A DNA stretch of 64,000 bases from Aurantibacillus circumpalustris (lineage in GTDB: Bacteria > Bacteroidota > Bacteroidia > B-17B0 > Aurantibacillaceae): contig NZ_CP121197.1 of NCBI RefSeq assembly GCF_029625215.1, forward strand, positions 496,001 to 560,000. Direction: 5' to 3'. Shown piece after piece: positions 1-64,000 of the stretch (position 1 is the stretch's first letter; every line of letters begins with the position of its first letter). Under the pieces are notes generated by a model. The model saw only the letters and a program-made list of their open reading frames with translations. It was not told the DNA's origin and ran no database searches. The translations under genes were made by a program, and so were the position numbers.

Positions 1-1937
1 TTAATTCCAGTACAAGGGCTAAGTGTTATTACTTTTGTAACACTTGTAACACCTGAAGGGTTTTTCACCTTCATAGTAACAGTATATGTACTAATTGTGC
101 CGCTTATTGTAACCTTGGTTAAATTTGCTGAGTAATATCCTGGCAATGGACTAACACCTGAAGCAGGAGAAAAGCTCCAAGTATATGTAAAGCTGCTACC
201 TGTTGCACCTGAAGGATTACTAACTGAACTACTTGTTGCAAATGTTTTAATAGGAGCACAAAGAACCTCTGGCATATCGAAATCAGCAATTGGAAGACAA
301 GGAATAACACTTACGGTTTGAGTTGTCTGAGTAGTTCCAGAAGGATTTGACACGAATAAAGTAACTGAGTATATACCTGGGCTTCCAATTTGAATATCAG
401 GAGTTAAACCTGAAGCAGGGGTTAATGTTACATTATTAGAAGGAGAAACAGACCATAAATACCCTGGAGCAGGAGCGCCAGTACTAGTATTTCCTGGGCT
501 GAAAGAGAAACCTGTGCAAGCAGAAGTAGGTAATGTAAACGTTGCAACAGGCGCTGTACATGCTGTTACATTTACTACCCAAGTCGTAATATTTGAACCA
601 ACTGTATTTGTTGCAGTAAGAATAACACTGTAAGTACCAGCAGTATTAAAAGTAATAGTTGGAGCTGAAGCAGTTGGACTTGATAAAGTAGCCCCAGCAG
701 GTAAAACTGACCAACTGTAACTTAAAGCTGGAGATCCGATTGATGTATTTACTGGAATAACAGTTGATGTACCTGATAAACAAAGTGTAGCTGGTAAAGC
801 GAAAGCAGCAGAAGGAGAAACCGTGCCGCTTAATGCACCTGAAAACTTCCAAATATCTGTTATTGGTGTAGGGTTTTGCGGAACATCTAATCCTCCAGCC
901 CAGCCAGTAGTACCATTTACGAAATCACCTGTAATATATGCTATTCCAGTGCTACCAAAGTCTGTCCAAGACAATCCATTGTCATTTGAATAAGATATAA
1001 ATCCTGTTGTACTATTAGCATTGAAAGAAACTAAATTTCCTGTTCCTGGTACAGGAACAACATCAGTTGGACCCAAATTAGCTGAAAGCGGGGAAATTTG
1101 TGCCCAATTTTGGCCACCGTCGTAAGTGTTCCATAATTCAAGAGTAGCCCCCGAATTTACCATGTAAACAACCCCATTTAAAGGACTTGAAAAAGCAATT
1201 TCAGTAATCGTATTTGTTACCGGTCCAATACCTGTAACACTATAAGATATTCCAGCGTCTACTGAATGAAAAATTCTATTGCTATTTGTTCCAAACCAAA
1301 GGTTTGATGAACCAACTTTAGCGTATAAATTTACAATTGCAAATTCTCCCGAGTTTGGATTAGGAATATTTGCCCCTGGAGTCATTGCCCATGTTAAACC
1401 ACCATCAGTAGTTCTCCAAAGTTCAAATTCTCCATTAACAGGATCGCCATTTGCTATACCTACTGAAGGCGTCAAAAAAGTTACCCAATTGGCGAAAGCT
1501 GCAGTGTTTGTAAACATACCAGGCGCACTCATATTTACCCAATTTGCTCCTCCATTAATGGTTCTATGAATAGCACCCATTCCCTGAACACCCTTCATAT
1601 AGGCGCTAACCCAAGCTGTATTTGCATCTATTCCCTCTAAATTAGCAATAATAAAAGTATTGGTATCGCTGTATACGTTACCACCTGCAAACAAAGCGCC
1701 ACCATTGATACTGCGTGAATACCAGTTATAATTTCTACTAAATCCAGTATTTCCATAATCCTTACCGATAACCCAAATGACATTTGCGTCAACAGCATCC
1801 ATGAATTTAACTCCCGAATTTAATACAGAAGTTGGAAATATAGCGTTCTGGTTTGTTGACCAGGCTGCCGCAGGCACCTGCGCAAACGTAGTACTCAGGG
1901 TTAGGGCTGCAAAAATTGACAGTAGTTGTTTTTTCAT
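1..1937 (-). CDS. Secreted Asp-box (BNR-like) and PKD-like protein, C-terminus off the window
   Basis: The reading frame opens at an ATG (1937-1935) and stays open for 645 codons to the left edge, so the gene is cut there. The N-terminus MKKQLLSIFAALTLSTTFAQ is a clear signal peptide. The first half carries at least six Asp-box-like motifs (for example RTINGGANW, RTTDGGLTW, NTYDGGQNW, SNDNGLSW), typical of BNR beta-propellers. The second half holds three PKD/Ig-like repeats of about 85 residues with conserved cysteines and FxxxGTYSV strands. The last visible residues (SPCTGI) resemble the linker before a T9SS sorting domain, but that domain would lie outside. The protein is probably exported and extracellular or surface-bound. 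Its ligand or substrate is unknown, and no catalytic residues of sialidases are recognised. Confidence 0.85.
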   Translation of the reverse strand, partial: MKKQLLSIFAALTLSTTFAQVPAAAWSTNQNAIFPTSVLNSGVKFMDAVDANVIWVIGKDYGNTGFSRNYNWYSRSINGGALFAGGNVYSDTNTFIIANLEGIDANTAWVSAYMKGVQGMGAIHRTINGGANWVNMSAPGMFTNTAAFANWVTFLTPSVGIANGDPVNGEFELWRTTDGGLTWAMTPGANIPNPNSGEFAIVNLYAKVGSSNLWFGTNSNRIFHSVDAGISYSVTGIGPVTNTITEIAFSSPLNGVVYMVNSGATLELWNTYDGGQNWAQISPLSANLGPTDVVPVPGTGNLVSFNANSTTGFISYSNDNGLSWTDFGSTGIAYITGDFVNGTTGWAGGLDVPQNPTPITDIWKFSGALSGTVSPSAAFALPATLCLSGTSTVIPVNTSIGSPALSYSWSVLPAGATLSSPTASAPTITFNTAGTYSVILTATNTVGSNITTWVVNVTACTAPVATFTLPTSACTGFSFSPGNTSTGAPAPGYLWSVSPSNNVTLTPASGLTPDIQIGSPGIYSVTLFVSNPSGTTQTTQTVSVIPCLPIADFDMPEVLCAPIKTFATSSSVSNPSGATGSSFTYTWSFSPASGVSPLPGYYSANLTKVTISGTISTYTVTMKVKNPSGVTSVTKVITLSPCTGI

Positions 1938-2122
1938 TTCTTTCTAAATTTATTTTTAATTTGATAAAAATACTGAATTTTATTTACACTTATTTAAAAA
2001 ATACGGTTTTAACAGTAATTTGCCTTTTATCTGGTTCGTTCTATTTTTTATGTGGTTAAAAAATTAGTTTGTTCAATTCGACATATTAGCTTAACTAAGA
2101 TATTCGTTGAAAAAATTTCGGA

Positions 2123-2153
2123 TTGTTCATATTTTAAAAATAAGCTACATTTG
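2123..2153 (+). promoter_or_regulatory. Bacteroidota-type promoter of the ferredoxin-NADP reductase gene
   Basis: TTG (2123-2125) is followed after 20 bases by TACATTTG (2146-2153), matching the Bacteroidota consensus TTG-N(17-23)-TAnnTTTG. Transcription should start a few bases before the ATG at 2167, giving a very short leader. This rules out the longer in-frame TTG start at 2107. Confidence 0.7.
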
Positions 2154-2166
2154 CAAAAAATTTTTA

Positions 2167-3177
2167 ATGATTACTACAGATCTAATTATTGTTGGTGCAG
2201 GGCCGGTTGGATTATTTGCGATTTTTGAAGCAGGTCTTTTAAAAATGCGCTGCCATTTAATTGATTACCTCCCTCAAATTGGAGGGCAGCTATCTGAAAT
2301 CTATCCAAAAAAACCTATTTACGATATTCCAGGATACCCATCAGTATTAGCTCAAGAACTGATTGATAATTTATTAAAACAAGCCGAACCATTTAAGCCA
2401 AGTTTTACTTTAGGAGAAAGAATTGAATCTCTTGAAAAAAGAGGCGATAGAGATTTCTTAATTACAACCAACATGGGCACACAAGTTGAAGCAAAGGCAG
2501 TTGTAATTGCCGGCGGACTTGGTTGCTTTGAGCCACGTAAACCAGAAATTACTGATCTCGAAAAATTTGAAAATGGGAAAGGAGTGAATTATATGATTTT
2601 AGATCCTGAAAAATACAGGGATCAAAAGATGGTGATTGCAGGCGGTGGAGATAGCGCTTTAGACTGGACTATTTTTTTAAGTGATGTTTGCAGTGAACTA
2701 ACGCTTGTGCATAGAAGTGAAAGTTTCCGAGGTGCGCCAGATAGCGTTAACAAGGTAATGGATTTGGCAGAAAAGGGAAAAATAAAATTACTTTTAAATA
2801 CAACAATAGGCTCCATTTCGGGAGAAGGGAAACTTGAAAAAGTTGAAACGCTTAACACCAAAACTCAGGAGAAAAACAGTATCATGGCTGATCACCTTAT
2901 TCCATTATTTGGATTGAGTCCTAAATTAGGACCTATCGAAAATTGGGGTTTAAATCTTGATAAAAATGCCATAGAAGTTAATACCGATGATTATAGCACA
3001 AACGTTGAAGGCGTTTACGCAATAGGAGATATTAATACTTATAAAAATAAATTGAAATTAATTTTGTGTGGTTTTCACGAAGCGGCCTTAATGAGTCACA
3101 GTGCTTATAAGTATATTAACCCAGGTGTAAAATACACTATGAAATATACAACTGTGCAAGGGGTAAATGAATTTTAA
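2167..3177 (+). CDS. Ferredoxin--NADP(+) reductase, thioredoxin-reductase-like (YumC type)
   Basis: This 336-residue flavoprotein has an N-terminal FAD-binding Rossmann motif (IIVGAGPVGLF, residues 7-17), a central NADPH motif (AGGGDSALDW) and a C-terminal FAD motif (YAIGDINTY). The fold is that of thioredoxin reductase, but the redox CxxC is absent. That is the hallmark of the YumC-type ferredoxin/flavodoxin-NADP reductases, which move electrons between NADPH and ferredoxin in the cytoplasm. The start is set at the ATG just downstream of the promoter at 2123-2153. An in-frame TTG further upstream would begin within the promoter. The gene converges with the glycosyltransferase gene, leaving only 4 bases between stops. 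Confidence 0.9.
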   Translation: MITTDLIIVGAGPVGLFAIFEAGLLKMRCHLIDYLPQIGGQLSEIYPKKPIYDIPGYPSVLAQELIDNLLKQAEPFKPSFTLGERIESLEKRGDRDFLITTNMGTQVEAKAVVIAGGLGCFEPRKPEITDLEKFENGKGVNYMILDPEKYRDQKMVIAGGGDSALDWTIFLSDVCSELTLVHRSESFRGAPDSVNKVMDLAEKGKIKLLLNTTIGSISGEGKLEKVETLNTKTQEKNSIMADHLIPLFGLSPKLGPIENWGLNLDKNAIEVNTDDYSTNVEGVYAIGDINTYKNKLKLILCGFHEAALMSHSAYKYINPGVKYTMKYTTVQGVNEF

Positions 3178-3181
3178 CTAT

Positions 3182-4180
3182 CTAGAAAACTTGATGTAAG
3201 TCTTCGGTTATTTCTCTCTGTAGTACCTTTTTGCATTTAAATTTCTTTTCAAAGTAGTCAGCAAGATACTCCTGCTCTGTTTGTCCAGGTGTTGGTATCA
3301 AAATAATATTTTTCTTATTCAACAAGTATAAATCCATCAAAGTGCTATAGCCACTTCGGCATATAACGGTTTCTGAATTGACGATTAAGCTCTGTAATTT
3401 TTCTCCGAAACAAAAATTAATAAGTCTGATGTTCGTGCTTTTATTCGTTATTTTCGAATTACTTCCACGTACAAAAACAATTTTTTTATTTGAGTCTTTG
3501 AATTTTTCGAGTAGACAATTTTCTAAAATTGTTCTTTGTGGTTCAACTCCCGAAAGCAAAATTAAATAGTCGTATTTTTCAGAATTACTATTTGAAGTTT
3601 GAAAATTCGTAAGGGCACTTTGTGGACCAATGTATTTTACAGGAGTTTTAATTCGGCTTGAATCGCTTAACTCACCTGATAACCGAAGTTTTGGATCTTC
3701 AAAATCTGGTACCCACACTTCGTTAAATTTGTGAATGTAGTTTCTGTTTATGTTGTTAGCAATCGACGAGAAAAAAGGTGTTTTTACATTTAATTGGTGG
3801 GTAATAAAAATGGAATGCACGAATGGATGTGATAAACCAAAACGGTTGTCACTTATTATAAGATCAATTTTATAACGGTCAACAATTTTTTCAAGTTGTT
3901 TTTTCTCTTCACGAATTGTTCGCTTAATTTTTGGCCATTGAAGAAGTAATTTTATCCAAAGAGGAAGACGTTTTGAATACGCTATTTTATAAGAAGGCAC
4001 TTCTACTTTTTGAAGTTTTGGAAAATACCGATCGAAAAAAAAAGAAGTTAGTGGTGTTGTTCCAATAATAACAGTGTTGTTTTTAGATAGATCTTCAATA
4101 AGCCGTACGCATCTACTGGCGTGACCTAAGCCCCAATCGATCGGAGAAATAAATATGGTTTTACTTACAAACAAAAACAC
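3182..4180 (-). CDS. Glycosyltransferase, MurG/GT28-like
   Basis: The 332-residue protein begins with a strand and the glycine-rich turn ISPIDWGLGHASRC, as in GT-B glycosyltransferases of the MurG/GT1/GT28 group. A nucleotide-sugar-binding C-terminal half follows, with VICRSGYSTLMDLY and a conserved PTPGQTEQEYLA segment. Such proteins transfer a sugar from an activated donor at the inner face of the membrane; the acceptor here cannot be told. No ATG is available at the N-terminus: the frame is closed by TAA directly upstream, so the start is GTG at 4180 or TTG at 4174. It is the last gene of the leftward gyrB group, 76 bases after the PAP2 gene. Confidence 0.7.
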   Translation of the reverse strand: MFLFVSKTIFISPIDWGLGHASRCVRLIEDLSKNNTVIIGTTPLTSFFFDRYFPKLQKVEVPSYKIAYSKRLPLWIKLLLQWPKIKRTIREEKKQLEKIVDRYKIDLIISDNRFGLSHPFVHSIFITHQLNVKTPFFSSIANNINRNYIHKFNEVWVPDFEDPKLRLSGELSDSSRIKTPVKYIGPQSALTNFQTSNSNSEKYDYLILLSGVEPQRTILENCLLEKFKDSNKKIVFVRGSNSKITNKSTNIRLINFCFGEKLQSLIVNSETVICRSGYSTLMDLYLLNKKNIILIPTPGQTEQEYLADYFEKKFKCKKVLQREITEDLHQVF

Positions 4181-4256
4181 TTATCCAAGGTATGAATAAT
4201 TTGTGGCATTATTTATCGGCAAATTTGTAGACTATGCAATAAGAAAACGCAAAAAA

Positions 4257-5063
4257 TCAGTTTAAATTCCAAACTACCGAAAGTCCGGTTCTATTATTTT
4301 GAAAAAAAGGCAATATGGTAACATCATTTTGTTTTTTGTTTTTGTGTAAAAAAGGAACAAAATATCCCACCAAAGAACCAACGGCGGCACCCACTAAAAC
4401 ATCAGTAGGAAAGTGTGCGCCTGATCTGTAACGCATAAACCCAACAGTACTTGCTGCAAGCAAAGAGCCGCCCCACACAAAAGGTTTATACTTTGAATTG
4501 GGGTAATAACTAGAATAGACTGTTGAGAAAAAAACCGCGGAGGAAAAAGCTAATGTGGTATGCCCGGAAAAAAAAGAACGTTTTGCTTCGGCGGTCAATT
4601 TTTCTTCTAACGGCGCTTTATTACCATAGACAAATGGACGAACACGTTTCACACCTCCTTTGCCATAGGATGGCAAAAATACACCGAGAATCATGGTCTC
4701 AATATACATGACACTAATGATTCCAAATTCATTTCGCGATTTTTTTCCTGCTAATAATAAAGCGGGCGAAGCAATGCAGGTTACCAACGCGACGTCACTT
4801 ATCCTTGCGTTGCTTTGCGAATAAAAATTGATAGCGCTTCGGTCTAAAAAATTTAGGTTGTTTTTATTTAACCTGCTGAGATCGTATTGCGTTAACGGCG
4901 TTACCTCATCATCCACAGCGGAGGCTGTAATACCAACAATAAAGCCTGTTGCAAACAAAATACTTTCTTTGCCCCAACTTAGCTTATAGGGAAATTGTGC
5001 GGTTGCTGTTTTGAAGAAATATGCAAATGGCAGAACAAAGGTAAATATGATTTTTTTTTTCAA
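4257..5063 (-). CDS. PAP2-family phosphatase, exported
   Basis: All three signature motifs of the PAP2/acid phosphatase superfamily are visible: K135-x6-R142-P143, S166-G-H168 and R211-x5-H217-x3-D221. The last two motifs carry the catalytic histidines. The first 23 residues look like a signal peptide and several hydrophobic segments follow, so this is a membrane phosphatase with its active site outside the cytoplasm. The likely substrate is a lipid phosphate (phosphatidate, phosphatidylglycerol phosphate or undecaprenyl pyrophosphate). The start appears to be TTG (5063-5061), immediately after the TAA of the DUF1801 gene, so translation is probably coupled. A run of ten T on the plus strand (poly-A in the mRNA) follows the start and could allow slippage. 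Confidence 0.85.
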   Translation of the reverse strand: MKKKIIFTFVLPFAYFFKTATAQFPYKLSWGKESILFATGFIVGITASAVDDEVTPLTQYDLSRLNKNNLNFLDRSAINFYSQSNARISDVALVTCIASPALLLAGKKSRNEFGIISVMYIETMILGVFLPSYGKGGVKRVRPFVYGNKAPLEEKLTAEAKRSFFSGHTTLAFSSAVFFSTVYSSYYPNSKYKPFVWGGSLLAASTVGFMRYRSGAHFPTDVLVGAAVGSLVGYFVPFLHKNKKQNDVTILPFFQNNRTGLSVVWNLN

Positions 5064-5531
5064 TTAGCTGCTTCTGTTTTTCTTTAGCTCGTTCTCATAG
5101 ATCTCTATCCACTTTCCGGGAGTAAGTTTTTTTGATAGCTCTCCTATAAGTTTAAACGGAATTTGATCGAGTTTTTTAAAACGAACGCACGATTTTCCCA
5201 TATCTAATTTAGCTCTGGTGTGTTTAGGATATTCGTTAGTAAACCATTTAAGAAGTTTCGGATCGGCATACATGCCCATGTGATATAACGCGACGAAATT
5301 TTTTTGAGAAGCAATATTCATAAATGGCAAAGGTAATTTTGGATCGCAATGATATCCCTTGGGATATTTGGAATGCGGAATCACATAACCTACCATGCCA
5401 TACGACATCTCCTCTTTGAAACCTTTCGGTAAATTTTTTAAAATTTCTTTTCTTAAAGCTCTTAGTGCAGATTTTCTTTCCTCAGGAAGAGAATCGAGGT
5501 ACTCACCTACTGTTGCTGCCTTAGATTGCAT
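5064..5531 (-). CDS. DUF1801 domain protein
   Basis: A small cytoplasmic protein of 155 residues matching the DUF1801 (YdhG-like) family. Features include an N-terminal helix with LRKEILKNLPKGFKEEMSYGMVGY, an aromatic-rich core (FMNIASQKNFVALYHMGMY), and a C-terminal GKSCVRFKKLDQIP segment before a final helix. Proteins of this family share a fold with FrnE-like and iron-chaperone-like proteins, but no function is established. It lies 11 bases after gyrB and abuts the PAP2 gene, so it is almost certainly in the gyrB transcript. Confidence 0.8.
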   Translation of the reverse strand: MQSKAATVGEYLDSLPEERKSALRALRKEILKNLPKGFKEEMSYGMVGYVIPHSKYPKGYHCDPKLPLPFMNIASQKNFVALYHMGMYADPKLLKWFTNEYPKHTRAKLDMGKSCVRFKKLDQIPFKLIGELSKKLTPGKWIEIYENELKKNRSS

Positions 5532-5542
5532 CTATTAAATAA

Positions 5543-7516
<1,974 letters not shown>

Positions 7517-7641
7517 TTATATTATCCTTTAAATGTACTGAAAAATTGCCGGTTTTGAGTTAAAAAAGCAGCGAAATGTTACTAACAAAATGTTAAAAAT
7601 CCTTGTGAAAAATTAGTTTATTTTTGCCTCAAAGTTTTTGT

Positions 7642-8958
7642 ATGATTTGGAACACATTAAGATATCTTATTAGCTTCTTTTTACCCGTTTTTTATAAACG
7701 AACCCAATCAAAAAATATAAAAAACATTAAGGTAAAAGGGCCTGTCATTATTGCAATGAATCACCCAAATGCCTTTACAGATCCTGTTTACTTTTCTTAC
7801 CTGGTTTACCCTCAACGCGTAAGTTATCTTGCAAGGGGGGATGCTTTTAGGCCTGGAATGATTGCTAACATTCTTGAAGGAATAGGCATTGTGCCTATAT
7901 TTAGATTGCGCGATGGGGGCAAAGAAGGGCTCAAAAAAAATGATGAAACCTACCGTAGGGTAAATTACCTTTTAAGTAAGAATTCTAAGATTATTGTTTT
8001 TGCTGAAGGGCTTTGTGTTCAGGAAAGAAGGTTACGTCCGCTTAAAAAAGGTGTGGCAAGAATGGTTTTTGGCGCTTATGAGGCTATAAATTCGGATAAA
8101 CTGATTGTTGTGCCAGTTGGTGTGAATTACAACAAACCTGACAAATTTAGGAGTAACCTATTCTATAATGTTGGCGAGCCAATTGCAATTAAGGATTTTA
8201 TACCCGATTTTAAAGAAAATCAGGCCAAGGCTTATACCAAGTTTTTACAAGTACTCGAGCCAAAAATGAAAGAACTCATTACGCACATTGATGAACGTGA
8301 AAACGATGAACTTGTTTATCAGGTTGAAGAACTATGTAAAAAAGATATGATCAAAGCACACGGGCTTAATTATAGAAATTTAGATCATGATTTCGTTGTG
8401 TTAACAGAACTTACCGAAAAAGTAAATAAGGCGACCAAAACTCAACCAAATGAATTGTCGGAGCTCAGAACTCTTTCGAAGAATTATTTTCACAAACTCA
8501 AAAAAAACAACTTAAAAGATTGGTTAATTAACCCAAAACAAAATAAACAAGTAAACGCTTTTTCGTTATTGATAAGATCTCTCCTGCTAATCTTATTTTT
8601 CCCTATTCACTTAATTGGTTTAATTGGAAATTACTTACCATTTACTCTGACACATAAACTTACCGTAAAAAATATAAAAAATGTAGAATTCTATTCTTCC
8701 ATTGCAATTGGCATAGGCATGTTTGTATTTTGGATTAACTACATCGTAATTTTCATAGGTATTTATATTTTTTCACCCACAGTTTTTTACCCTTTAATAA
8801 TTTGTATTGTTTTAATCTTGTGTGGCTTTTTCAGTCTTTATTATAGACCTTTTTTCAAAAAAACAATTGGAATTTATACTGTTTTAAAAAACAAAGCTTT
8901 GCTTACGGAATTAGGAGAAGAACGGAAAAAGTTAATTTCCATAATTAACAAATTTTAG
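7642..8958 (+). CDS. 1-acylglycerol-3-phosphate acyltransferase-like protein (PlsC superfamily) with C-terminal membrane segments
   Basis: The 438-residue protein has the PlsC acyltransferase motifs: an NHPNAFTDP block (catalytic His and Asp) near residues 40-48, then GIVPIFR, and the FAEGLCVQERRLRPLKKGVARM block that binds glycerol phosphate. After a charged middle region come three hydrophobic segments (about residues 305-335, 355-385 and 390-415), so it is a membrane enzyme of phospholipid synthesis or remodelling. It is longer than classic PlsC (about 240 residues), as is common for Bacteroidota homologues. The start is put at ATG 7642. An in-frame TTG at 7624 lies within a TATTTTTG -7 element (7619-7626) and is unlikely to be used. 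Confidence 0.8.
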   Translation: MIWNTLRYLISFFLPVFYKRTQSKNIKNIKVKGPVIIAMNHPNAFTDPVYFSYLVYPQRVSYLARGDAFRPGMIANILEGIGIVPIFRLRDGGKEGLKKNDETYRRVNYLLSKNSKIIVFAEGLCVQERRLRPLKKGVARMVFGAYEAINSDKLIVVPVGVNYNKPDKFRSNLFYNVGEPIAIKDFIPDFKENQAKAYTKFLQVLEPKMKELITHIDERENDELVYQVEELCKKDMIKAHGLNYRNLDHDFVVLTELTEKVNKATKTQPNELSELRTLSKNYFHKLKKNNLKDWLINPKQNKQVNAFSLLIRSLLLILFFPIHLIGLIGNYLPFTLTHKLTVKNIKNVEFYSSIAIGIGMFVFWINYIVIFIGIYIFSPTVFYPLIICIVLILCGFFSLYYRPFFKKTIGIYTVLKNKALLTELGEERKKLISIINKF

Positions 8959-9003
8959 AAAGCTTTTCCTACACTGTGGCATACAATTTGCGTATTACAT
9001 ACT

Positions 9004-9849
9004 ATGAAGTTGAGTAAACATATTATTTTAGTTTCTACGGTAATTGCTTTGGGTGTTTTATGTTCGGCCAATTTTAAGAAACAAAAAACACAAGAGCTCA
9101 CAGAAGTAATTAATTCGTCTAATTCAGCGGGCCCACTTCCTGATCGTAAAAACACGGCCTTTAAAGAAGGAGAGGTTCTCACCTATCGCATGCATTACGG
9201 AATTATTAATGCAGGTGCGGCAATATTAGAAGTTAAACCTGATATCTTAACAGTTAACGGAAGAAGCGTTTATCATATTGTCGGAACAGGATACACAACA
9301 GGCACAGCTGATTGGTTTTTTAAAGTACGTGATCGTTACGAAACATATATGGACAAAGATGCCTTGTTACCTTGGTTGTTTGTGAGACGTGTAGATGAAG
9401 GAGGTTATAAATTTCAACAGGATTATAAATTTAACCACTACACAAAAAAAGTAGATGTAGGCAACGACCAGAAATTTGATATCCCCATGGGTATTCAAGA
9501 TATGGTAAGCGCGTTTTATTCAGTGCGTAGTTTAGATTTAAGTAACGCAAAAACGGGCGATATCTTTTCATTGGATTGTTTTTTAGACAAAGAAATTTGG
9601 CCGCTCAAAATTAAATTTATGGGAAAGGAAATTATTGAAACCGATATTGGGAAATTTCGTTGCTTAAAATTCAGACCCATTGTTCAAAAGGGACGCGTAT
9701 TTAAAAAAGAAGAGGACTTAAATGTTTGGATCAGTGATGATAATAACCACATCGTTATGCGCGCTAAAGCGGATGTTTTAATTGGCAGTGTGAAAATGGA
9801 TATTACGAGTGTTAAGAATCTAACAAATTCGATGAGCAGGGTGAATTAG
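9004..9849 (+). CDS. DUF3108 domain protein, exported
   Basis: A 281-residue protein with an N-terminal hydrophobic signal sequence (first about 23 residues). The DUF3108 signature follows: FKEGEVLTYRMHYGIINAGAA, then GTADWFFKVRDRYETYMD and QDYKFNHYTKKVDV, and the late NVWISDDNNHIVMRAKADVLIGS. Members are predicted periplasmic beta-rich proteins of unknown function, often called putative lipoprotein or outer-membrane associated proteins. It follows the acyltransferase gene in the same direction after 45 bases, so both may belong to envelope lipid metabolism; that link is inference only. The ATG follows a leader with an imperfect -7 element (TACAATTTG). Confidence 0.75.
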   Translation: MKLSKHIILVSTVIALGVLCSANFKKQKTQELTEVINSSNSAGPLPDRKNTAFKEGEVLTYRMHYGIINAGAAILEVKPDILTVNGRSVYHIVGTGYTTGTADWFFKVRDRYETYMDKDALLPWLFVRRVDEGGYKFQQDYKFNHYTKKVDVGNDQKFDIPMGIQDMVSAFYSVRSLDLSNAKTGDIFSLDCFLDKEIWPLKIKFMGKEIIETDIGKFRCLKFRPIVQKGRVFKKEEDLNVWISDDNNHIVMRAKADVLIGSVKMDITSVKNLTNSMSRVN

Positions 9850-9901
9850 CGAGAATCAAGAGTCAAGAAACAAGATTATTTCTCGCCTAATTTTGCTTTT
9901 A

Positions 9902-11185
9902 TCATAATAGCCGCTTCAAAATTTCCCCAAAGCGATACATGTCTTCAAAAGAATTGTAAAGTGGAATTGCGGCACAGCGAATAACGTTAGGTTCTCTCCA
10001 ATCAGGAACAACCCCATTTTCGATAAGCGCGTTGTATAATTTTTTTCCGTAGCCGTGCGCAACAATCGATAACTGACAACCCCTGTTTTCTTTTGGAGTA
10101 ATTATTTGAAGGCAATCCTTTTTCTGACTGCTAAGGTCGTTCACAATAAATTCAAGATACGCAAGTAGTTTCTGGCTCTTTTCAATTAGAGCATCCATAC
10201 CAACCTCATCAAAAATATCCAGACTGGCTCTACACGCTGCCATGCTAAAAATTGGCGCATTACTCATTTGCCAGCGCTCGGCTGTTTGCATGGGAACAAA
10301 AGTGCTATCCATCAAGAAGCGCGTTTTCTTATCATGTCCCCACCAACCAGCAAATAAAGGTAGATCCAAATTACTTAAGTGCTTTTCATGCACAAATGCA
10401 CCCGCTACACTTCCAGGACCGCTATTTAAATACTTGTAACTACACCAGGCGGCAAAATCCACATTCCAATCATGAAGCTGTAATTTAATATTTCCTGCTC
10501 CATGCGCTAAATCAAAACCAACAACGGCACCAGCCTTATGCCCTGCCTGTGTTATGGCTTTCATGTCAAAAACCTGTCCAGTGAAATAGTTAACACCACC
10601 AATCATTATGAGGGCCAATGAATCTTTGTTTTTCTCAATAGCTGCAAAGATGTCTTCTTCACGAATGTGATACTCACCTTCTCTTGGTGCCACTTCAATC
10701 AAAGCCTCTTCCGTAGAGTGTCCATGAAATTTTATTTGAGATTGTAAAGCATATTGGTCGCTAGGAAAAGCTTTTGCTTCACACAAAATTTTAAAACGCG
10801 TTTTTGTTGGTCTGTAAAATGAAACCAATAGTAAATGAAGGTTTACCGTAAGTTGATTCATCATTACTGTTTCTTTAGGCAGCGCTCCAACAATTTTTGC
10901 CATCTTATCTGTTAACAATTCGTGATACGAAAGCCAAGGGTTTTTTGCAAGGAAATGGCCTTCTACACCAAATTCTGCCCAATCGTTTAATTCCTGTTGC
11001 AAATAACTTAGAGTTGTTCTAGGCTGAAGTCCTAGTGAATTCCCAGTAAAATAAACAACGTCTTTCCCTTCATGCTGTGGAATTAAAAACCGTTTGCGGT
11101 AATGTTTAAGGGTATCGTTTTTATCGAGTTCCATTGCCGCGTTTAATGTGTTTTGGAACTCTGATTGTATATTAGATTGTGACAT
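9902..11185 (-). CDS. kynU: Kynureninase
   Basis: This PLP enzyme cleaves kynurenine to anthranilate and alanine (or 3-hydroxykynurenine to 3-hydroxyanthranilate) in tryptophan breakdown. The 427-residue length fits. Visible signatures are YFTGNSLGLQPR near the N-terminus, the PLP pocket DLAHGAGNIKLQLHDWNVDFAAWCSYKYLNSG with the Schiff-base lysine in SYKYLN, and GWWGHDKKTRFLMD. It stands alone here: kynurenine 3-monooxygenase and tryptophan dioxygenase are not in the window. A promoter is readable in front of it. Confidence 0.95.
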   Translation of the reverse strand: MSQSNIQSEFQNTLNAAMELDKNDTLKHYRKRFLIPQHEGKDVVYFTGNSLGLQPRTTLSYLQQELNDWAEFGVEGHFLAKNPWLSYHELLTDKMAKIVGALPKETVMMNQLTVNLHLLLVSFYRPTKTRFKILCEAKAFPSDQYALQSQIKFHGHSTEEALIEVAPREGEYHIREEDIFAAIEKNKDSLALIMIGGVNYFTGQVFDMKAITQAGHKAGAVVGFDLAHGAGNIKLQLHDWNVDFAAWCSYKYLNSGPGSVAGAFVHEKHLSNLDLPLFAGWWGHDKKTRFLMDSTFVPMQTAERWQMSNAPIFSMAACRASLDIFDEVGMDALIEKSQKLLAYLEFIVNDLSSQKKDCLQIITPKENRGCQLSIVAHGYGKKLYNALIENGVVPDWREPNVIRCAAIPLYNSFEDMYRFGEILKRLL

Positions 11186-11202
11186 AATAAATTTATGAGC
11201 TA

Positions 11203-11232
11203 TAAAAGTAGAAATAATGCTTTGAATACAAA
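11203..11232 (-). promoter_or_regulatory. Promoter of kynU
   Basis: Reading the minus strand, TTTG (11232-11229) is followed after 18 bases by TACTTTTA (11210-11203), close to the Bacteroidota consensus. The ATG of kynU at 11185 lies about 18 bases beyond the -7 element. Confidence 0.5.
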
Positions 11233-11302
11233 CCGTTTGTTTTTTTATTATATTTTTGTAATAGACAAAATCTCCCCCCTAATTTTTTAAAAAAACACTC
11301 AA

Positions 11303-13957
11303 ATGCGTGCACTATATTTCAGTTGCTTAATTTTATCAAGTATACTAGGCCTCTCGCAATCCTTTGTGAAAAACAATACTGGTAAGGCTCTTACTTTTAA
11401 AGACATTCAACTTCAATTTGATCAGTTTAAAAAGACACACGATCTGTCAACTGAAAAACATTGGAAGTGTTTTAAACGTTACGAAATGGACATGCAGCTT
11501 CATACCAACGGACGTGGAGAGCCCGATGGTTTTGCCGATTTTATTACTGCTGCATTAGCCAATGCAAATGACAAAGAGTTAAGTCACGCAAAAACTAATG
11601 CAGGTGTTTGGTCTCCTGTTGGCCCAAATGTTCTTCCCAACAACCTTACAGGGTATATGGAAAATGGAATAGGAAGAGTTAATTGTGTTGCATTCCATCC
11701 TACAAACTCCTCTATATTTTATGTTGGCGTTGCACAGGGTGGCGTATGGAAAACCACTAATGGCGGTGCGTCTTACACACCACTTACTGACAATTTACCT
11801 ATTACACGGATAAGTGATATTTGTATTGATCCAAATAACACAAATACTATTTACATCTCTGTTTGCGATTTTGAATACATTGGTTTTGGACTTTATTTAA
11901 ACGGAAAAAAGCGTCACACACATTACGGTCTTGGTATATACAAAAGTACTGATGGCGGTTTAACCTGGAATCCAACAGGCTTAAGTTTTCAATTCACCAA
12001 TGGAGACGCTTCACTCATGCGAAAGATTATTGTCAATCCTTCAAATTCTAGCGAGGTAATCGCATGCGGTGTTAGCGGTATGTATAAAAGCACCAACGGC
12101 GGAACAAGTTGGATTAAAAAATTAGATTCTCTTTTTATGGATATGGTTCTAGATCCTATAACACCAAATATCATATACGCAGCCACCGGTTGGGTGCAAA
12201 ATTCAAACATGGGTCATGCCGGTATATATAAGTCAACGGATTTCGGTAACACGTGGTCATTGCTTAATACAGGTATTCAGTTTCAAGGAGTAGTTCAGCG
12301 CATCAGGCTTGCAATTGCCCCAAGCGATCATAATTATGTTTACGCCTTGTGCGCAGATAACACAGATGGTTTTTATGGAATGTATCAAAGTACAAATGCT
12401 GGGATTACGTGGACATACAAACCGCCCATTTTAAATATTCTAGAACATGGGCAGGGCAATGGATCTGGAGGACAGGGATTATATGACTTAGCGCTTTGCG
12501 TAAGTGCGACAGACAAAAACACTATTTATACAGGAGGAATAAATATGTGGGGTTCTTCAGACGGCGGCACAACATTTGATCCGGTGAGTCATTGGACTTT
12601 GCAATATGGCAATACATTTCATGGTGACATCCATTATATAGATAGGCAGCCTGGTACTTCCAATGTTTTTGTTTGTAGCGATGGTGGGATTTACAGAAGT
12701 TCTAACATACAGGTTGGAAACTGGGGGCCGTCCTGGCCTACTGTTTGGACAAAACTCAACAATGGCATGCAAATAACTTCTTTTTACCGATTATCCAGTT
12801 CAAAGAATAGTTCAGGTACATTAATGGCTGGAGCACAAGATAATGCATCTTTTTATTTTAATGGCACTTCATGGAGTACCATATTCGGAGGTGATGGCAT
12901 GGACAATTATCTAAATCCAACCAACAACCAAATTATCATTGGCTCAAGTCAATATGGGAGTATATATTACAGCAACGATGGCGGTAATTCAGGGACTTTT
13001 GTAGGATCCAACCCGAATTCTGAATCTTCAGAATGGGTAACTCCCATTGTGGCAGATTACAATAGCCCTGGAGTAATTTATGCCGGAAATGAAAATGTAG
13101 TTAAGTCTACAGACGGTGGCCAAAGTTGGACTAGCTTAGGAACAATTTATACAAACACATTAAGCCAGTTAAATACAGAAATATGCGCCTTAGCAGTGGC
13201 TAACAGCAATAGTAATGTGATTTATGCCGCACGCAGAGTGCGCTACGAATACAATTTAAAAGGAATTATTTTTCGCTCCACTAACGGTGGTACTTCTTTT
13301 ACAAATATCACCAACAATTTACCCGACACTTTATATTATACCGGAATTGAAGTAAATCCCAGCAATTCAAATGAGGCATGTGTTTGTATGGCCGGATTTG
13401 CTAACAACTGTAAGGTTTTTAGAACCACAAACGGAGGATCAAGTTGGACAAACATCTCTTTCAATCTTCCAAATATTCCAGTAAACTGTGTAAAATATTT
13501 ATCAGGGACTGGGCAACTAATTATTGCAACTGACCTTGGTGTTTATATTCTTAATAGCGGCAGCAGTATTTGGAGTAGTTACAGTTTAGGTTTACCAAAT
13601 GTTATAATAAGTGACATAGAGTTTAATCAAGCTGTAAATAAAATTTACGTTTCAACTTTTGGGAGAGGTATTTGGGAAACAAACTTAAATTTATTAACGG
13701 GTCTTCAAGAAAACAAGACTTTAAACCCTTTGGAATTCAAGGTTTATCCAACAGTTACTAAAGGCTCTTTTTTTGTTGAACTAGACGGTTTTTTAAAAAC
13801 GCAAATAACTATTGCCGATGTTTTGGGGAGAGGAGTTTATTCAGGAAATCTAAAAGAATTTAAAACAGAAATCAAGCTTCAGGTTTTACCTGGAACATAT
13901 TATGTAAAGATTGAAAATGAACAATCGGTTGGAGTTAAGAAAATTATTATTGAATAG
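11303..13957 (+). CDS. T9SS-secreted Asp-box (BNR/VPS10-like propeller) protein
   Basis: The 884-residue protein has a signal peptide (MRALYFSCLILSSILGLSQS), a region of about 90 residues, then a long beta-propeller region. That region carries ten Asp-box motifs of the type S-T-N/D-G-G-x-S/T-W (for example STDGGLTW, STNGGTSW, STDGGQSW, TTNGGSSW). The last 75 residues form a T9SS type A sorting domain (FKVYPTVTKGSFFVEL ... GTYYVKIENEQSVGVKKIIIE). It is therefore exported, cleaved and attached to the surface or released. Propellers of this type occur in glycosidases, sortilin-like receptors and adhesins. No sialidase catalytic set is seen, so binding is as likely as catalysis. A TATTTTTG element (11251-11258) precedes it, without a well-spaced -33 box. 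Confidence 0.85.
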   Translation: MRALYFSCLILSSILGLSQSFVKNNTGKALTFKDIQLQFDQFKKTHDLSTEKHWKCFKRYEMDMQLHTNGRGEPDGFADFITAALANANDKELSHAKTNAGVWSPVGPNVLPNNLTGYMENGIGRVNCVAFHPTNSSIFYVGVAQGGVWKTTNGGASYTPLTDNLPITRISDICIDPNNTNTIYISVCDFEYIGFGLYLNGKKRHTHYGLGIYKSTDGGLTWNPTGLSFQFTNGDASLMRKIIVNPSNSSEVIACGVSGMYKSTNGGTSWIKKLDSLFMDMVLDPITPNIIYAATGWVQNSNMGHAGIYKSTDFGNTWSLLNTGIQFQGVVQRIRLAIAPSDHNYVYALCADNTDGFYGMYQSTNAGITWTYKPPILNILEHGQGNGSGGQGLYDLALCVSATDKNTIYTGGINMWGSSDGGTTFDPVSHWTLQYGNTFHGDIHYIDRQPGTSNVFVCSDGGIYRSSNIQVGNWGPSWPTVWTKLNNGMQITSFYRLSSSKNSSGTLMAGAQDNASFYFNGTSWSTIFGGDGMDNYLNPTNNQIIIGSSQYGSIYYSNDGGNSGTFVGSNPNSESSEWVTPIVADYNSPGVIYAGNENVVKSTDGGQSWTSLGTIYTNTLSQLNTEICALAVANSNSNVIYAARRVRYEYNLKGIIFRSTNGGTSFTNITNNLPDTLYYTGIEVNPSNSNEACVCMAGFANNCKVFRTTNGGSSWTNISFNLPNIPVNCVKYLSGTGQLIIATDLGVYILNSGSSIWSSYSLGLPNVIISDIEFNQAVNKIYVSTFGRGIWETNLNLLTGLQENKTLNPLEFKVYPTVTKGSFFVELDGFLKTQITIADVLGRGVYSGNLKEFKTEIKLQVLPGTYYVKIENEQSVGVKKIIIE

Positions 13958-13963
13958 CATTTT

Positions 13964-14025
13964 AAACTCAGAGCAACTTAAACACAGAGGCTCAGAGAAA
14001 TCTAGCGGCGCAGAGTTAATTGTTA
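13964..14025. repeat. Degenerate CACAGAGGC-type short repeat
   Basis: The intergenic stretch after the Asp-box gene contains loosely repeated words (ACTCAGAGC, AACACAGAGGCTCAGAG, GGCGCAGAG). They resemble the stretch at 55428-55466. It is non-coding and of unknown function. Confidence 0.5.
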
Positions 14026-14078
14026 TATAGCTCTGAACGTTGAGCTATAAATTGAGTATTAAAGTAGAATATAGGAAA

Positions 14079-14438
14079 TTAAACCCCTTTTATTTTTTCC
14101 CATTTACTTTTAAAAGTAAACGCTAATACCGTTGCGCGTTGTTTAGCAAGATCTGCCTTTTCGCCGGAAAACAAAGCGTCAACATTACCGTTAAACACTC
14201 TTAGCCAATCATCAAATTGATGTGTCTTAATGGGTAGGTTAATATGTTTTTCGAAGACGTTGGTTGTATATCCTTCTTCATCGAGTAAAACAAAACTCCA
14301 GAAATGAACGATGTGTGGAATATGTTTTGGAAAATCGATGTGCGCAAAAATCGGTTTCATTTCTTCAAGTTGAAGCAGTTCAGAATAGAAGGTAGTGATG
14401 AGTAATTCAATATCTGCTTTAGAAGTAATGTCGTTCAT
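14079..14438 (-). CDS. Group III truncated haemoglobin
   Basis: The 119-residue globin aligns by eye with Campylobacter Ctb (127 residues). The B10 tyrosine is in TTFYSE (Tyr18), the aromatic patch is HFWSFVLL (Trp47), and the proximal haem-ligating histidine is His65 in FEKHINLP, matching the KHLDLP His72 of Ctb. The C-terminal helices (FDDWLRVFNGNVDALF, AKQRATVLAFTFKSKW) complete the 2-over-2 fold. Group III globins bind oxygen and NO and are linked to NO or oxygen handling in the cytoplasm. It lies downstream of the ECF sigma pair on the same strand, 63 bases after the membrane-protein gene, so co-transcription is possible. Confidence 0.85.
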   Translation of the reverse strand: MNDITSKADIELLITTFYSELLQLEEMKPIFAHIDFPKHIPHIVHFWSFVLLDEEGYTTNVFEKHINLPIKTHQFDDWLRVFNGNVDALFSGEKADLAKQRATVLAFTFKSKWEKIKGV

Positions 14439-14501
14439 GGGTACAAAAGTACTTTTCTTTTATAACCTTATTACATTAAAACGAGTAATAAAGAAACTGG
14501 A

Positions 14502-15206
14502 TTAGTTTGGCCTTATTTCGACATCTCGCTCTTCCATAACAGGGGTAGGACGAATTTCCTGAAGCTTTTGTGTTTCAACGGCCTCGGCGCGACGTTTTGC
14601 TCTTCTTTTGGCCTTTGCCTCTTCGTCTGCGGCTGCATTTGCAACACTATCTATTGTTGTTTCAGAACTATTTACTGCGGACGCAGGATTTGTTATTGCA
14701 GGCACTAAATTTGCAACTGTAGAGTTGGAATTAGATTCTTGTTTAGAAAGTTCTTTAGGAGTTTCAACCACGACAATTGCTTTTTCTTCCTTTATAAGAT
14801 CCTCGTTTTGTGAAACCGCCTGAACTGACTCAATTTCCGGCTTAGCTTTTTTTACTAAAACTGGGAGTGCTTTTTTTTCAGCTTGCTTAGGCTCTTCAGA
14901 GTTCATAGTAACAGCGTCAGTTTCTGGACTCTCCGACTTTTCCTTAACTGAAGTCTTTATACTCACAAAATTAACTAGAAGGAAAGAAAAAATAATTATT
15001 ATGATACCAAATACAGATGGAAGAACAATGTTTCTGTTCATGGTAAAATTAAGGTTGGCAAACCTGTTCTCACGATGATCGCTGACTATTGAATCGGTGA
15101 AGGTTTCAAATTTTTCCCAGGCTTCTTCGCTTACTGCAACAGTGGCCTCTTTTAGCTGCGTACGCAGGTGCCTTTCATCTATTTCGTAGGTAAAATGGTT
15201 ACTCAT
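14502..15206 (-). CDS. Single-span membrane protein encoded with an ECF sigma factor (possible anti-sigma-like)
   Basis: A protein of 234 residues with three parts: a soluble N-terminal region of about 55 residues containing AVSEEAWEKFETF; one membrane segment around residues 60-82 (IVLPSVFGIIIIIFSFLLVNFV); and a low-complexity Lys/Glu/Ser/Ala-rich tail ending in a basic EEAKAKRRAKRRAEA stretch. Its ATG overlaps the TGA of the ECF sigma gene by four bases (15203-15206), so the two are translationally coupled. Position and topology (short cytoplasmic domain, one span, periplasmic tail) fit an anti-sigma factor. However, I recognise no zinc-ASD or FecR motif, so the role is inferred from context. 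Confidence 0.6.
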   Translation of the reverse strand: MSNHFTYEIDERHLRTQLKEATVAVSEEAWEKFETFTDSIVSDHRENRFANLNFTMNRNIVLPSVFGIIIIIFSFLLVNFVSIKTSVKEKSESPETDAVTMNSEEPKQAEKKALPVLVKKAKPEIESVQAVSQNEDLIKEEKAIVVVETPKELSKQESNSNSTVANLVPAITNPASAVNSSETTIDSVANAAADEEAKAKRRAKRRAEAVETQKLQEIRPTPVMEERDVEIRPN

Positions 15207-15778
15207 GCCTTTATCTGTTTTAAACTTTTTTCAATATTCTTCTGAAAATTAAATCTTGCTTTTTCTAAATTACTCTTTACGGTTTCTTCGCTAGATTCCA
15301 AAATAGCTGCCGCTTCAGATAAACTATGTCCTTCAATCACATGAAGGTTAAAAATAAGGCGTTGTGAGGGCACCATTTGCTGCAGGCTTCTTACCAGTGT
15401 TTCAGTATCTAAATGATTAAAATCAATCACCTCATTGTTTTCAAATAAATTGTAGTTTTTAGAAGTTGCATTATCAGTGGCATAAACCGTGCTTGAAACA
15501 TAGTATTCGCTGCGAATACTTTTAACGTAAGCAACGCATTCCAGAATAAACTCTTTCTCAAAAAAAGTATCTAAAGTCGGGACTTTAGAATTACGCATAT
15601 TTTGTAGCTTTTCAAAACAGGAATTAAATCCAAGGTTCAACACTTCTTCTGCCTGCTGCTGGTTTTTACAATACCTGTTAGCTATGGCAGCTAATTTTCC
15701 GTAATAAAGATGAAATACCTCTTTTTTAGCGGTTATATCATTCTTTTGAATGGCTGATATCAAGTCAGGAGAAGACAT
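15203..15778 (-). CDS. RNA polymerase ECF-type sigma factor (sigma-70 family)
   Basis: The 191-residue protein has a sigma region 2 (LYYGKLAAIANRYCKNQQQAEEVLNLGFNSCFEKL) and a C-terminal region 4 helix-turn-helix (LHVIEGHSLSEAAAILESSEETVKSNLEKARFNFQKN). There is no region 1 or 3, as in ECF sigma factors. It would direct RNA polymerase to a small regulon, probably in response to an envelope signal sensed through the overlapping membrane protein. The promoter region contains GAAAC-N16-CGTTAA (15828-15802 on the minus strand), an ECF-like site about 25 bases before the ATG, which suggests autoregulation. Confidence 0.88.
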   Translation of the reverse strand: MSSPDLISAIQKNDITAKKEVFHLYYGKLAAIANRYCKNQQQAEEVLNLGFNSCFEKLQNMRNSKVPTLDTFFEKEFILECVAYVKSIRSEYYVSSTVYATDNATSKNYNLFENNEVIDFNHLDTETLVRSLQQMVPSQRLIFNLHVIEGHSLSEAAAILESSEETVKSNLEKARFNFQKNIEKSLKQIKA

Positions 15779-16175
15779 GAGTTTTAGTTGAGTGTTTCAG
15801 TTTAACGTAAAAAAATGCTAAAAGTTTCGTTTTAGATTCTAAGAACCTAAATGTAGGAGAAAAAATGGAAGAAAAAAATGCTAAAAATCAGGCATTCGCA
15901 GTGCTCACAAACACATTTTTACAATGGCAAAACATTCCCCATAAAAATACTTTCCATTCATACAACCTGTTTTTCTAATTTTTTTTTTAAATTTATTAGA
16001 TTGCTGTAAATCAAGCTAATCATAGGTTATCACGTATTGTCAACATTTTGATAATGTTTAAAACTTAGCCCCGCTGTTAATTCATTTGTCTATCTATTGG
16101 CCTTATTTTTATTTTTATTTGTAACAGGAGATTAAGAAAAGATTAACAAACGGAAATAAATAAAGCATTTAAACT
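15779..16175. other. Divergent control region between the ECF sigma gene and nrdB
   Basis: On the minus strand it holds GAAAC (15828-15824) and CGTTAA (15807-15802), spaced 16 bases apart like an ECF promoter, just before the sigma gene. On the plus strand, TTTG (16085-16088)-N21-TATTTTTA (16110-16117) is a plausible nrdB promoter with a leader of about 50 bases. A 37-codon ORF at 15865-15978 exists but is not convincing. No clear palindromic NrdR box was found. Confidence 0.4.
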
Positions 16176-17147
16176 ATGACAGAACCAATACTCGTCGAAA
16201 ATAAGGACAGATTCGTACTCTTCCCGATCAAATATAAAGACATCTGGGAATTTTATAAAAAAGCCGAGGCGAGTTTTTGGACCGCTGAGGAAATTGACCT
16301 TGCTTCGGATAGTACTGATTGGAATAATAAGCTGAATGATAACGAGAAACACTTTATAAAGCATGTTTTAGCGTTTTTTGCTGCCAGTGATGGTATTGTG
16401 AACGAAAACCTTGCCATTAACTTCCTTAATGAGGTTCAATATCCTGAAGCCCGTTGTTTTTATGGCTTTCAGATTATGATGGAGAATATCCACTCAGAAA
16501 CTTACTCCTTATTAATAGACACTTATATTAAAGATCCTGTTGAAAAAGACCATTTGCTTCACGCTGTTGACACGGTTCCTTGTGTTGGGGAGAAGGCAGA
16601 CTGGGCGATTCGTTGGATTAATAATGGCTCTTTTGCTGAAAGACTTATTGCCTTTGCGGCTGTAGAAGGTATTTTCTTCTCTGGATCTTTCTGCTCGATT
16701 TTTTGGCTTAAAAAACGTGGTTTGATGCCAGGTTTAACTTTTAGCAACGAATTAATAAGCCGTGACGAAGGCCTGCATTGCGATTTTGCGTGTTTATTAT
16801 ATACTTCACACGTGAAACATCAATTACCAAAGGAACAGGTAGCTAAAATTATTGCCGATGCGGTTAGCATTGAGAAAAAATTTGTGGTAGACGCTATACC
16901 GGTTAAATTAATAGGAATGAATTCAGACTTAATGTGTCAATACATTGAGTTTTGCGCTGACAGATTACTTTTGTCATTGGGCTGCGATAAGCTTTACAAT
17001 GCTGTTAATCCATTTGATTTTATGGAAATGATCTCGTTGCAAGGCAAAACCAACTTTTTTGAGAAACGCGTAGCGGAATATCAGAAAGCGGGTGTAATGA
17101 ATAATAAAGAAGAGAATAACATATTTAACCTCGACGAAGACTTCTAG
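16176..17147 (+). CDS. nrdB: Class Ia ribonucleotide reductase, small subunit (beta)
   Basis: NrdB holds the diiron-tyrosyl radical that starts ribonucleotide reduction. At 323 residues it resembles the eukaryotic R2 core. The block [18 protein letters not shown] supplies a metal-binding Glu and His and the radical tyrosine (Tyr110). [10 protein letters not shown] supplies the first acidic ligand, and [16 protein letters not shown] the later Glu/His ligands. The C-terminus NIFNLDEDF is the usual acidic tail that docks on the large subunit. It precedes nrdA in the same direction, separated by 228 bases that contain the nested-helix element at 17162-17274. Confidence 0.96.
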
Positions 17148-17161
17148 ATTTTTAACAGTAG

Positions 17162-17274
17162 TCGGTTAAATAACCCCCTGTATTATCGTACCTTTATGTA
17201 GGCAAGACGCGGTCTAGCAAGGGAATTTTAGCCCCTAAAAGGTAGGAAAAAATACAGGAATATTAATTAACCGA
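17162..17274 (+). ncRNA. Candidate structured RNA element between nrdB and nrdA
   Basis: Three nested, perfectly complementary arms can be read. The outer arm pairs TCGGTTAA (17162-17169) with TTAACCGA (17267-17274). The middle arm pairs CCTGTATT (17177-17184) with AATACAGG (17251-17258). The inner arm pairs TACCTTT (17189-17195) with AAAGGTA (17238-17244) and is extended by TAGG (17199-17202) with CCTA (17234-17237). Inside lies a small hairpin, AGAC-GCG-GTCT (17205-17215). A competing hairpin TTTTAG-CCC-CTAAAA (17226-17240) would break the inner arm, so two exclusive folds are possible. Together this is 27 base pairs over 113 bases, in the nrdA leader. I do not recognise it as a known riboswitch class. 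It may be a cis-regulator of nrdA, a processing site or a stabiliser. Confidence 0.6.
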
Positions 17275-17375
17275 TGAAAGTTGGAAACATTAAAAAACTT
17301 AAGACAGGAAAAGAATAATTTGAAAGTACCTTGTAGTAACTAAAATAACTCAAAAACTAAAAAAACCAAAGGCGT

Positions 17376-19793
17376 ATGTTTGTATTAAAAAGAGATGGCA
17401 CCAGAGAGTCGGTAAAATTCGATAAAATTACCGCTCGTATTCAAAAACTTAGCTATGGCCTAGAGCCAATGCACGTTGATTCAATTCTTGTTGCAAAGAA
17501 GGTGATTGACGGTGTTTATGATGGTGTAACCACCAGTGAGCTAGATAATCTAGCTGCTGAAACAGCTGCGGGACTAACTTCCCGCCATCCCGATTACGCG
17601 CAATTAGCGTCGCGTATCGCAGTAAGTAATTTACATAAGAACACGATTAAGTCTTTTTCGAAGACGATCGAGTCCTTATATCATTATATTGATCCCAAAA
17701 ATGGGTTAAACGCTTCTCTGATTGCAGAGGACGTTTATAAAATAGTAATGGAAAATGCACACACGTTGGATTCTTCTATTATTTATGACAGAGATTTTGG
17801 TTACGATTATTTTGGGTTTAAAACCTTAGAACGTTCTTATTTGCTTAAGATGAACAACCGTGTTGCAGAACGCCCTCAACACATGATCATGCGTGTAGCA
17901 GTTGGAATTCATAAAAACGATATTGAAGCGGCATTAAGAACTTACAATTTAATGAGCGAGCGTTGGTTTACACATGCTACGCCAACCTTATTCAACGCGG
18001 GTACTCCCAAGCCGCAAATGAGCTCTTGCTTTTTATTACAAGTAAAAGACGATAGCATTGATGGTATTTACGATACATTAAAACAATGCGCGAAGATTTC
18101 TCAAAGCGCTGGTGGTATTGGTATCAATATTCACAATGTACGTGCAACTGGCTCTTATATTAAAGGAACTAATGGAACCAGCAACGGAATTATTCCAATG
18201 CTAAAAGTGTACAATGAAACTGCACGTTATGTCGATCAAGGTGGTGGAAAACGTAAAGGTTCTATCGCAGTGTATTTAGAGCCATGGCATGCAGATATTT
18301 ATGAGTTTTTAGATATTCGTAAAAATCACGGTAAGGAAGAAATGCGTGCACGTGATTTATTTACTGCACTTTGGATTCCTGATTTATTTATGAAGCGTGT
18401 AGAAGCGGAAGGTGATTGGAGCTTAATGTGTCCAAACGAATGCCCAGGCTTAAGCGATTGCCACAGCGAAGCATTTGAAACACTGTATACTAAATACGAA
18501 AGCGAAGGGAAATTCCGTAAACAAATTAAAGCGCGTGAATTATGGGCAGCCATTATTGAAGCACAAATTGAAACCGGTAATCCGTACATGTTGTTTAAAG
18601 ATGCGGCTAACTCCAAATCAAATCAACAAAATTTAGGTACCATTAAATCTTCTAACTTATGTACCGAAATTATTGAGTACACCAGCAAAGATGAGGTTGC
18701 CGTATGTAACTTAGCTTCTCTTGCATTACCACGTTTTGTGGATGAGAAAGAAGGAACATTTGATCACGATAAATTATTTGAGATCACTTATCAAGCTACG
18801 TTAAACTTAAATAAAATCATCGACCGTAATTATTACCCGGTTCCTGAAGCGCGTAATTCGAACATGCGTCACCGTCCTATTGGCCTTGGTGTGCAAGGTT
18901 TGGCCGATGCGTTTATTTTAATGCGTTATCCTTTTGAAAGTGATGAAGCGAAAAAATTAAATTCAGAGATTTTTGAGACGATGTATTTTGCTGCTTTAAC
19001 GGCTAGTAAAGATCTTGCAAAAATTGATGGTGCTTACGAAACATACCCTGGTTCACCGGTTTCAAAAGGAATTTTCCAACACGACATGTGGAATGTAAAA
19101 GCTAGTCCACGTTGGGAATGGGATGTATTGCGTGAAGAAATCATGAAATACGGAATTCGTAACAGTTTATTGTTAGCACCAATGCCAACAGCAAGTACAT
19201 CGCAAATTTTAGGTAACAACGAATGTTTTGAGCCATATACAAGCAACATTTATACACGTCGTGTATTGAGTGGTGAGTTTGTAGTAGTAAACAAACATTT
19301 ATTACGTGACTTAGTGAAATTAGGTATCTGGAACGAAGGTTTAAAAAACAAAATCATTGCGGCGAACGGTTCGGTGCAAGGAATTCCTGAAATTCCTGCC
19401 AACATTAAAGAACTTTACAAAACAGTTTGGGAAATTAAACAACGTACCATTATTGATATGGCCGCCGACCGTGGAGCATTTATCGATCAATCGCAATCGT
19501 TGAATTTATTTATTCAAGATGCAAACTTCGCTAAAATGAGTTCGGCACATTTCTATAGCTGGAAAAAAGGTTTAAAAACTGGTATGTATTATTTACGTAC
19601 TAAAGCAGCGGCTGATGCCATTAAGTTTACAGTAGATCAAGCAGCTTTAAGCCAACCTACATTTGTGTTAGGAAACGAAGATCAGCTATTGGTAGATCGT
19701 GGACAATCGCATGTGTTAAGCTTTGAAGAAAAACAAGCGCAGTTAAGCTGTTCTCTGGATAATCCGGAGGATTGTGAGGCGTGTGGGTCGTAA
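17376..19793 (+). CDS. nrdA: Class Ia ribonucleotide reductase, large subunit (alpha)
   Basis: The catalytic subunit reduces ribonucleoside diphosphates to deoxyribonucleotides. The 805-residue protein opens with an ATP-cone allosteric domain ([24 protein letters not shown], about residues 1-90), followed by the ten-stranded barrel. Visible active-site parts are [16 protein letters not shown] (first catalytic Cys), SNLCTEI near residue 428 (Asn-Cys-Glu triad) and [15 protein letters not shown]. The C-terminal tail [11 protein letters not shown] carries the CxxC pair that is re-reduced by thioredoxin. The whole sequence is of the eukaryotic-like NrdA type and matches the eukaryotic-like NrdB upstream. 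It ends just before a strong terminator at 19811. Confidence 0.97.
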
Positions 19794-19810
19794 TAAATAA
19801 TAAACTTGAT

Positions 19811-19841
19811 AAAAGCCTCTCATTGAATGAGAGGCTTTTTT
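19811..19841 (+). terminator. Intrinsic terminator of the nrdBA transcript
   Basis: AAAAGCCTCTCAT (19811-19823) pairs perfectly with ATGAGAGGCTTTT (19827-19839) around a TGA loop and runs into further T residues. This 13-bp stem with a U-tract lies 18 bases after the nrdA stop. Confidence 0.9.
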
Positions 19842-19851
19842 AAGCAATTAA

Positions 19852-20004
19852 ATAAAAAAAGCGTAGAATAAATCTACGCTTAGATCTTAAGAGGTGTGGA
19901 GCGAAGTTGATTTCATTAGTCAACTTAGTTCTTAAGGCCACCTCGAGAGAAAAGGCTAGACAATAAAAAGTTCATTTACTTTTGAGTCTAGTCTTTTTCA
20001 TTTT
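19852..20004 (-). ncRNA. Candidate small RNA with three hairpins and its own terminator
   Basis: Reading the minus strand from about 20004, hairpin 1 pairs 19997-19986 with 19961-19950 (one G-U pair). It has an inner AAAAGT/ACTTTT stem (19983-19978 with 19971-19966). Hairpin 2 closes GAGGTG (19944-19939) with CACCTC (19896-19891) and has an inner AAGTTGA/TCAACTT stem (19926-19920 with 19910-19904) across a large bubble. Hairpin 3 is AAGCGTAGA/TCTACGCTT (19881-19873 with 19867-19859) followed by a U-run, a textbook terminator. A TATCTTTG -7 element (20018-20011) lies just upstream; no good -33 TTG is visible. Stem-bubble-stem hairpin 2 is vaguely 6S-like, but I cannot assign it. The plus strand could also form these stems, though the terminator polarity favours minus. 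Confidence 0.55.
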
Positions 20005-20203
20005 ATACGTCAAAGATAAAACAAACTATATTCTTTGAGTTAAAAAAATAAACGGTTTATAAACAAACCAAAGTTCAGATTGACTATCAGTGCAATGCGT
20101 TATAAAGACGTTACTAACATAAAATTACGACTTTAAAACAAACCCTTTTTGTGAAATATTTATAAATCTAAGACTGTTGTCAATACGTATTTATACATTG
20201 GAA

Positions 20204-20234
20204 TTTGGATGATAAATATCTTTTCTTACCTTTA
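20204..20234 (+). promoter_or_regulatory. Promoter of the HsdR-N-like gene
   Basis: TTTG (20204-20207), 19 bases, then TACCTTTA (20227-20234) matches the Bacteroidota consensus. It places the transcription start a little before the ATG at 20253 and excludes the in-frame TTG at 20205. Confidence 0.6.
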
Positions 20235-20252
20235 ATTATCAAAATAATTTTC

Positions 20253-21077
20253 ATGGCAACAATTACCCAAAAAATTCACAGCCGAATTTCAGAAGGCTTA
20301 AAACGTTTCCAACCAATAGTAGAATCGGCTAAAATTAGAGATGTTAGTGAATCTGACACGGTTGTAATGCTGACAGGAATACTTTCTGAAATTTTGGGTT
20401 ACGATAAATATCTTGATATTACCACAGAATTAGCGATTAGAGGGACTTACTGTGATTTAGCCCTAAAGATCGACGGAAAACTTTCGCTTCTTATTGAAGC
20501 AAAAGCAATTGGCATAGAATTAAAGGAACCGCACGTAAAACAAGTTGTTGATTATGCTGCAAACAAGGGTATTGAATGGGTGATTCTCACGAATTCCGTG
20601 AATTGGAGAGTTTATAAGGTTATTTTCTCTAAGCCAATTCAAAATGTTTTGGTTTGTGACGTAGATTTTCTGAAACTAAGGCCGAAAGCAAATGAAGATA
20701 TTGAAAAAATATTTCTATTGTGTAAAGAAGCTGTTTCAAAATCTTCATTGGATGATTATTTTACACAGAAGCAAGCAACCAACAGATTTATGATTGGCAA
20801 TCTTTTATGCGAAGATTCTATTCTAAACACCTTGAAAAAAGAATTGAAACAAATTTATCCAGATATTAAAGTAACGAATGATGAGATTAGATCTGTTCTA
20901 ACAACTGACGTTATAAAACGAGAAATTTTAACAGGTGAAGAATCTGAAGAGGCAAAAAGGAAAATAGTAAAAGCAAATAAGAAAAAAGAAAAGATTAAAG
21001 CAGATAAAAAAGTAGAATCCGTACCGACCAATTCTGGCATTGAAATATTAGCAAAAACAGAGGATACTCAAAATTAA
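20253..21077 (+). CDS. Solitary HsdR N-terminal-domain (PD-ExK) protein
   Basis: The 274-residue protein matches the N-terminal nuclease domain of type I restriction HsdR subunits (HSDR_N). A conserved helix with EILGYDKYLDITTELAIRG is followed by the nuclease core YCDLAL ... LLIEAKAIG (the D and ExK of the PD-ExK motif). Strands VILTNSVNWRVYKV and a short C-terminal helical region follow. There is no helicase part, and no hsdM or hsdS gene nearby. The last 50 residues are Lys-rich. Stand-alone members are common and of unknown function; a nuclease or nucleic-acid-binding role is plausible. It is flanked by the candidate small RNA upstream and the REP array downstream. Confidence 0.75.
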   Translation: MATITQKIHSRISEGLKRFQPIVESAKIRDVSESDTVVMLTGILSEILGYDKYLDITTELAIRGTYCDLALKIDGKLSLLIEAKAIGIELKEPHVKQVVDYAANKGIEWVILTNSVNWRVYKVIFSKPIQNVLVCDVDFLKLRPKANEDIEKIFLLCKEAVSKSSLDDYFTQKQATNRFMIGNLLCEDSILNTLKKELKQIYPDIKVTNDEIRSVLTTDVIKREILTGEESEEAKRKIVKANKKKEKIKADKKVESVPTNSGIEILAKTEDTQN

Positions 21078-21161
21078 TAGTAACCTTAAATAAATTTCTG
21101 CCTTTTGAATTTCACTAATTCAAAAAAATACAATTCCAATTTCACGTTAACACGTTTAGCA

Positions 21162-21266
21162 AATGGTTAAAACCATTCTGTGTTTAGGTGTTGCGCATCA
21201 TAGTGTGAGGGATAAATCCCTCACACTATGAAGGGTATTGGTTTTGGAAAACCGTTTTAACGGTTT
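21162..21266. repeat. REP-like composite palindrome unit 1
   Basis: The unit has three palindromes in order: AATGGTTAAAACCATT (21162-21177), a 32-base palindrome (21199-21230) with 15-bp arms around AA and the core GGGATAAATCCC, and AAACCGTTTTAACGGTTT (21249-21266). Unit 2 repeats the same order 140 bases later. Confidence 0.8.
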
Positions 21267-21307
21267 AATTGCAAATACGATTATTGATATATGCATTATT
21301 GTGGTGT

Positions 21308-21414
21308 AAATGGTTAAAACCATTTCGGGTCGCGGGTATTCCATTCATTGCGTTGGGATTAATCCCAACGCAATGAATGGATATGGTGCACAACCAAAAC
21401 CGTTTTAACGGTTT
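21308..21414. repeat. REP-like composite palindrome unit 2
   Basis: The order is the same as in unit 1: AAATGGTTAAAACCATTT (21308-21325), a perfect 40-base palindrome (21341-21380) with core GGGATTAATCCC, and AAACCGTTTTAACGGTTT (21397-21414). The central palindrome shares only its core with unit 1, and its outer arms differ while remaining self-complementary. A small hairpin CGCAA-GGA-TTGCG (21519-21531) sits just before the transposase. Confidence 0.8.
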
Positions 21415-21554
21415 ATTACAAATGCTACAATTCATGGCAAGGGAATTTTTATTCATGATGTAATTTTATCATGGCAATATAACAAACGGGTTTTACCCTT
21501 CACAACGTTTCATCAATTCGCAAGGATTGCGCCGCATAAATCAAAAAACTCATT

Positions 21555-22001
21555 ATGCCACAATCCTATTACAAAATTTGGTTGCATGTTGTATTCTCTA
21601 CGAAATGTAGATTGCCTTTAATTGAACCACGTGTTGAAAGACAAATTCACGATCATATGCGCGAACAATTAATAGAACTGGGTTGTCCGGTTCGCATTAT
21701 AAATGGCATGTCAGATCATGTGCATTTGTTATTCCTACACAACCCACGCATGACAATTGCAGACGTTGTGAAACAGGTGAAAGGAAATACTTCGCATTGG
21801 ATTAACAAAAATGATTTAACGCAATTTAAATTTTCGTGGCAAGACGGCTATGGAGCCTTTTCGGTAAGCGAATCACAATTGGAGCGGGTTTTTCAATATA
21901 TCCGAAATCAAAAACAGCATCATGCTAAAAAATTATTTTCGCAAGAGTACGATGAATTTATTGCAGCGCATGGCTTGGTTAAAGAAAAGGAAACGGCGTG
22001 A
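21555..22001 (+). CDS. IS200-like (Y1) transposase, REP-associated tyrosine transposase type
   Basis: This is a single-domain Y1 HUH-endonuclease of 148 residues. It has the N-terminal YYKIWLHVVFSTKCR strand, the metal-binding HUH motif as DHVHLLF (His-Val-His), and the catalytic tyrosine region QDGYGAFSVSESQLERVFQYIRNQKQHH. Such enzymes cut and join single-stranded DNA at hairpins. There is no tnpB partner and no IS ends are evident. Two composite palindrome units lie directly upstream. This fits a RAYT, a domesticated relative of IS200 transposases that spreads or processes REP sequences. Confidence 0.85.
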   Translation: MPQSYYKIWLHVVFSTKCRLPLIEPRVERQIHDHMREQLIELGCPVRIINGMSDHVHLLFLHNPRMTIADVVKQVKGNTSHWINKNDLTQFKFSWQDGYGAFSVSESQLERVFQYIRNQKQHHAKKLFSQEYDEFIAAHGLVKEKETA

Positions 22002-22124
22002 CTTTAACAGGTTAAAATAGAAGTTGACAATTGAAAACTGCAATTTTCTCATTGCTTAGTACAACCGTTTAAATGATTAATACACTAAATTTGAATAAGC
22101 GTTACTATTTAGATCGCAAGAACT

Positions 22125-22967
22125 ATGAAAAATTTATACCACACACTAATTCTGTTTAGTCTAATAACCGTAACTGGGTTTAAAGGAAAGAGTCAGATTT
22201 TAAATGAAAATTTTAATTTGGGCATGCCTCTAAATTGGAATCAAAGCCCTCCAGGTAGTTGGAGCTATAGTTCAAACCTTGGCACAGGGGGAAGCGGCTG
22301 CTTTTACGCCTATGAAGCCAATTCAAACTCTATAACAGTTAACGTTGCTACACCAACTTTGAATTTGAACGCCGTGACCAATTTAACGGTCAGCTTTCAG
22401 TTCGCATCTGTCGCAAATAATTTTGTAGGTCCAGACTTAGCTCTTTATTACGATGCAGGAGCAGGTCCACAATTTTTGGCGCGTTGGGGAAGCGGGTTTA
22501 ATACAACAACTACCTATACGATAACTTACGGTAGTGATTATGTTCCACCACTCGATTCAATAAATATAAACTGGTATGCTTGTACCCACGCTATTTCTTC
22601 GATTAGCGGGGCTGCTGTAAAGTTTATTTTTGAAGCAGAGCTTGTAAACGGAGGTTATGCCGTGCTTGATAATATTGTGATTTCAGGTATTGTTCCGACA
22701 AATACAACCGGAATAGCAAACAATTCAGAAAATCAAACAATCACTGTTTTTCCAAATCCAACGCCAGATAAATATATTTTTATTAAAGGAGAAAACATTA
22801 AAAAAGTTTTTATTGATGATAATCTTGGTAAACACTTAAACTTTAATTACACTTTTAATCAAGAAGGCTTTGAATTGGACTTAAAAGATTTTGCTCGTGG
22901 CATTTACTATATAAGTATTGTGAAAGAAGGAGATGGTTTGATTTACAAAAAAATTATTCTGGAATAA
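22125..22967 (+). CDS. T9SS-secreted protein with a choice-of-anchor/MAM-like domain
   Basis: The 280-residue protein has a signal peptide (first about 23 residues, ending GKSQ). A beta-sandwich starts ILNENFNLGMPLNWNQS and ends YAVLDNIVISG, like cleaved-adhesin/choice-of-anchor J domains. The last 75 residues are a T9SS type A sorting domain (ITVFPNPTPDKYIFIKG ... GIYYISIVKEG ... KKIILE). It is surface or secreted; its binding partner is unknown. A TAAATTTG -7 element (22086-22093) lies 32 bases before the ATG, without a good -33 box. Confidence 0.8.
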   Translation: MKNLYHTLILFSLITVTGFKGKSQILNENFNLGMPLNWNQSPPGSWSYSSNLGTGGSGCFYAYEANSNSITVNVATPTLNLNAVTNLTVSFQFASVANNFVGPDLALYYDAGAGPQFLARWGSGFNTTTTYTITYGSDYVPPLDSININWYACTHAISSISGAAVKFIFEAELVNGGYAVLDNIVISGIVPTNTTGIANNSENQTITVFPNPTPDKYIFIKGENIKKVFIDDNLGKHLNFNYTFNQEGFELDLKDFARGIYYISIVKEGDGLIYKKIILE

Positions 22968-22970
22968 ATT

Positions 22971-24386
22971 TTATTTCCCAGTTTGCTTTAACTTAATATC
23001 ACCTTTTATTTGACACGGAGGAATCAAAGAATCTAACACAAGCGGTTTGCCTTGAGTAAGTAAATGCGATTTTAACCCACTGTAGTTTGGTTCATAAAGT
23101 GTACAACGGAATACTTGATTACGTGAGTTCTCTTTTGTTTCCTTTATAATACCATTACCTGACACAGGATTAATATAAGTCCAAACTATTTTGTTTGTTT
23201 TATCAATTTCAAAAAACTTGCCATTTGCACCTTCGCATATTAAAGTGTTGCCATTTGATAAACGTTGCGCGCTAGAAACATTACGAGAGTAAAAATTAAC
23301 TGGTATGCTATCGCTATATTTCCACTCCGCATCATCAGGTAAAAAAGCTTTTCCTTTTGTAAGATCATAAGTACCGTTCTTATTAATTGGTGTAACGATA
23401 ACCTCAACACTTGAATATTGACCACCGGGTCTATCTAAGCCATTATTGAACACCATAATCTTTCCTGCATCTTTCAATCCATTGGCTATCCAAAAAGCAC
23501 TGTGTTGATTAAATAATTTTTTGTCAACTACCGAACCTTGATTGTACGATTCAGGATTACCCCAGCGATATAATAGATCGCCACCCTTATTCCTTAATCC
23601 GCCGCTATGCGATGCTGCTTGCTTTATTGTAGTGCTATGATCAATAATAAATAGTTCGCCGAAATTTCGATTACTCACCAGAATTTGGTTGATGGCTGGG
23701 TTAAATACAACTGAATTAAAATGCAACCAATCTGGAACCGAAGCTGTTGAGTAATTAATGTTTATTAATTGTGGGTTTTCTGAAATAACACCATAATGTA
23801 AACCGTTAGTATTTACATCCTGAATTAAATGATCCCAGACACTCCATTCCCAAACTACAATGGCTGAATTTGTACCCACAGGCTTTAGTTCAATAATTTT
23901 CTCGTTCCATAATCCTTCACCAGCATACATTGAGTCTCTGCCCGCTTTAATAGCTTCTTCTCGCGACTTCTTTTCCCAAACAAGCATTAAAACATTTCCG
24001 TTTGGCATGGGATAAACATCATGATGTCGTCTTTCCCTTTTATTTGACAAGCTGTATTGCCAAAGAACCTTACTATTCCAGTCAAGTTTTTCTATTTTGC
24101 CACCGTCACCTGCAAACGTAGGTACAGAATCGGTGCAAGTTCTTAATAAGCTCCCGTTAGGTAAAAGATAAACGGATTGGCCTGGAATATATTTACTTTT
24201 CCATGAATGGATTTCATTTCCACACTTATCAATTAAATAAGTAGTTTTAGAATATAGCGGAGCAAATAAAACATATCCGTTGGTTGACTGCGTTGTTTGT
24301 TTTATTAACCCTGTTTGTTTTTGTGCATTAGCACTCAGGTAAATTGTAATAAGAAAAAGTAAAATTATTCTTTTTGTAAAACACAT
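22971..24386 (-). CDS. Arylsulfotransferase (ASST)-like propeller protein, copy 1
   Basis: This 471-residue exported protein (signal peptide ends YLSANAQ) has the ASST-like propeller repeats: GYVLFAPLYSKTTYLIDKCGNEIHSW, HHDVYPMPNGNVLML, DWLHFNSVVFNPAINQILVSNRNFGELFIIDHS and AQRLSNGNTLICEGANGKFFEID. Characterised ASSTs transfer sulfate between phenols in the periplasm through a catalytic histidine; HHDVYP is a candidate. Many Bacteroidota homologues are uncharacterised. There is no T9SS sorting domain, so it probably stays periplasmic or is a soluble export. It is paralogous to the gene at 27826. The ATG at 24386 is chosen over an in-frame TTG two codons upstream. Confidence 0.75.
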   Translation of the reverse strand: MCFTKRIILLFLITIYLSANAQKQTGLIKQTTQSTNGYVLFAPLYSKTTYLIDKCGNEIHSWKSKYIPGQSVYLLPNGSLLRTCTDSVPTFAGDGGKIEKLDWNSKVLWQYSLSNKRERRHHDVYPMPNGNVLMLVWEKKSREEAIKAGRDSMYAGEGLWNEKIIELKPVGTNSAIVVWEWSVWDHLIQDVNTNGLHYGVISENPQLININYSTASVPDWLHFNSVVFNPAINQILVSNRNFGELFIIDHSTTIKQAASHSGGLRNKGGDLLYRWGNPESYNQGSVVDKKLFNQHSAFWIANGLKDAGKIMVFNNGLDRPGGQYSSVEVIVTPINKNGTYDLTKGKAFLPDDAEWKYSDSIPVNFYSRNVSSAQRLSNGNTLICEGANGKFFEIDKTNKIVWTYINPVSGNGIIKETKENSRNQVFRCTLYEPNYSGLKSHLLTQGKPLVLDSLIPPCQIKGDIKLKQTGK

Positions 24387-24450
24387 ATTCAAAAAGTATA
24401 AAGATATAAATACATTAAACCTATTGTTGAAATAACAATTTTATTTAAAT

Positions 24451-24480
24451 AAAAAAGCCTCCAACTAATGGAGGCCTTTT
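24451..24480 (-). terminator. Intrinsic terminator after the large beta-helix protein gene
   Basis: GCCTCCA (24457-24463) and TGGAGGC (24469-24475) form a 7-bp stem with a 5-base loop. On the minus strand it is followed by six T (24456-24451), 25 bases past the stop of the gene ending at 24500. On the plus strand a shorter T run follows, so it may work both ways. Confidence 0.8.
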
Positions 24481-24499
24481 ATAAAATAATTTTTATAGC

Positions 24500-27400
24500 T
24501 TACTGCTTAATCATTTTGATTGCTTCGATTGAATTTTCATTTGTTTGAATCTTCACATAATACACTCCTTTAGACAACGAACTGATATCTAAAGTAGTTT
24601 TTACTTGACCGCTATTAACTTTCATAATAATACGTCCAGCAATATCAGTAACCTCGATATTTTGTATTGAACCTTTTCCGAGCTCTATATTAAACTCTGT
24701 GCTTGCAGGATTAGGATATACTTTTATTGTGTTACTTAAAGGATTTGTTTGTTTGATGCCAACACATGGATCAACTTGAATTACTGCGACTGCTTTTGCC
24801 GTACAGCCATTGTTATCTGTTCCAGTTACAGTATAAATAGTTGAAATGTTTGGTGAAACAATTGCGGGGTTCACTGGCAAATAACTTGAATTAGAAGTCC
24901 ATACATAACTTACAGCACCGCTAGCACTTAATGTAGCCATCTCACCCTGACAAATTTCGCTTTGATAACTTGCTGTTATAGTAGGTGAAATATTTACGGT
25001 CACATTATAAATAGCTTGTTTAATACACCCGTAAACATTTGTTCCTAATACGGAGTAGCTTGTTGAAGCAGTTGGATTTACAACTATGACTTGGGCTGTA
25101 GAGCTATTAGACCACGCGAAAGTATCGGCGTTACCAACCGCTTGCAGAGCAATAGCTTGGCCAGGGCAACTCACAGCATTATTTGCAACAATAGAAATAA
25201 TCGGAGTTGGATTTACAGTAATTAATTGAGAAGGGCCTTGACTTGAACAACCCGTTAATGTGCTTGTGCCAGTTACAGCATAACTACTGTTTGAACTCGG
25301 TGTAACTGTAATAGAAGAAGAAGTTTGACCACCACTCCAAAGATAAGAATTAGCACCACTCGCAATAATTGTTACATCTTCGCCAGCACAAATAACATTT
25401 GTTGAACTCCCAACAGTTACAGAAACTGGATTCAAAGCACAAGGAATAGTGATTGACAAATCATCCCAAGCAAAATAAGGGAAATAACCATAACCAGATT
25501 GGGTTGACACTTTAATGGCTGCGTAATAAATTCCAGAATTTGTTACTTGAAATGTATTTGACAAGGCGGCATAAGATGAGTTTGTAAGGTTACCTGCCTG
25601 AGTGGCAACTGGAACTAAACCTGTTGGCGACTGATTTGGTCCGATTGACATAGAAAGGTTAGCCCAATCAGGATAATTGGAAAAACCAGCGATATACCAC
25701 ATAGATGCAGAATACGTAATGCCGGCAAAAAGCTGTATGCCATTTGAATAAAAATAACTTGTTCCTGAAGGACTATAATAAAAAGCAGCGTATTTGTTGC
25801 CAGAATGCGCTACTCTATTCGAGTTTACGGGGCCTGTATATGTTTGGCAATTAGCTAAATTACTGACAGCCCAATTACAGTTTGGTAACTTATTATTACT
25901 CGCAATTCCCTCAAAACCCTCAAAATAGGGTACAGAGCTTGTTGTAGTAGGTACCACAGAAAGTTGTCCAGAAGCTAATGCGATTGAAGTTCCGCCAACA
26001 CATGTTACCACTGCACTATACCAAACCTGGCTATTTATTGGTGGTGTTACAATGTATTGGTTTGTGGCGGTAGCAACCGTGGTGAACGGGCCAAAGGCTG
26101 ATTGATTTGAGGTTTGCCATTGAAAAGACAATCCTGAAGAATTATAGTTACTTGGAATTCCCAATACAACAGAACTCCCAGGGCATAAAGTTCCTGACGG
26201 AGCAATAACAGCTCCTGTCGAAGGAGCTCCAGTACACGCGGTATTATAAAACTCTATGGCGCCTGGATCAGGAGTACTGCCTCTTGATGCGTTATAAAAA
26301 TCATTTCCAAGACCCAAATTTAATCCCACATTATTAAGTGCGTTCGAACCTGGGGTGAAATTACCAAAGGGTGGTGATGCGAATAATGGGTTAACGCTCC
26401 AACTCGCCTGATCAAAGGCTCCCGAGTTAATTGCCTGCCAATTGAGCATTGTTGTTTGGTTGGCGGTATAGTATCCAATATAATTTGTTGTACCACCACT
26501 ATTCATATATAGGTCATTATAGTTTGACACGGTAGTTGCAATTGTATAATACAAACAATACTTTGCGCCGGTGCCCGGATGAGTAATGCTTACGATGTTA
26601 TTATTGATACTAGTTGATGTTCCTCCAGTTGAATAAATACCTCTTATAGCACCTGTTCCACTTGTATAAGCGTCTCCAATAGAAACGGTATTGTGAAGTA
26701 CATTATTGTAATTACCAGTAGGTAGATACAAGCCGTAAATTGTGCCGTTTGTTTTAGTCACCGAAACAATATTGTTTCGAATTATATTTATACTACCAGT
26801 AACTGAAGTTGAAAGGTACATTCCATAAGTAGTACCTGTTGTTCCTGGCGCGTTTTCAAATAATTTGTGAATTAAATTACGTTCAACCAAAACACTGTAC
26901 GATTGTGTACTCAGGTATATACCAACACACGTTGTGGTTATACTTTGATTAGGACGTTCGATTGTATTACCAGAAAGAATAAAATTTCTATGGTATGCGT
27001 TAATAATTCCATAAGCAAAAAAATCGCGTATAGTACAATTAATAATGTTATTTCCCGTGTTAAAAGGCGAAGCAGTTAAGGCATATATGGTAACACCGTA
27101 ATAACCTCCCTCAATTACGCAAGATGTAAAATTATTATTATTGCCGCAATTCCCTGTTGTGGTAGGTCCTGTAGCATTACCCGAAATTGAAAGCGGTATC
27201 TGCGAACTTGAACTGCCAGAACTTGGTGCAGTAATAGTACATGTATTAAAAGCATTGTTATCTGCCGCATTCCACAAATGGCACGCTAAAGCATACGTTG
27301 ACCCTAATGCTTCAATATACAAACTATTAAAGGTCATGTAATCAGCACCATTTAATCCCAAAGTCCATGGTTGACCAGAATTTGAAGAATTAAAGGTTAA

Positions 27401-27691
27401 GAGACAGCCGTTACCGTTAACGGTAATGGTGCTTCCAGCGTTTACACCCACAATTGCGGGAAAATCAACCTGCTCATTGTAAGGCCCGCTATTAGCGACA
27501 ACATTCACAGTAAGATTTCCTGAAATACCCGAAGTTACTAAAGCTGTTCTTAAAGCATTAAATGTTTGATAATTTGTTCCGCCTGTAGGGGCTCCACTAT
27601 TGACAGTGACAATACCCGATATCTGCGCTGCTGCCTTAAAGGCAAAGAACAGGAAAAGGCTGATTCCATAGTTTGTGTATTTTTTTTTCAT
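24500..27691 (-). CDS. Large T9SS protein: beta-helix, choice-of-anchor and three Ig/PKD-like repeats
   Basis: The 1063-residue secreted protein has a signal peptide (ends FKAAAQ). A right-handed parallel beta-helix spans about residues 40-480, with many short NN-rich turns such as NNIVSVTKTNGTIYGLYL. An Ig-like region and a choice-of-anchor segment (VPYFEGFEG ... FAWDDLSI) follow. Three Ig/PKD-like repeats of about 75 residues each contain a CxG pair and SYxVTGT strands. It ends in a T9SS type A sorting domain (IKVYPNPASTEFNIEL ... GVYYVKIQTNENSIEAIKMIKQ). It is likely a surface adhesin or a polysaccharide-binding or degrading protein. The ATG at 27691 is used; the upstream 24 codons (from 27763) do not look like a signal peptide start. 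It lies between two ASST paralogues. Confidence 0.8.
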   Translation of the reverse strand: MKKKYTNYGISLFLFFAFKAAAQISGIVTVNSGAPTGGTNYQTFNALRTALVTSGISGNLTVNVVANSGPYNEQVDFPAIVGVNAGSTITVNGNGCLLTFNSSNSGQPWTLGLNGADYMTFNSLYIEALGSTYALACHLWNAADNNAFNTCTITAPSSGSSSSQIPLSISGNATGPTTTGNCGNNNNFTSCVIEGGYYGVTIYALTASPFNTGNNIINCTIRDFFAYGIINAYHRNFILSGNTIERPNQSITTTCVGIYLSTQSYSVLVERNLIHKLFENAPGTTGTTYGMYLSTSVTGSINIIRNNIVSVTKTNGTIYGLYLPTGNYNNVLHNTVSIGDAYTSGTGAIRGIYSTGGTSTSINNNIVSITHPGTGAKYCLYYTIATTVSNYNDLYMNSGGTTNYIGYYTANQTTMLNWQAINSGAFDQASWSVNPLFASPPFGNFTPGSNALNNVGLNLGLGNDFYNASRGSTPDPGAIEFYNTACTGAPSTGAVIAPSGTLCPGSSVVLGIPSNYNSSGLSFQWQTSNQSAFGPFTTVATATNQYIVTPPINSQVWYSAVVTCVGGTSIALASGQLSVVPTTTSSVPYFEGFEGIASNNKLPNCNWAVSNLANCQTYTGPVNSNRVAHSGNKYAAFYYSPSGTSYFYSNGIQLFAGITYSASMWYIAGFSNYPDWANLSMSIGPNQSPTGLVPVATQAGNLTNSSYAALSNTFQVTNSGIYYAAIKVSTQSGYGYFPYFAWDDLSITIPCALNPVSVTVGSSTNVICAGEDVTIIASGANSYLWSGGQTSSSITVTPSSNSSYAVTGTSTLTGCSSQGPSQLITVNPTPIISIVANNAVSCPGQAIALQAVGNADTFAWSNSSTAQVIVVNPTASTSYSVLGTNVYGCIKQAIYNVTVNISPTITASYQSEICQGEMATLSASGAVSYVWTSNSSYLPVNPAIVSPNISTIYTVTGTDNNGCTAKAVAVIQVDPCVGIKQTNPLSNTIKVYPNPASTEFNIELGKGSIQNIEVTDIAGRIIMKVNSGQVKTTLDISSLSKGVYYVKIQTNENSIEAIKMIKQ

Positions 27692-27825
27692 GTTGTGATT
27701 TTGTATGTTAGTTGTGTAGCAAGTGTATAAAAAAAAATCTAAATTTTTAGATAACGTAAGCACTTACCCAAAAGATTTAACATCTCCGTTTCACAAAATG
27801 TCATTAGAAGTTAAAAATTAAGTTA

Positions 27826-29181
27826 TTATTTACCGGAATTTAATTCAATTTCTTTACCAGAGATGAGCTTATGTTTTTTAAAACCTGAATAATTACCTTG
27901 GTAAAAACTACATCGAAATACTTGATTCTGACTAATGTTTGCAGTACTACTAACCACACCGCTTGCTGTTACAGGGCTCACATACTTCCACACAATTGTT
28001 TGAGCGCTATCAATTTCAAAAAACACGCCATTCGCCCCTTCGCAAATAAGTGTGTTACCGTTATATAAACGTTGTGCATTTGATACATTTCTTGAATAGA
28101 AGATAGTTTGAGGATCTGCAGTATATATCCAATTTAGTGTATCCGGTAAATAACCAAAATCTTTTTCGAATTTATAATTTGTATTGTTATCGAAAATAGG
28201 TTCAATTATTTCCACGCTTGAAAAATCACCAGCTGGTCTTTCCAAACCGTTATTAAAGATCATTATTTTATTTTCATCTTTCAGCCCTTTTGCAATCCAG
28301 TGAGCACTATGTTGTTTGTAGAGTTTCTGATCCTCAACGTCCCCATAATTGTAGGCCTGTGAATTTCCCCAACGGTATAACAAATCTCCACCTTTACGAT
28401 ACTGACCACCCGAATGAGATCTGCTTTCGTTTTTTTTACCATGTTCAATAATAAACACTTCATTAAAATTTCGATTACTAACAAGTATTTGTTTTAATTC
28501 GTTGTTGTAGGCGATAGAATTAAAATGCAACCAGTCTTCACTTTTGGATGCCAGATAATTAATATTGAATAGCTGTGGGTTTTTTGAAACGTTTCCGTAA
28601 TTTTCCTTTGTGGAATCAAAATCCTGAACAAGATGATCCCATACGTACCACTCCCATATTATTTCAGCTGAGTTTTTCCCTTTTGGTTTCAGCTCGATAA
28701 TTTTTTCACTCCACACACTTTCGCCAAGTAATTTGGGATCACGGCCCTTGGTGATTGATTGTTCAGGACTTTTTTTATCGCAAACCAAAACCAAAATATT
28801 TCCATTTGGTAAAGGACAAATATCGTGATGTTGACGTTGTGTTGAATCTGAAATTCTGTAAGACCATATTATCTTGCTATTCCAATCTAATTTTTCAATG
28901 CCGCCGCCGCCACCTGAAAAACTTCCAGTTGAATCGTTCGTTGTTCTTAGTAGTTGGCCATTTGGCAGTAAATAAACTGACTGATTAGGGCGTTTAGAGC
29001 TTTGCCAAGTATGCACTTGTTTTCCAAACTTATCAATTAGGTACGTGGTTTTAGAAAAAAGTGGTGCAAATAAAACATAACCCTCTGCGGATCCTTCCTC
29101 TCTTAGGATTAAGCCTGTTTTGGGTTGCGAGAAACTCTTTTGAATATTTAAAATAAAAAAAAGTAGTAGTGCTTTTTTCAT
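27826..29181 (-). CDS. Arylsulfotransferase (ASST)-like propeller protein, copy 2
   Basis: A 451-residue exported protein (signal peptide ends KSFSQ) paralogous along its whole length to the gene at 22971. It has the same blocks: GYVLFAPLFSKTTYLIDKFGKQVHTW, HHDICPLPNGNILVLV, DWLHFNSIAYNNELKQILVSNRNFNEVFIIEH, and AQRLYNGNTLICEGANGVFFEID. The divergence suggests an old duplication. The T9SS gene between the copies is unrelated to them, so either the pair was split by insertion or the three act together. Catalytic activity is unproven for this subfamily. Confidence 0.75.
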   Translation of the reverse strand: MKKALLLFFILNIQKSFSQPKTGLILREEGSAEGYVLFAPLFSKTTYLIDKFGKQVHTWQSSKRPNQSVYLLPNGQLLRTTNDSTGSFSGGGGGIEKLDWNSKIIWSYRISDSTQRQHHDICPLPNGNILVLVCDKKSPEQSITKGRDPKLLGESVWSEKIIELKPKGKNSAEIIWEWYVWDHLVQDFDSTKENYGNVSKNPQLFNINYLASKSEDWLHFNSIAYNNELKQILVSNRNFNEVFIIEHGKKNESRSHSGGQYRKGGDLLYRWGNSQAYNYGDVEDQKLYKQHSAHWIAKGLKDENKIMIFNNGLERPAGDFSSVEIIEPIFDNNTNYKFEKDFGYLPDTLNWIYTADPQTIFYSRNVSNAQRLYNGNTLICEGANGVFFEIDSAQTIVWKYVSPVTASGVVSSTANISQNQVFRCSFYQGNYSGFKKHKLISGKEIELNSGK

Positions 29182-29324
29182 TTGAATGGAATTGCTTGAC
29201 TTTATATTTTTTCAAATGTATATACTTATTTTGAAAATAAATTAGTGTTTCCGGATTATAAAACCATTAATGCGCTTAGTCACTTGAATTTATCTTAGAG
29301 CATTTTAGCCGTAAAAACACATCC

Positions 29325-29348
29325 AAAAAAAAGGAGACCTAAGTCTCC
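29325..29348 (-). terminator. Intrinsic terminator of hppD
   Basis: GGAGAC (29333-29338) pairs with GTCTCC (29343-29348) around CTAA. On the minus strand it is followed by eight T (29332-29325), and it lies 28 bases after the hppD stop. Confidence 0.85.
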
Positions 29349-29376
29349 GTTTTTAAAATTACAAATTAATGTCTGC

Positions 29377-30540
29377 TTACAAAGTTCCTCTTAGCGCTTG
29401 CTCTCTTTCTATAGATTCAAACAAAGCTTTAAAGTTACCAGCGCCAAATCCTTTGGCTCCCATACGTTGAATGATTTCGTAAAATAAAGTCGGACGGTCT
29501 TCAACAGGTTTGGTAAAAATTTGTAATAAATAACCTTCTTCGTCAGCATCCACTAAAATTGACAAACGTTGAAGCTCTTTAATATCTTCTTTCATAATTT
29601 CCATGTGAACACCAAGGCGTCTCGGAATATCATCATAATAAGCTTGTGGTGGTGGTGGCAAAAACTCTACGCCGCGTGCTTTTAATTCCGCAACCGTTTT
29701 AATAATATCGTCGGTAGCCAATGCTAAATGCTGCACGCCGGCACTTTCATAAAAATCAATATACTCTTCGATTTGCGATTTTTTCTTTCCCTCTGCTGGT
29801 TCGTTAATAGGGAATTTAATTCGGCCATTACCATTACTCATTACTTTACTCATTAATGCTGAGTATTCGGTTGTAATTTGTTTGTCGTCGAAACTTAAAA
29901 AGTTTACAAAACCCATTACCTCTTCGTACCATTTAACGGTGGCATTCATTTGATTCCAACCTACATTTCCTACCATGTGATCGATGAATTTTAAACCAAC
30001 CGGAGCTGGATTGTAATCGCTTTTCCATTCAACGAATCCTGGTAAAAAAGTTCCTTTGTAATTTTTACGCTCAACAAACATATGAACGGTTTCGCCATAA
30101 GTATAAATTCCTGAACGCACCACTTCACCATGTGCATCTTTTTCTACCGTGGGTTCCATAAAAGGTTTAGCTCCTCGTTTTACTGTTTCTTCGAAAGACT
30201 TACGTGCATCTTCCACCCAAAGTGCGATAACTTTTACCCCATCGCCATGTTTTTTTACGTGCTCACCAATGGGTGAATCGCTTTTTAATGCAGTCGTTAA
30301 AACCAAACGGATTTTATCCTGCTTTAATACATAAGAGGTACGGTCTTTCAAACCAGTTTCCAATCCTGCATATGCATAAGATTGATAACCAAAAGCTGTT
30401 TTATAATAATGCGCCGCTTGTTTTGCATTTCCAACATAAAACTCTACATAATCTGTTCCTAATAAAGGAAGAAAATCCTGCGCCCCTTCAAATATTTTTT
30501 CTAAACCGTATTCTACGTTTTTAATTTCTTTTGTTGCCAT
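29377..30540 (-). CDS. hppD: 4-Hydroxyphenylpyruvate dioxygenase
   Basis: This Fe(II) enzyme converts 4-hydroxyphenylpyruvate to homogentisate in tyrosine breakdown. The 387-residue length fits bacterial enzymes. The three iron ligands are readable: His in FIDHMVGNVG, His in AGVQHLALATDDI and Glu in FYEIIQRMGAKGFGAGNFKALFE. The C-terminal FGAGNFKALFESIEREQ helix closes the active site. Both vicinal-oxygen-chelate halves are present. The transcript probably begins at the promoter at 30721-30751 and carries a 25-codon leader ORF. Homogentisate dioxygenase is not in the window. Confidence 0.96.
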   Translation of the reverse strand: MATKEIKNVEYGLEKIFEGAQDFLPLLGTDYVEFYVGNAKQAAHYYKTAFGYQSYAYAGLETGLKDRTSYVLKQDKIRLVLTTALKSDSPIGEHVKKHGDGVKVIALWVEDARKSFEETVKRGAKPFMEPTVEKDAHGEVVRSGIYTYGETVHMFVERKNYKGTFLPGFVEWKSDYNPAPVGLKFIDHMVGNVGWNQMNATVKWYEEVMGFVNFLSFDDKQITTEYSALMSKVMSNGNGRIKFPINEPAEGKKKSQIEEYIDFYESAGVQHLALATDDIIKTVAELKARGVEFLPPPPQAYYDDIPRRLGVHMEIMKEDIKELQRLSILVDADEEGYLLQIFTKPVEDRPTLFYEIIQRMGAKGFGAGNFKALFESIEREQALRGTL

Positions 30541-30612
30541 TGTAATTTTTTTAATGATGATAATAAAATTGAATCGTTCTTTATTATTATGTAAAATGGA
30601 TGGTGTATAATT

Positions 30613-30637
30613 TTAAACGGGAACGTGTTCCGTTTAA
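30613..30637. promoter_or_regulatory. Inverted repeat in the hppD leader
   Basis: TTAAAC-G-GGAAC (30613-30624) and GTTCC-GTTTAA (30627-30637) form an 11-bp inverted repeat with one bulged base and a two-base centre. It overlaps the stop codon of the short leader ORF and lies about 75 bases before hppD. It could be an operator or an RNA hairpin. Confidence 0.45.
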
Positions 30638-30711
30638 CCTTGTCCATTTTGCATTTCCGGATTACTCCACATGGCCATTGATTGTGCTCTTAATATTTTT
30701 TTTCTAGACAT
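30634..30711 (-). CDS. Putative 25-residue leader peptide upstream of hppD
   Basis: A short ORF starts ATG at 30711 and stops TAA at 30636-30634. Its product begins MSRKKILRAQSMAMW and ends EMQNGQG. AAGGAG lies four bases before the ATG, unusual for this phylum, although the predicted transcription start is so close that the AAGGAG may not be transcribed. The stop overlaps the inverted repeat at 30613-30637. It has no aromatic run that would suggest simple tyrosine attenuation (one Trp, no Tyr or Phe). It may be a leader peptide, a small conserved protein or a chance ORF. Confidence 0.4.
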   Translation of the reverse strand: MSRKKILRAQSMAMWSNPEMQNGQG

Positions 30712-30720
30712 TATCTCCTT

Positions 30721-30751
30721 CAAAAATAACCATTTTAAAAGAGAGTATCAA
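30721..30751 (-). promoter_or_regulatory. Promoter of the hppD transcript
   Basis: On the minus strand, TTG (30751-30749)-N20-TATTTTTG (30728-30721) is a near-perfect Bacteroidota promoter. The start point would fall around 30715, giving a leader of about 175 bases before hppD. Confidence 0.65.
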
Positions 30752-31100
30752 CGAATGTTTGATAATTGCCTTAATTAAAGCGTTAAAAACATCTTATTTT
30801 GGCTGAACTATTTTAAGTCCTAAGCAGATTGTTCCATTTCAAAGGTTCTTGTGTCTCTATGCTGTTAAAATTATAAGAGGTTCAAAACTCAATCATAAAA
30901 AGAGTTTAATTAGAGCGCTCCTGGTTATTTACAATTCTCTTTTAGTGCAAGTAAATTTGAATCAAAGCTATAGTGGCTGCAGATTCGGAAAGGTTAATTA
31001 AATTTTGAAAAACAGAAGGCTCAAACTTGTAAAACAATAAAAATTGCCATGATTATTAAACATACAGATCAGTTGCAAATACAGTTAAAGAGGTGTAAAG
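30752..31100. other. Intergenic region between rimO and the hppD promoter, no feature seen
   Basis: About 350 AT-rich bases downstream of rimO. I see no ORF, no strong hairpin and no repeat here. A GGTTCAAAAC word near 30890 is tRNA-like only by chance, because no acceptor stem or cloverleaf surrounds it. Confidence 0.5.
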
Positions 31101-32414
31101 CTAAACTAACGATCCGTATAAATCAAAGTCACTCACCTCATAGATTTTTACGGTAGCAAAATCGCCAACGCGTAAATAAGTTTCATTATCGGCTTTAACA
31201 AGCACTTCGTTATCTACATCAGGGCTATCAAACTCTGTACGGCCAATAAAAAATTCGCCTTCTTTACGATCTACTAAAATTTTATATATGTTACCGACTT
31301 TTTGCTGATTGAGTTTGTAAGAAATGTCTTGTTGCAAGGCCATTACTGCATCAGCACGTTTGCGTTTTATTTTTTCAGATACATCGTCTTTTAATAAATG
31401 CGCATGTGTGTTTTCTTCATGAGAGTAGGTGAAGATGCCAAGACGTTCAAATTTTGTTTCCTCAACCCAACGTAACATCTCTTCATGATCCTTTTCAGTC
31501 TCACCTGGGTACCCAGCTATTAAAGTAGTTCTGATGGCAATGCCTGGAACTTTATCACGAATCTGATTTACCACGTCGATTGTTTTTTGTTTCGTAATAC
31601 CGCGGCGCATACTACTAAGCATGTTGTCGCTAATATGTTGCAAAGGCATGTCTAAATAATTACACACATTTGCTTTGGCTTTCATTACATCTAGTACTTC
31701 CATTGGAAAACCACTTGGAAAGGCATAATGCAAACGAATCCAATCAATTCCTTCTACATCACTTATTTTATCAAGTAAACTCGCCAGTTCGCGTTTCTTA
31801 TATATATCTAAACCGTAATATGTAAGGTCTTGAGCTATGAGTAATAATTCTTTAGTGCCTTTACTGGCAAGTGTTTTAGCGCGAGCTACTAATTCTTCTT
31901 GTGCTACGCTAATATGTTTCCCGCGCATCAAAGGAATGGCACAGAAACTACAAGGACGATCACAACCTTCACTAATTTTAAAATAAGCGTAATGTTGAGG
32001 AGTTGTCAATAAACGTTCTCCAACCAATTCGTGTTTATAATCTGCTTTTAATGTTTTTAAAATTTTTGGGAGTTCGCGTGTTCCAAAATAAGCGTCCACT
32101 TCAGGAATTTCAATTTCCAAATCTTTTTTATAGCGCTCGCTTAAACAGCCCGTCACATAGACCTTTTCAACTGCGCCTTGTTTTTTAGCTTCTACATATC
32201 TTAAAATAGTATCAATACTTTCTTGTTTGGCGTTGTCTACAAATCCACAGGTGTTAATGATAACAATTTGGTGATCATCACTCATTCCCTCGTGCTCCAC
32301 ATCAAATTTATTGGCTTTTAACTGCCCCATTAATACTTCACTGTCCACCAGGTTTTTACTGCACCCGAGTGTAACTACATTTACTTTGTTTTTCTTAAGC
32401 GTTTTTGTTTTCAT
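31101..32414 (-). CDS. rimO: Ribosomal protein S12 methylthiotransferase RimO
   Basis: This radical-SAM enzyme methylthiolates Asp-88/89 of ribosomal protein S12. The 437-residue protein has the N-terminal UPF0004 domain (VTLGCSKNLVDSEVLMGQL, INTCGFVDNAKQESID, YVTGCLSERY) with three cysteines for the second cluster. The radical-SAM motif is SEGCDRPCSFCAIPLMRG (CxxxCxxC), and a TRAM domain ends the protein (FFIGRTEFDSPDVDNEVLV). The LGCSKNxVDSE signature distinguishes RimO from MiaB. It follows priA by 71 bases on the same strand. Confidence 0.95.
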   Translation of the reverse strand: MKTKTLKKNKVNVVTLGCSKNLVDSEVLMGQLKANKFDVEHEGMSDDHQIVIINTCGFVDNAKQESIDTILRYVEAKKQGAVEKVYVTGCLSERYKKDLEIEIPEVDAYFGTRELPKILKTLKADYKHELVGERLLTTPQHYAYFKISEGCDRPCSFCAIPLMRGKHISVAQEELVARAKTLASKGTKELLLIAQDLTYYGLDIYKKRELASLLDKISDVEGIDWIRLHYAFPSGFPMEVLDVMKAKANVCNYLDMPLQHISDNMLSSMRRGITKQKTIDVVNQIRDKVPGIAIRTTLIAGYPGETEKDHEEMLRWVEETKFERLGIFTYSHEENTHAHLLKDDVSEKIKRKRADAVMALQQDISYKLNQQKVGNIYKILVDRKEGEFFIGRTEFDSPDVDNEVLVKADNETYLRVGDFATVKIYEVSDFDLYGSLV

Positions 32415-32485
32415 GTTCGAGGCGCAAAGATACTCAATTTTAATTATTTATCTGCTATCTGCTTGATTTCAATACATCTAGAGCA

Positions 32486-35017
32486 TTATACAGGATCTAC
32501 ATCAATTGAAACGCGATACCGCCAATTCTTATAATTGTTTTGAAGATTATTGAGTGCTGCATAAATCGTCTCTCTTACAGAAGTAGCAGATTGTTGTTTA
32601 GAGGCTTTTATTAAAACGTGTTTGTGGTATTGGTTTTTAATTTTTGAAATTAACGGAAATTCGGGGCCGAGAATTTGATCGCCAAAAGTCGGTTTTAGCA
32701 AAACAAATAATTCCATAGCTAAATGATTTATTTCATTCACATCCTTGGAAATTAAAGTAACTTCAAACAGACGTGAGAAAGGCGGGTAATTATACTGTTG
32801 GCGCTCGGCGAGCGTCTCAGAAAAAAACGCGTCAATTCTGTTTTCGGTAATGTATTTAATTACGTGATGCTCTATTTGAGTGGTTTGAATAAATACTTTT
32901 CCAATTTCGTTGTTTCTCCCGGCTCGTCCTTTCACCTGAGTAAGCATTTGAAATGCTTTTTCAAAAGAACGGAAGTCGGGAAAATTTAAAAGAGAATCCG
33001 CATTTAAAACGCCTACAACGCTTACATTCTCAAAATCTAGCCCTTTGGTTACCATTTGAGTTCCAATTAATATGTCGATGTTGCCACCTTCAAAATCATC
33101 GATTAATTGTTTGTAGGCATATTTGCTGCGTGTACTATCTAAATCCATTCGCGCAATTTTCGCATTCGGAAAAAGTATTTCAATGTCCTCTTCTATTTTT
33201 TCGGTACCCATACCTTTGTAATGCAACTGATTGCTCCCGCAGGCAGAGCAGGTTTTAGGTGGCGTAACAGAATAACCGCAATAGTGGCAAATTAATTTCT
33301 GACTGTGTTTGTGATAGATCAATGAAACATCACATTGAATGCAGTGAGGCACGTGTCCGCATTGTTTGCATTCGGTATAAGGCGCAAAGCCTCTTCTGTT
33401 TTGAAATAAAATAACTTGCTGTTTTTTTGCAAGAGCATTTTCAATGGCATCAAATAAAGGTGGAGTTAGACTGGCTTTCATTTGATTACTGCCGGTGTAA
33501 TGATTTACATCACATACTTCAATAGCGGTTCCTCCACCGGAAACAAATTGATTTTCTAATTTTACCAATTCGTACTTGCCTTGTTGCGTGTTAAAAAAAC
33601 TTTCAATGGAGGGAGTAGCACTTCCTAATAAAACATTTGCTTGATGCAGCGTTGAAAGATACAATGCTGCATCCCTTGCATGGTAACGTGGGGCCGGGTC
33701 ATACTGTTTAAACGAATTATCGTGTTCTTCATCAATAATAATTAAACCCAAGTTGTTGTATGGCAAAAACAAACACGAACGTGCCCCAAGAATTATTTTA
33801 TACTGATTTCCTTTATTTTCATCTACACCGTCAACAGTTGACTCAAGACTTTCGACTTTTGACTTCTGACTTAAAACATTATTCCAAATCTCTACCCTCT
33901 CATTTTCACTAAAGCGTGAATGATACACTCCAACAATTTCACCGAACACAGCTCGTAAACGTGTAATTAGTTGTGTGGTTAATGCGATTTCAGGGATTAA
34001 AAAAAGAACGGACTTGTTTTTAGCAAGCGTATCTTTAATCAGTTGAATATAGATCTCGGTCTTTCCACTGCCAGTAACACCATGAAGCAATACTGTTTTA
34101 TTTTTCTCGAAGGCTTTAACCGTAGCATTGTAAGTGGACTCTTGCTGTGTACTCAATTTTTTGTTAACCGCAAGGCTCTTTTCAAATAATAAACGCCCGA
34201 CTTCAAAAGAATCTTCAATAAAAATGGTTTTCTTTACCAAAGCATTTATAGCCACATTATCAATCTTTTTAAGCAGCTCGGACTTTTTTATCCATTCGTT
34301 CGTTGCTTCACTTTTAATTTGTTGCAGGTGTAAAAAGTATATCAATGCCTCGGCTTGTTTAAACGCTTTCTTTTCTAAAGTGTTTAATGTTTCCTGTAGC
34401 TTAGACTCTTCATTATATTCTGGGCTAAGTTTTATGAATGTTTGTAATTTAGGTTTGTATTTATCTTTTACATCTTCGTAAACAACAATGGCATTTTTCT
34501 TAAGGAGTTTATGAATAATTGGTTGAACAGATTTTACTTCCAATATTTCGGAAAGATTTTCAAAACTCAAATTGGGCGTTACATGCAAAGCATCAATTAC
34601 AATGTGTTCGCGATCTGTAAAAAACCTGTGTTCAATTTCTTCAAAATTAAAATCAGGATTTAGTTGAATGTGAGATGTGCTGCTTAATTTTAATCCCGAT
34701 GGCAAAGCGGCATTCATTACGTCTCCTGGATTTGCGCAGTAATAAAAAGAAATCCAGACCCAGAAAGTTAATTGAATTTCAGTTACAATTGGAGCTTCAT
34801 CCAGAACGGCTTCAATGTATTTTGCTTCGTATTCTTTAGGAGCTTTTTCATGGATCTGATAAATAATGCCCGTGTAAATTTTAGTTTTTCCAAACTGAAC
34901 TAACACGCGTTTGCCTTTTTCTATTTCTTTATTCAGTTCATTAGGTACCCTGTAAGTGTATTTATTCGGAACACTTAAGGGAACAATTACATCGACAAAA
35001 TAGGTAGGTCCTTGCAT
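32486..35017 (-). CDS. priA: Primosomal protein N' (replication restart helicase PriA)
   Basis: PriA reloads the replisome at stalled forks. The 843-residue protein has the N-terminal DNA-binding domain (YFVDVIVPLSVPNKYTYRVP), Walker A LHGVTGSGKTEIYIQLI, the DEEH box IIIDEEHDNSFKQ and helicase motifs LLGSATPSIESF and FQNRRGFAPYTECKQCG. Eight zinc-binding cysteines follow in CKQCG, CIQC, CHYCG and CSACG. GTQMVTKGLDFENV and QVKGRAGR end the helicase core. An extra segment of about 20 residues (near 381-397, QKSKVESLESTVDGVDE) replaces a short loop between the helicase motifs and is encoded by a GACTTTTGACTT-type repeat. Its ATG shares one base with the stop of the ZIP gene (TTAATG). Confidence 0.95.
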   Translation of the reverse strand: MQGPTYFVDVIVPLSVPNKYTYRVPNELNKEIEKGKRVLVQFGKTKIYTGIIYQIHEKAPKEYEAKYIEAVLDEAPIVTEIQLTFWVWISFYYCANPGDVMNAALPSGLKLSSTSHIQLNPDFNFEEIEHRFFTDREHIVIDALHVTPNLSFENLSEILEVKSVQPIIHKLLKKNAIVVYEDVKDKYKPKLQTFIKLSPEYNEESKLQETLNTLEKKAFKQAEALIYFLHLQQIKSEATNEWIKKSELLKKIDNVAINALVKKTIFIEDSFEVGRLLFEKSLAVNKKLSTQQESTYNATVKAFEKNKTVLLHGVTGSGKTEIYIQLIKDTLAKNKSVLFLIPEIALTTQLITRLRAVFGEIVGVYHSRFSENERVEIWNNVLSQKSKVESLESTVDGVDENKGNQYKIILGARSCLFLPYNNLGLIIIDEEHDNSFKQYDPAPRYHARDAALYLSTLHQANVLLGSATPSIESFFNTQQGKYELVKLENQFVSGGGTAIEVCDVNHYTGSNQMKASLTPPLFDAIENALAKKQQVILFQNRRGFAPYTECKQCGHVPHCIQCDVSLIYHKHSQKLICHYCGYSVTPPKTCSACGSNQLHYKGMGTEKIEEDIEILFPNAKIARMDLDSTRSKYAYKQLIDDFEGGNIDILIGTQMVTKGLDFENVSVVGVLNADSLLNFPDFRSFEKAFQMLTQVKGRAGRNNEIGKVFIQTTQIEHHVIKYITENRIDAFFSETLAERQQYNYPPFSRLFEVTLISKDVNEINHLAMELFVLLKPTFGDQILGPEFPLISKIKNQYHKHVLIKASKQQSATSVRETIYAALNNLQNNYKNWRYRVSIDVDPV
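33829..33876. repeat. GACTTTTGACTT-type short repeat inside priA
   Basis: Plus-strand text shows GACTCAAGACTTTCGACTT followed by TTGACTTCTGACTT, the same word family found between genes at 50736-50780 and 9850-9880. Here it is in frame within priA and adds about 16 residues. Confidence 0.6.
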
Positions 35018-35745
35018 TAACTAATAATATAGGCCAAAATAATGCCACCAGCCATAACAACAACTTTTCTTATATTGTATTTGTGCTGATCACTGGTTTC
35101 AAATAAAATAGCGGTTGAAATATGGAGAAAAATTCCAATTACCAAAGCAAAAGCGGCCTGACTATATAGTTCATAGTTATTAAGACCAAACGATTGCAAT
35201 GTATAACTACTCATATACCCTAGCGGTGTCATAAGAGAAAATAAAATAAGTAACAGCCAATTTTTGCGACTGGTTTCGTGTTCTTTTAAAAGTGAAACAA
35301 AAGCTATGGTAATAGGAAGGTTATGAATAGCTAATCCTAAAATTAATTGGTAATTGATGTTTGAATTTTGAGGAGATGTTGGATCGTAGATTGGAAGTCC
35401 TTCTAAAAAAGAATGGAGTAAAAGTCCAATTATAATACCGTATGGTAAATGTTTTTTACAAGCACTGCTATGCAAATGAACATGCCCATGTTCTATACCC
35501 GTACTAAATGTATCTATCAGTAATTGTAACACAAAACCTAACACAATAAACAAGCCAACAAGTTTCACATTTGAATTTGCGAAAGCTTCAGGCAGCATGT
35601 GCATAATAGAAAGTGCAAAAAGATATGCAGCACTAAAAGCCAAAATTAAACGTAAGCGTGTTTGTTGGATAGAAATTTTAAAGGCAATAGTTCCTGTAAG
35701 AAGTATTGGCGCCATTAAGCAGAGTATTGCGATGAGTGGATTCAC
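35017..35745 (-). CDS. ZIP-family metal transporter
   Basis: The 242-residue integral membrane protein has about eight hydrophobic segments and the ZIP metal-binding helices LLLHSFLEGLPI (TM4, HSFxxG) and LAIHNLPITIAFV (TM5, HNLPI). A His-rich loop (IEHGHVHLHSSACKKH) lies between TM3 and TM4. ZIP proteins move zinc, iron or manganese into the cytoplasm; the metal is not decided by sequence. It sits between a methyltransferase (4-base gap) and priA (1-base overlap), so all three share a transcript. Confidence 0.88.
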   Translation of the reverse strand: MNPLIAILCLMAPILLTGTIAFKISIQQTRLRLILAFSAAYLFALSIMHMLPEAFANSNVKLVGLFIVLGFVLQLLIDTFSTGIEHGHVHLHSSACKKHLPYGIIIGLLLHSFLEGLPIYDPTSPQNSNINYQLILGLAIHNLPITIAFVSLLKEHETSRKNWLLLILFSLMTPLGYMSSYTLQSFGLNNYELYSQAAFALVIGIFLHISTAILFETSDQHKYNIRKVVVMAGGIILAYIIS

Positions 35746-35749
35746 AAAA

Positions 35750-36481
35750 TTATTTTTTAAATATTAAAATTAATCTGTCAGATGTTTTTTCGTCGAATGG
35801 GTCGAGTTGATAGTTTCCGTAACATTTTTCTAGTTTTAAACCAGACTCCTTTGCGAAATTTTCAAAATCGGTTTTTTGTAACAATGATACCGTTTCTTCG
35901 AAATAAAAATTTTTTCCGTTTTCATTAAACTCAATGTGTTTGATAATTGCATTATTTTCAATTTTCTTTTTTATTTCGAAAGCTATCTCTCCTCTTTGCT
36001 CGTGATATTCTGATTTAAAAGAACTTATTACTTTATTTGAATTAAAAAAATCTATCACAAAAACGCCATCTTTTTTCAAAGCTAGTTCCGCGTTTTTAAA
36101 AACTTCGCTATTATCATTAACATCTTTGAAATAACCAATGCTGGTAAACAAATTAAAAACAGCGTCAAAATAATTTACTTTAAACGGCTGACGCATATCG
36201 TGCACAAAAAATTCAAGTGTAAGATTTATACACTTTGAAGCTTCAGTAATGCTATTAACAGATAGGTCTGTGCCTATCACATGAAATCCCTTTTTGTTTA
36301 AGGCAATTGAGTGGCGTCCTTTACCGCAAGCGAGATCCCAGATAGTTGAATCTGGTACAAGTTTTAAATTATTGCAGAGGTTATCAATAAAAAAATTGGC
36401 TTCGGTGTAGTTTCGGTTATTATACAGTAAATGATAATAAGGAGAATTAAACCAATTCACATACCATTCTGCATTTTCCAT
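35750..36481 (-). CDS. Class I SAM-dependent methyltransferase
   Basis: The 243-residue cytoplasmic protein has the SAM-binding motif I WDLACGKGRHSIALNKKGFHVIGTDLS, then FFVHDMRQPF, FNLFTSIGYFKD and a C-terminal sheet ending DRLILIFKK. The family is the general methyltransferase 25/11 type; the substrate is unknown. The N-terminal WYVNWFNSPYYHLLYNNRN is typical of a Bacteroidota subgroup. It is the first gene of the group with ZIP, priA and probably rimO. Confidence 0.85.
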   Translation of the reverse strand: MENAEWYVNWFNSPYYHLLYNNRNYTEANFFIDNLCNNLKLVPDSTIWDLACGKGRHSIALNKKGFHVIGTDLSVNSITEASKCINLTLEFFVHDMRQPFKVNYFDAVFNLFTSIGYFKDVNDNSEVFKNAELALKKDGVFVIDFFNSNKVISSFKSEYHEQRGEIAFEIKKKIENNAIIKHIEFNENGKNFYFEETVSLLQKTDFENFAKESGLKLEKCYGNYQLDPFDEKTSDRLILIFKK

Positions 36482-36648
36482 GCGCGAATTTACTAAAAGT
36501 CTCGATTATTTTTGGAATTAAGCTCTAGAATCAGCTGATTTCAAAGAATTTATAAGTAGTGTCCTGCAATATTTCACTTAGTACTCGTTCCGATTCATTG
36601 GAAGAGGCAAAGGTATAGAACTGCTTACTAAATACTGTCAACTGATCT

Positions 36649-39306
36649 TTACTTCGCTCTTGCTTTTACGTACTGGTATTTCTCGTATTTTTTACGTCCA
36701 ACTTTCCAATCACCACGGTACTTAGGCCCACCAACGGATGATGTTCTAACAAATTTAATTTTTGTTTTATCAATACCCTTTGCCTCAAGAGAAGTGCGAA
36801 TTAATATTTCAAGATTTTTACCTCGCACTGAGGCTAATGCTGGATTACCTCCCCTAGCACGCGATGGCACTCGCGACGCACTTGATTTAATTGTGATGGC
36901 TACTACCGGTCTCTTTTTCGTTAATTCAACAATGTTTTCAATAAAGTTAATCCAAGTCTCGTCGCTTTCATTTATAACTTTCCGTCCATACTTATAATAA
37001 AATTCATAGTCAGTTGCCGGAAGAACTTTTATCGTTTCGGAAGTGTGTGAAACTGCAGTTTTTGTTGCAACACTTGTTGGTGGAACAGAGTCCTCAAAAG
37101 CTACAAATAATTCTTTCGTATACGTTTTGCCTTCAGAAATTGCGCCAGTAGAAAACGTTTCCACTTCTGAAATAAATCCATCCTTATAAGCTACTACGAA
37201 ATATTTAGTTTTTGGCGTGAGTTCAATGCCCTTAACACTTCCTTTTGCATCGGTAACTGTTTCATACTTTACACCATCAGCATCTGTAAGAGAGATGTTT
37301 GCATTTGGTGCGGGTTTCTTGCTTTTAGGATGCTTTACACTAATATCAAGAAGCAGTTCTTTAGACGTAAATTTCTCTGCTTTGCCATCTAAATAAATTA
37401 CTTGATTGATTATTTTTGCTGACTTAATTCCAACCGTTGTAATTTCAATGGTTGCTGACTTTTTACTTTCTGCCTCAACAAATATGGTGTAAACTTTTTC
37501 AGGCTGTAATATTATACCATCGTATTTACCTTCTTCATTCGCGTTAAATATTTGAGTAGCACCATCCTTCTCCATGAGTGTGACTATAGCTGCAGGTATC
37601 GGCTTTTTATTTCTACTATCCTTTAAAATAATTGTATTTAAGACAATTGATTTTGAACTAACTTTTACTTTTCCAACCAACCTAACTGGTTCAAGCGATA
37701 CTTCACGTTTTATTTCTTGGTAGGAAACATCGTTGCTTACAAAAACATCCTCATTATAAAATTCCTCTCCTGTTTCAATCTGATAAGAAAAATTATACTC
37801 TTTGCCAGGAGGTAAGATAGTTGAAAAAGTTCCATTTACAAGTTTAGGGCGATAGGTTCCAATAATTTCGTTGGTTTGTTTATCGGTAACAATAATTTGG
37901 ATATTGTCTGGTAAGGACTCACCCTCTGCAGGAATTAGTTGTCCTTTAAATAAGGCTAAAAAAGTTTCCTTAGCTTCGGCCATAGAAATCATATAAATAT
38001 CCTTATCGCCATAACCACCAGGCTTTGCAGAAGAAAAATAGCCGCGCTTTCCATCAGGAGAGGTTACATAAAAAAGATCGTCCTCTGTTGTATTAATTGG
38101 ATAACCAATATTTGTAACATTTGTGAATCTATTTTCCTCAGTATTTAATGTTGCAAACATAATGTCATAACCTCCAATTGATTTTGGTCCGTTAGATGCA
38201 AAGAAAAAAGTTTGTCCGTCAGGATGAATAAATCCACCATCTTCATCAAATTCGGTATTTATAATCGGTCCCATATTTAAGGCCTTACTCCATTTTTGGT
38301 TTGGAAGTTTAATACAGCGATAAATGTCTTTTCCACCAAAACCTCCAGGTCTTTCGGATGAGAAAAATAAAACGTTTCCGTCTGCACTCAAACAGGCATG
38401 TGATTCTTGAAAGGGGGTATTCACATCGGATCCGAATTCCTTTAAAAAACTCCAGTCTTTTCCATCAAACGTGGTATAATAAATATTACCATCTCCTTCA
38501 GGGTTCTTACTGTTTCCATCGTTACGGTAAACTATCAACGTTTGACCATCTGGTGTTAGATTAATAGAAGCCTCATGGCCGAATGTATTTACATTATGAC
38601 TTAAGCCCGTTGGCCTACCCCAAATGCCATTATCATCTTTATACGAAACAACTATATCTTCAAAATAATAACCATTTTCTGTTTTCATCCCGCCGGTGGT
38701 TGTGTTTCGCTTGGTGGTATAAATAATCATCCGTTCGTCGGCACTTAATACTGCGCTATACTCTGGAAAAGGACTATTGATACTATCACCTAAATTTGTA
38801 ACAAGCACATTTAGCGGGCGATCAGCTGTTTCCTTGGCTAACTTAGCTGTGGAAATTCCTTTTTCCAACATTTTTAAAAACTCTTTGTCTTTTGGATCAA
38901 CAAATTGCCGAAACTTTTCATACGACGCTAATGCTTCGTCAAATTTATAATTGACGTGCAGGGCTTCTCCATAAAAATAATGTGCAAGTGGCGGTGCGTC
39001 TTTTTCCGAAGCATCGTCTGTTTTGTAATTTATAGACACATGCTTAACCGCTTCAGCAAGGTAGGCTTCTGCTTTAGTTTTTTTAAGAGGGTTTTCGAGG
39101 TAACAAACACCAACCATATAATTAATGTTTGATGATGTTGAATCTAAAAGGTAAGCCAACTCAAAATTTTGTTCAGCTTTAATTTCATCTCCTTCTAAGA
39201 GTTGATAAGATCCCTCTAAAAAATAATCTTTATAGGACGCTGGCTTTGTTTGAGCAGAAAGTGTAAGGGTAAGCGCGAGGAATATGAGACTGTAAAAAAA
39301 CTTCAT
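36649..39306 (-). CDS. PorE-like outer-membrane protein: TPR, PD40 propeller, OmpA-like end
   Basis: The 885-residue exported protein (signal peptide ends LTLSAQ) has TPR-like helices (about residues 25-150), then PD40/WD40-like propeller repeats (about 165-445: SADERMIIYTTKR, TPDGQTLIVYRNDG, SADGNVLFFSSERPGGFGGKDIYR, HPDGQTFFFASNGP). Carboxypeptidase-regulatory-like Ig repeats span about 450-750. A C-terminal domain includes NPALASVRGKNLEILI, a divergent OmpA-like peptidoglycan-binding motif. This domain order is that of PorE, a type IX secretion lipoprotein/anchor, and related gliding proteins. I see no lipobox cysteine at the cleavage site, so it is PorE-like rather than certainly PorE. 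Confidence 0.72.
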   Translation of the reverse strand: MKFFYSLIFLALTLTLSAQTKPASYKDYFLEGSYQLLEGDEIKAEQNFELAYLLDSTSSNINYMVGVCYLENPLKKTKAEAYLAEAVKHVSINYKTDDASEKDAPPLAHYFYGEALHVNYKFDEALASYEKFRQFVDPKDKEFLKMLEKGISTAKLAKETADRPLNVLVTNLGDSINSPFPEYSAVLSADERMIIYTTKRNTTTGGMKTENGYYFEDIVVSYKDDNGIWGRPTGLSHNVNTFGHEASINLTPDGQTLIVYRNDGNSKNPEGDGNIYYTTFDGKDWSFLKEFGSDVNTPFQESHACLSADGNVLFFSSERPGGFGGKDIYRCIKLPNQKWSKALNMGPIINTEFDEDGGFIHPDGQTFFFASNGPKSIGGYDIMFATLNTEENRFTNVTNIGYPINTTEDDLFYVTSPDGKRGYFSSAKPGGYGDKDIYMISMAEAKETFLALFKGQLIPAEGESLPDNIQIIVTDKQTNEIIGTYRPKLVNGTFSTILPPGKEYNFSYQIETGEEFYNEDVFVSNDVSYQEIKREVSLEPVRLVGKVKVSSKSIVLNTIILKDSRNKKPIPAAIVTLMEKDGATQIFNANEEGKYDGIILQPEKVYTIFVEAESKKSATIEITTVGIKSAKIINQVIYLDGKAEKFTSKELLLDISVKHPKSKKPAPNANISLTDADGVKYETVTDAKGSVKGIELTPKTKYFVVAYKDGFISEVETFSTGAISEGKTYTKELFVAFEDSVPPTSVATKTAVSHTSETIKVLPATDYEFYYKYGRKVINESDETWINFIENIVELTKKRPVVAITIKSSASRVPSRARGGNPALASVRGKNLEILIRTSLEAKGIDKTKIKFVRTSSVGGPKYRGDWKVGRKKYEKYQYVKARAK

Positions 39307-39386
39307 TGTATTTCTCTATATTAATATTAATAACCCAAGCACTTATTTGTAGTAGCGCTTATAAGAGCCAGAAGGTTGGTACGAAG

Positions 39387-39416
39387 CAAATATAAAATTT
39401 AATTTAAGAAAACAAA
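39387..39416 (-). promoter_or_regulatory. Promoter of the PorE-like gene
   Basis: On the minus strand, TTTG (39416-39413)-N18-TATATTTG (39394-39387) matches the consensus. The leader to the ATG at 39306 would be about 75 bases. Confidence 0.6.
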
Positions 39417-39710
39417 ATGTACTACAAAAAAAGTACTGGACAATGTTATGAACCATTTTTAGCCCAATTTAGACTTGTTTTAGGGTTATTTTGATATTAA
39501 ATCTGCCTCGTTTTTCCGATTTATAATTCCGGGATTTTTATCCCTATTTACAAATATAGGAGCTATGGCATTGTTGTCGTTAATGATTCTTTACGACATT
39601 TCTTACAAGCAGTTGGCCTGTTTTCTCGAAATTTGTGGCTTTATTATAGCAGTGTTTCCAAAGCAATTCGTGTTAATTTGTGCAATTCGTGGCTGAATTA
39701 ACTATCTTTG
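39417..39710. other. Divergent region before prfC with promoter and AATTCGTG-type repeat
   Basis: The plus-strand promoter of prfC is TTTG (39677-39680)-N22-TATCTTTG (39703-39710). The stretch 39661-39692 contains two AATTCGTG words (39665-39672 and 39684-39691) of a dispersed repeat family. Nothing else is recognised between 39417 and 39660. Confidence 0.5.
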
Positions 39711-39727
39711 CGGCCACAATTTTAAAA

Positions 39728-41308
39728 ATGACATTTACTGAAGAAATAAAGCGCCGTAGAACTTTTGCGATCATTGCCCATCCAGATGCTGGAAAAACAA
39801 CCCTGACAGAAAAACTGCTTCTTTTTGGTGGAGCTATTCAAACCGCAGGAGCTGTAAAATCTAATAAGATTAAAAAGTCTACTACTTCCGATTTTATGGA
39901 AATTGAGAAACAACGTGGTATCTCGGTTTCAACTTCTGTAATGGCTTTTGATTACAAAAATTATAAGGTAAATATTCTTGATACACCGGGACACGAAGAT
40001 TTTGCAGAAGATACCTATCGTACACTTAGCGCTGTAGATAGCGTTATCATGGTGATTGATTGTGTAAAAGGTGTTGAACCTCAAACCAGAAAATTATTGG
40101 AAGTATGTCGCATGCGTAATACTCCTGTAATTGTTTTTATCAATAAACTCGATCGTGAAGGACAAAATGCTTTTGATCTTTTAGACGAAATTGAAAAAGA
40201 ACTTAAAATAAAAGTTCGCCCAATGACATGGCCAATTGGTATTGGTAAGTCGTTTAAAGGTGTGTATAATCTTACACAGAGTTCTCTTAATTTATTTGAG
40301 GGAGATAATAAAACCACTTTAGGAGAAACCATTACAATTAAAGATATCAATGATCCATTAATTGACAAACGTGTTGGCTCCGATTTCGCAACCCAACTGC
40401 GCGAAGATGTTGATTTAATTGACGGTGTGTACGATGAATTAAACGTTCAAAAATATCTTGATGGTCAAATTAGTCCAGTATTTTTTGGAAGCGCGGTTAA
40501 CAATTTTGGTATTCACGAATTGTTAGATTGTTTTGTTGAGATTGCACCCTTTCCTAAGGAAAGAGATACTGACAATGGAATAATTGCTCCTGAAAACCCT
40601 AAGTTTAGCGGCTTTATTTTTAAAATTCACGCTAACCTCGATCCGAAACACCGCGACCGTATTGCTTTTTTAAGGATTTGCTCAGGAAAATTTGAAAGAA
40701 ATAAATATTATTTTAATGTGCGCGAAAAAAAGGAATTACGTTTTAGTAATCCTACTGCTTTTATGGCGCAACAGAAATCCGTTATCGATGAAGCTTTTCC
40801 TGGTGATGTAATTGGTTTGTATGATGCCGGAAATTTTAAAATTGGTGATTCACTAACAGAAGGAGCAAGCTTTCAATTTAAAGGGATTCCGAGTTTTTCA
40901 CCTGAGTTGTTTCGTTATGTAACCAATATGGATCCAATGAAAACAAAACAGCTTCAAAAAGGATTAGAACAATTAACGGATGAAGGTGTCGCACAACTTT
41001 TCACTAAAAAAGTAGATGGAAGAAAAGTTATTGGAACAGTTGGAGCATTACAATTTGAAGTAATTCAACATCGCTTAAAATCAGAATACAACGCAAGTGC
41101 AAGTTTTGATCAGATTAACTTATACAAAGCTCTTTGGATAAGCAGTACTGATAAGAAAAAACTAGATGCGTTTATGCAAGACAGGAATGCTCACATTGCT
41201 TTCGATAAAGAAGAGCGTCCCGTGTTTTTAGCTGAAAGTCCTTGGCTTTTGCAAATGGCTCAAGAAAAATTTCCTGATATTCAGTTTCATCTTAAAAGCG
41301 AATTCTAG
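39728..41308 (+). CDS. prfC: Peptide chain release factor 3
   Basis: RF3 is the GTPase that removes RF1/RF2 from the ribosome. The 526-residue length matches E. coli (529). Visible GTPase motifs are G1 [10 protein letters not shown], the switch region [19 protein letters not shown]3 [14 protein letters not shown] and G4 [11 protein letters not shown]3-specific segments follow: [40 protein letters not shown] and [12 protein letters not shown]. The start is the ATG at 39728, 17 bases past the -7 element; the in-frame extension upstream lies within the promoter. Confidence 0.96.
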
Positions 41309-41440
41309 TCTAATTCAATTCATCATCTTTTTTTCAATAAATTTCTTATAATTTGTTGTTGTTTTAATTTCACATTTTAGGATTTGCAATTACATATAAT
41401 TAATTATATTGCGCAACTTATAAAAAAACCTTGCACCTCT

Positions 41441-43021
41441 ATGAAAAAAAAATTTGTCCTTCCGTTCTTCTTGACATCACTATTCTTCGGTCACTTAAGC
41501 TATTCCCAAATTGTTAAGTACAGCTTTAGTCAAGAATTCCCAACCATAAAAAAGCATGTGGATATGGGTTTTTATCAATTCGATAAAAATATTTTTGCGC
41601 AAACTTATTATCGCCATGAAGAAGGTATGGTCTTTCAGATTTTTGACGAGAAGTTTAACAAAATAAAAAAACAAGAAATTGTTCGAATTAAACAAGATGG
41701 TTACAGCAACGAAGGTCTTTTTTGTGTAAAAAATGATTTTTTCTGGTTGTATTCAACATGGAAACGCAGCGAAGAAAAAGAACAACTATGGGCTCTCCCA
41801 CTGGATAAACAAGCTTTTAAATTGGGCGAAAAACCAATTAAACTAAGCGAGTCTGGAAAATTAGCCAGTCAAATGGGTTATGATAAATACCGTTTTTATT
41901 ATTCGAACGATAGCGCCATGATGATGATGACTTGTCGCTTGAAACCAAAAGAAAGAAGAGACAAAATTAATAAAGACGTGATTGGTTTTAATTTATATGA
42001 TAGCCAAATGAAAACGTTGTATTCACACGAAATAGAAATGCCTTATACAGAAGCTGATATGGACATTCTTGGAAATGAAATAGATTCAAAGGGTAATATT
42101 TATTTATTGGCAAATGTAGCGTTAAACAATTCCATTGACGGTGAAAAAAAAGAAAACAAGGGGCTTTACCGTTATGATCTAATGCGCGTTAATCAAAAAA
42201 CCAATACCATGGAATCTATTAAGTTCAGTCTCGATAATAAATTTGTAAATACTTCTATACTTTCAGAAGACCTTCTCGGAAATATTATTATTACGGGTTA
42301 TTATTCTAACGGATCTGGCGGCGGTATTGATGGTGCTTATATTACGCGCATTGAGCTTGATGAAAAAAGTGCATTTAAAAAATTAAATACGACCTATTGT
42401 GAATTTCCAAAAGAAGTTTTGCAAGCTTATGAGAGTGAGAGAACAAAACGTAAAATGGATAGAAGAGATAAAAAGGATGATTTAGAAGCTTCCAATCTCA
42501 GATTTAGAAAAGTTATTTTTGATTCAGAAGGTGGTATAACTATTATTGGAGAGGAATATTATGTTGTGGTGCATACTAGCACCAGTAGTAATGGATCAAC
42601 AACAACATCTTATACTTATTATTATGATAACATTCTTGTACTGAAAGCAAACAAGAATGGTAAAACAGAATGGTGTCAGAAAATTCCTAAATACCAAAAA
42701 GGCAAAAAAGATGATGACTTAGGTTTCTTTTCACACTCAGCTAAAGGGAACACTTATTTCTTTTACCTTGATAATGCCAAGAATGCAAAACTGGGGTTAA
42801 ACGAAATGCCCGCCTTGCATGCTGCCGGGAAAGGTGGTTTTTTAACCTGCGTTAAAATTGATGGATCTGGACAAATGACAAAACAATCTGTTTTCGATAC
42901 TAAAAAAGAAAAAGTTAAGTTACGTCCAAGAAGTTTTGAAACAGTTGACAGAAATTTAGTTGTTGACCGCTTAAAAGAAGACCGAAAAACTTCGAAGGTG
43001 TTTAGGTTAGAAGTGTTGTAA
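41441..43021 (+). CDS. Secreted protein of unknown function
   Basis: I do not recognise a family. The 526-residue product starts with a clear signal peptide (MKKKFVLPFFLTSLFFGHLSYSQ) and has no sorting domain or membrane segment afterwards. Repeated strands alternating aromatic and charged residues (for example VKNDFFWLYSTWKRSEEKEQLWALPLD and DSKGNIYLLANVALN) suggest a beta-propeller-like fold. A Lys/Glu/Arg-rich segment lies around residue 340 (ERTKRKMDRRDKKDDLE), followed by a Thr/Ser/Tyr stretch. It is probably periplasmic. The ATG at 41441 is used because the preceding codons do not fit a signal peptide start. It is followed by a good terminator. Confidence 0.65.
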   Translation: MKKKFVLPFFLTSLFFGHLSYSQIVKYSFSQEFPTIKKHVDMGFYQFDKNIFAQTYYRHEEGMVFQIFDEKFNKIKKQEIVRIKQDGYSNEGLFCVKNDFFWLYSTWKRSEEKEQLWALPLDKQAFKLGEKPIKLSESGKLASQMGYDKYRFYYSNDSAMMMMTCRLKPKERRDKINKDVIGFNLYDSQMKTLYSHEIEMPYTEADMDILGNEIDSKGNIYLLANVALNNSIDGEKKENKGLYRYDLMRVNQKTNTMESIKFSLDNKFVNTSILSEDLLGNIIITGYYSNGSGGGIDGAYITRIELDEKSAFKKLNTTYCEFPKEVLQAYESERTKRKMDRRDKKDDLEASNLRFRKVIFDSEGGITIIGEEYYVVVHTSTSSNGSTTTSYTYYYDNILVLKANKNGKTEWCQKIPKYQKGKKDDDLGFFSHSAKGNTYFFYLDNAKNAKLGLNEMPALHAAGKGGFLTCVKIDGSGQMTKQSVFDTKKEKVKLRPRSFETVDRNLVVDRLKEDRKTSKVFRLEVL

Positions 43022-43046
43022 ATTTCCTAATCATTTAAAACACATT

Positions 43047-43081
43047 AAAAAGTGATCTTCTTGACAAAGAGATCACTTTTT
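43047..43081 (+). terminator. Intrinsic terminator before the suf cluster
   Basis: AAAAAGTGATCT (43047-43058) pairs with AGATCACTTTTT (43070-43081), a 12-bp stem ending in T residues, 25 bases after the preceding stop. It isolates the suf promoter from upstream transcription. Confidence 0.85.
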
Positions 43082-43189
43082 AATTAAGAAACAATTTCCT
43101 CAAAATACACCCTGTATAAGACCAAAGATTTCTTAAAATGCAGACATTTGTTAATTAAGGTTTGATCCATAGCACACAAACAGTTTTTA

Positions 43190-43221
43190 TTTGCCTATAT
43201 ACCTTATTTATGGTATTTTTG
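43190..43221 (+). promoter_or_regulatory. Promoter of the suf cluster
   Basis: TTTG (43190-43193)-N20-TATTTTTG (43214-43221) is a strong match to the Bacteroidota promoter, 61 bases before the first suf gene. Confidence 0.7.
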
Positions 43222-43247
43222 TAGTCTAATTAGATTTAGTCTAATTA
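43222..43247 (+). promoter_or_regulatory. Operator-like repeats at the suf transcription start
   Basis: The 11-base word TAGTCTAATTA occurs twice (43222-43232 and 43237-43247), 15 bases apart. The same stretch holds the palindrome TCTAATTAGA (43225-43234) and the inverted repeat ATTAGA-N5-TCTAAT (43229-43245). It begins directly after the -7 element, covering the expected +1, which is a classic repressor position. An Rrf2/IscR-, Fur- or DtxR-type regulator is possible; none is encoded in the window. Confidence 0.55.
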
Positions 43248-43282
43248 ATTATAGGTTATAATTCATTAAAAAACAAATAGTT

Positions 43283-43609
43283 ATGATAACTGTGAGTGAA
43301 AATGCAAAAAATCATGCCATCGATTTAATCGCTAAAGAAAATCATCCCGAAGGTACGTTTATTCGTGTGGGTGTTGACGGTGGTGGTTGCTCTGGCTTGT
43401 CTTACAAATTAGAGTTTGATCATAACCTAAAAGAAGGTGATCAAATGTTTGAGGATAAAGGAATTAAAGTTGTGGTTGACAGAAAGAGTTTTCTTTATCT
43501 GGTAGGAACTGAATTAGAATATACGGGTGGACTAAACGGAAAAGGCTTTGTCTTCAACAATCCAAATGCTTCACGCACCTGTGGTTGCGGTGAGAGTTTT
43601 AGCGTTTAA
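43283..43609 (+). CDS. sufA: A-type iron-sulfur carrier (SufA/IscA family)
   Basis: The 108-residue HesB-family protein has the three conserved cysteines that bind a Fe-S cluster: Cys in GGGCSGLSYKLEF and the C-terminal CGC of TCGCGESFSV. It accepts clusters from the SufBCD scaffold and delivers them to target enzymes in the cytoplasm. It is the first gene after the suf promoter and precedes sufB by about 100 bases. IscA and ErpA share this fold; the operon context favours SufA. Confidence 0.92.
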   Translation: MITVSENAKNHAIDLIAKENHPEGTFIRVGVDGGGCSGLSYKLEFDHNLKEGDQMFEDKGIKVVVDRKSFLYLVGTELEYTGGLNGKGFVFNNPNASRTCGCGESFSV

Positions 43610-43707
43610 CACAAATTCTTATTCAAATTTATTTATAAACTAAAATTTAAACCACGTTATTTCACCACATAGCTTTGTGTCATTTGTGAAATTCGTGTCT
43701 AAAAAAA

Positions 43708-45168
43708 ATGGCAGAACAAAACGAGGTTCTTGAAGAACACATAAATAGCGAATACAAATACGGTTTTACAACAGAAGTTGAGACGGATACTTTTGCACCA
43801 GGTTTAAACGAAGACGTAGTACGTGCATTGAGCAAAAAGAAAAACGAACCAGAATGGTTACTTGAATTTCGCTTAAAAGCTTACCGTCATTGGTTAACTA
43901 TGAAGGCGCCTGATAACTGGGCACATCTGACTTATCCGAAAATAGATTTCAACGATATCATTTATTATTCGGCACCAAAACAAATGCCGCAATTAAAAAG
44001 CTTAGATGAAGTAGATCCTGAACTTTTGAGGACATTTGAAAAACTTGGTATTTCACTCGAAGAACAAAAACGTTTAAGCGGTGTTGAATCAAACATTGCT
44101 GTTGATGCAGTATTTGATAGCGTTTCCGTAAAAACAACATTTCGTGAAACGCTTTCTGAAAAAGGAATTCTTTTTTGTTCGTTTAGCGAAGCCGTTCAGG
44201 AATTTCCTGACTTGATTAAAAAATACATGGGCATGGTTGTGCCTTATACAGATAACTATTACGCAGCTCTAAACTCAGCAGTATTCAGCGACGGTTCATT
44301 TTGTTACATTCCTAAAGGTGTTCGTTGCCCAATGGAATTGTCGACTTACTTTAGAATTAATGCAAAAGGTACTGGTCAGTTTGAAAGAACACTGATTGTT
44401 GCCGACGAAGGAAGTTATGTATCTTACTTGGAAGGCTGCACTGCACCAGTGCGTGACGAAAATCAATTACACGCTGCTATTGTTGAAATTATTGCACATA
44501 AAGATGCAGAAGTAAAATACAGCACCGTTCAAAACTGGTATCCTGGTGATAAAGACGGTAAAGGTGGTATTTTTAATTTCGTTACAAAGCGTGGCATTTG
44601 TTTGGAAGACAATTCTAAAATTAGCTGGACTCAAGTAGAAACAGGCTCTGCGATTACATGGAAATATCCTTCTGTTATTTTAAAAGGAAATAACAGTGTT
44701 GGAGAATTCTATTCTGTTGCTGTAACAAACAACAAACAAGAAGCGGACACTGGAACAAAAATGATTCACATTGGGAAAAACACTCGGAGTACAATTATCT
44801 CTAAAGGTATTAGCGCAGGTTTTAGTAATAACAGTTACCGTGGATTAGTGCAAGTGCGTAAAGGCGCTACCAATGCAAGAAATTTTTCTCAATGCGATAG
44901 TTTATTAATGGGAGACAAATGTGGAGCTCATACATTTCCATACATTGAAATAAAAGACAAAACTGCCACTGTAGAACACGAAGCAACAACAAGTAAAATT
45001 GGTGAAGACCAATTGTTTTATTGCAAACAGCGTGGTATTGATATGGAAAAATCTATTGCGTTAATAGTTAACGGTTATTGCAAAGAAGTTCTAAATAAAC
45101 TACCGATGGAGTTTGCTGTTGAAGCGCAAAAATTATTGGCTGTAAGTTTGGAGGGAAGTGTAGGATAG
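43708..45168 (+). CDS. sufB: Fe-S cluster assembly scaffold SufB
   Basis: SufB (486 residues; E. coli 495) is the scaffold subunit of the SufBC2D complex. Recognisable blocks include [67 protein letters not shown] and the C-terminal [22 protein letters not shown] with the cysteine and glutamate used in cluster assembly. The beta-helix core is complete. The next ORF begins five bases after the stop and is not a suf gene. Confidence 0.96.
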
Positions 45169-45173
45169 AATAA

Positions 45174-46922
45174 ATGTTAGTTGATACCGTAAAATATAAA
45201 TTTTCTAACTATTCCATTTTCTTAACCGTTGTTTTATCTGTTGGTATAAGTTGGTTCTATAAATGGAACTATACCGACTATCCACTAGACTTTATGGGTG
45301 GCGATGCAAAAGATTATTACTCGGGACTAGTTTCTATTTTTATCACACACGATTTCACTTCTCAAACTGGCAACGATTGGTTCTTGCTAAAAACAAATAG
45401 CGGAACAATTAATGTGCATCCTATTGGTGTTTCAGTTTTGTTATTGCCTTTCTTTGCAATTGCAAGTTTATTGGCTGGAGTTTTTAATTTTCCAATGGAT
45501 GGTTTTAGTTTTCCATTTCAACTACTGGTTGCAATAGGCGCTTTGGTATATGCTGTCATTGGATTGGTTTATATTCGAAAACTATTTCAACTTCATAACA
45601 TCGGTGACAAAACAAGCTCCATCATTATTCTACTTGTGTTTTTTGGTACGAATCTTTTAAATTATACTTTGTCCGAAGCAGGATTGTCGCACGTATATTC
45701 TTTTAGTCTTATTTCTATTTTCCTTTATCACAGTTCAAAATTTGTTTTACAAAGAGAAAACAAAAATTTATTGAGCGCATTTCTAATTTTAGGGTTAATT
45801 GTTTTGGTTAGACCCAACAACATTTTAATTCTACTTACCATTTTTATGTGGTTTAAAAGTTTTGAAGAATGTAAACAGTTCTTTCGTGATTTATTTAAGA
45901 ATAAAGCATTCTACAAAGCATCTCTGCTAGCCATAAGTATTGTCCTCGTTCAAAGCCTAGTATGGTTTATTCAGAGTAAAAGTTTTTTTCACAACACTTA
46001 TAAAGCAGACGGTTTTTATTGGTTGAATCCTCAAATTTTAAAAATGCTCTTTGGTTTCGATGGTGGGTTTTTTATTTATTCACCTATTTGCTTTTTGTTT
46101 TTACTCGGACTTATTTTTTTATTTCGGGAAAATAAATTTTCTTTTATTTCGACCTCACTTTTTCTCCTTGGTTTGTTTTATTTCTTTGCAAGCTATTGGG
46201 CTTATAACTATTTTGATGGATTTGGAATCCGGGTGTTAGTAGACTATTATGCACTTTTTTCTTTTATTGGCGCTAAGCTGTTTACTCACTTTTTAGGAAA
46301 AACTTTGATTTATAATTCTATTGTTTTTATCTCAACCCTTCTTCTCTTCGTAAATTTAATTTATTCCTATCAAGCCAATCGCAACATTTTATTACGCGCA
46401 GGCATGACTTTTAATAAATGGAAATACATTTTTTTAAAAACCAGCTCAGAGTATCAAAACGTTTTAGGTGGAAGTAACGAACTTACCCCCTACTCTTCTA
46501 AAAAACAAGAAGTAGTTTTAACTTCTGAAATTCCCATCAACGAAGCTTTTAATTTTTCGCAAAAAGAGTACGGCCCAACACTTCATTTTGATAGCATTGG
46601 ATTTCATTCACGCCGTATTCAATTAAAAATTAATTGTAAACGACAAGAACTATTCTTAAACGCCAGCAAAGACGCCTTACTTTGCGTTGCCCTAGAAGAT
46701 GGAGAAACGCACGAAGGGAAATCGTACACACAATTTAAGCTAAACGAAACGCCTGCTATTGACTGCTGTGATGAAAGAGAATATAATTACACTGCAAATA
46801 TTACGGCAGATTTTAAACCAAAAGATAAACTTTCTGTATATATATGGAACATAAAACAGCAAGCCTTTCTTTTAAATAAACTATCAGTAAACGTATACAA
46901 TTACAATTTTCAAATTAACTAA
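45174..46922 (+). CDS. Polytopic GT-C-like membrane protein inserted between sufB and sufC
   Basis: The 582-residue protein has about ten hydrophobic segments within residues 10-410 and a soluble C-terminal part of about 170 residues. An acidic first-loop motif GGDAKDYYS (Asp44, Asp47) and SEAGLSHVYSF plus VLVRPNN are typical of GT-C glycosyltransferases (mannosyltransferase/GT39-like), which use lipid-linked sugars outside the cytoplasmic membrane. No exact family is recognised. The ATG lies five bases after the sufB stop, and 39 bases separate its stop from sufC, so it is transcribed with the suf genes. It has no obvious link with Fe-S assembly and is probably a later insertion. Confidence 0.65.
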   Translation: MLVDTVKYKFSNYSIFLTVVLSVGISWFYKWNYTDYPLDFMGGDAKDYYSGLVSIFITHDFTSQTGNDWFLLKTNSGTINVHPIGVSVLLLPFFAIASLLAGVFNFPMDGFSFPFQLLVAIGALVYAVIGLVYIRKLFQLHNIGDKTSSIIILLVFFGTNLLNYTLSEAGLSHVYSFSLISIFLYHSSKFVLQRENKNLLSAFLILGLIVLVRPNNILILLTIFMWFKSFEECKQFFRDLFKNKAFYKASLLAISIVLVQSLVWFIQSKSFFHNTYKADGFYWLNPQILKMLFGFDGGFFIYSPICFLFLLGLIFLFRENKFSFISTSLFLLGLFYFFASYWAYNYFDGFGIRVLVDYYALFSFIGAKLFTHFLGKTLIYNSIVFISTLLLFVNLIYSYQANRNILLRAGMTFNKWKYIFLKTSSEYQNVLGGSNELTPYSSKKQEVVLTSEIPINEAFNFSQKEYGPTLHFDSIGFHSRRIQLKINCKRQELFLNASKDALLCVALEDGETHEGKSYTQFKLNETPAIDCCDEREYNYTANITADFKPKDKLSVYIWNIKQQAFLLNKLSVNVYNYNFQIN

Positions 46923-46961
46923 CAAAAGAAGTCACAAGACTTCAATAAATAAAAAAACAAA

Positions 46962-47723
46962 ATGATCACAATTAAAAATCTCCATGCATCTGTTGATGGA
47001 AAAGAAATTTTAAAAGGAATTAATTTAGAAGTAAAGGCTGGTGAAGTACATGCCATTATGGGCCCAAACGGATCGGGTAAATCGACTTTATCAGCTGTAC
47101 TAGCAGGTCGTGAAGATTACGATGTAACCGAAGGTGAAGTAAGATTTAATGGAAAAGATCTTTTAGATATGCCAGCAGAAGATCGCGCACGTGAGGGATT
47201 GTTCTTAGCGTTTCAATATCCGGTAGAAATTCCAGGTGTGAGCAATATTAATTTTTTAAAAACAGCTTTAAACGAGATTCGTGAATACAAAGGATTGGAT
47301 GCAATTCCAGCTAAAGACTTTTTAGCACTTGTAAAAGAAAAACAAAAGTTAGTTGAATTAGATGGCAAACTTGCAAACCGCAGTGTTAATGAAGGATTTA
47401 GCGGTGGCGAAAAAAAGAGAAACGAAATCTTTCAAATGGCTATGCTGGATCCAAGCTTAGCTATTTTAGATGAAACGGACAGTGGATTAGATATTGACGC
47501 TTTAAAAATTGTCGCTAAAGGTGTGAACACTTTGAAGAGCGATAAAAAAGCATTTATTGTTATTACACACTACCAAAGACTTTTAGATTATATCGTGCCG
47601 GACTTTGTTCACATTTTGTACAACGGTAAAATCGTAAAATCAGGTGGTAAAGAATTAGCGCTTGAATTAGAGGCTAAAGGTTATGACGAAATTAAAAAAC
47701 AATTCGAAATAGAATCAGCATAA
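46962..47723 (+). CDS. sufC: Fe-S cluster assembly ATPase SufC
   Basis: SufC is the ABC-type ATPase of the SufBC2D scaffold. The 253-residue protein has Walker A MGPNGSGKSTLSAVLAG, Q-loop FLAFQYPVEIPG, the ABC signature GFSGGEKKRNEIFQMA, Walker B LAILDETDSGLDIDAL and the H-loop ITHYQRLLDY. The DETDSGLDID block is characteristic of SufC. It follows the GT-C-like gene by 39 bases. Confidence 0.97.
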   Translation: MITIKNLHASVDGKEILKGINLEVKAGEVHAIMGPNGSGKSTLSAVLAGREDYDVTEGEVRFNGKDLLDMPAEDRAREGLFLAFQYPVEIPGVSNINFLKTALNEIREYKGLDAIPAKDFLALVKEKQKLVELDGKLANRSVNEGFSGGEKKRNEIFQMAMLDPSLAILDETDSGLDIDALKIVAKGVNTLKSDKKAFIVITHYQRLLDYIVPDFVHILYNGKIVKSGGKELALELEAKGYDEIKKQFEIESA

Positions 47724-47724
47724 A

Positions 47725-47790
47725 TAAGACACGAATTACGCAAATTGCACAAATCGACACTTAAAAATTAGTGTCACTTCGTGAAATTAA
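47725..47790. repeat. CACGAATT/AATTAGTG-type degenerate repeat between sufC and sufD
   Basis: The intergenic stretch has CACGAATTACGCAAATTGC, AAATTAGTGTCACTTCGTG and AAATTAATGTC. These are complementary versions of a word family also seen at 39661-39692, 43671-43700, 56415-56442 and 58867-58893. Confidence 0.5.
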
Positions 47791-47811
47791 TGTCAAAAAA
47801 AGGGAGAACAA

Positions 47812-49086
47812 ATGATCGCAGAAAAATCACATACAGCACAAAATATTATAGAGAAGATTTCTTCAAGTGCTTCTAAAGTTGGGTTTATAGATAATTCAAC
47901 GCTTACAAAAGCTTTGATGTATCTTGAAAACACCGGAATTCCGACTCATAAAAACGAAGACTATAAATACTGTAACATGGATGCAATTCTTAAAAAAGAA
48001 TTCAGAAATGTAGAGCAGAAATTTATTAGTCCGACTGATATCAATCAATACAAACTTCAGGATACTGTAACGCTTGTTGTTGTTAATGGAACTTATTCTG
48101 AAACGCTAAGCGATAAAATCATCCTTAAAGGCTTACACATTGCTGCACTATCTAATTTGGATGCAAATGCTAAAAAACTTATTTCTTCTTCTACAAATGT
48201 AGAAACTGATGCTTTTATTGCTTTAAATACTGTGTTTAGCTCAAATGGCTTTCACTTGAAAGTTGAGAAAGGTACTGCGCTTAGAATTCCAATTCATATT
48301 TTGTACATCGCTTCGTCTGAATCAGAAGCCATTGTGAATACACGAAATCTTATTGAACTAGAAGAAAATTCAGAGGCACTTATTATCGAAGAACAAATTG
48401 TGATTGGCAAAGGCAAAGTATTTACAAATTACTTAAGTGAAAAATTTGTAGCGCAAAACGCAAAACTTAATTGCACCTTATTTCAAAACGAAGGCGCACA
48501 AGGTTTTTCAGTGAACACTAATCAAGTGAAAGTTGAACGCTCAGCTCACTATGATAACACAACTGTTACTTTAAGCGGACAATTAGTAAGAAATAATCAC
48601 AACGTTGTTCTTTCTGGTGAAAATTCGGAAGCACATTTAAACGGGTTATTCTCATCGAAGGGAACGCAGTTAGTGGATAACCACACTTTAATGGATCATC
48701 AGGTTCCACATTGTGAAAGCAATGAATTATACAAAGGTATTATCAACGACAAGAGTACTGGTGTATTTAATGGAAAAATATTTGTAAGAAAAGACGCTCA
48801 AAAAACAAACGCTTATCAAAGTAGCAAAAACATTCTACTAAGTGATGACGCTACTATCAATACTAAGCCGCAATTAGAAATTTATGCTGACGATGTAAAA
48901 TGTTCACATGGAACATCTACAGGTAAAATTGACGAAAGCGCTATGTTCTATTTAAATGCTCGTGGTATTGGAAAAGAAAGCGCCAGAAAATTATTACTTG
49001 GTTCATTTGCTTTAGAAGTGATTAACAAAATTGAAGTAGATAGTTTAAGAGAAAAAATAACACAATTATTCGAAAACGAAATTTAA
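47812..49086 (+). CDS. sufD: Fe-S cluster assembly protein SufD
   Basis: SufD (424 residues; E. coli 423) pairs with SufB in the scaffold. Its C-terminal half shows the SufBD block: HTLMDHQVPHCESNELYKGII, VFNGKIFVRKDAQKTNAYQSSKNILLSDDATINTKPQLEIYADDVKCSHGTSTGKIDESAMFYLNARGI with the conserved Cys-Ser-His-Gly. The N-terminal part is divergent, as in the family. The stop is directly followed by the TTG start of sufS. Confidence 0.95.
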   Translation: MIAEKSHTAQNIIEKISSSASKVGFIDNSTLTKALMYLENTGIPTHKNEDYKYCNMDAILKKEFRNVEQKFISPTDINQYKLQDTVTLVVVNGTYSETLSDKIILKGLHIAALSNLDANAKKLISSSTNVETDAFIALNTVFSSNGFHLKVEKGTALRIPIHILYIASSESEAIVNTRNLIELEENSEALIIEEQIVIGKGKVFTNYLSEKFVAQNAKLNCTLFQNEGAQGFSVNTNQVKVERSAHYDNTTVTLSGQLVRNNHNVVLSGENSEAHLNGLFSSKGTQLVDNHTLMDHQVPHCESNELYKGIINDKSTGVFNGKIFVRKDAQKTNAYQSSKNILLSDDATINTKPQLEIYADDVKCSHGTSTGKIDESAMFYLNARGIGKESARKLLLGSFALEVINKIEVDSLREKITQLFENEI

Positions 49087-50304
49087 TTGATTGATACCAA
49101 AAAAATACGCGAACAGTTTCCCATCCTTACTCAGAAAGTAAATGGAGCACCTCTTATCTATTTTGATAATGGTGCTACCACACAAAAACCATTGCGTGTA
49201 ATTGAAAACATTTCTGAATTTTACAAAACAACAAATTCAAACATTCACCGTGGCGTGCATACATTGAGTCGCTTAGCGACGGATCAATTTGAACAAGCAC
49301 GTAAAACAATTGCTTCACATTTTCATGTAAAAAACGATCAACAAGTAATTTTCACTGCTGGAACAACAGACTCTATAAATATTGTAGCAGAATCATTAGC
49401 AAAAAAACATTTACAAAATGGAGACGAAATAATTTTATCCACTTACGAGCACCATTCAAATATCTTGCCATGGCAATTGTGGGCGCAAGCAAATGAAGGA
49501 ACTTTAAAAGTAATTCCCCTTAAAGAAAATCAAAGTCTGGATTACGAAGCTTTTGAAAAATTGCTTAGTCCAAAAACTAAATTAATTGCACTTGCTCATG
49601 TATCGAATACACTTGGCCTAATAAGTGATTTGGAAAAAATAAAAGCTGCTGCTGCAAAATTTCACGTTCCCATTTTGATTGATGGCGCTCAATCTGCGCC
49701 GCACATGACCGTTGATTTACAAAAGCTTGATGTAGATTTTTATACGTGCAGCGCTCATAAAATTTATGGTCCAACCGGAGTAGGCATTTTATATCTATCT
49801 GAAAAATGGTTGAGAGATTTACCCGTCGCCCGTTCAGGAGGTGGAACTATTAAAACAGTTTCTTTCGAAAAAACAGTTTATGCAGAAGGCGCTCTTCGCT
49901 ATGAGCCAGGCACACCAAATATTTCGGGCGCAATAGCGTTTGCGGAAGCTATAAAATTTGTTGATGAAATTGGAATGCAAACTATTTTTGAGCATGAAGA
50001 AGAATTAGTTCAACACGCCCAAAAACAATTAAAACAAATTCCCGAAGTAGTTATATACGGAGAAAATGATCACAAAGCAGGTGTTATTTCTTTTAACATA
50101 AAAGGACAACATCCATTTGACGTAGGAACACTGCTAGATAAATATGGTATTGCGGTAAGAACAGGACATCACTGTACGCAGCCACTAATGAATGTTTTAG
50201 GAATACAAGGAACCGTAAGGATATCTTTCGCCGTTTATAACACAAAAGAAGAAATAGATTTTTTTATAGAAAAGTTGAAAAAAGTAATTACAATGTTAAA
50301 CTAA
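49087..50304 (+). CDS. sufS: Cysteine desulfurase SufS
   Basis: SufS removes sulfur from cysteine and passes it to SufE. The 405-residue PLP enzyme shows YFDNGATTQKP, STYEHHSNILPWQLWA, the lysine block FYTCSAHKIYGPTGVGILY and the catalytic cysteine in VRTGHHCTQPLMN (Cys363). The start is TTG at 49087, immediately after the sufD TAA; no in-frame ATG fits the conserved N-terminus, so coupling to sufD is likely. Confidence 0.95.
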   Translation: MIDTKKIREQFPILTQKVNGAPLIYFDNGATTQKPLRVIENISEFYKTTNSNIHRGVHTLSRLATDQFEQARKTIASHFHVKNDQQVIFTAGTTDSINIVAESLAKKHLQNGDEIILSTYEHHSNILPWQLWAQANEGTLKVIPLKENQSLDYEAFEKLLSPKTKLIALAHVSNTLGLISDLEKIKAAAAKFHVPILIDGAQSAPHMTVDLQKLDVDFYTCSAHKIYGPTGVGILYLSEKWLRDLPVARSGGGTIKTVSFEKTVYAEGALRYEPGTPNISGAIAFAEAIKFVDEIGMQTIFEHEEELVQHAQKQLKQIPEVVIYGENDHKAGVISFNIKGQHPFDVGTLLDKYGIAVRTGHHCTQPLMNVLGIQGTVRISFAVYNTKEEIDFFIEKLKKVITMLN

Positions 50305-50351
50305 GTCGTAAGTCATGAGTTGTAAGAATTAAGTCGATTGAATTAAAAAAA

Positions 50352-50717
50352 ATGGGGTCATTTAAAAAATTTGAAGAAATAGTCGCTTGGCAAAAAGCAA
50401 GATTGCTCACGAAAGAGATTTATCTTTTATCTAACAAAGGCAAATTTGAAAAAGACTTTTCTTTAAAAGATCAAGTAAGAAGGTCAGCGGTGTCTGTTAT
50501 GGCAAACATCGCGGAAGGATTTGATAGAAGAGGCGATAAAGAATTCGCCAGATTTTTAAACATTTCAAAGGGGTCTCTGTCAGAAACAAAATCGCATTTA
50601 TACGTCGCGCTTGATGTTGATTACATTAATGAAGATACACTTAATGTGCTAGCTGAAAAAATTGATGAAATAGGAAAATTAATTAGCGGATTAATCAACT
50701 ATTTAAAAAAAGAATAA
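50352..50717 (+). CDS. Four-helix-bundle protein (23S rRNA intervening-sequence/S23 family), copy 1
   Basis: The 121-residue helical protein matches the S23/IVS family (four helix bundle): FKKFEEIVAWQKARLLTKEIYLL, LKDQVRRSAVSVMANIAEGFDRRGDKEFARFLNISKGSLSETKSHLYVALD and a last amphipathic helix. These proteins were first found inside 23S rRNA intervening sequences and are related to Avd of diversity-generating retroelements, but free-standing copies are common and unexplained. It lies 47 bases after sufS and 61 before sufE, so it is embedded in the suf transcript. A second copy follows sufE. Confidence 0.85.
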   Translation: MGSFKKFEEIVAWQKARLLTKEIYLLSNKGKFEKDFSLKDQVRRSAVSVMANIAEGFDRRGDKEFARFLNISKGSLSETKSHLYVALDVDYINEDTLNVLAEKIDEIGKLISGLINYLKKE

Positions 50718-50735
50718 TAACGATGTACGTTCTAC

Positions 50736-50780
50736 AACTAACTACGACTTTTGACTAATGACCTTCGACTAATGACTAAT
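50736..50780. repeat. GACTTTTGACTAATGAC-type degenerate repeat before sufE
   Basis: Words ACGACTTTTGACTAATGACC, TTCGACTAATGACTAATGAC repeat with variation between the S23-family gene and sufE. They share the GACTTTTGACT core with the insertion inside priA. A shorter related stretch lies at 50305-50336 after sufS. Confidence 0.55.
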
Positions 50781-51198
50781 GACAATAACAGAAATTGAAA
50801 ACGAAATAGTAGAAGAGTTTGAATTCTTTGGCGACGATTGGGAATCGAAATACGAACACCTTATCGACCTAGGAAAATCATTACCTCTTATTAATCCTGA
50901 ATTAAAAACAGAAGACAGAATTATTAAGGGTTGTCAAAGTCAGGTTTGGTTAAATGCAGAACAAAAAAATGATAAAATTGTTTTTACTGCAGATAGTGAT
51001 GCTATTATTACTAAAGGTATGATTGCTTTAATGATTCGTGTCTTATCAGATCAAAAGCCTGAAGACATCGTAAAGGCGAATATGACCTTTGTGGATAAAA
51101 TTGGTTTGAAAGAACATTTGAGTCCAACCCGTGCAAACGGCTTGGTAAGTATGATTAATAAAATGAAACAAGAAGCTTTGAAAAGAGTTCAAATATAG
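50779..51198 (+). CDS. sufE: Sulfur acceptor protein SufE
   Basis: SufE (139 residues; E. coli 138) takes persulfide sulfur from SufS and stimulates it. The conserved core is present: WESKYEHLIDLGKSLP, then the active-site loop IIKGCQSQVWL with the catalytic cysteine, and the C-terminal LSPTRANGLVSMINKMKQEA. It is flanked on both sides by four-helix-bundle genes of the S23 family, all in the suf direction. Confidence 0.95.
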   Translation: MTITEIENEIVEEFEFFGDDWESKYEHLIDLGKSLPLINPELKTEDRIIKGCQSQVWLNAEQKNDKIVFTADSDAIITKGMIALMIRVLSDQKPEDIVKANMTFVDKIGLKEHLSPTRANGLVSMINKMKQEALKRVQI

Positions 51199-51239
51199 TT
51201 TAAGTATAGGTCAAAAATTGTTTAAAGCGAAAATGTAAA

Positions 51240-51623
51240 ATGGCAAAGGTTTTTGAAGAACTAGAATGTTGGCAACTAGCAGCAGATTTGGATGCTAAAG
51301 TTTACGACCTTGTAATTAATGGAAAGATCAACTACTCTAACTCGCTTAAAGATCAAATGTTAAGATCTGCTGGATCAATTGCCGACAATATTGCTGAAGG
51401 TTTTGAAAGAGGGGGAAACAAAGAATTTATTCAGTTTCTATTTATCGCGAAAGGATCTTGTGGAGAATTACGGTCACGGTTTCATAGAAGCAAACGAAGA
51501 GGATTGATTGACGAAAAGGTTTTTGAGAAGTTTTTCAACGAATGTAGAACAGTATCTGTAAAACTAAGTAATTTAATAAGCTACCTTAAAAAATCAGATT
51601 TTAAAGGCGCTAAGTATACGTAA
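51240..51623 (+). CDS. Four-helix-bundle protein (23S rRNA intervening-sequence/S23 family), copy 2
   Basis: The 127-residue protein is of the same family as the gene at 50352: FEELECWQLAADLDAKVYDLV, LKDQMLRSAGSIADNIAEGFERGGNKEFIQFLFIAKGSCGELRSRFHRSKRRGLIDEKVF and a final helix. It shares the AEGFxRxGxKEFxxFLxIxKGS core with copy 1 but is clearly diverged. No 23S rRNA gene is near. It lies 41 bases after sufE. Confidence 0.85.
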   Translation: MAKVFEELECWQLAADLDAKVYDLVINGKINYSNSLKDQMLRSAGSIADNIAEGFERGGNKEFIQFLFIAKGSCGELRSRFHRSKRRGLIDEKVFEKFFNECRTVSVKLSNLISYLKKSDFKGAKYT

Positions 51624-51639
51624 TTTAAAGCTTGTTCGC

Positions 51640-51765
51640 TTTGAACTTTGAACCATTTAAACATTCTTAAACCACATTGAACAAACCGAAACATTTAAAC
51701 AATTTTGAACCACAACTTGAACAACTTTGAACCTCATTTATTTGAACGACTTTTAAACCAAATTT
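51640..51765. repeat. TTTGAACC/TTTAAAC degenerate repeat
   Basis: About eight variants of TTTGAACC, TTTAAACA and TTGAACAA occur in 125 bases between the second S23-family gene and sufT. Spacing is irregular (roughly 12-20 bases). It is a further word family of the kind scattered through this window. Confidence 0.6.
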
Positions 51766-51769
51766 CAGC

Positions 51770-52099
51770 ATGAGCGCAATTATTATAACGAAAAATACAG
51801 AATTAATGCAACGGGTTATCGACGAAATTAAAACCTGTTTCGATCCGGAAATTCCTGTAGATATTTGGGAGCTTGGTTTGATTTACGAATTAAATCTGGA
51901 TGATGAAAACAATCTCAAAATTGTCATGACCTTGACGTCGCCCAATTGTCCTGTTGCAGAAAGCTTACCAGCAGAAGTGGAAAACAAATTGAAATTAGTT
52001 CAGGACATTAAATCGGCTTCATTGAAACTCACTTTTGAACCACCTTGGGAAAAAGAAATGATGAGTGAAGTGGCACAATTGGAATTAGGATTTATGTAA
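51770..52099 (+). CDS. sufT: SufT/MIP18-family (DUF59) Fe-S assembly protein
   Basis: The 109-residue DUF59 protein has the family core IDEIKTCFDPEIPVDIWELGLIY and MTLTSPNCPVAESLP (conserved Cys), ending in FEPPWEKEMMSEVAQLELG. DUF59 proteins help mature Fe-S proteins; SufT is the bacterial suf-linked form. It is last in the suf cluster and converges with the radical-SAM gene, whose stop is 8 bases away. The name rests on family and position. Confidence 0.85.
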   Translation: MSAIIITKNTELMQRVIDEIKTCFDPEIPVDIWELGLIYELNLDDENNLKIVMTLTSPNCPVAESLPAEVENKLKLVQDIKSASLKLTFEPPWEKEMMSEVAQLELGFM

Positions 52100-52107
52100 T
52101 AATGCAT

Positions 52108-52992
52108 TTAAATAATTCTATCTTTAATTCCATAGGTAGCACTCATCTCTTTCATCTTTATATAAAATGCTTTTCTATAAAACTCAGGTAACTCATTACT
52201 GTATCTAAAATAATTCAAGTACTTGTTTTCCAATTCCGGAAAGTGTTTTCTAATCGCATTTAACACAAGCGTTTTACTATCCGCTTTTTCGTTTCCAAAT
52301 AAAGTAATGGTAGAAGGCATCATGTACTTTGCACCCGAACTCCTAAACGTAGAAAACAATAAATCTAAATGTTCCTTCGTGTCTGAAATAAATGGTAATA
52401 ATGGCATCATACTTACTCCGCTGTGAAACTTTTCTGAAATAGCATTTTTTAATCCTACTAATCTTTCCTTTGGTCTTGGTGCACCAGGTTCAAATATCTC
52501 AGCCACTTTATCATTTAAAGTTGAGAATGAAAAAGAAATGATCACACCTTTTAATTTCTCTTTTAAATCAAAAGGAACATGTGCGTTTTTATTTATGTAA
52601 TGAAGCAAATCAAAATCACGTTCTATTAAAGGAGATTTAGTAATCATGTGTACAGGAAATTTATGTTTTGCAATAATTTTTAAGGCTTCTCGTGTGTGTT
52701 CGTACTTCTTTTCGATATGTAAATAAGGATCTGTAGCGGAAGACATAACAATAAATCCGTACTGACCTTTTTTCGCCCGCAAGCTTAATTGTTTATCTAG
52801 TAATTCAAGTGCGTTTATTTTAATCGACAAATTGTTTTCTAAATTTGTGCCATATTTACTTCCACGGATGTAACAGTACAAACAATTAAACGAGCAACTA
52901 CTGTAGAGGTTTACGCGGTAATCGTCCAAAAACCAGGCGTCACGTTTTTTTGCTTTATTTAATATAGTTTTTACAAGAACTTCTTTTTGCAT
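52108..52992 (-). CDS. Radical-SAM protein of the spore photoproduct lyase-like family
   Basis: The 294-residue protein has the radical-SAM cysteines in [14 protein letters not shown] (CxxxCxxC) near residue 33 and the SPL-like surroundings: [49 protein letters not shown] and [25 protein letters not shown]. Homologues outside sporeformers are called SPL-family radical SAM or Rv2578c-like proteins and have no proven role. A DNA-repair function is not demonstrated. Two ORF6N genes lie upstream on the same strand. Confidence 0.8.
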
Positions 52993-53002
52993 AACTTTTA
53001 CC

Positions 53003-53545
53003 TTAATTTTTCTCTAATTTATAGTCTATGCGTTCTCTTGTCTGAGGATTTTCTTTTTTGTCTAACAAATCATCAAAATAACTAAATACGATTTCGATGT
53101 TCTTTGTGTTATTCTCCGTCTTTTGTCGAATCTCTTCAATAGCTAGGCGTAATTCCGTGTTATCCATAAGAGATTGGCGGATTTTTGTAAAAATGCGCAT
53201 GATTTGAATATTCACTGAAATCGCTTTATCACTCTTTAAAACCGAAGATAACATAGCTACTCCCTGTTCAGTGAAGCAAAAGGGCTGATGTCGTAACCCC
53301 ATTTTATCAGAATTGGAGGTCACAAATTGTGACCTCCAATTTTGCAGTTCACTTTCTGACATTTCAAACATAAAATCTTCTGGAAAACGTTTTACATTTC
53401 TCTTTCCAGATTGCTTTAAAACTTTCGTTTCCACACCGTATAACTCCGCTAGATCGCGATCCAACATAACTTTTTGATTGCGAATAAAGTATATTTTATT
53501 CATTATTATGTCCTCAGGAAAACTAATTTCATTTTGGGTCTTCAT
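53003..53545 (-). CDS. ORF6N domain protein, intact copy
   Basis: The 180-residue protein carries the ORF6N (KilA-N related) DNA-binding domain: IYFIRNQKVMLDRDLAELYGVETKVLKQSGKRNVKRFPEDFMFEMSE, then QPFCFTEQGVAMLSSVL and a coiled helix ending NTKNIEIVFSYFDDLLDK. Such proteins are common in phages and as chromosomal singletons in Bacteroidota and are thought to be regulators. A damaged tandem copy lies directly upstream. No other phage gene is near. Confidence 0.85.
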   Translation of the reverse strand: MKTQNEISFPEDIIMNKIYFIRNQKVMLDRDLAELYGVETKVLKQSGKRNVKRFPEDFMFEMSESELQNWRSQFVTSNSDKMGLRHQPFCFTEQGVAMLSSVLKSDKAISVNIQIMRIFTKIRQSLMDNTELRLAIEEIRQKTENNTKNIEIVFSYFDDLLDKKENPQTRERIDYKLEKN

Positions 53546-53574
53546 ACCCTAAAATTAATGGAGATGTAAAAAAA

Positions 53575-53597
53575 TGCTTGCCACGAATTGTAGTATT
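53575..53597. repeat. Duplicated upstream segment, copy A
   Basis: The segment TGCTTGCCACGAATTGTAGT (start 53575) recurs at 54199-54221 with one change (AATATT for AGTATT). The two copies lie 624 bases apart at equivalent positions before the two ORF6N genes, so the gene and about 75 bases of upstream DNA were duplicated together. Confidence 0.7.
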
Positions 53598-53623
53598 CAA
53601 AAAAGATTTTGATAGTTGAAAAA

Positions 53624-54169
53624 CTACAAAGCTCGTTTATCGGGAGTCGTATAACCGATAGCTTTTCGTGGTTTTACTTTCTCATTTTCATTCAGCAAAT
53701 CATCAAAATAGCTAAAAACAATTTCGATGTTCTTGGTATTATTCTCTGTCTTTTGCCAAATCTCTTCAATGGCTAATCTTAGCTCAGTATTATCAATTGA
53801 GGCTTGTCTAATTTTAGCAAAAATTCTCATGATTTCAATGTTTACAGAAATAGCTTGTTTACTATTAAGAACGCTGGACAACATAAGAATTCCACACTCA
53901 TTAAATACCATTGGCAAATACCTCAACCCACCCCAACTTGAGGTGCCAAATTGGCGCCTCAAATTTTCGTGCTCAATTTCTGTTAGTACAAACATAAAAT
54001 CTTCTGGAAATCGATCAATATTTCTATTTACTTGTCGTTTAAGATGTTTTGTTTCTACACCATATAATTCAGCCAAATCACTATCCAACATAACCTTTTG
54101 ATTCCGAATAAACTATATTTTATTCATGACTAAGTCCTCGGGAAGTCTAATTTCATTTTGGGTTTTCAT
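53624..54169 (-). pseudogene. ORF6N domain gene with in-frame stop (tandem paralogue)
   Basis: Read from the ATG at 54169, the first 18 codons (MKTQNEIRLPEDLVMNKI) align with the intact copy (MKTQNEISFPEDIIMNKI). The next codon is TAG (54115-54113) where the intact copy has TAT (Tyr). The frame then continues FIRNQKVMLDSDLAELYGVETKHLK to the stop at 53624, still matching the paralogue to its end (FSYFDDLLNENEK). A restart at the ATG 54091 would give 155 residues lacking the first strand of the domain. It is thus a nonsense-interrupted copy, unless the base is a sequencing error or the stop is suppressed. Confidence 0.8.
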
Positions 54170-54198
54170 ACAGTAAAATTAATGTGGGCTTAACAAGA

Positions 54199-54221
54199 TG
54201 CTTGCCACGAATTGTAATATT
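54199..54221. repeat. Duplicated upstream segment, copy B
   Basis: Partner of the segment at 53575-53597, found upstream of the interrupted ORF6N gene; 22 of 23 bases agree. Confidence 0.7.
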
Positions 54222-54242
54222 AAAAAACAAGTAAACTACTTT

Positions 54243-54782
54243 CTAGTTCATTGACGGGTCAGAACCAAACTCAGCAAAAATGCTATAGCTGACTTTAACT
54301 TCACTCAATTGAAGTCCCCACAGATCATCAGGCTCGTTTTCAAAAAAACTTTTGTCGTAAGGTTCATTAATAAGCCAATGTTTATTTTTGATTTCATCTT
54401 CTAATTGATTTTCACTCCAACCGCTGTATCCAGCAAAAAAGCGGACCTCGTACGATTTTACTTTACCGTGCTCAATCATATGAATCAATTCATTAAAATC
54501 TCCGCCAAAATAAATATTGTTGCCAATGTGAACAGAATCAGGCAGATCGTGACCGAGAGTATGCAAAAAAAATAATTGATTCTTCGCAACAGGGCCTCCT
54601 TCGTAGATTGGAAAATTTCCATTTTTAACTTGGGGTCTGACATCCCTCAAAAGAAATTGAGTCTTGAAATTCAAACTAAAGCCAATTGAACCTTCTTCAC
54701 CGTGATTGGTGAGATACACCACAGAACGGTTAAAAAAACCATCGTGCAACATTGGATGCGCAATAAGTAGTTGACCCTGCAT
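54243..54782 (-). CDS. YqgE/AlgH family protein (UPF0301)
   Basis: The 179-residue protein fits the UPF0301 family: GQLLIAHPMLHDGFFNRSVVYLTNHGEEGSIGFSLN at the N-terminus, then PIYEGGPVAKNQLFFLH and RFFAGYSGWSENQLEDEI, with the conserved GY-GW. The family is widespread; AlgH was first tied to alginate regulation in Pseudomonas, but no molecular function is settled. It is divergent from the dihydrofolate reductase gene. Confidence 0.92.
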   Translation of the reverse strand: MQGQLLIAHPMLHDGFFNRSVVYLTNHGEEGSIGFSLNFKTQFLLRDVRPQVKNGNFPIYEGGPVAKNQLFFLHTLGHDLPDSVHIGNNIYFGGDFNELIHMIEHGKVKSYEVRFFAGYSGWSENQLEDEIKNKHWLINEPYDKSFFENEPDDLWGLQLSEVKVSYSIFAEFGSDPSMN

Positions 54783-54848
54783 GTGGTAAATCTAAATAAA
54801 TTTTTATCTTAATAACATAAATTAATTCACGACTTTTCAAAAATTTTA

Positions 54849-54879
54849 TTGCCGCAGCCATCTATTTTGAATAGGTTTG
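54849..54879 (+). promoter_or_regulatory. Promoter of folA
   Basis: TTG (54849-54851)-N20-TAGGTTTG (54872-54879) matches the Bacteroidota consensus exactly, 18 bases before the ATG at 54898. Confidence 0.7.
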
Positions 54880-54897
54880 TGTTTATTAATTATAAAT

Positions 54898-55383
54898 ATG
54901 CTACTTGCTGCTATTGTTGTAACAGATCTTAATAATGCCATTGGAATAAACAACCAGTTGTTATGTCATTTACCCGCCGACCTTAAGTTTTTTAAAGCCA
55001 CCACTATGGGTTGCCCAATAATTATGGGACGCAAAACCTATGAAAGCATTGGTAGACTTTTACCGGGAAGAAAGAATATAGTTATCACACGTAGTTCTGA
55101 TTATAAAATAGAAGGGGCTGAAATATACCACAGTGTTGAAGCTGCTATAAAAAGTTGCACCGAAGAAAAAGTATTTATAATTGGAGGTGCGGAAATTTTT
55201 AAGCAGACATTGCCTCAGATCACTGAAGTGTTTAGAACATCAATCCAGCATAGTTTTGAAGCTGATGCATGGTTTCCAGAATTAAAAAACTCTGATTTTA
55301 AAATGGTGTGGGAAGAATGCCATGCAGCAGACGAAAAAAATAAGTTTGATTATTGTTTTCAAAAGTGGGAGAGGTTTCGGTAG
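54898..55383 (+). CDS. folA: Dihydrofolate reductase
   Basis: DHFR reduces dihydrofolate to tetrahydrofolate with NADPH. The 161-residue enzyme shows AAIVVTDLNNAIGINNQLLCHLPADLKFFK (with the active-site acidic residue in LPADL), the NADPH-binding PIIMGRKTYESIG and LPGRKNIVITR, and VFIIGGAEIFKQTLP. The start at ATG 54898 is fixed by the promoter. A longer in-frame TTG start lies within the -7 element. It joins folE and the pterin genes downstream as part of folate/pterin metabolism, though it is not in their operon. Confidence 0.96.
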   Translation: MLLAAIVVTDLNNAIGINNQLLCHLPADLKFFKATTMGCPIIMGRKTYESIGRLLPGRKNIVITRSSDYKIEGAEIYHSVEAAIKSCTEEKVFIIGGAEIFKQTLPQITEVFRTSIQHSFEADAWFPELKNSDFKMVWEECHAADEKNKFDYCFQKWERFR

Positions 55384-55427
55384 GCAGTATATAGTCAGCA
55401 GTAGCCAGTCGCGGTTGGCGATATACA

Positions 55428-55466
55428 CCACTAAGGCACAGAGGACACTAAGGAACACTAAGAGTA
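55428..55466. repeat. CACTAAGGCACAGAGG-type degenerate repeat
   Basis: CACCACTAAGGCACAGAGG and ACACTAAGGAACACTAAGAG lie between folA and mqnD, preceded by AGTCAGCAGTAGCCAGTCG. They are related to the stretch at 13964-14025. No gene is present in this 138-base gap. Confidence 0.55.
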
Positions 55467-55521
55467 GAAAAGTTGCAAGAGCAGTAAGTAGTTGGTAAAC
55501 GCCTTATATCACTTATGTGGT

Positions 55522-56352
55522 TCAAGAAATAATCAAATCATTATTCCCAACGTCAAACAAGTCTAATTCCTTTCCCTTGCCAAACATTAGGTTTACTGCA
55601 TTAATTCCTGTTTCTCCCAAATCAATCGAAAAATCATTTACATAAAGTGCAATGTGATTTTTCATCACTTCTTCGCTCATGGCTTGTGCGTGTTCTCTCA
55701 CATAAGGCATTGAACTCTCCGGATTTTCAAAGGCAAACTCTACACTTTTACGGATAACACGATTTACTTTTTGTTGTATTTCAGAATCTAGATTTCGTTT
55801 AATTACGATGCCTCCTAACGGGATTGGTGCGTGAATTAAGGAATGCCAAAACTCACCAAGATCCATGACTTTTTTTAATCCTTTTTGCTCGTAGGTAAAT
55901 CTGTTTTCATGAATAATTAATCCTGCATCAACTTCGCCATTTAAAACAGCGTCTTCTATTTCAGAAAAAACATATTCTACTTTATTTGTAAGTTGTGGGT
56001 AAGCAAGCGATAATAAAAAGTTAGCAGTCGTCATTTTACCTGGAATTGCTACTTTCAAATTCTTCACATCTTCCATTTTCCATCTTCCATCTTCCACTAG
56101 TAATGGTCCACAATTAAAACCCAAAGCACTTCCTGCCCTCAATAAAATATACTCCTTAGCAACATAAGCATATGCGTGAAAACTGAGTTTTGTGATATCT
56201 AACTCACCTTTAAGTGCCATACGATTCAGTGTTTCAACATCTTCGTGTTGTACTTCAAAATCTAAACCTTCAGTGTCAATTTTTTTATGAAGTAAAGCGT
56301 CAAAAATAAAACAATCGTTAGGACAAGGGGAGTAACCAAGTGTGAGTTTCAT
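55522..56352 (-). CDS. mqnD: 1,4-Dihydroxy-6-naphthoate synthase of the futalosine pathway
   Basis: MqnD acts late in menaquinone synthesis by the futalosine pathway, releasing 1,4-dihydroxy-6-naphthoate. The 276-residue protein has the family start LGYSPCPNDCFIFDALLHKKI and VQHEDVETLNRMALKGELDITKLSFHAYAYV, then AIPGKMTTANFLLSLAYP and DAGLIIHENRFTYEQKGL. A segment RWKMEDVKN (about residues 85-96) is encoded by a GGAAGAT-type repeat. mqnB lies just upstream on the same strand, which confirms the pathway. Confidence 0.93.
   Translation of the reverse strand: MKLTLGYSPCPNDCFIFDALLHKKIDTEGLDFEVQHEDVETLNRMALKGELDITKLSFHAYAYVAKEYILLRAGSALGFNCGPLLVEDGRWKMEDVKNLKVAIPGKMTTANFLLSLAYPQLTNKVEYVFSEIEDAVLNGEVDAGLIIHENRFTYEQKGLKKVMDLGEFWHSLIHAPIPLGGIVIKRNLDSEIQQKVNRVIRKSVEFAFENPESSMPYVREHAQAMSEEVMKNHIALYVNDFSIDLGETGINAVNLMFGKGKELDLFDVGNNDLIIS
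56063..56098. repeat. GGAAGAT-type tandem repeat inside mqnD
   Basis: The plus strand reads CATCTTCCATTTTCCATC followed by TTCCATCTTCCAC, that is 7-base GGAAGAT variants on the coding strand, in frame, giving the EDGRWKMEDV segment of MqnD. Confidence 0.6.
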
Positions 56353-56464
56353 GATGATTTAAAATTAGTGTAGTACGATTGACAATTAATTTGCATTTAT
56401 GCTATCTCATTCAAATTAGTGCCATTCATGTAATTCGTGTAACCAAATACCATTTGATTAATGG

Positions 56465-57121
56465 TTATGAATGCGCCAAACTCTTGATCAGTTCTATCAA
56501 CACTTCATTCAAATTTTTAATTGCTAAAGGTATTTGCCAATTGTTTTTATTTCGTTTTTCTACTTTGTTGCTAATAGCACGGAGCTGAATTCCCCGCCAA
56601 TTAAAGGCATTAGCCGCTTGAATAAAAGCAGCGCCTTCCATGGTTTCTACACCAGGTTTATAGGCCTTTTTTATTTTTTCAATTGTGTCCTCATCCCCAT
56701 GCACTGTATTAACGGTAATTCCACTGGTCATAGGCAGTTTGTCTGTAACCAAGTTGTGTATCAAATTATTAAATCCTACACGTTGCTCACCCAAACCAAG
56801 AACATCACTACTAATAAAATTTGTACCATCTTCTGCACCTAACTCGCTAAAACAATCATCGGTTACGTTCAATACTTCGCCAGCATCATATTCTCCAAAA
56901 CTTCCAGCTAATCCAGCATTAATAGCTATGTCAAAATTTCGGCCAACAAATTTACCTAACTCAAAAGCCGTATTTACCATTCCAACCTGTGTAATACAGG
57001 TTTCTATTTCAAGTTTCCCAAAAATAAACGTATGCTGTTTTTCTGACCTATAATGTTCCAAAAAAAGAAGAGTCGGCTCAATTTCTAATCGCGTTGCACT
57101 TACAAGAATGATCTTTAACAT
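56465..57121 (-). CDS. mqnB: Futalosine hydrolase
   Basis: MqnB removes the base from futalosine in menaquinone synthesis. The 218-residue protein has the nucleoside phosphorylase/hydrolase fold: IILVSATRLEIEPT, VGMVNTAFELGKF, INAGLAGSFGEYDAGEVLNVTDD and the substrate block GVETMEGAAFIQAANAFNWRGIQLRAISN, where MEGAA carries the key Glu. MTA/SAH nucleosidase shares the fold, but the length and neighbouring mqnD favour MqnB. It is divergent from the first PTPS gene. Confidence 0.92.
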   Translation of the reverse strand: MLKIILVSATRLEIEPTLLFLEHYRSEKQHTFIFGKLEIETCITQVGMVNTAFELGKFVGRNFDIAINAGLAGSFGEYDAGEVLNVTDDCFSELGAEDGTNFISSDVLGLGEQRVGFNNLIHNLVTDKLPMTSGITVNTVHGDEDTIEKIKKAYKPGVETMEGAAFIQAANAFNWRGIQLRAISNKVEKRNKNNWQIPLAIKNLNEVLIELIKSLAHS

Positions 57122-57154
57122 TGTGTTACAAAAGTAAGAAAATGCTTAACTTTA
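57121..57154 (+). promoter_or_regulatory. Possible promoter of the pterin genes
   Basis: TTG (57121-57123)-N23-TAACTTTA (57147-57154) is a weaker match, with the -7 element almost touching the ATG at 57158, which would give a leaderless transcript. Confidence 0.35.
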
Positions 57155-57157
57155 TGC

Positions 57158-57568
57158 ATGATTTTCTTAACCCGTCACGAGCACTTTAACGCTGCTCATA
57201 AATTATATAATCCTAATTGGGATGAACAAAAAAACGCTGAAGTTTTTGGTAAATGCGCCAACGCTAACTGGCACGGACATAATTACGAACTCATTGTTAC
57301 CATTAAAGGAGAAGTAAATAAAGACACAGGGTTTTTAATGGATGCCAAAAAATTAAGTGAAATACTTACAGTTTATGTTTGCGATAAACTCGATCATAGA
57401 AATTTAAATTTAGATGTTGATTTTATGTCCGGAAAACTTGCCAGCACCGAGAATTTAGCCATTGCCATTTGGGAACAAATTACACCGCATTTACCTACAA
57501 ATGTTAAATTACACTGTGTGAAACTCTACGAAACACCACGTATTTGCGTAGAATACTTCGGAAATTAA
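57158..57568 (+). CDS. 6-Pyruvoyl-tetrahydropterin synthase-like protein, copy 1
   Basis: The 136-residue PTPS/QueD-fold enzyme has zinc ligands in HFNAAH and HGHNY and a catalytic cysteine in FGKCANANWHGHNY. The spacing is Cys-x5-His-Gly-His, as in eukaryotic PTPS that makes 6-pyruvoyl-tetrahydropterin, not Cys-x3 as in QueD for queuosine. The catalytic Asp/His pair follows in CDKLDHRNLNLD and Glu in YETPRICVEYF. The substrate is the FolE product dihydroneopterin triphosphate. A paralogue and folE follow in the same direction. Confidence 0.85.
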   Translation: MIFLTRHEHFNAAHKLYNPNWDEQKNAEVFGKCANANWHGHNYELIVTIKGEVNKDTGFLMDAKKLSEILTVYVCDKLDHRNLNLDVDFMSGKLASTENLAIAIWEQITPHLPTNVKLHCVKLYETPRICVEYFGN

Positions 57569-57741
57569 GCCTACAAGTGTTATAATTCGCCAAAAATCGC
57601 CTCAGTTTAAACAATTTTAGTTTAAATTTGTTCCTACTTTAAATAAAGCCACTTGATCAGCAAACTTCTGAAACAGTGCTTAAAAAATTAAACAAATCAA
57701 CATCATAGCCTTATACCCTATTTTTTTGATTTAAATAAATT

Positions 57742-58155
57742 ATGAATAATAAAATTGCCGTTTTTAGAAAAGAGCATTTTAATGCAGCGCATCGTTTGCA
57801 CAGTAATAAACTGAGTGACGAACAAAATGCAGTAACCTTTGGTAAGTGTAATTATTCAAATTATCATGGACACAATTATGATTTAACCGTTAGAGTAATT
57901 GGTGAAATTGATCCGATTACCGGTTATGTTATTGATACAAAAATTTTAAGTCAACTTATTAAAGATCATGTGATAGAAAAATTTGATCACAAGAATTTGA
58001 ATTTAGACACGAAAGAATTTAAAAACCTTAATCCAACAGCAGAGAATATTGCGATGGTTATATACACTATTCTCAGAGAGCAACTAGATAACCGTTATGA
58101 GCTAAAAATAATTTTGTATGAAACAGAAAGAAACTACGTTGAATACCCTTGTTAA
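57742..58155 (+). CDS. 6-Pyruvoyl-tetrahydropterin synthase-like protein, copy 2
   Basis: The 137-residue paralogue of the preceding gene has the same pieces: HFNAAHRL, FGKCNYSNYHGHNYDL (again Cys-x5-His-Gly-His), EKFDHKNLNLD and a Glu near the C-terminus (YETERNYVEYPC). Its 3' end overlaps the annotated 5' end of folE by up to 38 bases, so the two are translationally linked. Why two copies are kept is unclear; they may act on different pterins or form mixed hexamers. Confidence 0.85.
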   Translation: MNNKIAVFRKEHFNAAHRLHSNKLSDEQNAVTFGKCNYSNYHGHNYDLTVRVIGEIDPITGYVIDTKILSQLIKDHVIEKFDHKNLNLDTKEFKNLNPTAENIAMVIYTILREQLDNRYELKIILYETERNYVEYPC

Positions 58156-58837
58156 TGGTAATAACATTTCTTTGAGTGATATGACTGCGGAAGAAATTGG
58201 AAATAACCACATCATGACTAGCATTGATACGCCAATGAAAAAAGATGCGTTCAAGTTAAATGATGATGAAAAAATAAAAAAGATCGAAGCGAATTTTCGT
58301 GAGATCATGGAAACGCTCGGTTTAGATTTACGTGACGATAGTTTAAAAGGCACACCAGAACGTGTCGCTAAAATGTATGTGAAAGAAATTTTCAGTGGAC
58401 TCGATCCTGCCAACAAACCAAAAATTGCGCTGTTTGAAAACCGCTATCAGTACAATCAAATGTTGGTTGAAAAGGATATTACATTTTACAGCAATTGCGA
58501 ACATCATTTTGTGCCAATCTTTGGGAAAGCTCATTTGGCATACATCTCCAACGGTAAGGTAATTGGTTTATCGAAACTTAACCGCATCGTACAGTATTAT
58601 GCTAAACGTCCTCAGGTGCAAGAACGTTTTACTATGCAGATTGCAAAAGAATTACAAAACGTTTTAAAAACGGAAGACGTTGCTATAATAATTGACGCTA
58701 AACATTTATGCGTTTCTTCACGTGGCATTCAAGATAGCAATGCCGCAACCGTTACTTCTTTTTATGGTGGTAAGTTTCAAGAAGAAGCTACCAAACAAGA
58801 ATTTTTGAAATACGTGGAAATGAAAACGCAGTATTAG
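58118..58837 (+). CDS. folE: GTP cyclohydrolase I
   Basis: FolE turns GTP into dihydroneopterin triphosphate, the first step to folates and pterins. The 239-residue reading has the zinc site and catalytic block SNCEHHFVPIFGKAHLAYI, then GLSKLNRIVQYYAKRPQVQERFTMQIA and IDAKHLCVSSRGIQDSNAATVTSFYGG (the second zinc Cys). Two starts are possible: ATG 58118, overlapping the PTPS gene by 38 bases, or ATG 58181. The second matches the family N-terminus better (MTAEEIGNNHI; 218 residues). Function is certain; the start is not. Confidence 0.95.
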   Translation: MKQKETTLNTLVNGNNISLSDMTAEEIGNNHIMTSIDTPMKKDAFKLNDDEKIKKIEANFREIMETLGLDLRDDSLKGTPERVAKMYVKEIFSGLDPANKPKIALFENRYQYNQMLVEKDITFYSNCEHHFVPIFGKAHLAYISNGKVIGLSKLNRIVQYYAKRPQVQERFTMQIAKELQNVLKTEDVAIIIDAKHLCVSSRGIQDSNAATVTSFYGGKFQEEATKQEFLKYVEMKTQY

Positions 58838-58846
58838 GTCTACACC

Positions 58847-58866
58847 AATCCGATAGCTATCGGATT
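58847..58866. repeat. Perfect 20-base palindrome after folE
   Basis: AATCCGATAGCTATCGGATT is fully self-complementary with no loop and lies 10 bases after the folE stop, followed at once by a CACGAATTACAC repeat word. It may be a REP-like or protein-binding element; there is no T-run, so it is not a classic terminator. Confidence 0.6.
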
Positions 58867-58931
58867 CACGAATTACACAAATTTACACTAAGTTGTCTGG
58901 TTTGTTCTTGAAATCAGCCACTTTAAATGGA

Positions 58932-60230
58932 TTAGCCTTTCGTAAACTTAAACTCTGTTCTGCGATTAAATTCATGTTCTGCATCAGAACAATCTACATC
59001 ATTTCCGCAACGGTTTCTAATCTCCGTTTCACCTTTACCAATAGCTTTTAGACGTTTTGTATCAACTCCCTTAGAAACAAAATAGCTAATAACGGAAGCG
59101 GAACGTTTTTCAGACAAATTCATATTAAAGGTATCATCCCCTTGCGCATCGGTATGCGAAATTACTTGCAGGGTTACTTTTGGATTCTCCTTTAAAATTT
59201 TTACAACCTTATCCAGAATTTTTTTAGATTCGGAATCAGTAACCTTAAATTCTCCCAAACCATACAAAATATTCTCGCTCACTTTTAAATCAGTTTCTTT
59301 GCTGCCGCCAAATTTGCTAAAGATCAAAGAAATATCATCCGTTTCTTTTTCGGTAAGAAGCACAATATCATTAGGTATTAATTTGTACTCGAAACCTCTT
59401 TCTGTTTTATTAAGCCGTGATATTTCTTGTCCGGCCTGCGTTGCAAGAATAATATTATCCGCTGATGTTGAATTAGACCTAACCACCACACTGTATTGAG
59501 ACTCATCGTCATCCAGATCCAACTCAAAGTCGCCATAAACATCGGTAAGAACAGAATCTGTAGGCGGCATTCCAACCCTAATCATCGTAACCATTGCATT
59601 GTGAATAGGCATTTTCTTGCCTTCCTTTTCAGTTAATAATTTTCCTTTTACCGATCCTTTTTTTCCATTAAACTTAAAACTCGCTATTGGCGTTGAGTAC
59701 ATAAGTTCGCCATCTGCTGCAACAACAGTAAGTTTAGCTAGATTAAGAATTTCTTCTTTTTTGGTTTCGGTTTCTTTAATAAACAATACTTGCCATGGCC
59801 TCGTAAAATTAAATCCGGCACGCTCAGTTTTTACTAAACTATCTCCAATCTCTTTAGTCCAAATATTAATTTGATTTTTTAAGGTAATTGCGTCTTGGTT
59901 TACTTCATCCACATAAATATAACAGGTAAGCCTACTAGGTTTTCTTAAAGGACCGAAATAACGATTTAGTCTGTATATATGATTTACCACTTTGTAAACA
60001 CTATCATGATTATCTTTTATACCATTTATTTTACCAAAGCGGTATATTAAAAGCAATGCTGGTTTTGGCTTGAGAGGTATTTCAAAATTATCAGGTTTAC
60101 CTATATCTTTGTAAAATGGAAAATTAGTAACGATTTTATCTCCTGCACGCAATTTTTGAGTCGCTTTGTTTTGACTGATTCCTATGACACTTATGATCAA
60201 AAAGGAAATAAACAAAATAAAATGTTTCAT
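58932..60230 (-). CDS. OmpA-family outer-membrane protein
   Basis: The 432-residue exported protein has a signal peptide (MKHFILFISFLIISVIGISQ), a novel N-terminal half, and a carboxypeptidase-regulatory-like Ig segment (KGKLLTEKEGKKMPIHNAMVTMIR, about residues 195-260). The C-terminal OmpA domain includes VTLQVISHTDAQGDDTFNMNLSEKRSASVISYFVSKGV and GKGETEIRN, ending in EHEFNRRTEFKF. The OmpA domain should hold peptidoglycan. A disulfide-like Cys pair lies in RCGNDVDCSD. The ATG at 60230 is chosen because the 18 codons before it spoil the signal peptide. Confidence 0.87.
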   Translation of the reverse strand: MKHFILFISFLIISVIGISQNKATQKLRAGDKIVTNFPFYKDIGKPDNFEIPLKPKPALLLIYRFGKINGIKDNHDSVYKVVNHIYRLNRYFGPLRKPSRLTCYIYVDEVNQDAITLKNQINIWTKEIGDSLVKTERAGFNFTRPWQVLFIKETETKKEEILNLAKLTVVAADGELMYSTPIASFKFNGKKGSVKGKLLTEKEGKKMPIHNAMVTMIRVGMPPTDSVLTDVYGDFELDLDDDESQYSVVVRSNSTSADNIILATQAGQEISRLNKTERGFEYKLIPNDIVLLTEKETDDISLIFSKFGGSKETDLKVSENILYGLGEFKVTDSESKKILDKVVKILKENPKVTLQVISHTDAQGDDTFNMNLSEKRSASVISYFVSKGVDTKRLKAIGKGETEIRNRCGNDVDCSDAEHEFNRRTEFKFTKG

Positions 60231-60384
60231 ATAGTAATTCTCGATTTTAAAGATACTATTCCCTTTTGTTAGGAACATTGCCATTTATCAAAAGTTGTTT
60301 ATGAAATTGTTATTTTTAGTTTACAAAACCAGAAAATTCATTGATCAGAAAATCAATTAATTAAGTGGCAAAAGAGTTAAAAAA

Positions 60385-61212
60385 TTACTCTTTTAGCAAC
60401 TTCAGATACTTTGGCTTCCCATTACTATCGGTTAATTTAACTAAATAAATCCCGCTAGGTTTTTCACGAATATCTATGATCATTCGCTCATCCGTGCCTA
60501 GTTCGCTTTTGCTCACAAGCACACCAATATTTGTATACACTTCCACAGTGTTTTTTTGATGAAATTTTGTAATAAGTGTGAATAGGCCGTCAGATGGGTT
60601 CGGGAATAATAAAAAAGTTTCATGCGTATATTCTAGTATCCCTGCAAAAGTCCCAGGAGATCCAACGCCTACATCGTTAGCTGAGAGACAGGTTGTAGAA
60701 CAGCCATTGACTTCATTAACCATACAATACCTGTATACGCCGGATCCACCTGGCACGTATATTACAGTTGGACTGTTAGCAGTAAACGTTCCACCGAAAG
60801 GAGAGTAAATATAATGGGTTACGTTAGAAGTAGGCGAAATAGCTGAAAATGTAAGTGTTTGTGGGCTAGAACCAGTAACTAAAAAACTTGGGCTACCTGT
60901 TGAAACTGGAATTGTTGTATTTGTGCCCACAACAAAAGATTGCGTCGCCAGGGCCGTTCCTGAAGAAGCTGCAACCGAATAAGAACCAGGAGAAATAATG
61001 CTGATGGAATTAGCCATTACAGGTGCCGTAAAAGAACTGCTAGACCAAGTGTAGTTTACAGCGCCGCTGTAACTACTGCTCGCTGTAATTTCTAGCGTAG
61101 GAGTGGCGCAGGTTATCGAATAGTTTAAACCGCCGTTGGTTATTGAAAACGTAAGCGTTTGCGCAGATAAAAAACTTATAGCGCTAGTTAAGAGTAACAA
61201 AAGTGATTTCAT
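60385..61212 (-). CDS. T9SS-secreted protein with Ig-like repeats
   Basis: The 275-residue protein has a signal peptide (MKSLLLLLTSAISFLSAQ), two short Ig-like beta repeats (residues about 25-175; NYTWSSSSFTAPVM, GSYSVAASSG, GVYRYCMVNEVNGC) and a T9SS type A sorting domain (FLLFPNPSDGLFTLITKFHQ ... GIYLVKLTDSNGKPKYLKLLKE). It is secreted or surface-attached; its function is unknown. An AT-rich hairpin AAAAGAGT/ACTCTTTT overlaps its stop and may weakly terminate transcription. Confidence 0.8.
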   Translation of the reverse strand: MKSLLLLLTSAISFLSAQTLTFSITNGGLNYSITCATPTLEITASSSYSGAVNYTWSSSSFTAPVMANSISIISPGSYSVAASSGTALATQSFVVGTNTTIPVSTGSPSFLVTGSSPQTLTFSAISPTSNVTHYIYSPFGGTFTANSPTVIYVPGGSGVYRYCMVNEVNGCSTTCLSANDVGVGSPGTFAGILEYTHETFLLFPNPSDGLFTLITKFHQKNTVEVYTNIGVLVSKSELGTDERMIIDIREKPSGIYLVKLTDSNGKPKYLKLLKE

Positions 61213-61585
61213 GGGTTGCGTTTGCAGTTTCTTAACAAATATAGTGCCGAATTTTCTGAATTCATTTCCTAAATGTATTTAAATTGACAATCAGTATTAT
61301 TTTAAGCGTATTTACTAAGCGCGCTTATAGAAGTATATCTGTTTCATATTTGGCATAAATGAATTTTTTGATCCACCCTCTTTAATTTTTTTCTTACTAA
61401 AATCAGGGTTTTAATAAGAGACCAAGGCATTTTTGAAACTAATTCCCAGGTTAAACGCGTCTTGCTATACCCTTATCGTTTAAAGAAACCCTTCTGGCAA
61501 AAAGATATTTTCATGGCGTTCAGAAGGCATTTTTGAAGAAAAGTTTAGCGTAATTTCGGATATACAGCTGCCTCCCATAGAGTTT
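61213..61585. other. Intergenic region, mostly without recognised features
   Basis: This 373-base AT-rich gap separates divergent secreted-protein genes. It has a short AAGCGCGCTT palindrome near 61316 and no ORF with a plausible start. A TAATTTCG element (61551-61558) could be a poor -7 box for the rightward gene. The GCATTTTTGAA word occurs twice (about 61429 and 61528), roughly 100 bases apart. Confidence 0.4.
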
Positions 61586-64000
61586 ATGCGCCCAAAAAAA
61601 ATCATCTTAAATATCTGGTTTTTGTTAGTTTATTGTTCGGTCTACGCACAAACATATCCTTCATCGCTTTCAACAATTCTTACAAATCCAAAAACTTTAT
61701 TTCTCGATGAATACGCTGATCCTTTTCAACCTCACATAAAAACCACCATCTATTTTACCGATTTTACTGAGACCACGTGGAACTTTGCTCTTCGTCTTAA
61801 AATAACTGGTCCTAATGGTATTGTAATTCAAACTAAACCGAACAGTTTACCGACAAATCCCATTATTGTTGCACCCGGACAACCCTACGAAATTCAAGGT
61901 GCAGATCTCGCTTTTTACTTTAATTACGATAACCTGAACTTCACAAATATTAGCCGTACGCAACTTGAAACAAATAACAGATTGCCTGAAGGACTTTATA
62001 CATTTTGTTTTGAAGCCATTGATTATGAAAGCGGCAAAGCTATTTCGCATCCTGCATGCGCTAGCGCTTACCTCACACTAAACGACCCTGCAATTATTTT
62101 TAATCCGGTATGTGGCTCAGTTGTTGAAAATATTTCCTTACAAAATATTATATTTCAGTGGCAGCTTAGCAATGCAAATGGTAATTTGAATCTCAATCAG
62201 CTTAGTTACCAGATTGACCTTTACGAAGTAAATAATTCCTGGAGCAACCCTACAACTGCTATTCTCAATAACCAAGCTCTTCCTATCTGGCAATCAGCTT
62301 TACTGCAACAAAATAATTATTTATATACAACAAGCGATCCTCTTCTTGAAAAAGGAAAACGTTACGTGTTTACTGTAAAAACTCTCGAAAGCAATGGTAG
62401 AAGCAGTTTTAAAAATGGTGGTTATTCCATGCCCTGTTATTTTCATTATGGTTATTACGAAAATGATACCATCGATATTGTAAAACCAGAAGAGTCTTTT
62501 CAATTTGCTTTAGCTACACCATCAGAATTTAAATGGAAAAAACCGCGAAAAGCTTTAAACAATCAATTAATCACTTACACGTTAAAACTTGTTGAAGTCA
62601 ATGAAAATCAGGACCCTGAAAATGCCATACTTAACAACTCCACCTTTTATCAGCAAACCTATTTGCCGTCAAACAATCCTGTGATTGATAAAACGATTCC
62701 TGTTATGTTTTGGACGAACATAAAACGTATGGGTAACTATGCTTGGCAAGTTTATGCGCAGAGCGGTACGCAGCAAATTGCTAAAAGTAAAGTGCACCGT
62801 TTTACTGGTCCCCCCGAAATAGAAAGCTTTATTGCGGGTGGGTTTTTAATGACGGTTACCAAACTTACTTCGTTTGACAAAATAAATAATGTTATATCAG
62901 GCAAATGCAAAACTGTTTTAAACTCAAACATCGGAAATGAAGCAACAGAATTTTCATATAATAATATTACAATCTCTCCTCTTGGTGGAAACGAATGGGT
63001 GATGCTTTCAGGAAACATTGCCGATAAAATAACTTGCCCAGCTTACACCCTACAACCAGAATCGTTTGCTGATAACAAAACTGCCTTATTTAAACCTGAT
63101 AGCGTTTTTATTGATATAAGCAGTTTAAGGTTGAGTGGAAAAGTTGAATGGAATTTTCCGCATGCGGGCACTTCACAACAAATTGAAAAACTAATCACCA
63201 AACGTTGTAAACTAACGCTATCAAATTCTACTTTCTACCTAAACAACAATTACGCGATACCCTTAGAAAAAGATTACAAAATAAATGTGATGGAACCCTT
63301 GGGTTTTACTGTTAAACTTAATCAGTCTTCTGACCTTAACGTATATCAAAATAAATATGAGTTTAAGTTTAATGGTTTTGTGCAACTACCGCAAAATGTA
63401 AGCAGTCATAATAACACGTCAGCCAACATTGCTTTTGAAAACACCAATCAATTGCATTACATCACGCAAGACTCGAATACCAATTCAGAAAGCATCAAAC
63501 TTGCGCAGAACACAAAGTTTGGGCTATTGCCAACGCATTATATAATTGATTTCTCCGAAAAAAAATCGCCAGGAGAATTTGCATCCGATAGCAGTTGGAA
63601 AGGTTTTTTTATTGAACAAGGAAAATTGGAAATGCCTAAATCGGCTGAAAACAGTGGTCAGATTACTCTTCCTTATTCAAAAGAACTTAATTTTATTAAT
63701 ACGCTTCAAGATACAAATAAGGCCTATGTTACTAACAAAGGTTTATATTTTACGTCCACCATTCCCTTTGCTCTATCAGACTCTATAAAGTTTAACACTT
63801 TTGTTTCCAAACTAGGTTATTTCTATTCTAAAATTCGTGCAAGTGAAATTGATAGAGCTTTTATTAGCGGCGGCATTTATATTCCGGTTATTGATACGCT
63901 AAACAGTTTTCCATATTACATTGAAATGACTGACTATGGTTTCAATGAAGGATACCTCGTAAATGGACTTGCCAACACCACATTCAGTTTTAATCCGCAA
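61586..64000 (+). CDS. Very large secreted protein (TANFOR-like), C-terminus off the window
   Basis: The frame opens at ATG 61586 and stays open for 805 codons to the right edge, so the gene is cut. A signal peptide (IWFLLVYCSVYAQ) leads into TYPSSLSTILTNPKTLFLDEYADPFQPHIKTTIYF, a repeated architecture of Ig/fibronectin-like beta segments (for example YLTLNDPAIIFNPVCGSVVENISLQNIIFQW and SFQFALATPSEFKWKKP). The region from about residue 80 resembles the TANFOR domain of Bacteroidota surface proteins. Beyond residue 420 the sequence is new to me (repeated LSGKVEWNFP, TLSNSTFYLNNN). It is probably cell-surface. A sorting domain would be beyond the window. Confidence 0.65.
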   Translation, partial: MRPKKIILNIWFLLVYCSVYAQTYPSSLSTILTNPKTLFLDEYADPFQPHIKTTIYFTDFTETTWNFALRLKITGPNGIVIQTKPNSLPTNPIIVAPGQPYEIQGADLAFYFNYDNLNFTNISRTQLETNNRLPEGLYTFCFEAIDYESGKAISHPACASAYLTLNDPAIIFNPVCGSVVENISLQNIIFQWQLSNANGNLNLNQLSYQIDLYEVNNSWSNPTTAILNNQALPIWQSALLQQNNYLYTTSDPLLEKGKRYVFTVKTLESNGRSSFKNGGYSMPCYFHYGYYENDTIDIVKPEESFQFALATPSEFKWKKPRKALNNQLITYTLKLVEVNENQDPENAILNNSTFYQQTYLPSNNPVIDKTIPVMFWTNIKRMGNYAWQVYAQSGTQQIAKSKVHRFTGPPEIESFIAGGFLMTVTKLTSFDKINNVISGKCKTVLNSNIGNEATEFSYNNITISPLGGNEWVMLSGNIADKITCPAYTLQPESFADNKTALFKPDSVFIDISSLRLSGKVEWNFPHAGTSQQIEKLITKRCKLTLSNSTFYLNNNYAIPLEKDYKINVMEPLGFTVKLNQSSDLNVYQNKYEFKFNGFVQLPQNVSSHNNTSANIAFENTNQLHYITQDSNTNSESIKLAQNTKFGLLPTHYIIDFSEKKSPGEFASDSSWKGFFIEQGKLEMPKSAENSGQITLPYSKELNFINTLQDTNKAYVTNKGLYFTSTIPFALSDSIKFNTFVSKLGYFYSKIRASEIDRAFISGGIYIPVIDTLNSFPYYIEMTDYGFNEGYLVNGLANTTFSFNPQ

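Follow-up and report, generated by a model that had tools for sequence, protein, structure and literature searches.

What occupies the 228 nt that separate nrdB from nrdA, two plus-strand genes of a class I RNR, and could it take part in the control of this operon? RNR supplies all dNTPs, and the control of RNR operons is the task of NrdR and the NrdR-box. The operon considered here is of the same kind, but NrdR (TIGR00244) was not found in the source genome, a single contig of 4.6 Mb. The search covered this genome itself, with a control that was positive in 9 of 14 genomes, and its outcome suggests that the usual RNR regulator is not available to the organism.

The original prediction for this part of the window (the whole 64-kb stretch of DNA analyzed here) was a nested RNA element acting in cis on the RNR operon through two mutually exclusive folds. 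A conserved structured element with covarying pairs is indeed present, but the second fold named in that prediction is not conserved. The element is a conserved, covarying and single-copy RNA found at the RNR operon in two families, the family of the window (f1) and a second one (f20), and it is probably a real, uncharacterized local control element. Its parts are listed in Table 1, together with the promoter-like sequences around it.

Table 1. Features of the nrd region. Positions are those of the window, except in the last three rows, where they refer to the locus named.
Feature	Position	Strand	Remarks
nrdB upstream element, TGTTTAAAACTT-N8-TGTTAATTCATTT	16055-16087	+	Conserved in f1 nrdB upstream regions
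nrdB -7-like element, TATTTGTA	16116-16123	+	Conserved TTTGyA; putative function
nrdB	16176-17147	+	Class I RNR small subunit, 323 aa
TTTAACA block	17151-17157	+	Just 3' of the nrdB stop; precedes TAnCTT(T/G)
P1 outer 5' arm, TCGGTTAA	17162-17169	+	8 bp with TTAACCGA
5' block, GGTTAAATAACCC	17164-17176	+	Alternative partner of B; 10/13 pairs with 17221-17233; competes with P1 outer arm
P1 middle 5' arm, CCTGTATT	17177-17184	+	8 bp with AATACAGG
P1 inner 5' arm, TACCTTT	17189-17195	+	7 bp; also TAnCTT block of genus g1
Hairpin A, GCAAGAC-GCG-GTCTAGC	17202-17218	+	One A-A mismatch; covariation, homologues
Segment/hairpin B, GGGAATTTTAGCCCC	17221-17235	+	Most conserved sequence of the element
P1 inner 3' arm, AAAGGTA	17238-17244	+	Pairs with TACCTTT
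P1 middle 3' arm, AATACAGG	17251-17258	+	Pairs with CCTGTATT
Block C, TTAATTAACCGATGAAAGTTGGAAA	17263-17287	+	Putative activator site of the nrdA promoter; conserved across the family
P1 outer 3' arm, TTAACCGA	17267-17274	+	Overlaps block C
Block D, TACCTTGT	17327-17334	+	TAnnTTGY -7 box of candidate nrdA promoter
nrdA	17376-19793	+	Class I RNR large subunit, 805 aa
Weak R1 match in L313 (f12)	1476-1549
Weak R1 match in L318 (f12)	1491-1550
Weak R1 match in L048 (f12)	3916-3989

Folding of the Gap and its Closing Helix

Three nested pairs of complementary arms (8, 8 and 7 bp) had been read in the gap; they are present, and they constitute both the MFE and the centroid fold of the 17162-17274 region. 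Their nesting is also, as claimed, more than chance would give, with an MFE of -36.7 kcal/mol (z -4.45) that none of 200 dinucleotide shuffles equaled in stability. The same was found for 17150-17290 (z -5.26; 0/200 dinucleotide shuffles as stable), and the whole gap (17148-17375) gave a z of -2.59, three of 200 shuffles being as stable. The element does not, as first described, stand directly in front of nrdA: 101 nt lie between 17274 and the nrdA ATG at 17376.

These arms are a fast-changing closing helix, P1, which surrounds hairpin A and segment B and completes a three-way junction. P1 was evaluated by pairing the flanks of A+B with their own partner or with the partner from another genome. 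In g1, the genus of the window, own partners were the better ones (z -3.5 to -3.9; n=35), and the same held for family f20 (z -2.2 to -2.9; n=13). P1 was unsupported in the 30 f1 gaps outside g1 with flanks of 20-45 nt (z +0.2 to +0.9), and own-partner pairing in these gaps reached z -2.1 with flanks of 60 and 80 nt.

Eight g1 relatives were folded individually, of which L107 and L109 came first, having been chosen for their well-pairing flanks, and six more afterwards, with a mixed outcome. The recurrence of the helices in close relatives, proposed as a check, is seen in the four that adopt the same nested three-way junction (L109, z -4.09; L107, -1.65; L113, -1.49; L110, -1.01) and fails in the four others. 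In L108, L114 and L116 (z -0.6 to -1.3), the fold is a different one: B (GGG...UUUAGCC) is paired, around A, with the 5' strand GGYUAAA...CCC that follows nrdB; L112 (z +0.58) shows neither arrangement. Over 65 f1 gaps, the mean folding z was -2.03, and 28 gaps were at z <= -2.

The Conserved Core: Hairpin A and Segment B

The conserved core of the element sits inside the arms and consists of hairpin A followed by segment B. Its homologues come from f1, the only family returned by an order-wide search (completeness of at least 85%; 70 genomes). Of 87 family genomes, 77 have an identified nrdA, and gaps were taken from 70 of these, G042-G045, G074, G076 and G082 being left out; L123 was set aside for want of an nrdB upstream, which gave a set of 69 distinct gaps. 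From nrdB to nrdA, the alignment displays A, B, block C, block D, an A-rich stretch and the nrdA start. The stem of hairpin A varies freely in sequence, B follows directly 3' of A with the consensus GGGAAUnnUAGCCYC (a B-like regex matches 58 of the 69 gaps), and the consensus of block C is TAATTAACCGnnnATTGTTgAAa. The core alignment contains 65 gaps, after removal of L137, L151, L154 and L173, which have no recognizable core and are the 4 of 69 gaps in which model R1 (see below) found no match.

Covarying base pairs in homologues, another check attached to the original prediction, were obtained for hairpin A. In the 65-sequence core alignment, double changes occur at all six pairs of helix A and 83.6% of its cells are paired; the core structure as a whole contains 86 double-change cells, against 26.4 in shuffles, none of 500 being as high. 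A tree-based null, in which substitutions were replayed on an nrdB-built tree, ranked 1596 column pairs, and the top three all belong to helix A (E <1/60, 0.10 and 0.15); two other helix A pairs, 18-32 and 20-30, come further down (E 4.9 and 7.1), and a third, 16-34, is outside the 14 pairs listed. RNAalifold predicted four pairs on alignment A1, all in helix A (-0.58 kcal/mol), and none on the longer alignment A3. Treated as a hairpin, B is paired in 92.7-93.8% of cells, and the core alignment shows one-sided changes there and no double change. Pairing of the 5' arm of hairpin A with block D was also considered and rejected, as by eye it is lost where arm A changed.

R1 was built from f1 sequences only. 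Over the 87 family genomes, it returned 80 rows at E <= 0.1, 65 at nrdA and 15 elsewhere, as placed by hand comparison with nrdA positions; the best row away from nrdA was in G044 (E 3.6e-4). At this threshold, 70 of the 87 genomes have a match, 65 at the nrdA gap and five only elsewhere. Sequences from 61 of the 65 nrdA-gap genomes are part of the model, and four were held out (G039, G074, G076 and G082). The f1 nrdB leaders, which are short, showed no A+B element among 41 aligned upstream sequences, some of them partial.

A Second Family and Related Leaders

In f20, R1 produced 52 rows over 36 genomes (E <= 1). The top six are located in the nrdB 5' UTR, as are 12 of the 30 f20 loci fetched. 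Given that R1 was built from f1 alone, these matches represent a more independent result, and the presence of A+B in the f20 nrdB 5' UTR indicates that the element belongs to the nrd operon. A typical f20 element reads GAAAGC-loop-GCUUUC-A-GGGAUUUUUAGCCCC and is located downstream of a promoter-like ACATTTGTACACC. All five f20 genomes of the survey described below carry the element by eye, including G178 and G207, for which R1 gave no match at nrdB. An alignment of both families (A2) combined 29 of the 65 core sequences with 13 f20 rows, hand-picked. The position of the element within the operon thus differs between the two families, being the nrdB 5' UTR in f20 and the nrdB-nrdA gap in f1.

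Among 296 genomes of the class, R1 found matches in 19, nine of them from f1; two of the other ten have the match at nrdB, and both are f20. Model R2 found matches at E <= 0.3 in 41 of 392 genomes of the phylum, the window's own included. None of the 29 R2 loci fetched from this search is near nrd, and no wider spread is therefore claimed from it.

A survey of 100 nrdB upstream regions outside f1 (five of them f20) revealed a terminator-like hairpin followed by a U-run in 13 leaders, against 0.85 expected. Most belong to f16 (5/6) and f36 (5/5); in L291 (f36), the script picked another hairpin, and GCAGGC...GCCTGCTTTTTT is present in all five f36. Tails of f16 leaders such as GGGGUUUUUCUGCCUCUAAAA resemble GGGAAUUUUAGCCUCUAAA of f1, and a GCCUCUAAAA-like sequence is shared with f1. 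A strong hairpin with a seven-T run was also noted in the nrdB leader of L360 (f38), a candidate RNR leader terminator. The 95 survey loci outside f20 were searched with both R1 and R2; one survey locus, L287, has only 53 nt of upstream sequence. R2 scored weakly, with nine matches at E <= 5, of which four are B-like in nrdB leaders: one in f42 (21.8 bits, E 0.057), one in f10 (16.6 bits, E 1.4) and two in f16 (17.2 bits, E 0.93; 14.5 bits, E 4.7). A B-like regex matched 15 of 100 nrdB leaders, against 1.4 expected, a weak comparison since the regex was written after seeing the sequences. Homology of the element beyond f20 is suggested by these likenesses. In the nrdB-nrdA gap of family f12, R1 gave weak matches (17.6-19.1 bits, E 0.28-0.77, two genomes; L048 and L313 appear to be one contig), and f12 may be a second family in which the element is intergenic.

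Proposed Transcript Attenuation and its Closest Rival

We tentatively favor a cis-acting RNA element of the class I RNR operon that acts on nrdB-derived transcripts, most likely as an attenuator. Such a device would be made of hairpin A and segment B, enclosed in the window by the fast-changing closing helix, and B would either form its own hairpin or pair with the sequence immediately 3' of the nrdB stop. It would act in cis on transcripts entering from nrdB, where a termination/read-through gate would set the share of nrdB transcript that reaches nrdA, and the separate TAnnTTGY promoter would provide nrdA with its own supply. As the element lies upstream of this promoter in f1, transcripts starting there would exclude it.

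A gate of this type is preferred because the f16 and f36 leaders of the same operon carry plain terminators. Like the f1 element, these leader attenuators combine a hairpin, a U-rich stretch and GCC(UC), at an RNR operon. Unlike them, the f1 element is located between genes rather than in a 5' UTR, has GGG between the hairpin and the U-rich stretch, and offers no terminator match: the script found a terminator-like hairpin with a U-run in 0 of the 69 f1 gaps. Attenuation is thus carried over to f1 from families with weak homology, and protein binding or message stability stays close as a rival.

According to this rival, A+B would be bound by an RNA-binding protein or by RNR itself, or would protect or cut the nrdBA message, and the balance of the subunits would be adjusted without termination. 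A short conserved sequence (B) beside a variable stem (A) is what a protein site could look like, and both the position between the genes of the two subunits and the lack of a U-run terminator in the 69 f1 gaps suit a protein-binding or stability element. A pure role in subunit ratio is at odds with f20, in which the element is in the 5' UTR and not between genes. We regard this explanation as serious, if somewhat unlikely.

Second Folds and the Riboswitch Hypothesis

The competitor first proposed for the inner arm of P1 was a hairpin at 17226-17240. The sequence TTTTAG-CCC-CTAAAA exists there, but the hairpin is absent from the MFE and centroid folds and lacks conservation: 59.1% of its cells are paired, and shuffles give 57.0% (20/500 as high). 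The exclusive options that are real are another pair: in the window, GGTTAA (17164-17169) is complementary either to TTAACC (17267-17272), in the P1 outer arm, or to B.

GGYTAA occurs upstream of A in 29 of 65 f1 gaps, and part of the family lacks the 5' block. All tests of its complementarity to B are post hoc, as it was noticed late in the analysis. In the 29 gaps, the 5'-block 13-mer can pair with B at 9.7 of 13 positions on average, the mean for other 13-mers from these stretches being 4.8, and it ranks first as B partner in 22 of them. Over all 65 gaps, 24 show pairing with B that at most five of 100 shuffles equal or exceed. Double changes affect 11 of the 13 pairs (3/500 shuffles as high), and 68.0% of cells are paired, against 66.4% in shuffles and at most 52.9% when the block is slid. 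In fixed register, pairing of the block with its own B is not superior to pairing with a B taken from another genome (z 0.19), and duplex energy slightly favors the own partner (z -1.96, 103/4000). Covariation between the 5' block and B is weak, RNAalifold returns 0 pairs on alignment A3, which covers this pairing, and f20 has no such complementarity.

These folds bear on the possibility of a riboswitch, a modified form of the original idea, in which A, B and the surrounding strands would be the aptamer for a nucleotide or another metabolite and the 5' block would exchange B for the TTAACC of block C as its partner. 2'-Deoxyguanosine riboswitches, which are relatives of purine riboswitches, are linked to nucleotide-reduction genes, and their three-way junction shape is shared by the element. 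They differ from it in that its A-B strand is about 1-2 nt, its conserved part is B and no Rfam match was obtained. Searches against Rfam 15 returned no family at the gathering cut-off in the 64-kb window, where all matches were unrelated and below threshold, and one unrelated sub-threshold match in 19 nrd loci; that no known riboswitch could be recognized was already part of the original prediction. The complementarity of the 5' block to B, the three-way junction in the window, L107, L109, L110 and L113, and the 5'-block/B fold in L108, L114 and L116 are compatible with a switch. Conversely, the alternative fold hardly covaries, the enclosing helix is undetectable in the 30 f1 gaps outside g1, and neither the R1 family searches nor the R2 phylum search found a second pathway gene with the element. 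Ligand sensing and a fold switch are possible without being firmly supported, and a riboswitch seems improbable overall.

Promoter-like Sequences at nrdA and nrdB

The gap was also said to contain nothing else, which is incorrect, as a conserved candidate nrdA promoter of the SM5 type (17263-17334) fills its second half. In f1, this promoter-like C/D pair appears as a separate conserved feature between the RNA element and nrdA. The GTT of block C precedes TAnnTTGY by 46-47 nt in 64 of 69 gaps, compared with 0.1 on average and at most one in shuffled gaps, and any other spacing from 30 to 65 nt is found in 0 or 1 gaps. This count was 62 of 69 before the GTT pattern was widened to admit the window's own GTTGGA, with controls for both versions. 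All 64 C/D-positive gaps have the pyrimidine of block D, and B and C are separated by a variable distance (22-127 nt; 62 gaps).

According to PMC9723704, SM5 promoters of Flavobacterium psychrophilum carry TAnnTTGY, a box that lacks one base of the common TAnnTTTG and is most probably recognized by an alternative sigma factor. The same paper lists LPS, amino-acid scavenging and gliding among the functions of SM5 genes, whereas here the box precedes nrdA. In the window, an ECF sigma factor gene (15203-15778, minus strand) is divergent to nrdB, beside a putative anti-sigma gene (14502-15206, minus strand), and could be related to the TAnnTTGY nrdA promoter. As a general reader of block D this sigma factor was rejected: its gene adjoins nrdB in 13 of 20 f1 loci examined and was not found in L036-L042, against TAnnTTGY in 64 of 69 gaps.

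Further upstream in the gap, TTTAACA stands before TAnCTT(T/G), at a distance of 38-39 nt, in 22 of the 36 g1 gaps that were scored (L154 left out). The latter motif overlaps the P1 inner arm, and the pair may be a promoter or part of P1. At nrdB, GTTAATT and TTTGyA are 41-42 nt apart in 28 of 36 sequences scored and 32 nt apart in seven; the two spacings differ by roughly one helical turn, a pattern expected of an activator bound to DNA. A relaxed pattern of the nrdB upstream element has one occurrence in the genome, and we take this element to resemble DnaA-box-like sequences.

Could control then be mainly at the level of DNA, with the gap serving as a promoter region and the RNA fold being incidental? 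The constrained spacings of GTT and TAnnTTGY, of TTTAACA and TAnCTT, and of the nrdB variants all suit this explanation. We nevertheless consider it improbable, as the pairing of helix A is kept despite sequence change, which a DNA operator would not need, and as A+B recurs in f20 on the 3' side of the promoter-like box, within the 5' UTR.

Genomic Context

A small mobile palindromic repeat can be dismissed: an IS200-like transposase lies 4 kb away, but the element occurs once per genome, at a single gene, its second-best DNA match in the source genome spans 24 nt (E 0.0135), and it has an nrd location in two families. No tRNA or tmRNA was found in the 64-kb window, and a scan for small ORFs (20 aa minimum) yielded only two that overlap the gap, of 28 and 20 aa, both starting with TTG and neither located over A or B.

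Other repeats were noticed along the window. A perfect 42-bp palindrome (21340-21381), possibly a transposon end or target hairpin, is found upstream of the gene for an IS200/IS605-like transposase (21555-22001), at a distance of 173 nt. Blocks 71-80% identical are shared by 22971-24392 and about 27966-29082, corresponding to a minus-strand ORF and its probable paralogue, and direct repeats 624-630 bp apart and 75-78% identical are found in 53049-54227.

Implications for the Control of RNR

We found no description of the element in the open-access literature, PMC9723704, PMC8040213 and PMC7266159 included; the 64 structured 5' regions of PMC9723704 could include an RNR leader.

Transcript attenuation, our tentative choice, could be part of a larger picture. 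The element would then stand for an undescribed RNA class of several Bacteroidia families and, in organisms without NrdR, would provide the principal feedback control of class I RNR. It would work as a leader attenuator or, in f1, between the genes, where the B/TTAACC switch strand would gate read-through and an alternative-sigma-type nrdA promoter would tune alpha:beta, possibly in response to nucleotides. We consider this whole scheme unlikely.

To our knowledge, the control of RNR in Bacteroidota devoid of NrdR has not been established. The covarying RNA found at this operon in two families, added to leader terminators in two others, offers a concrete and testable candidate for such control. 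It also provides an example of an RNA element that appears at different places of one operon from one family to another, with its core kept.
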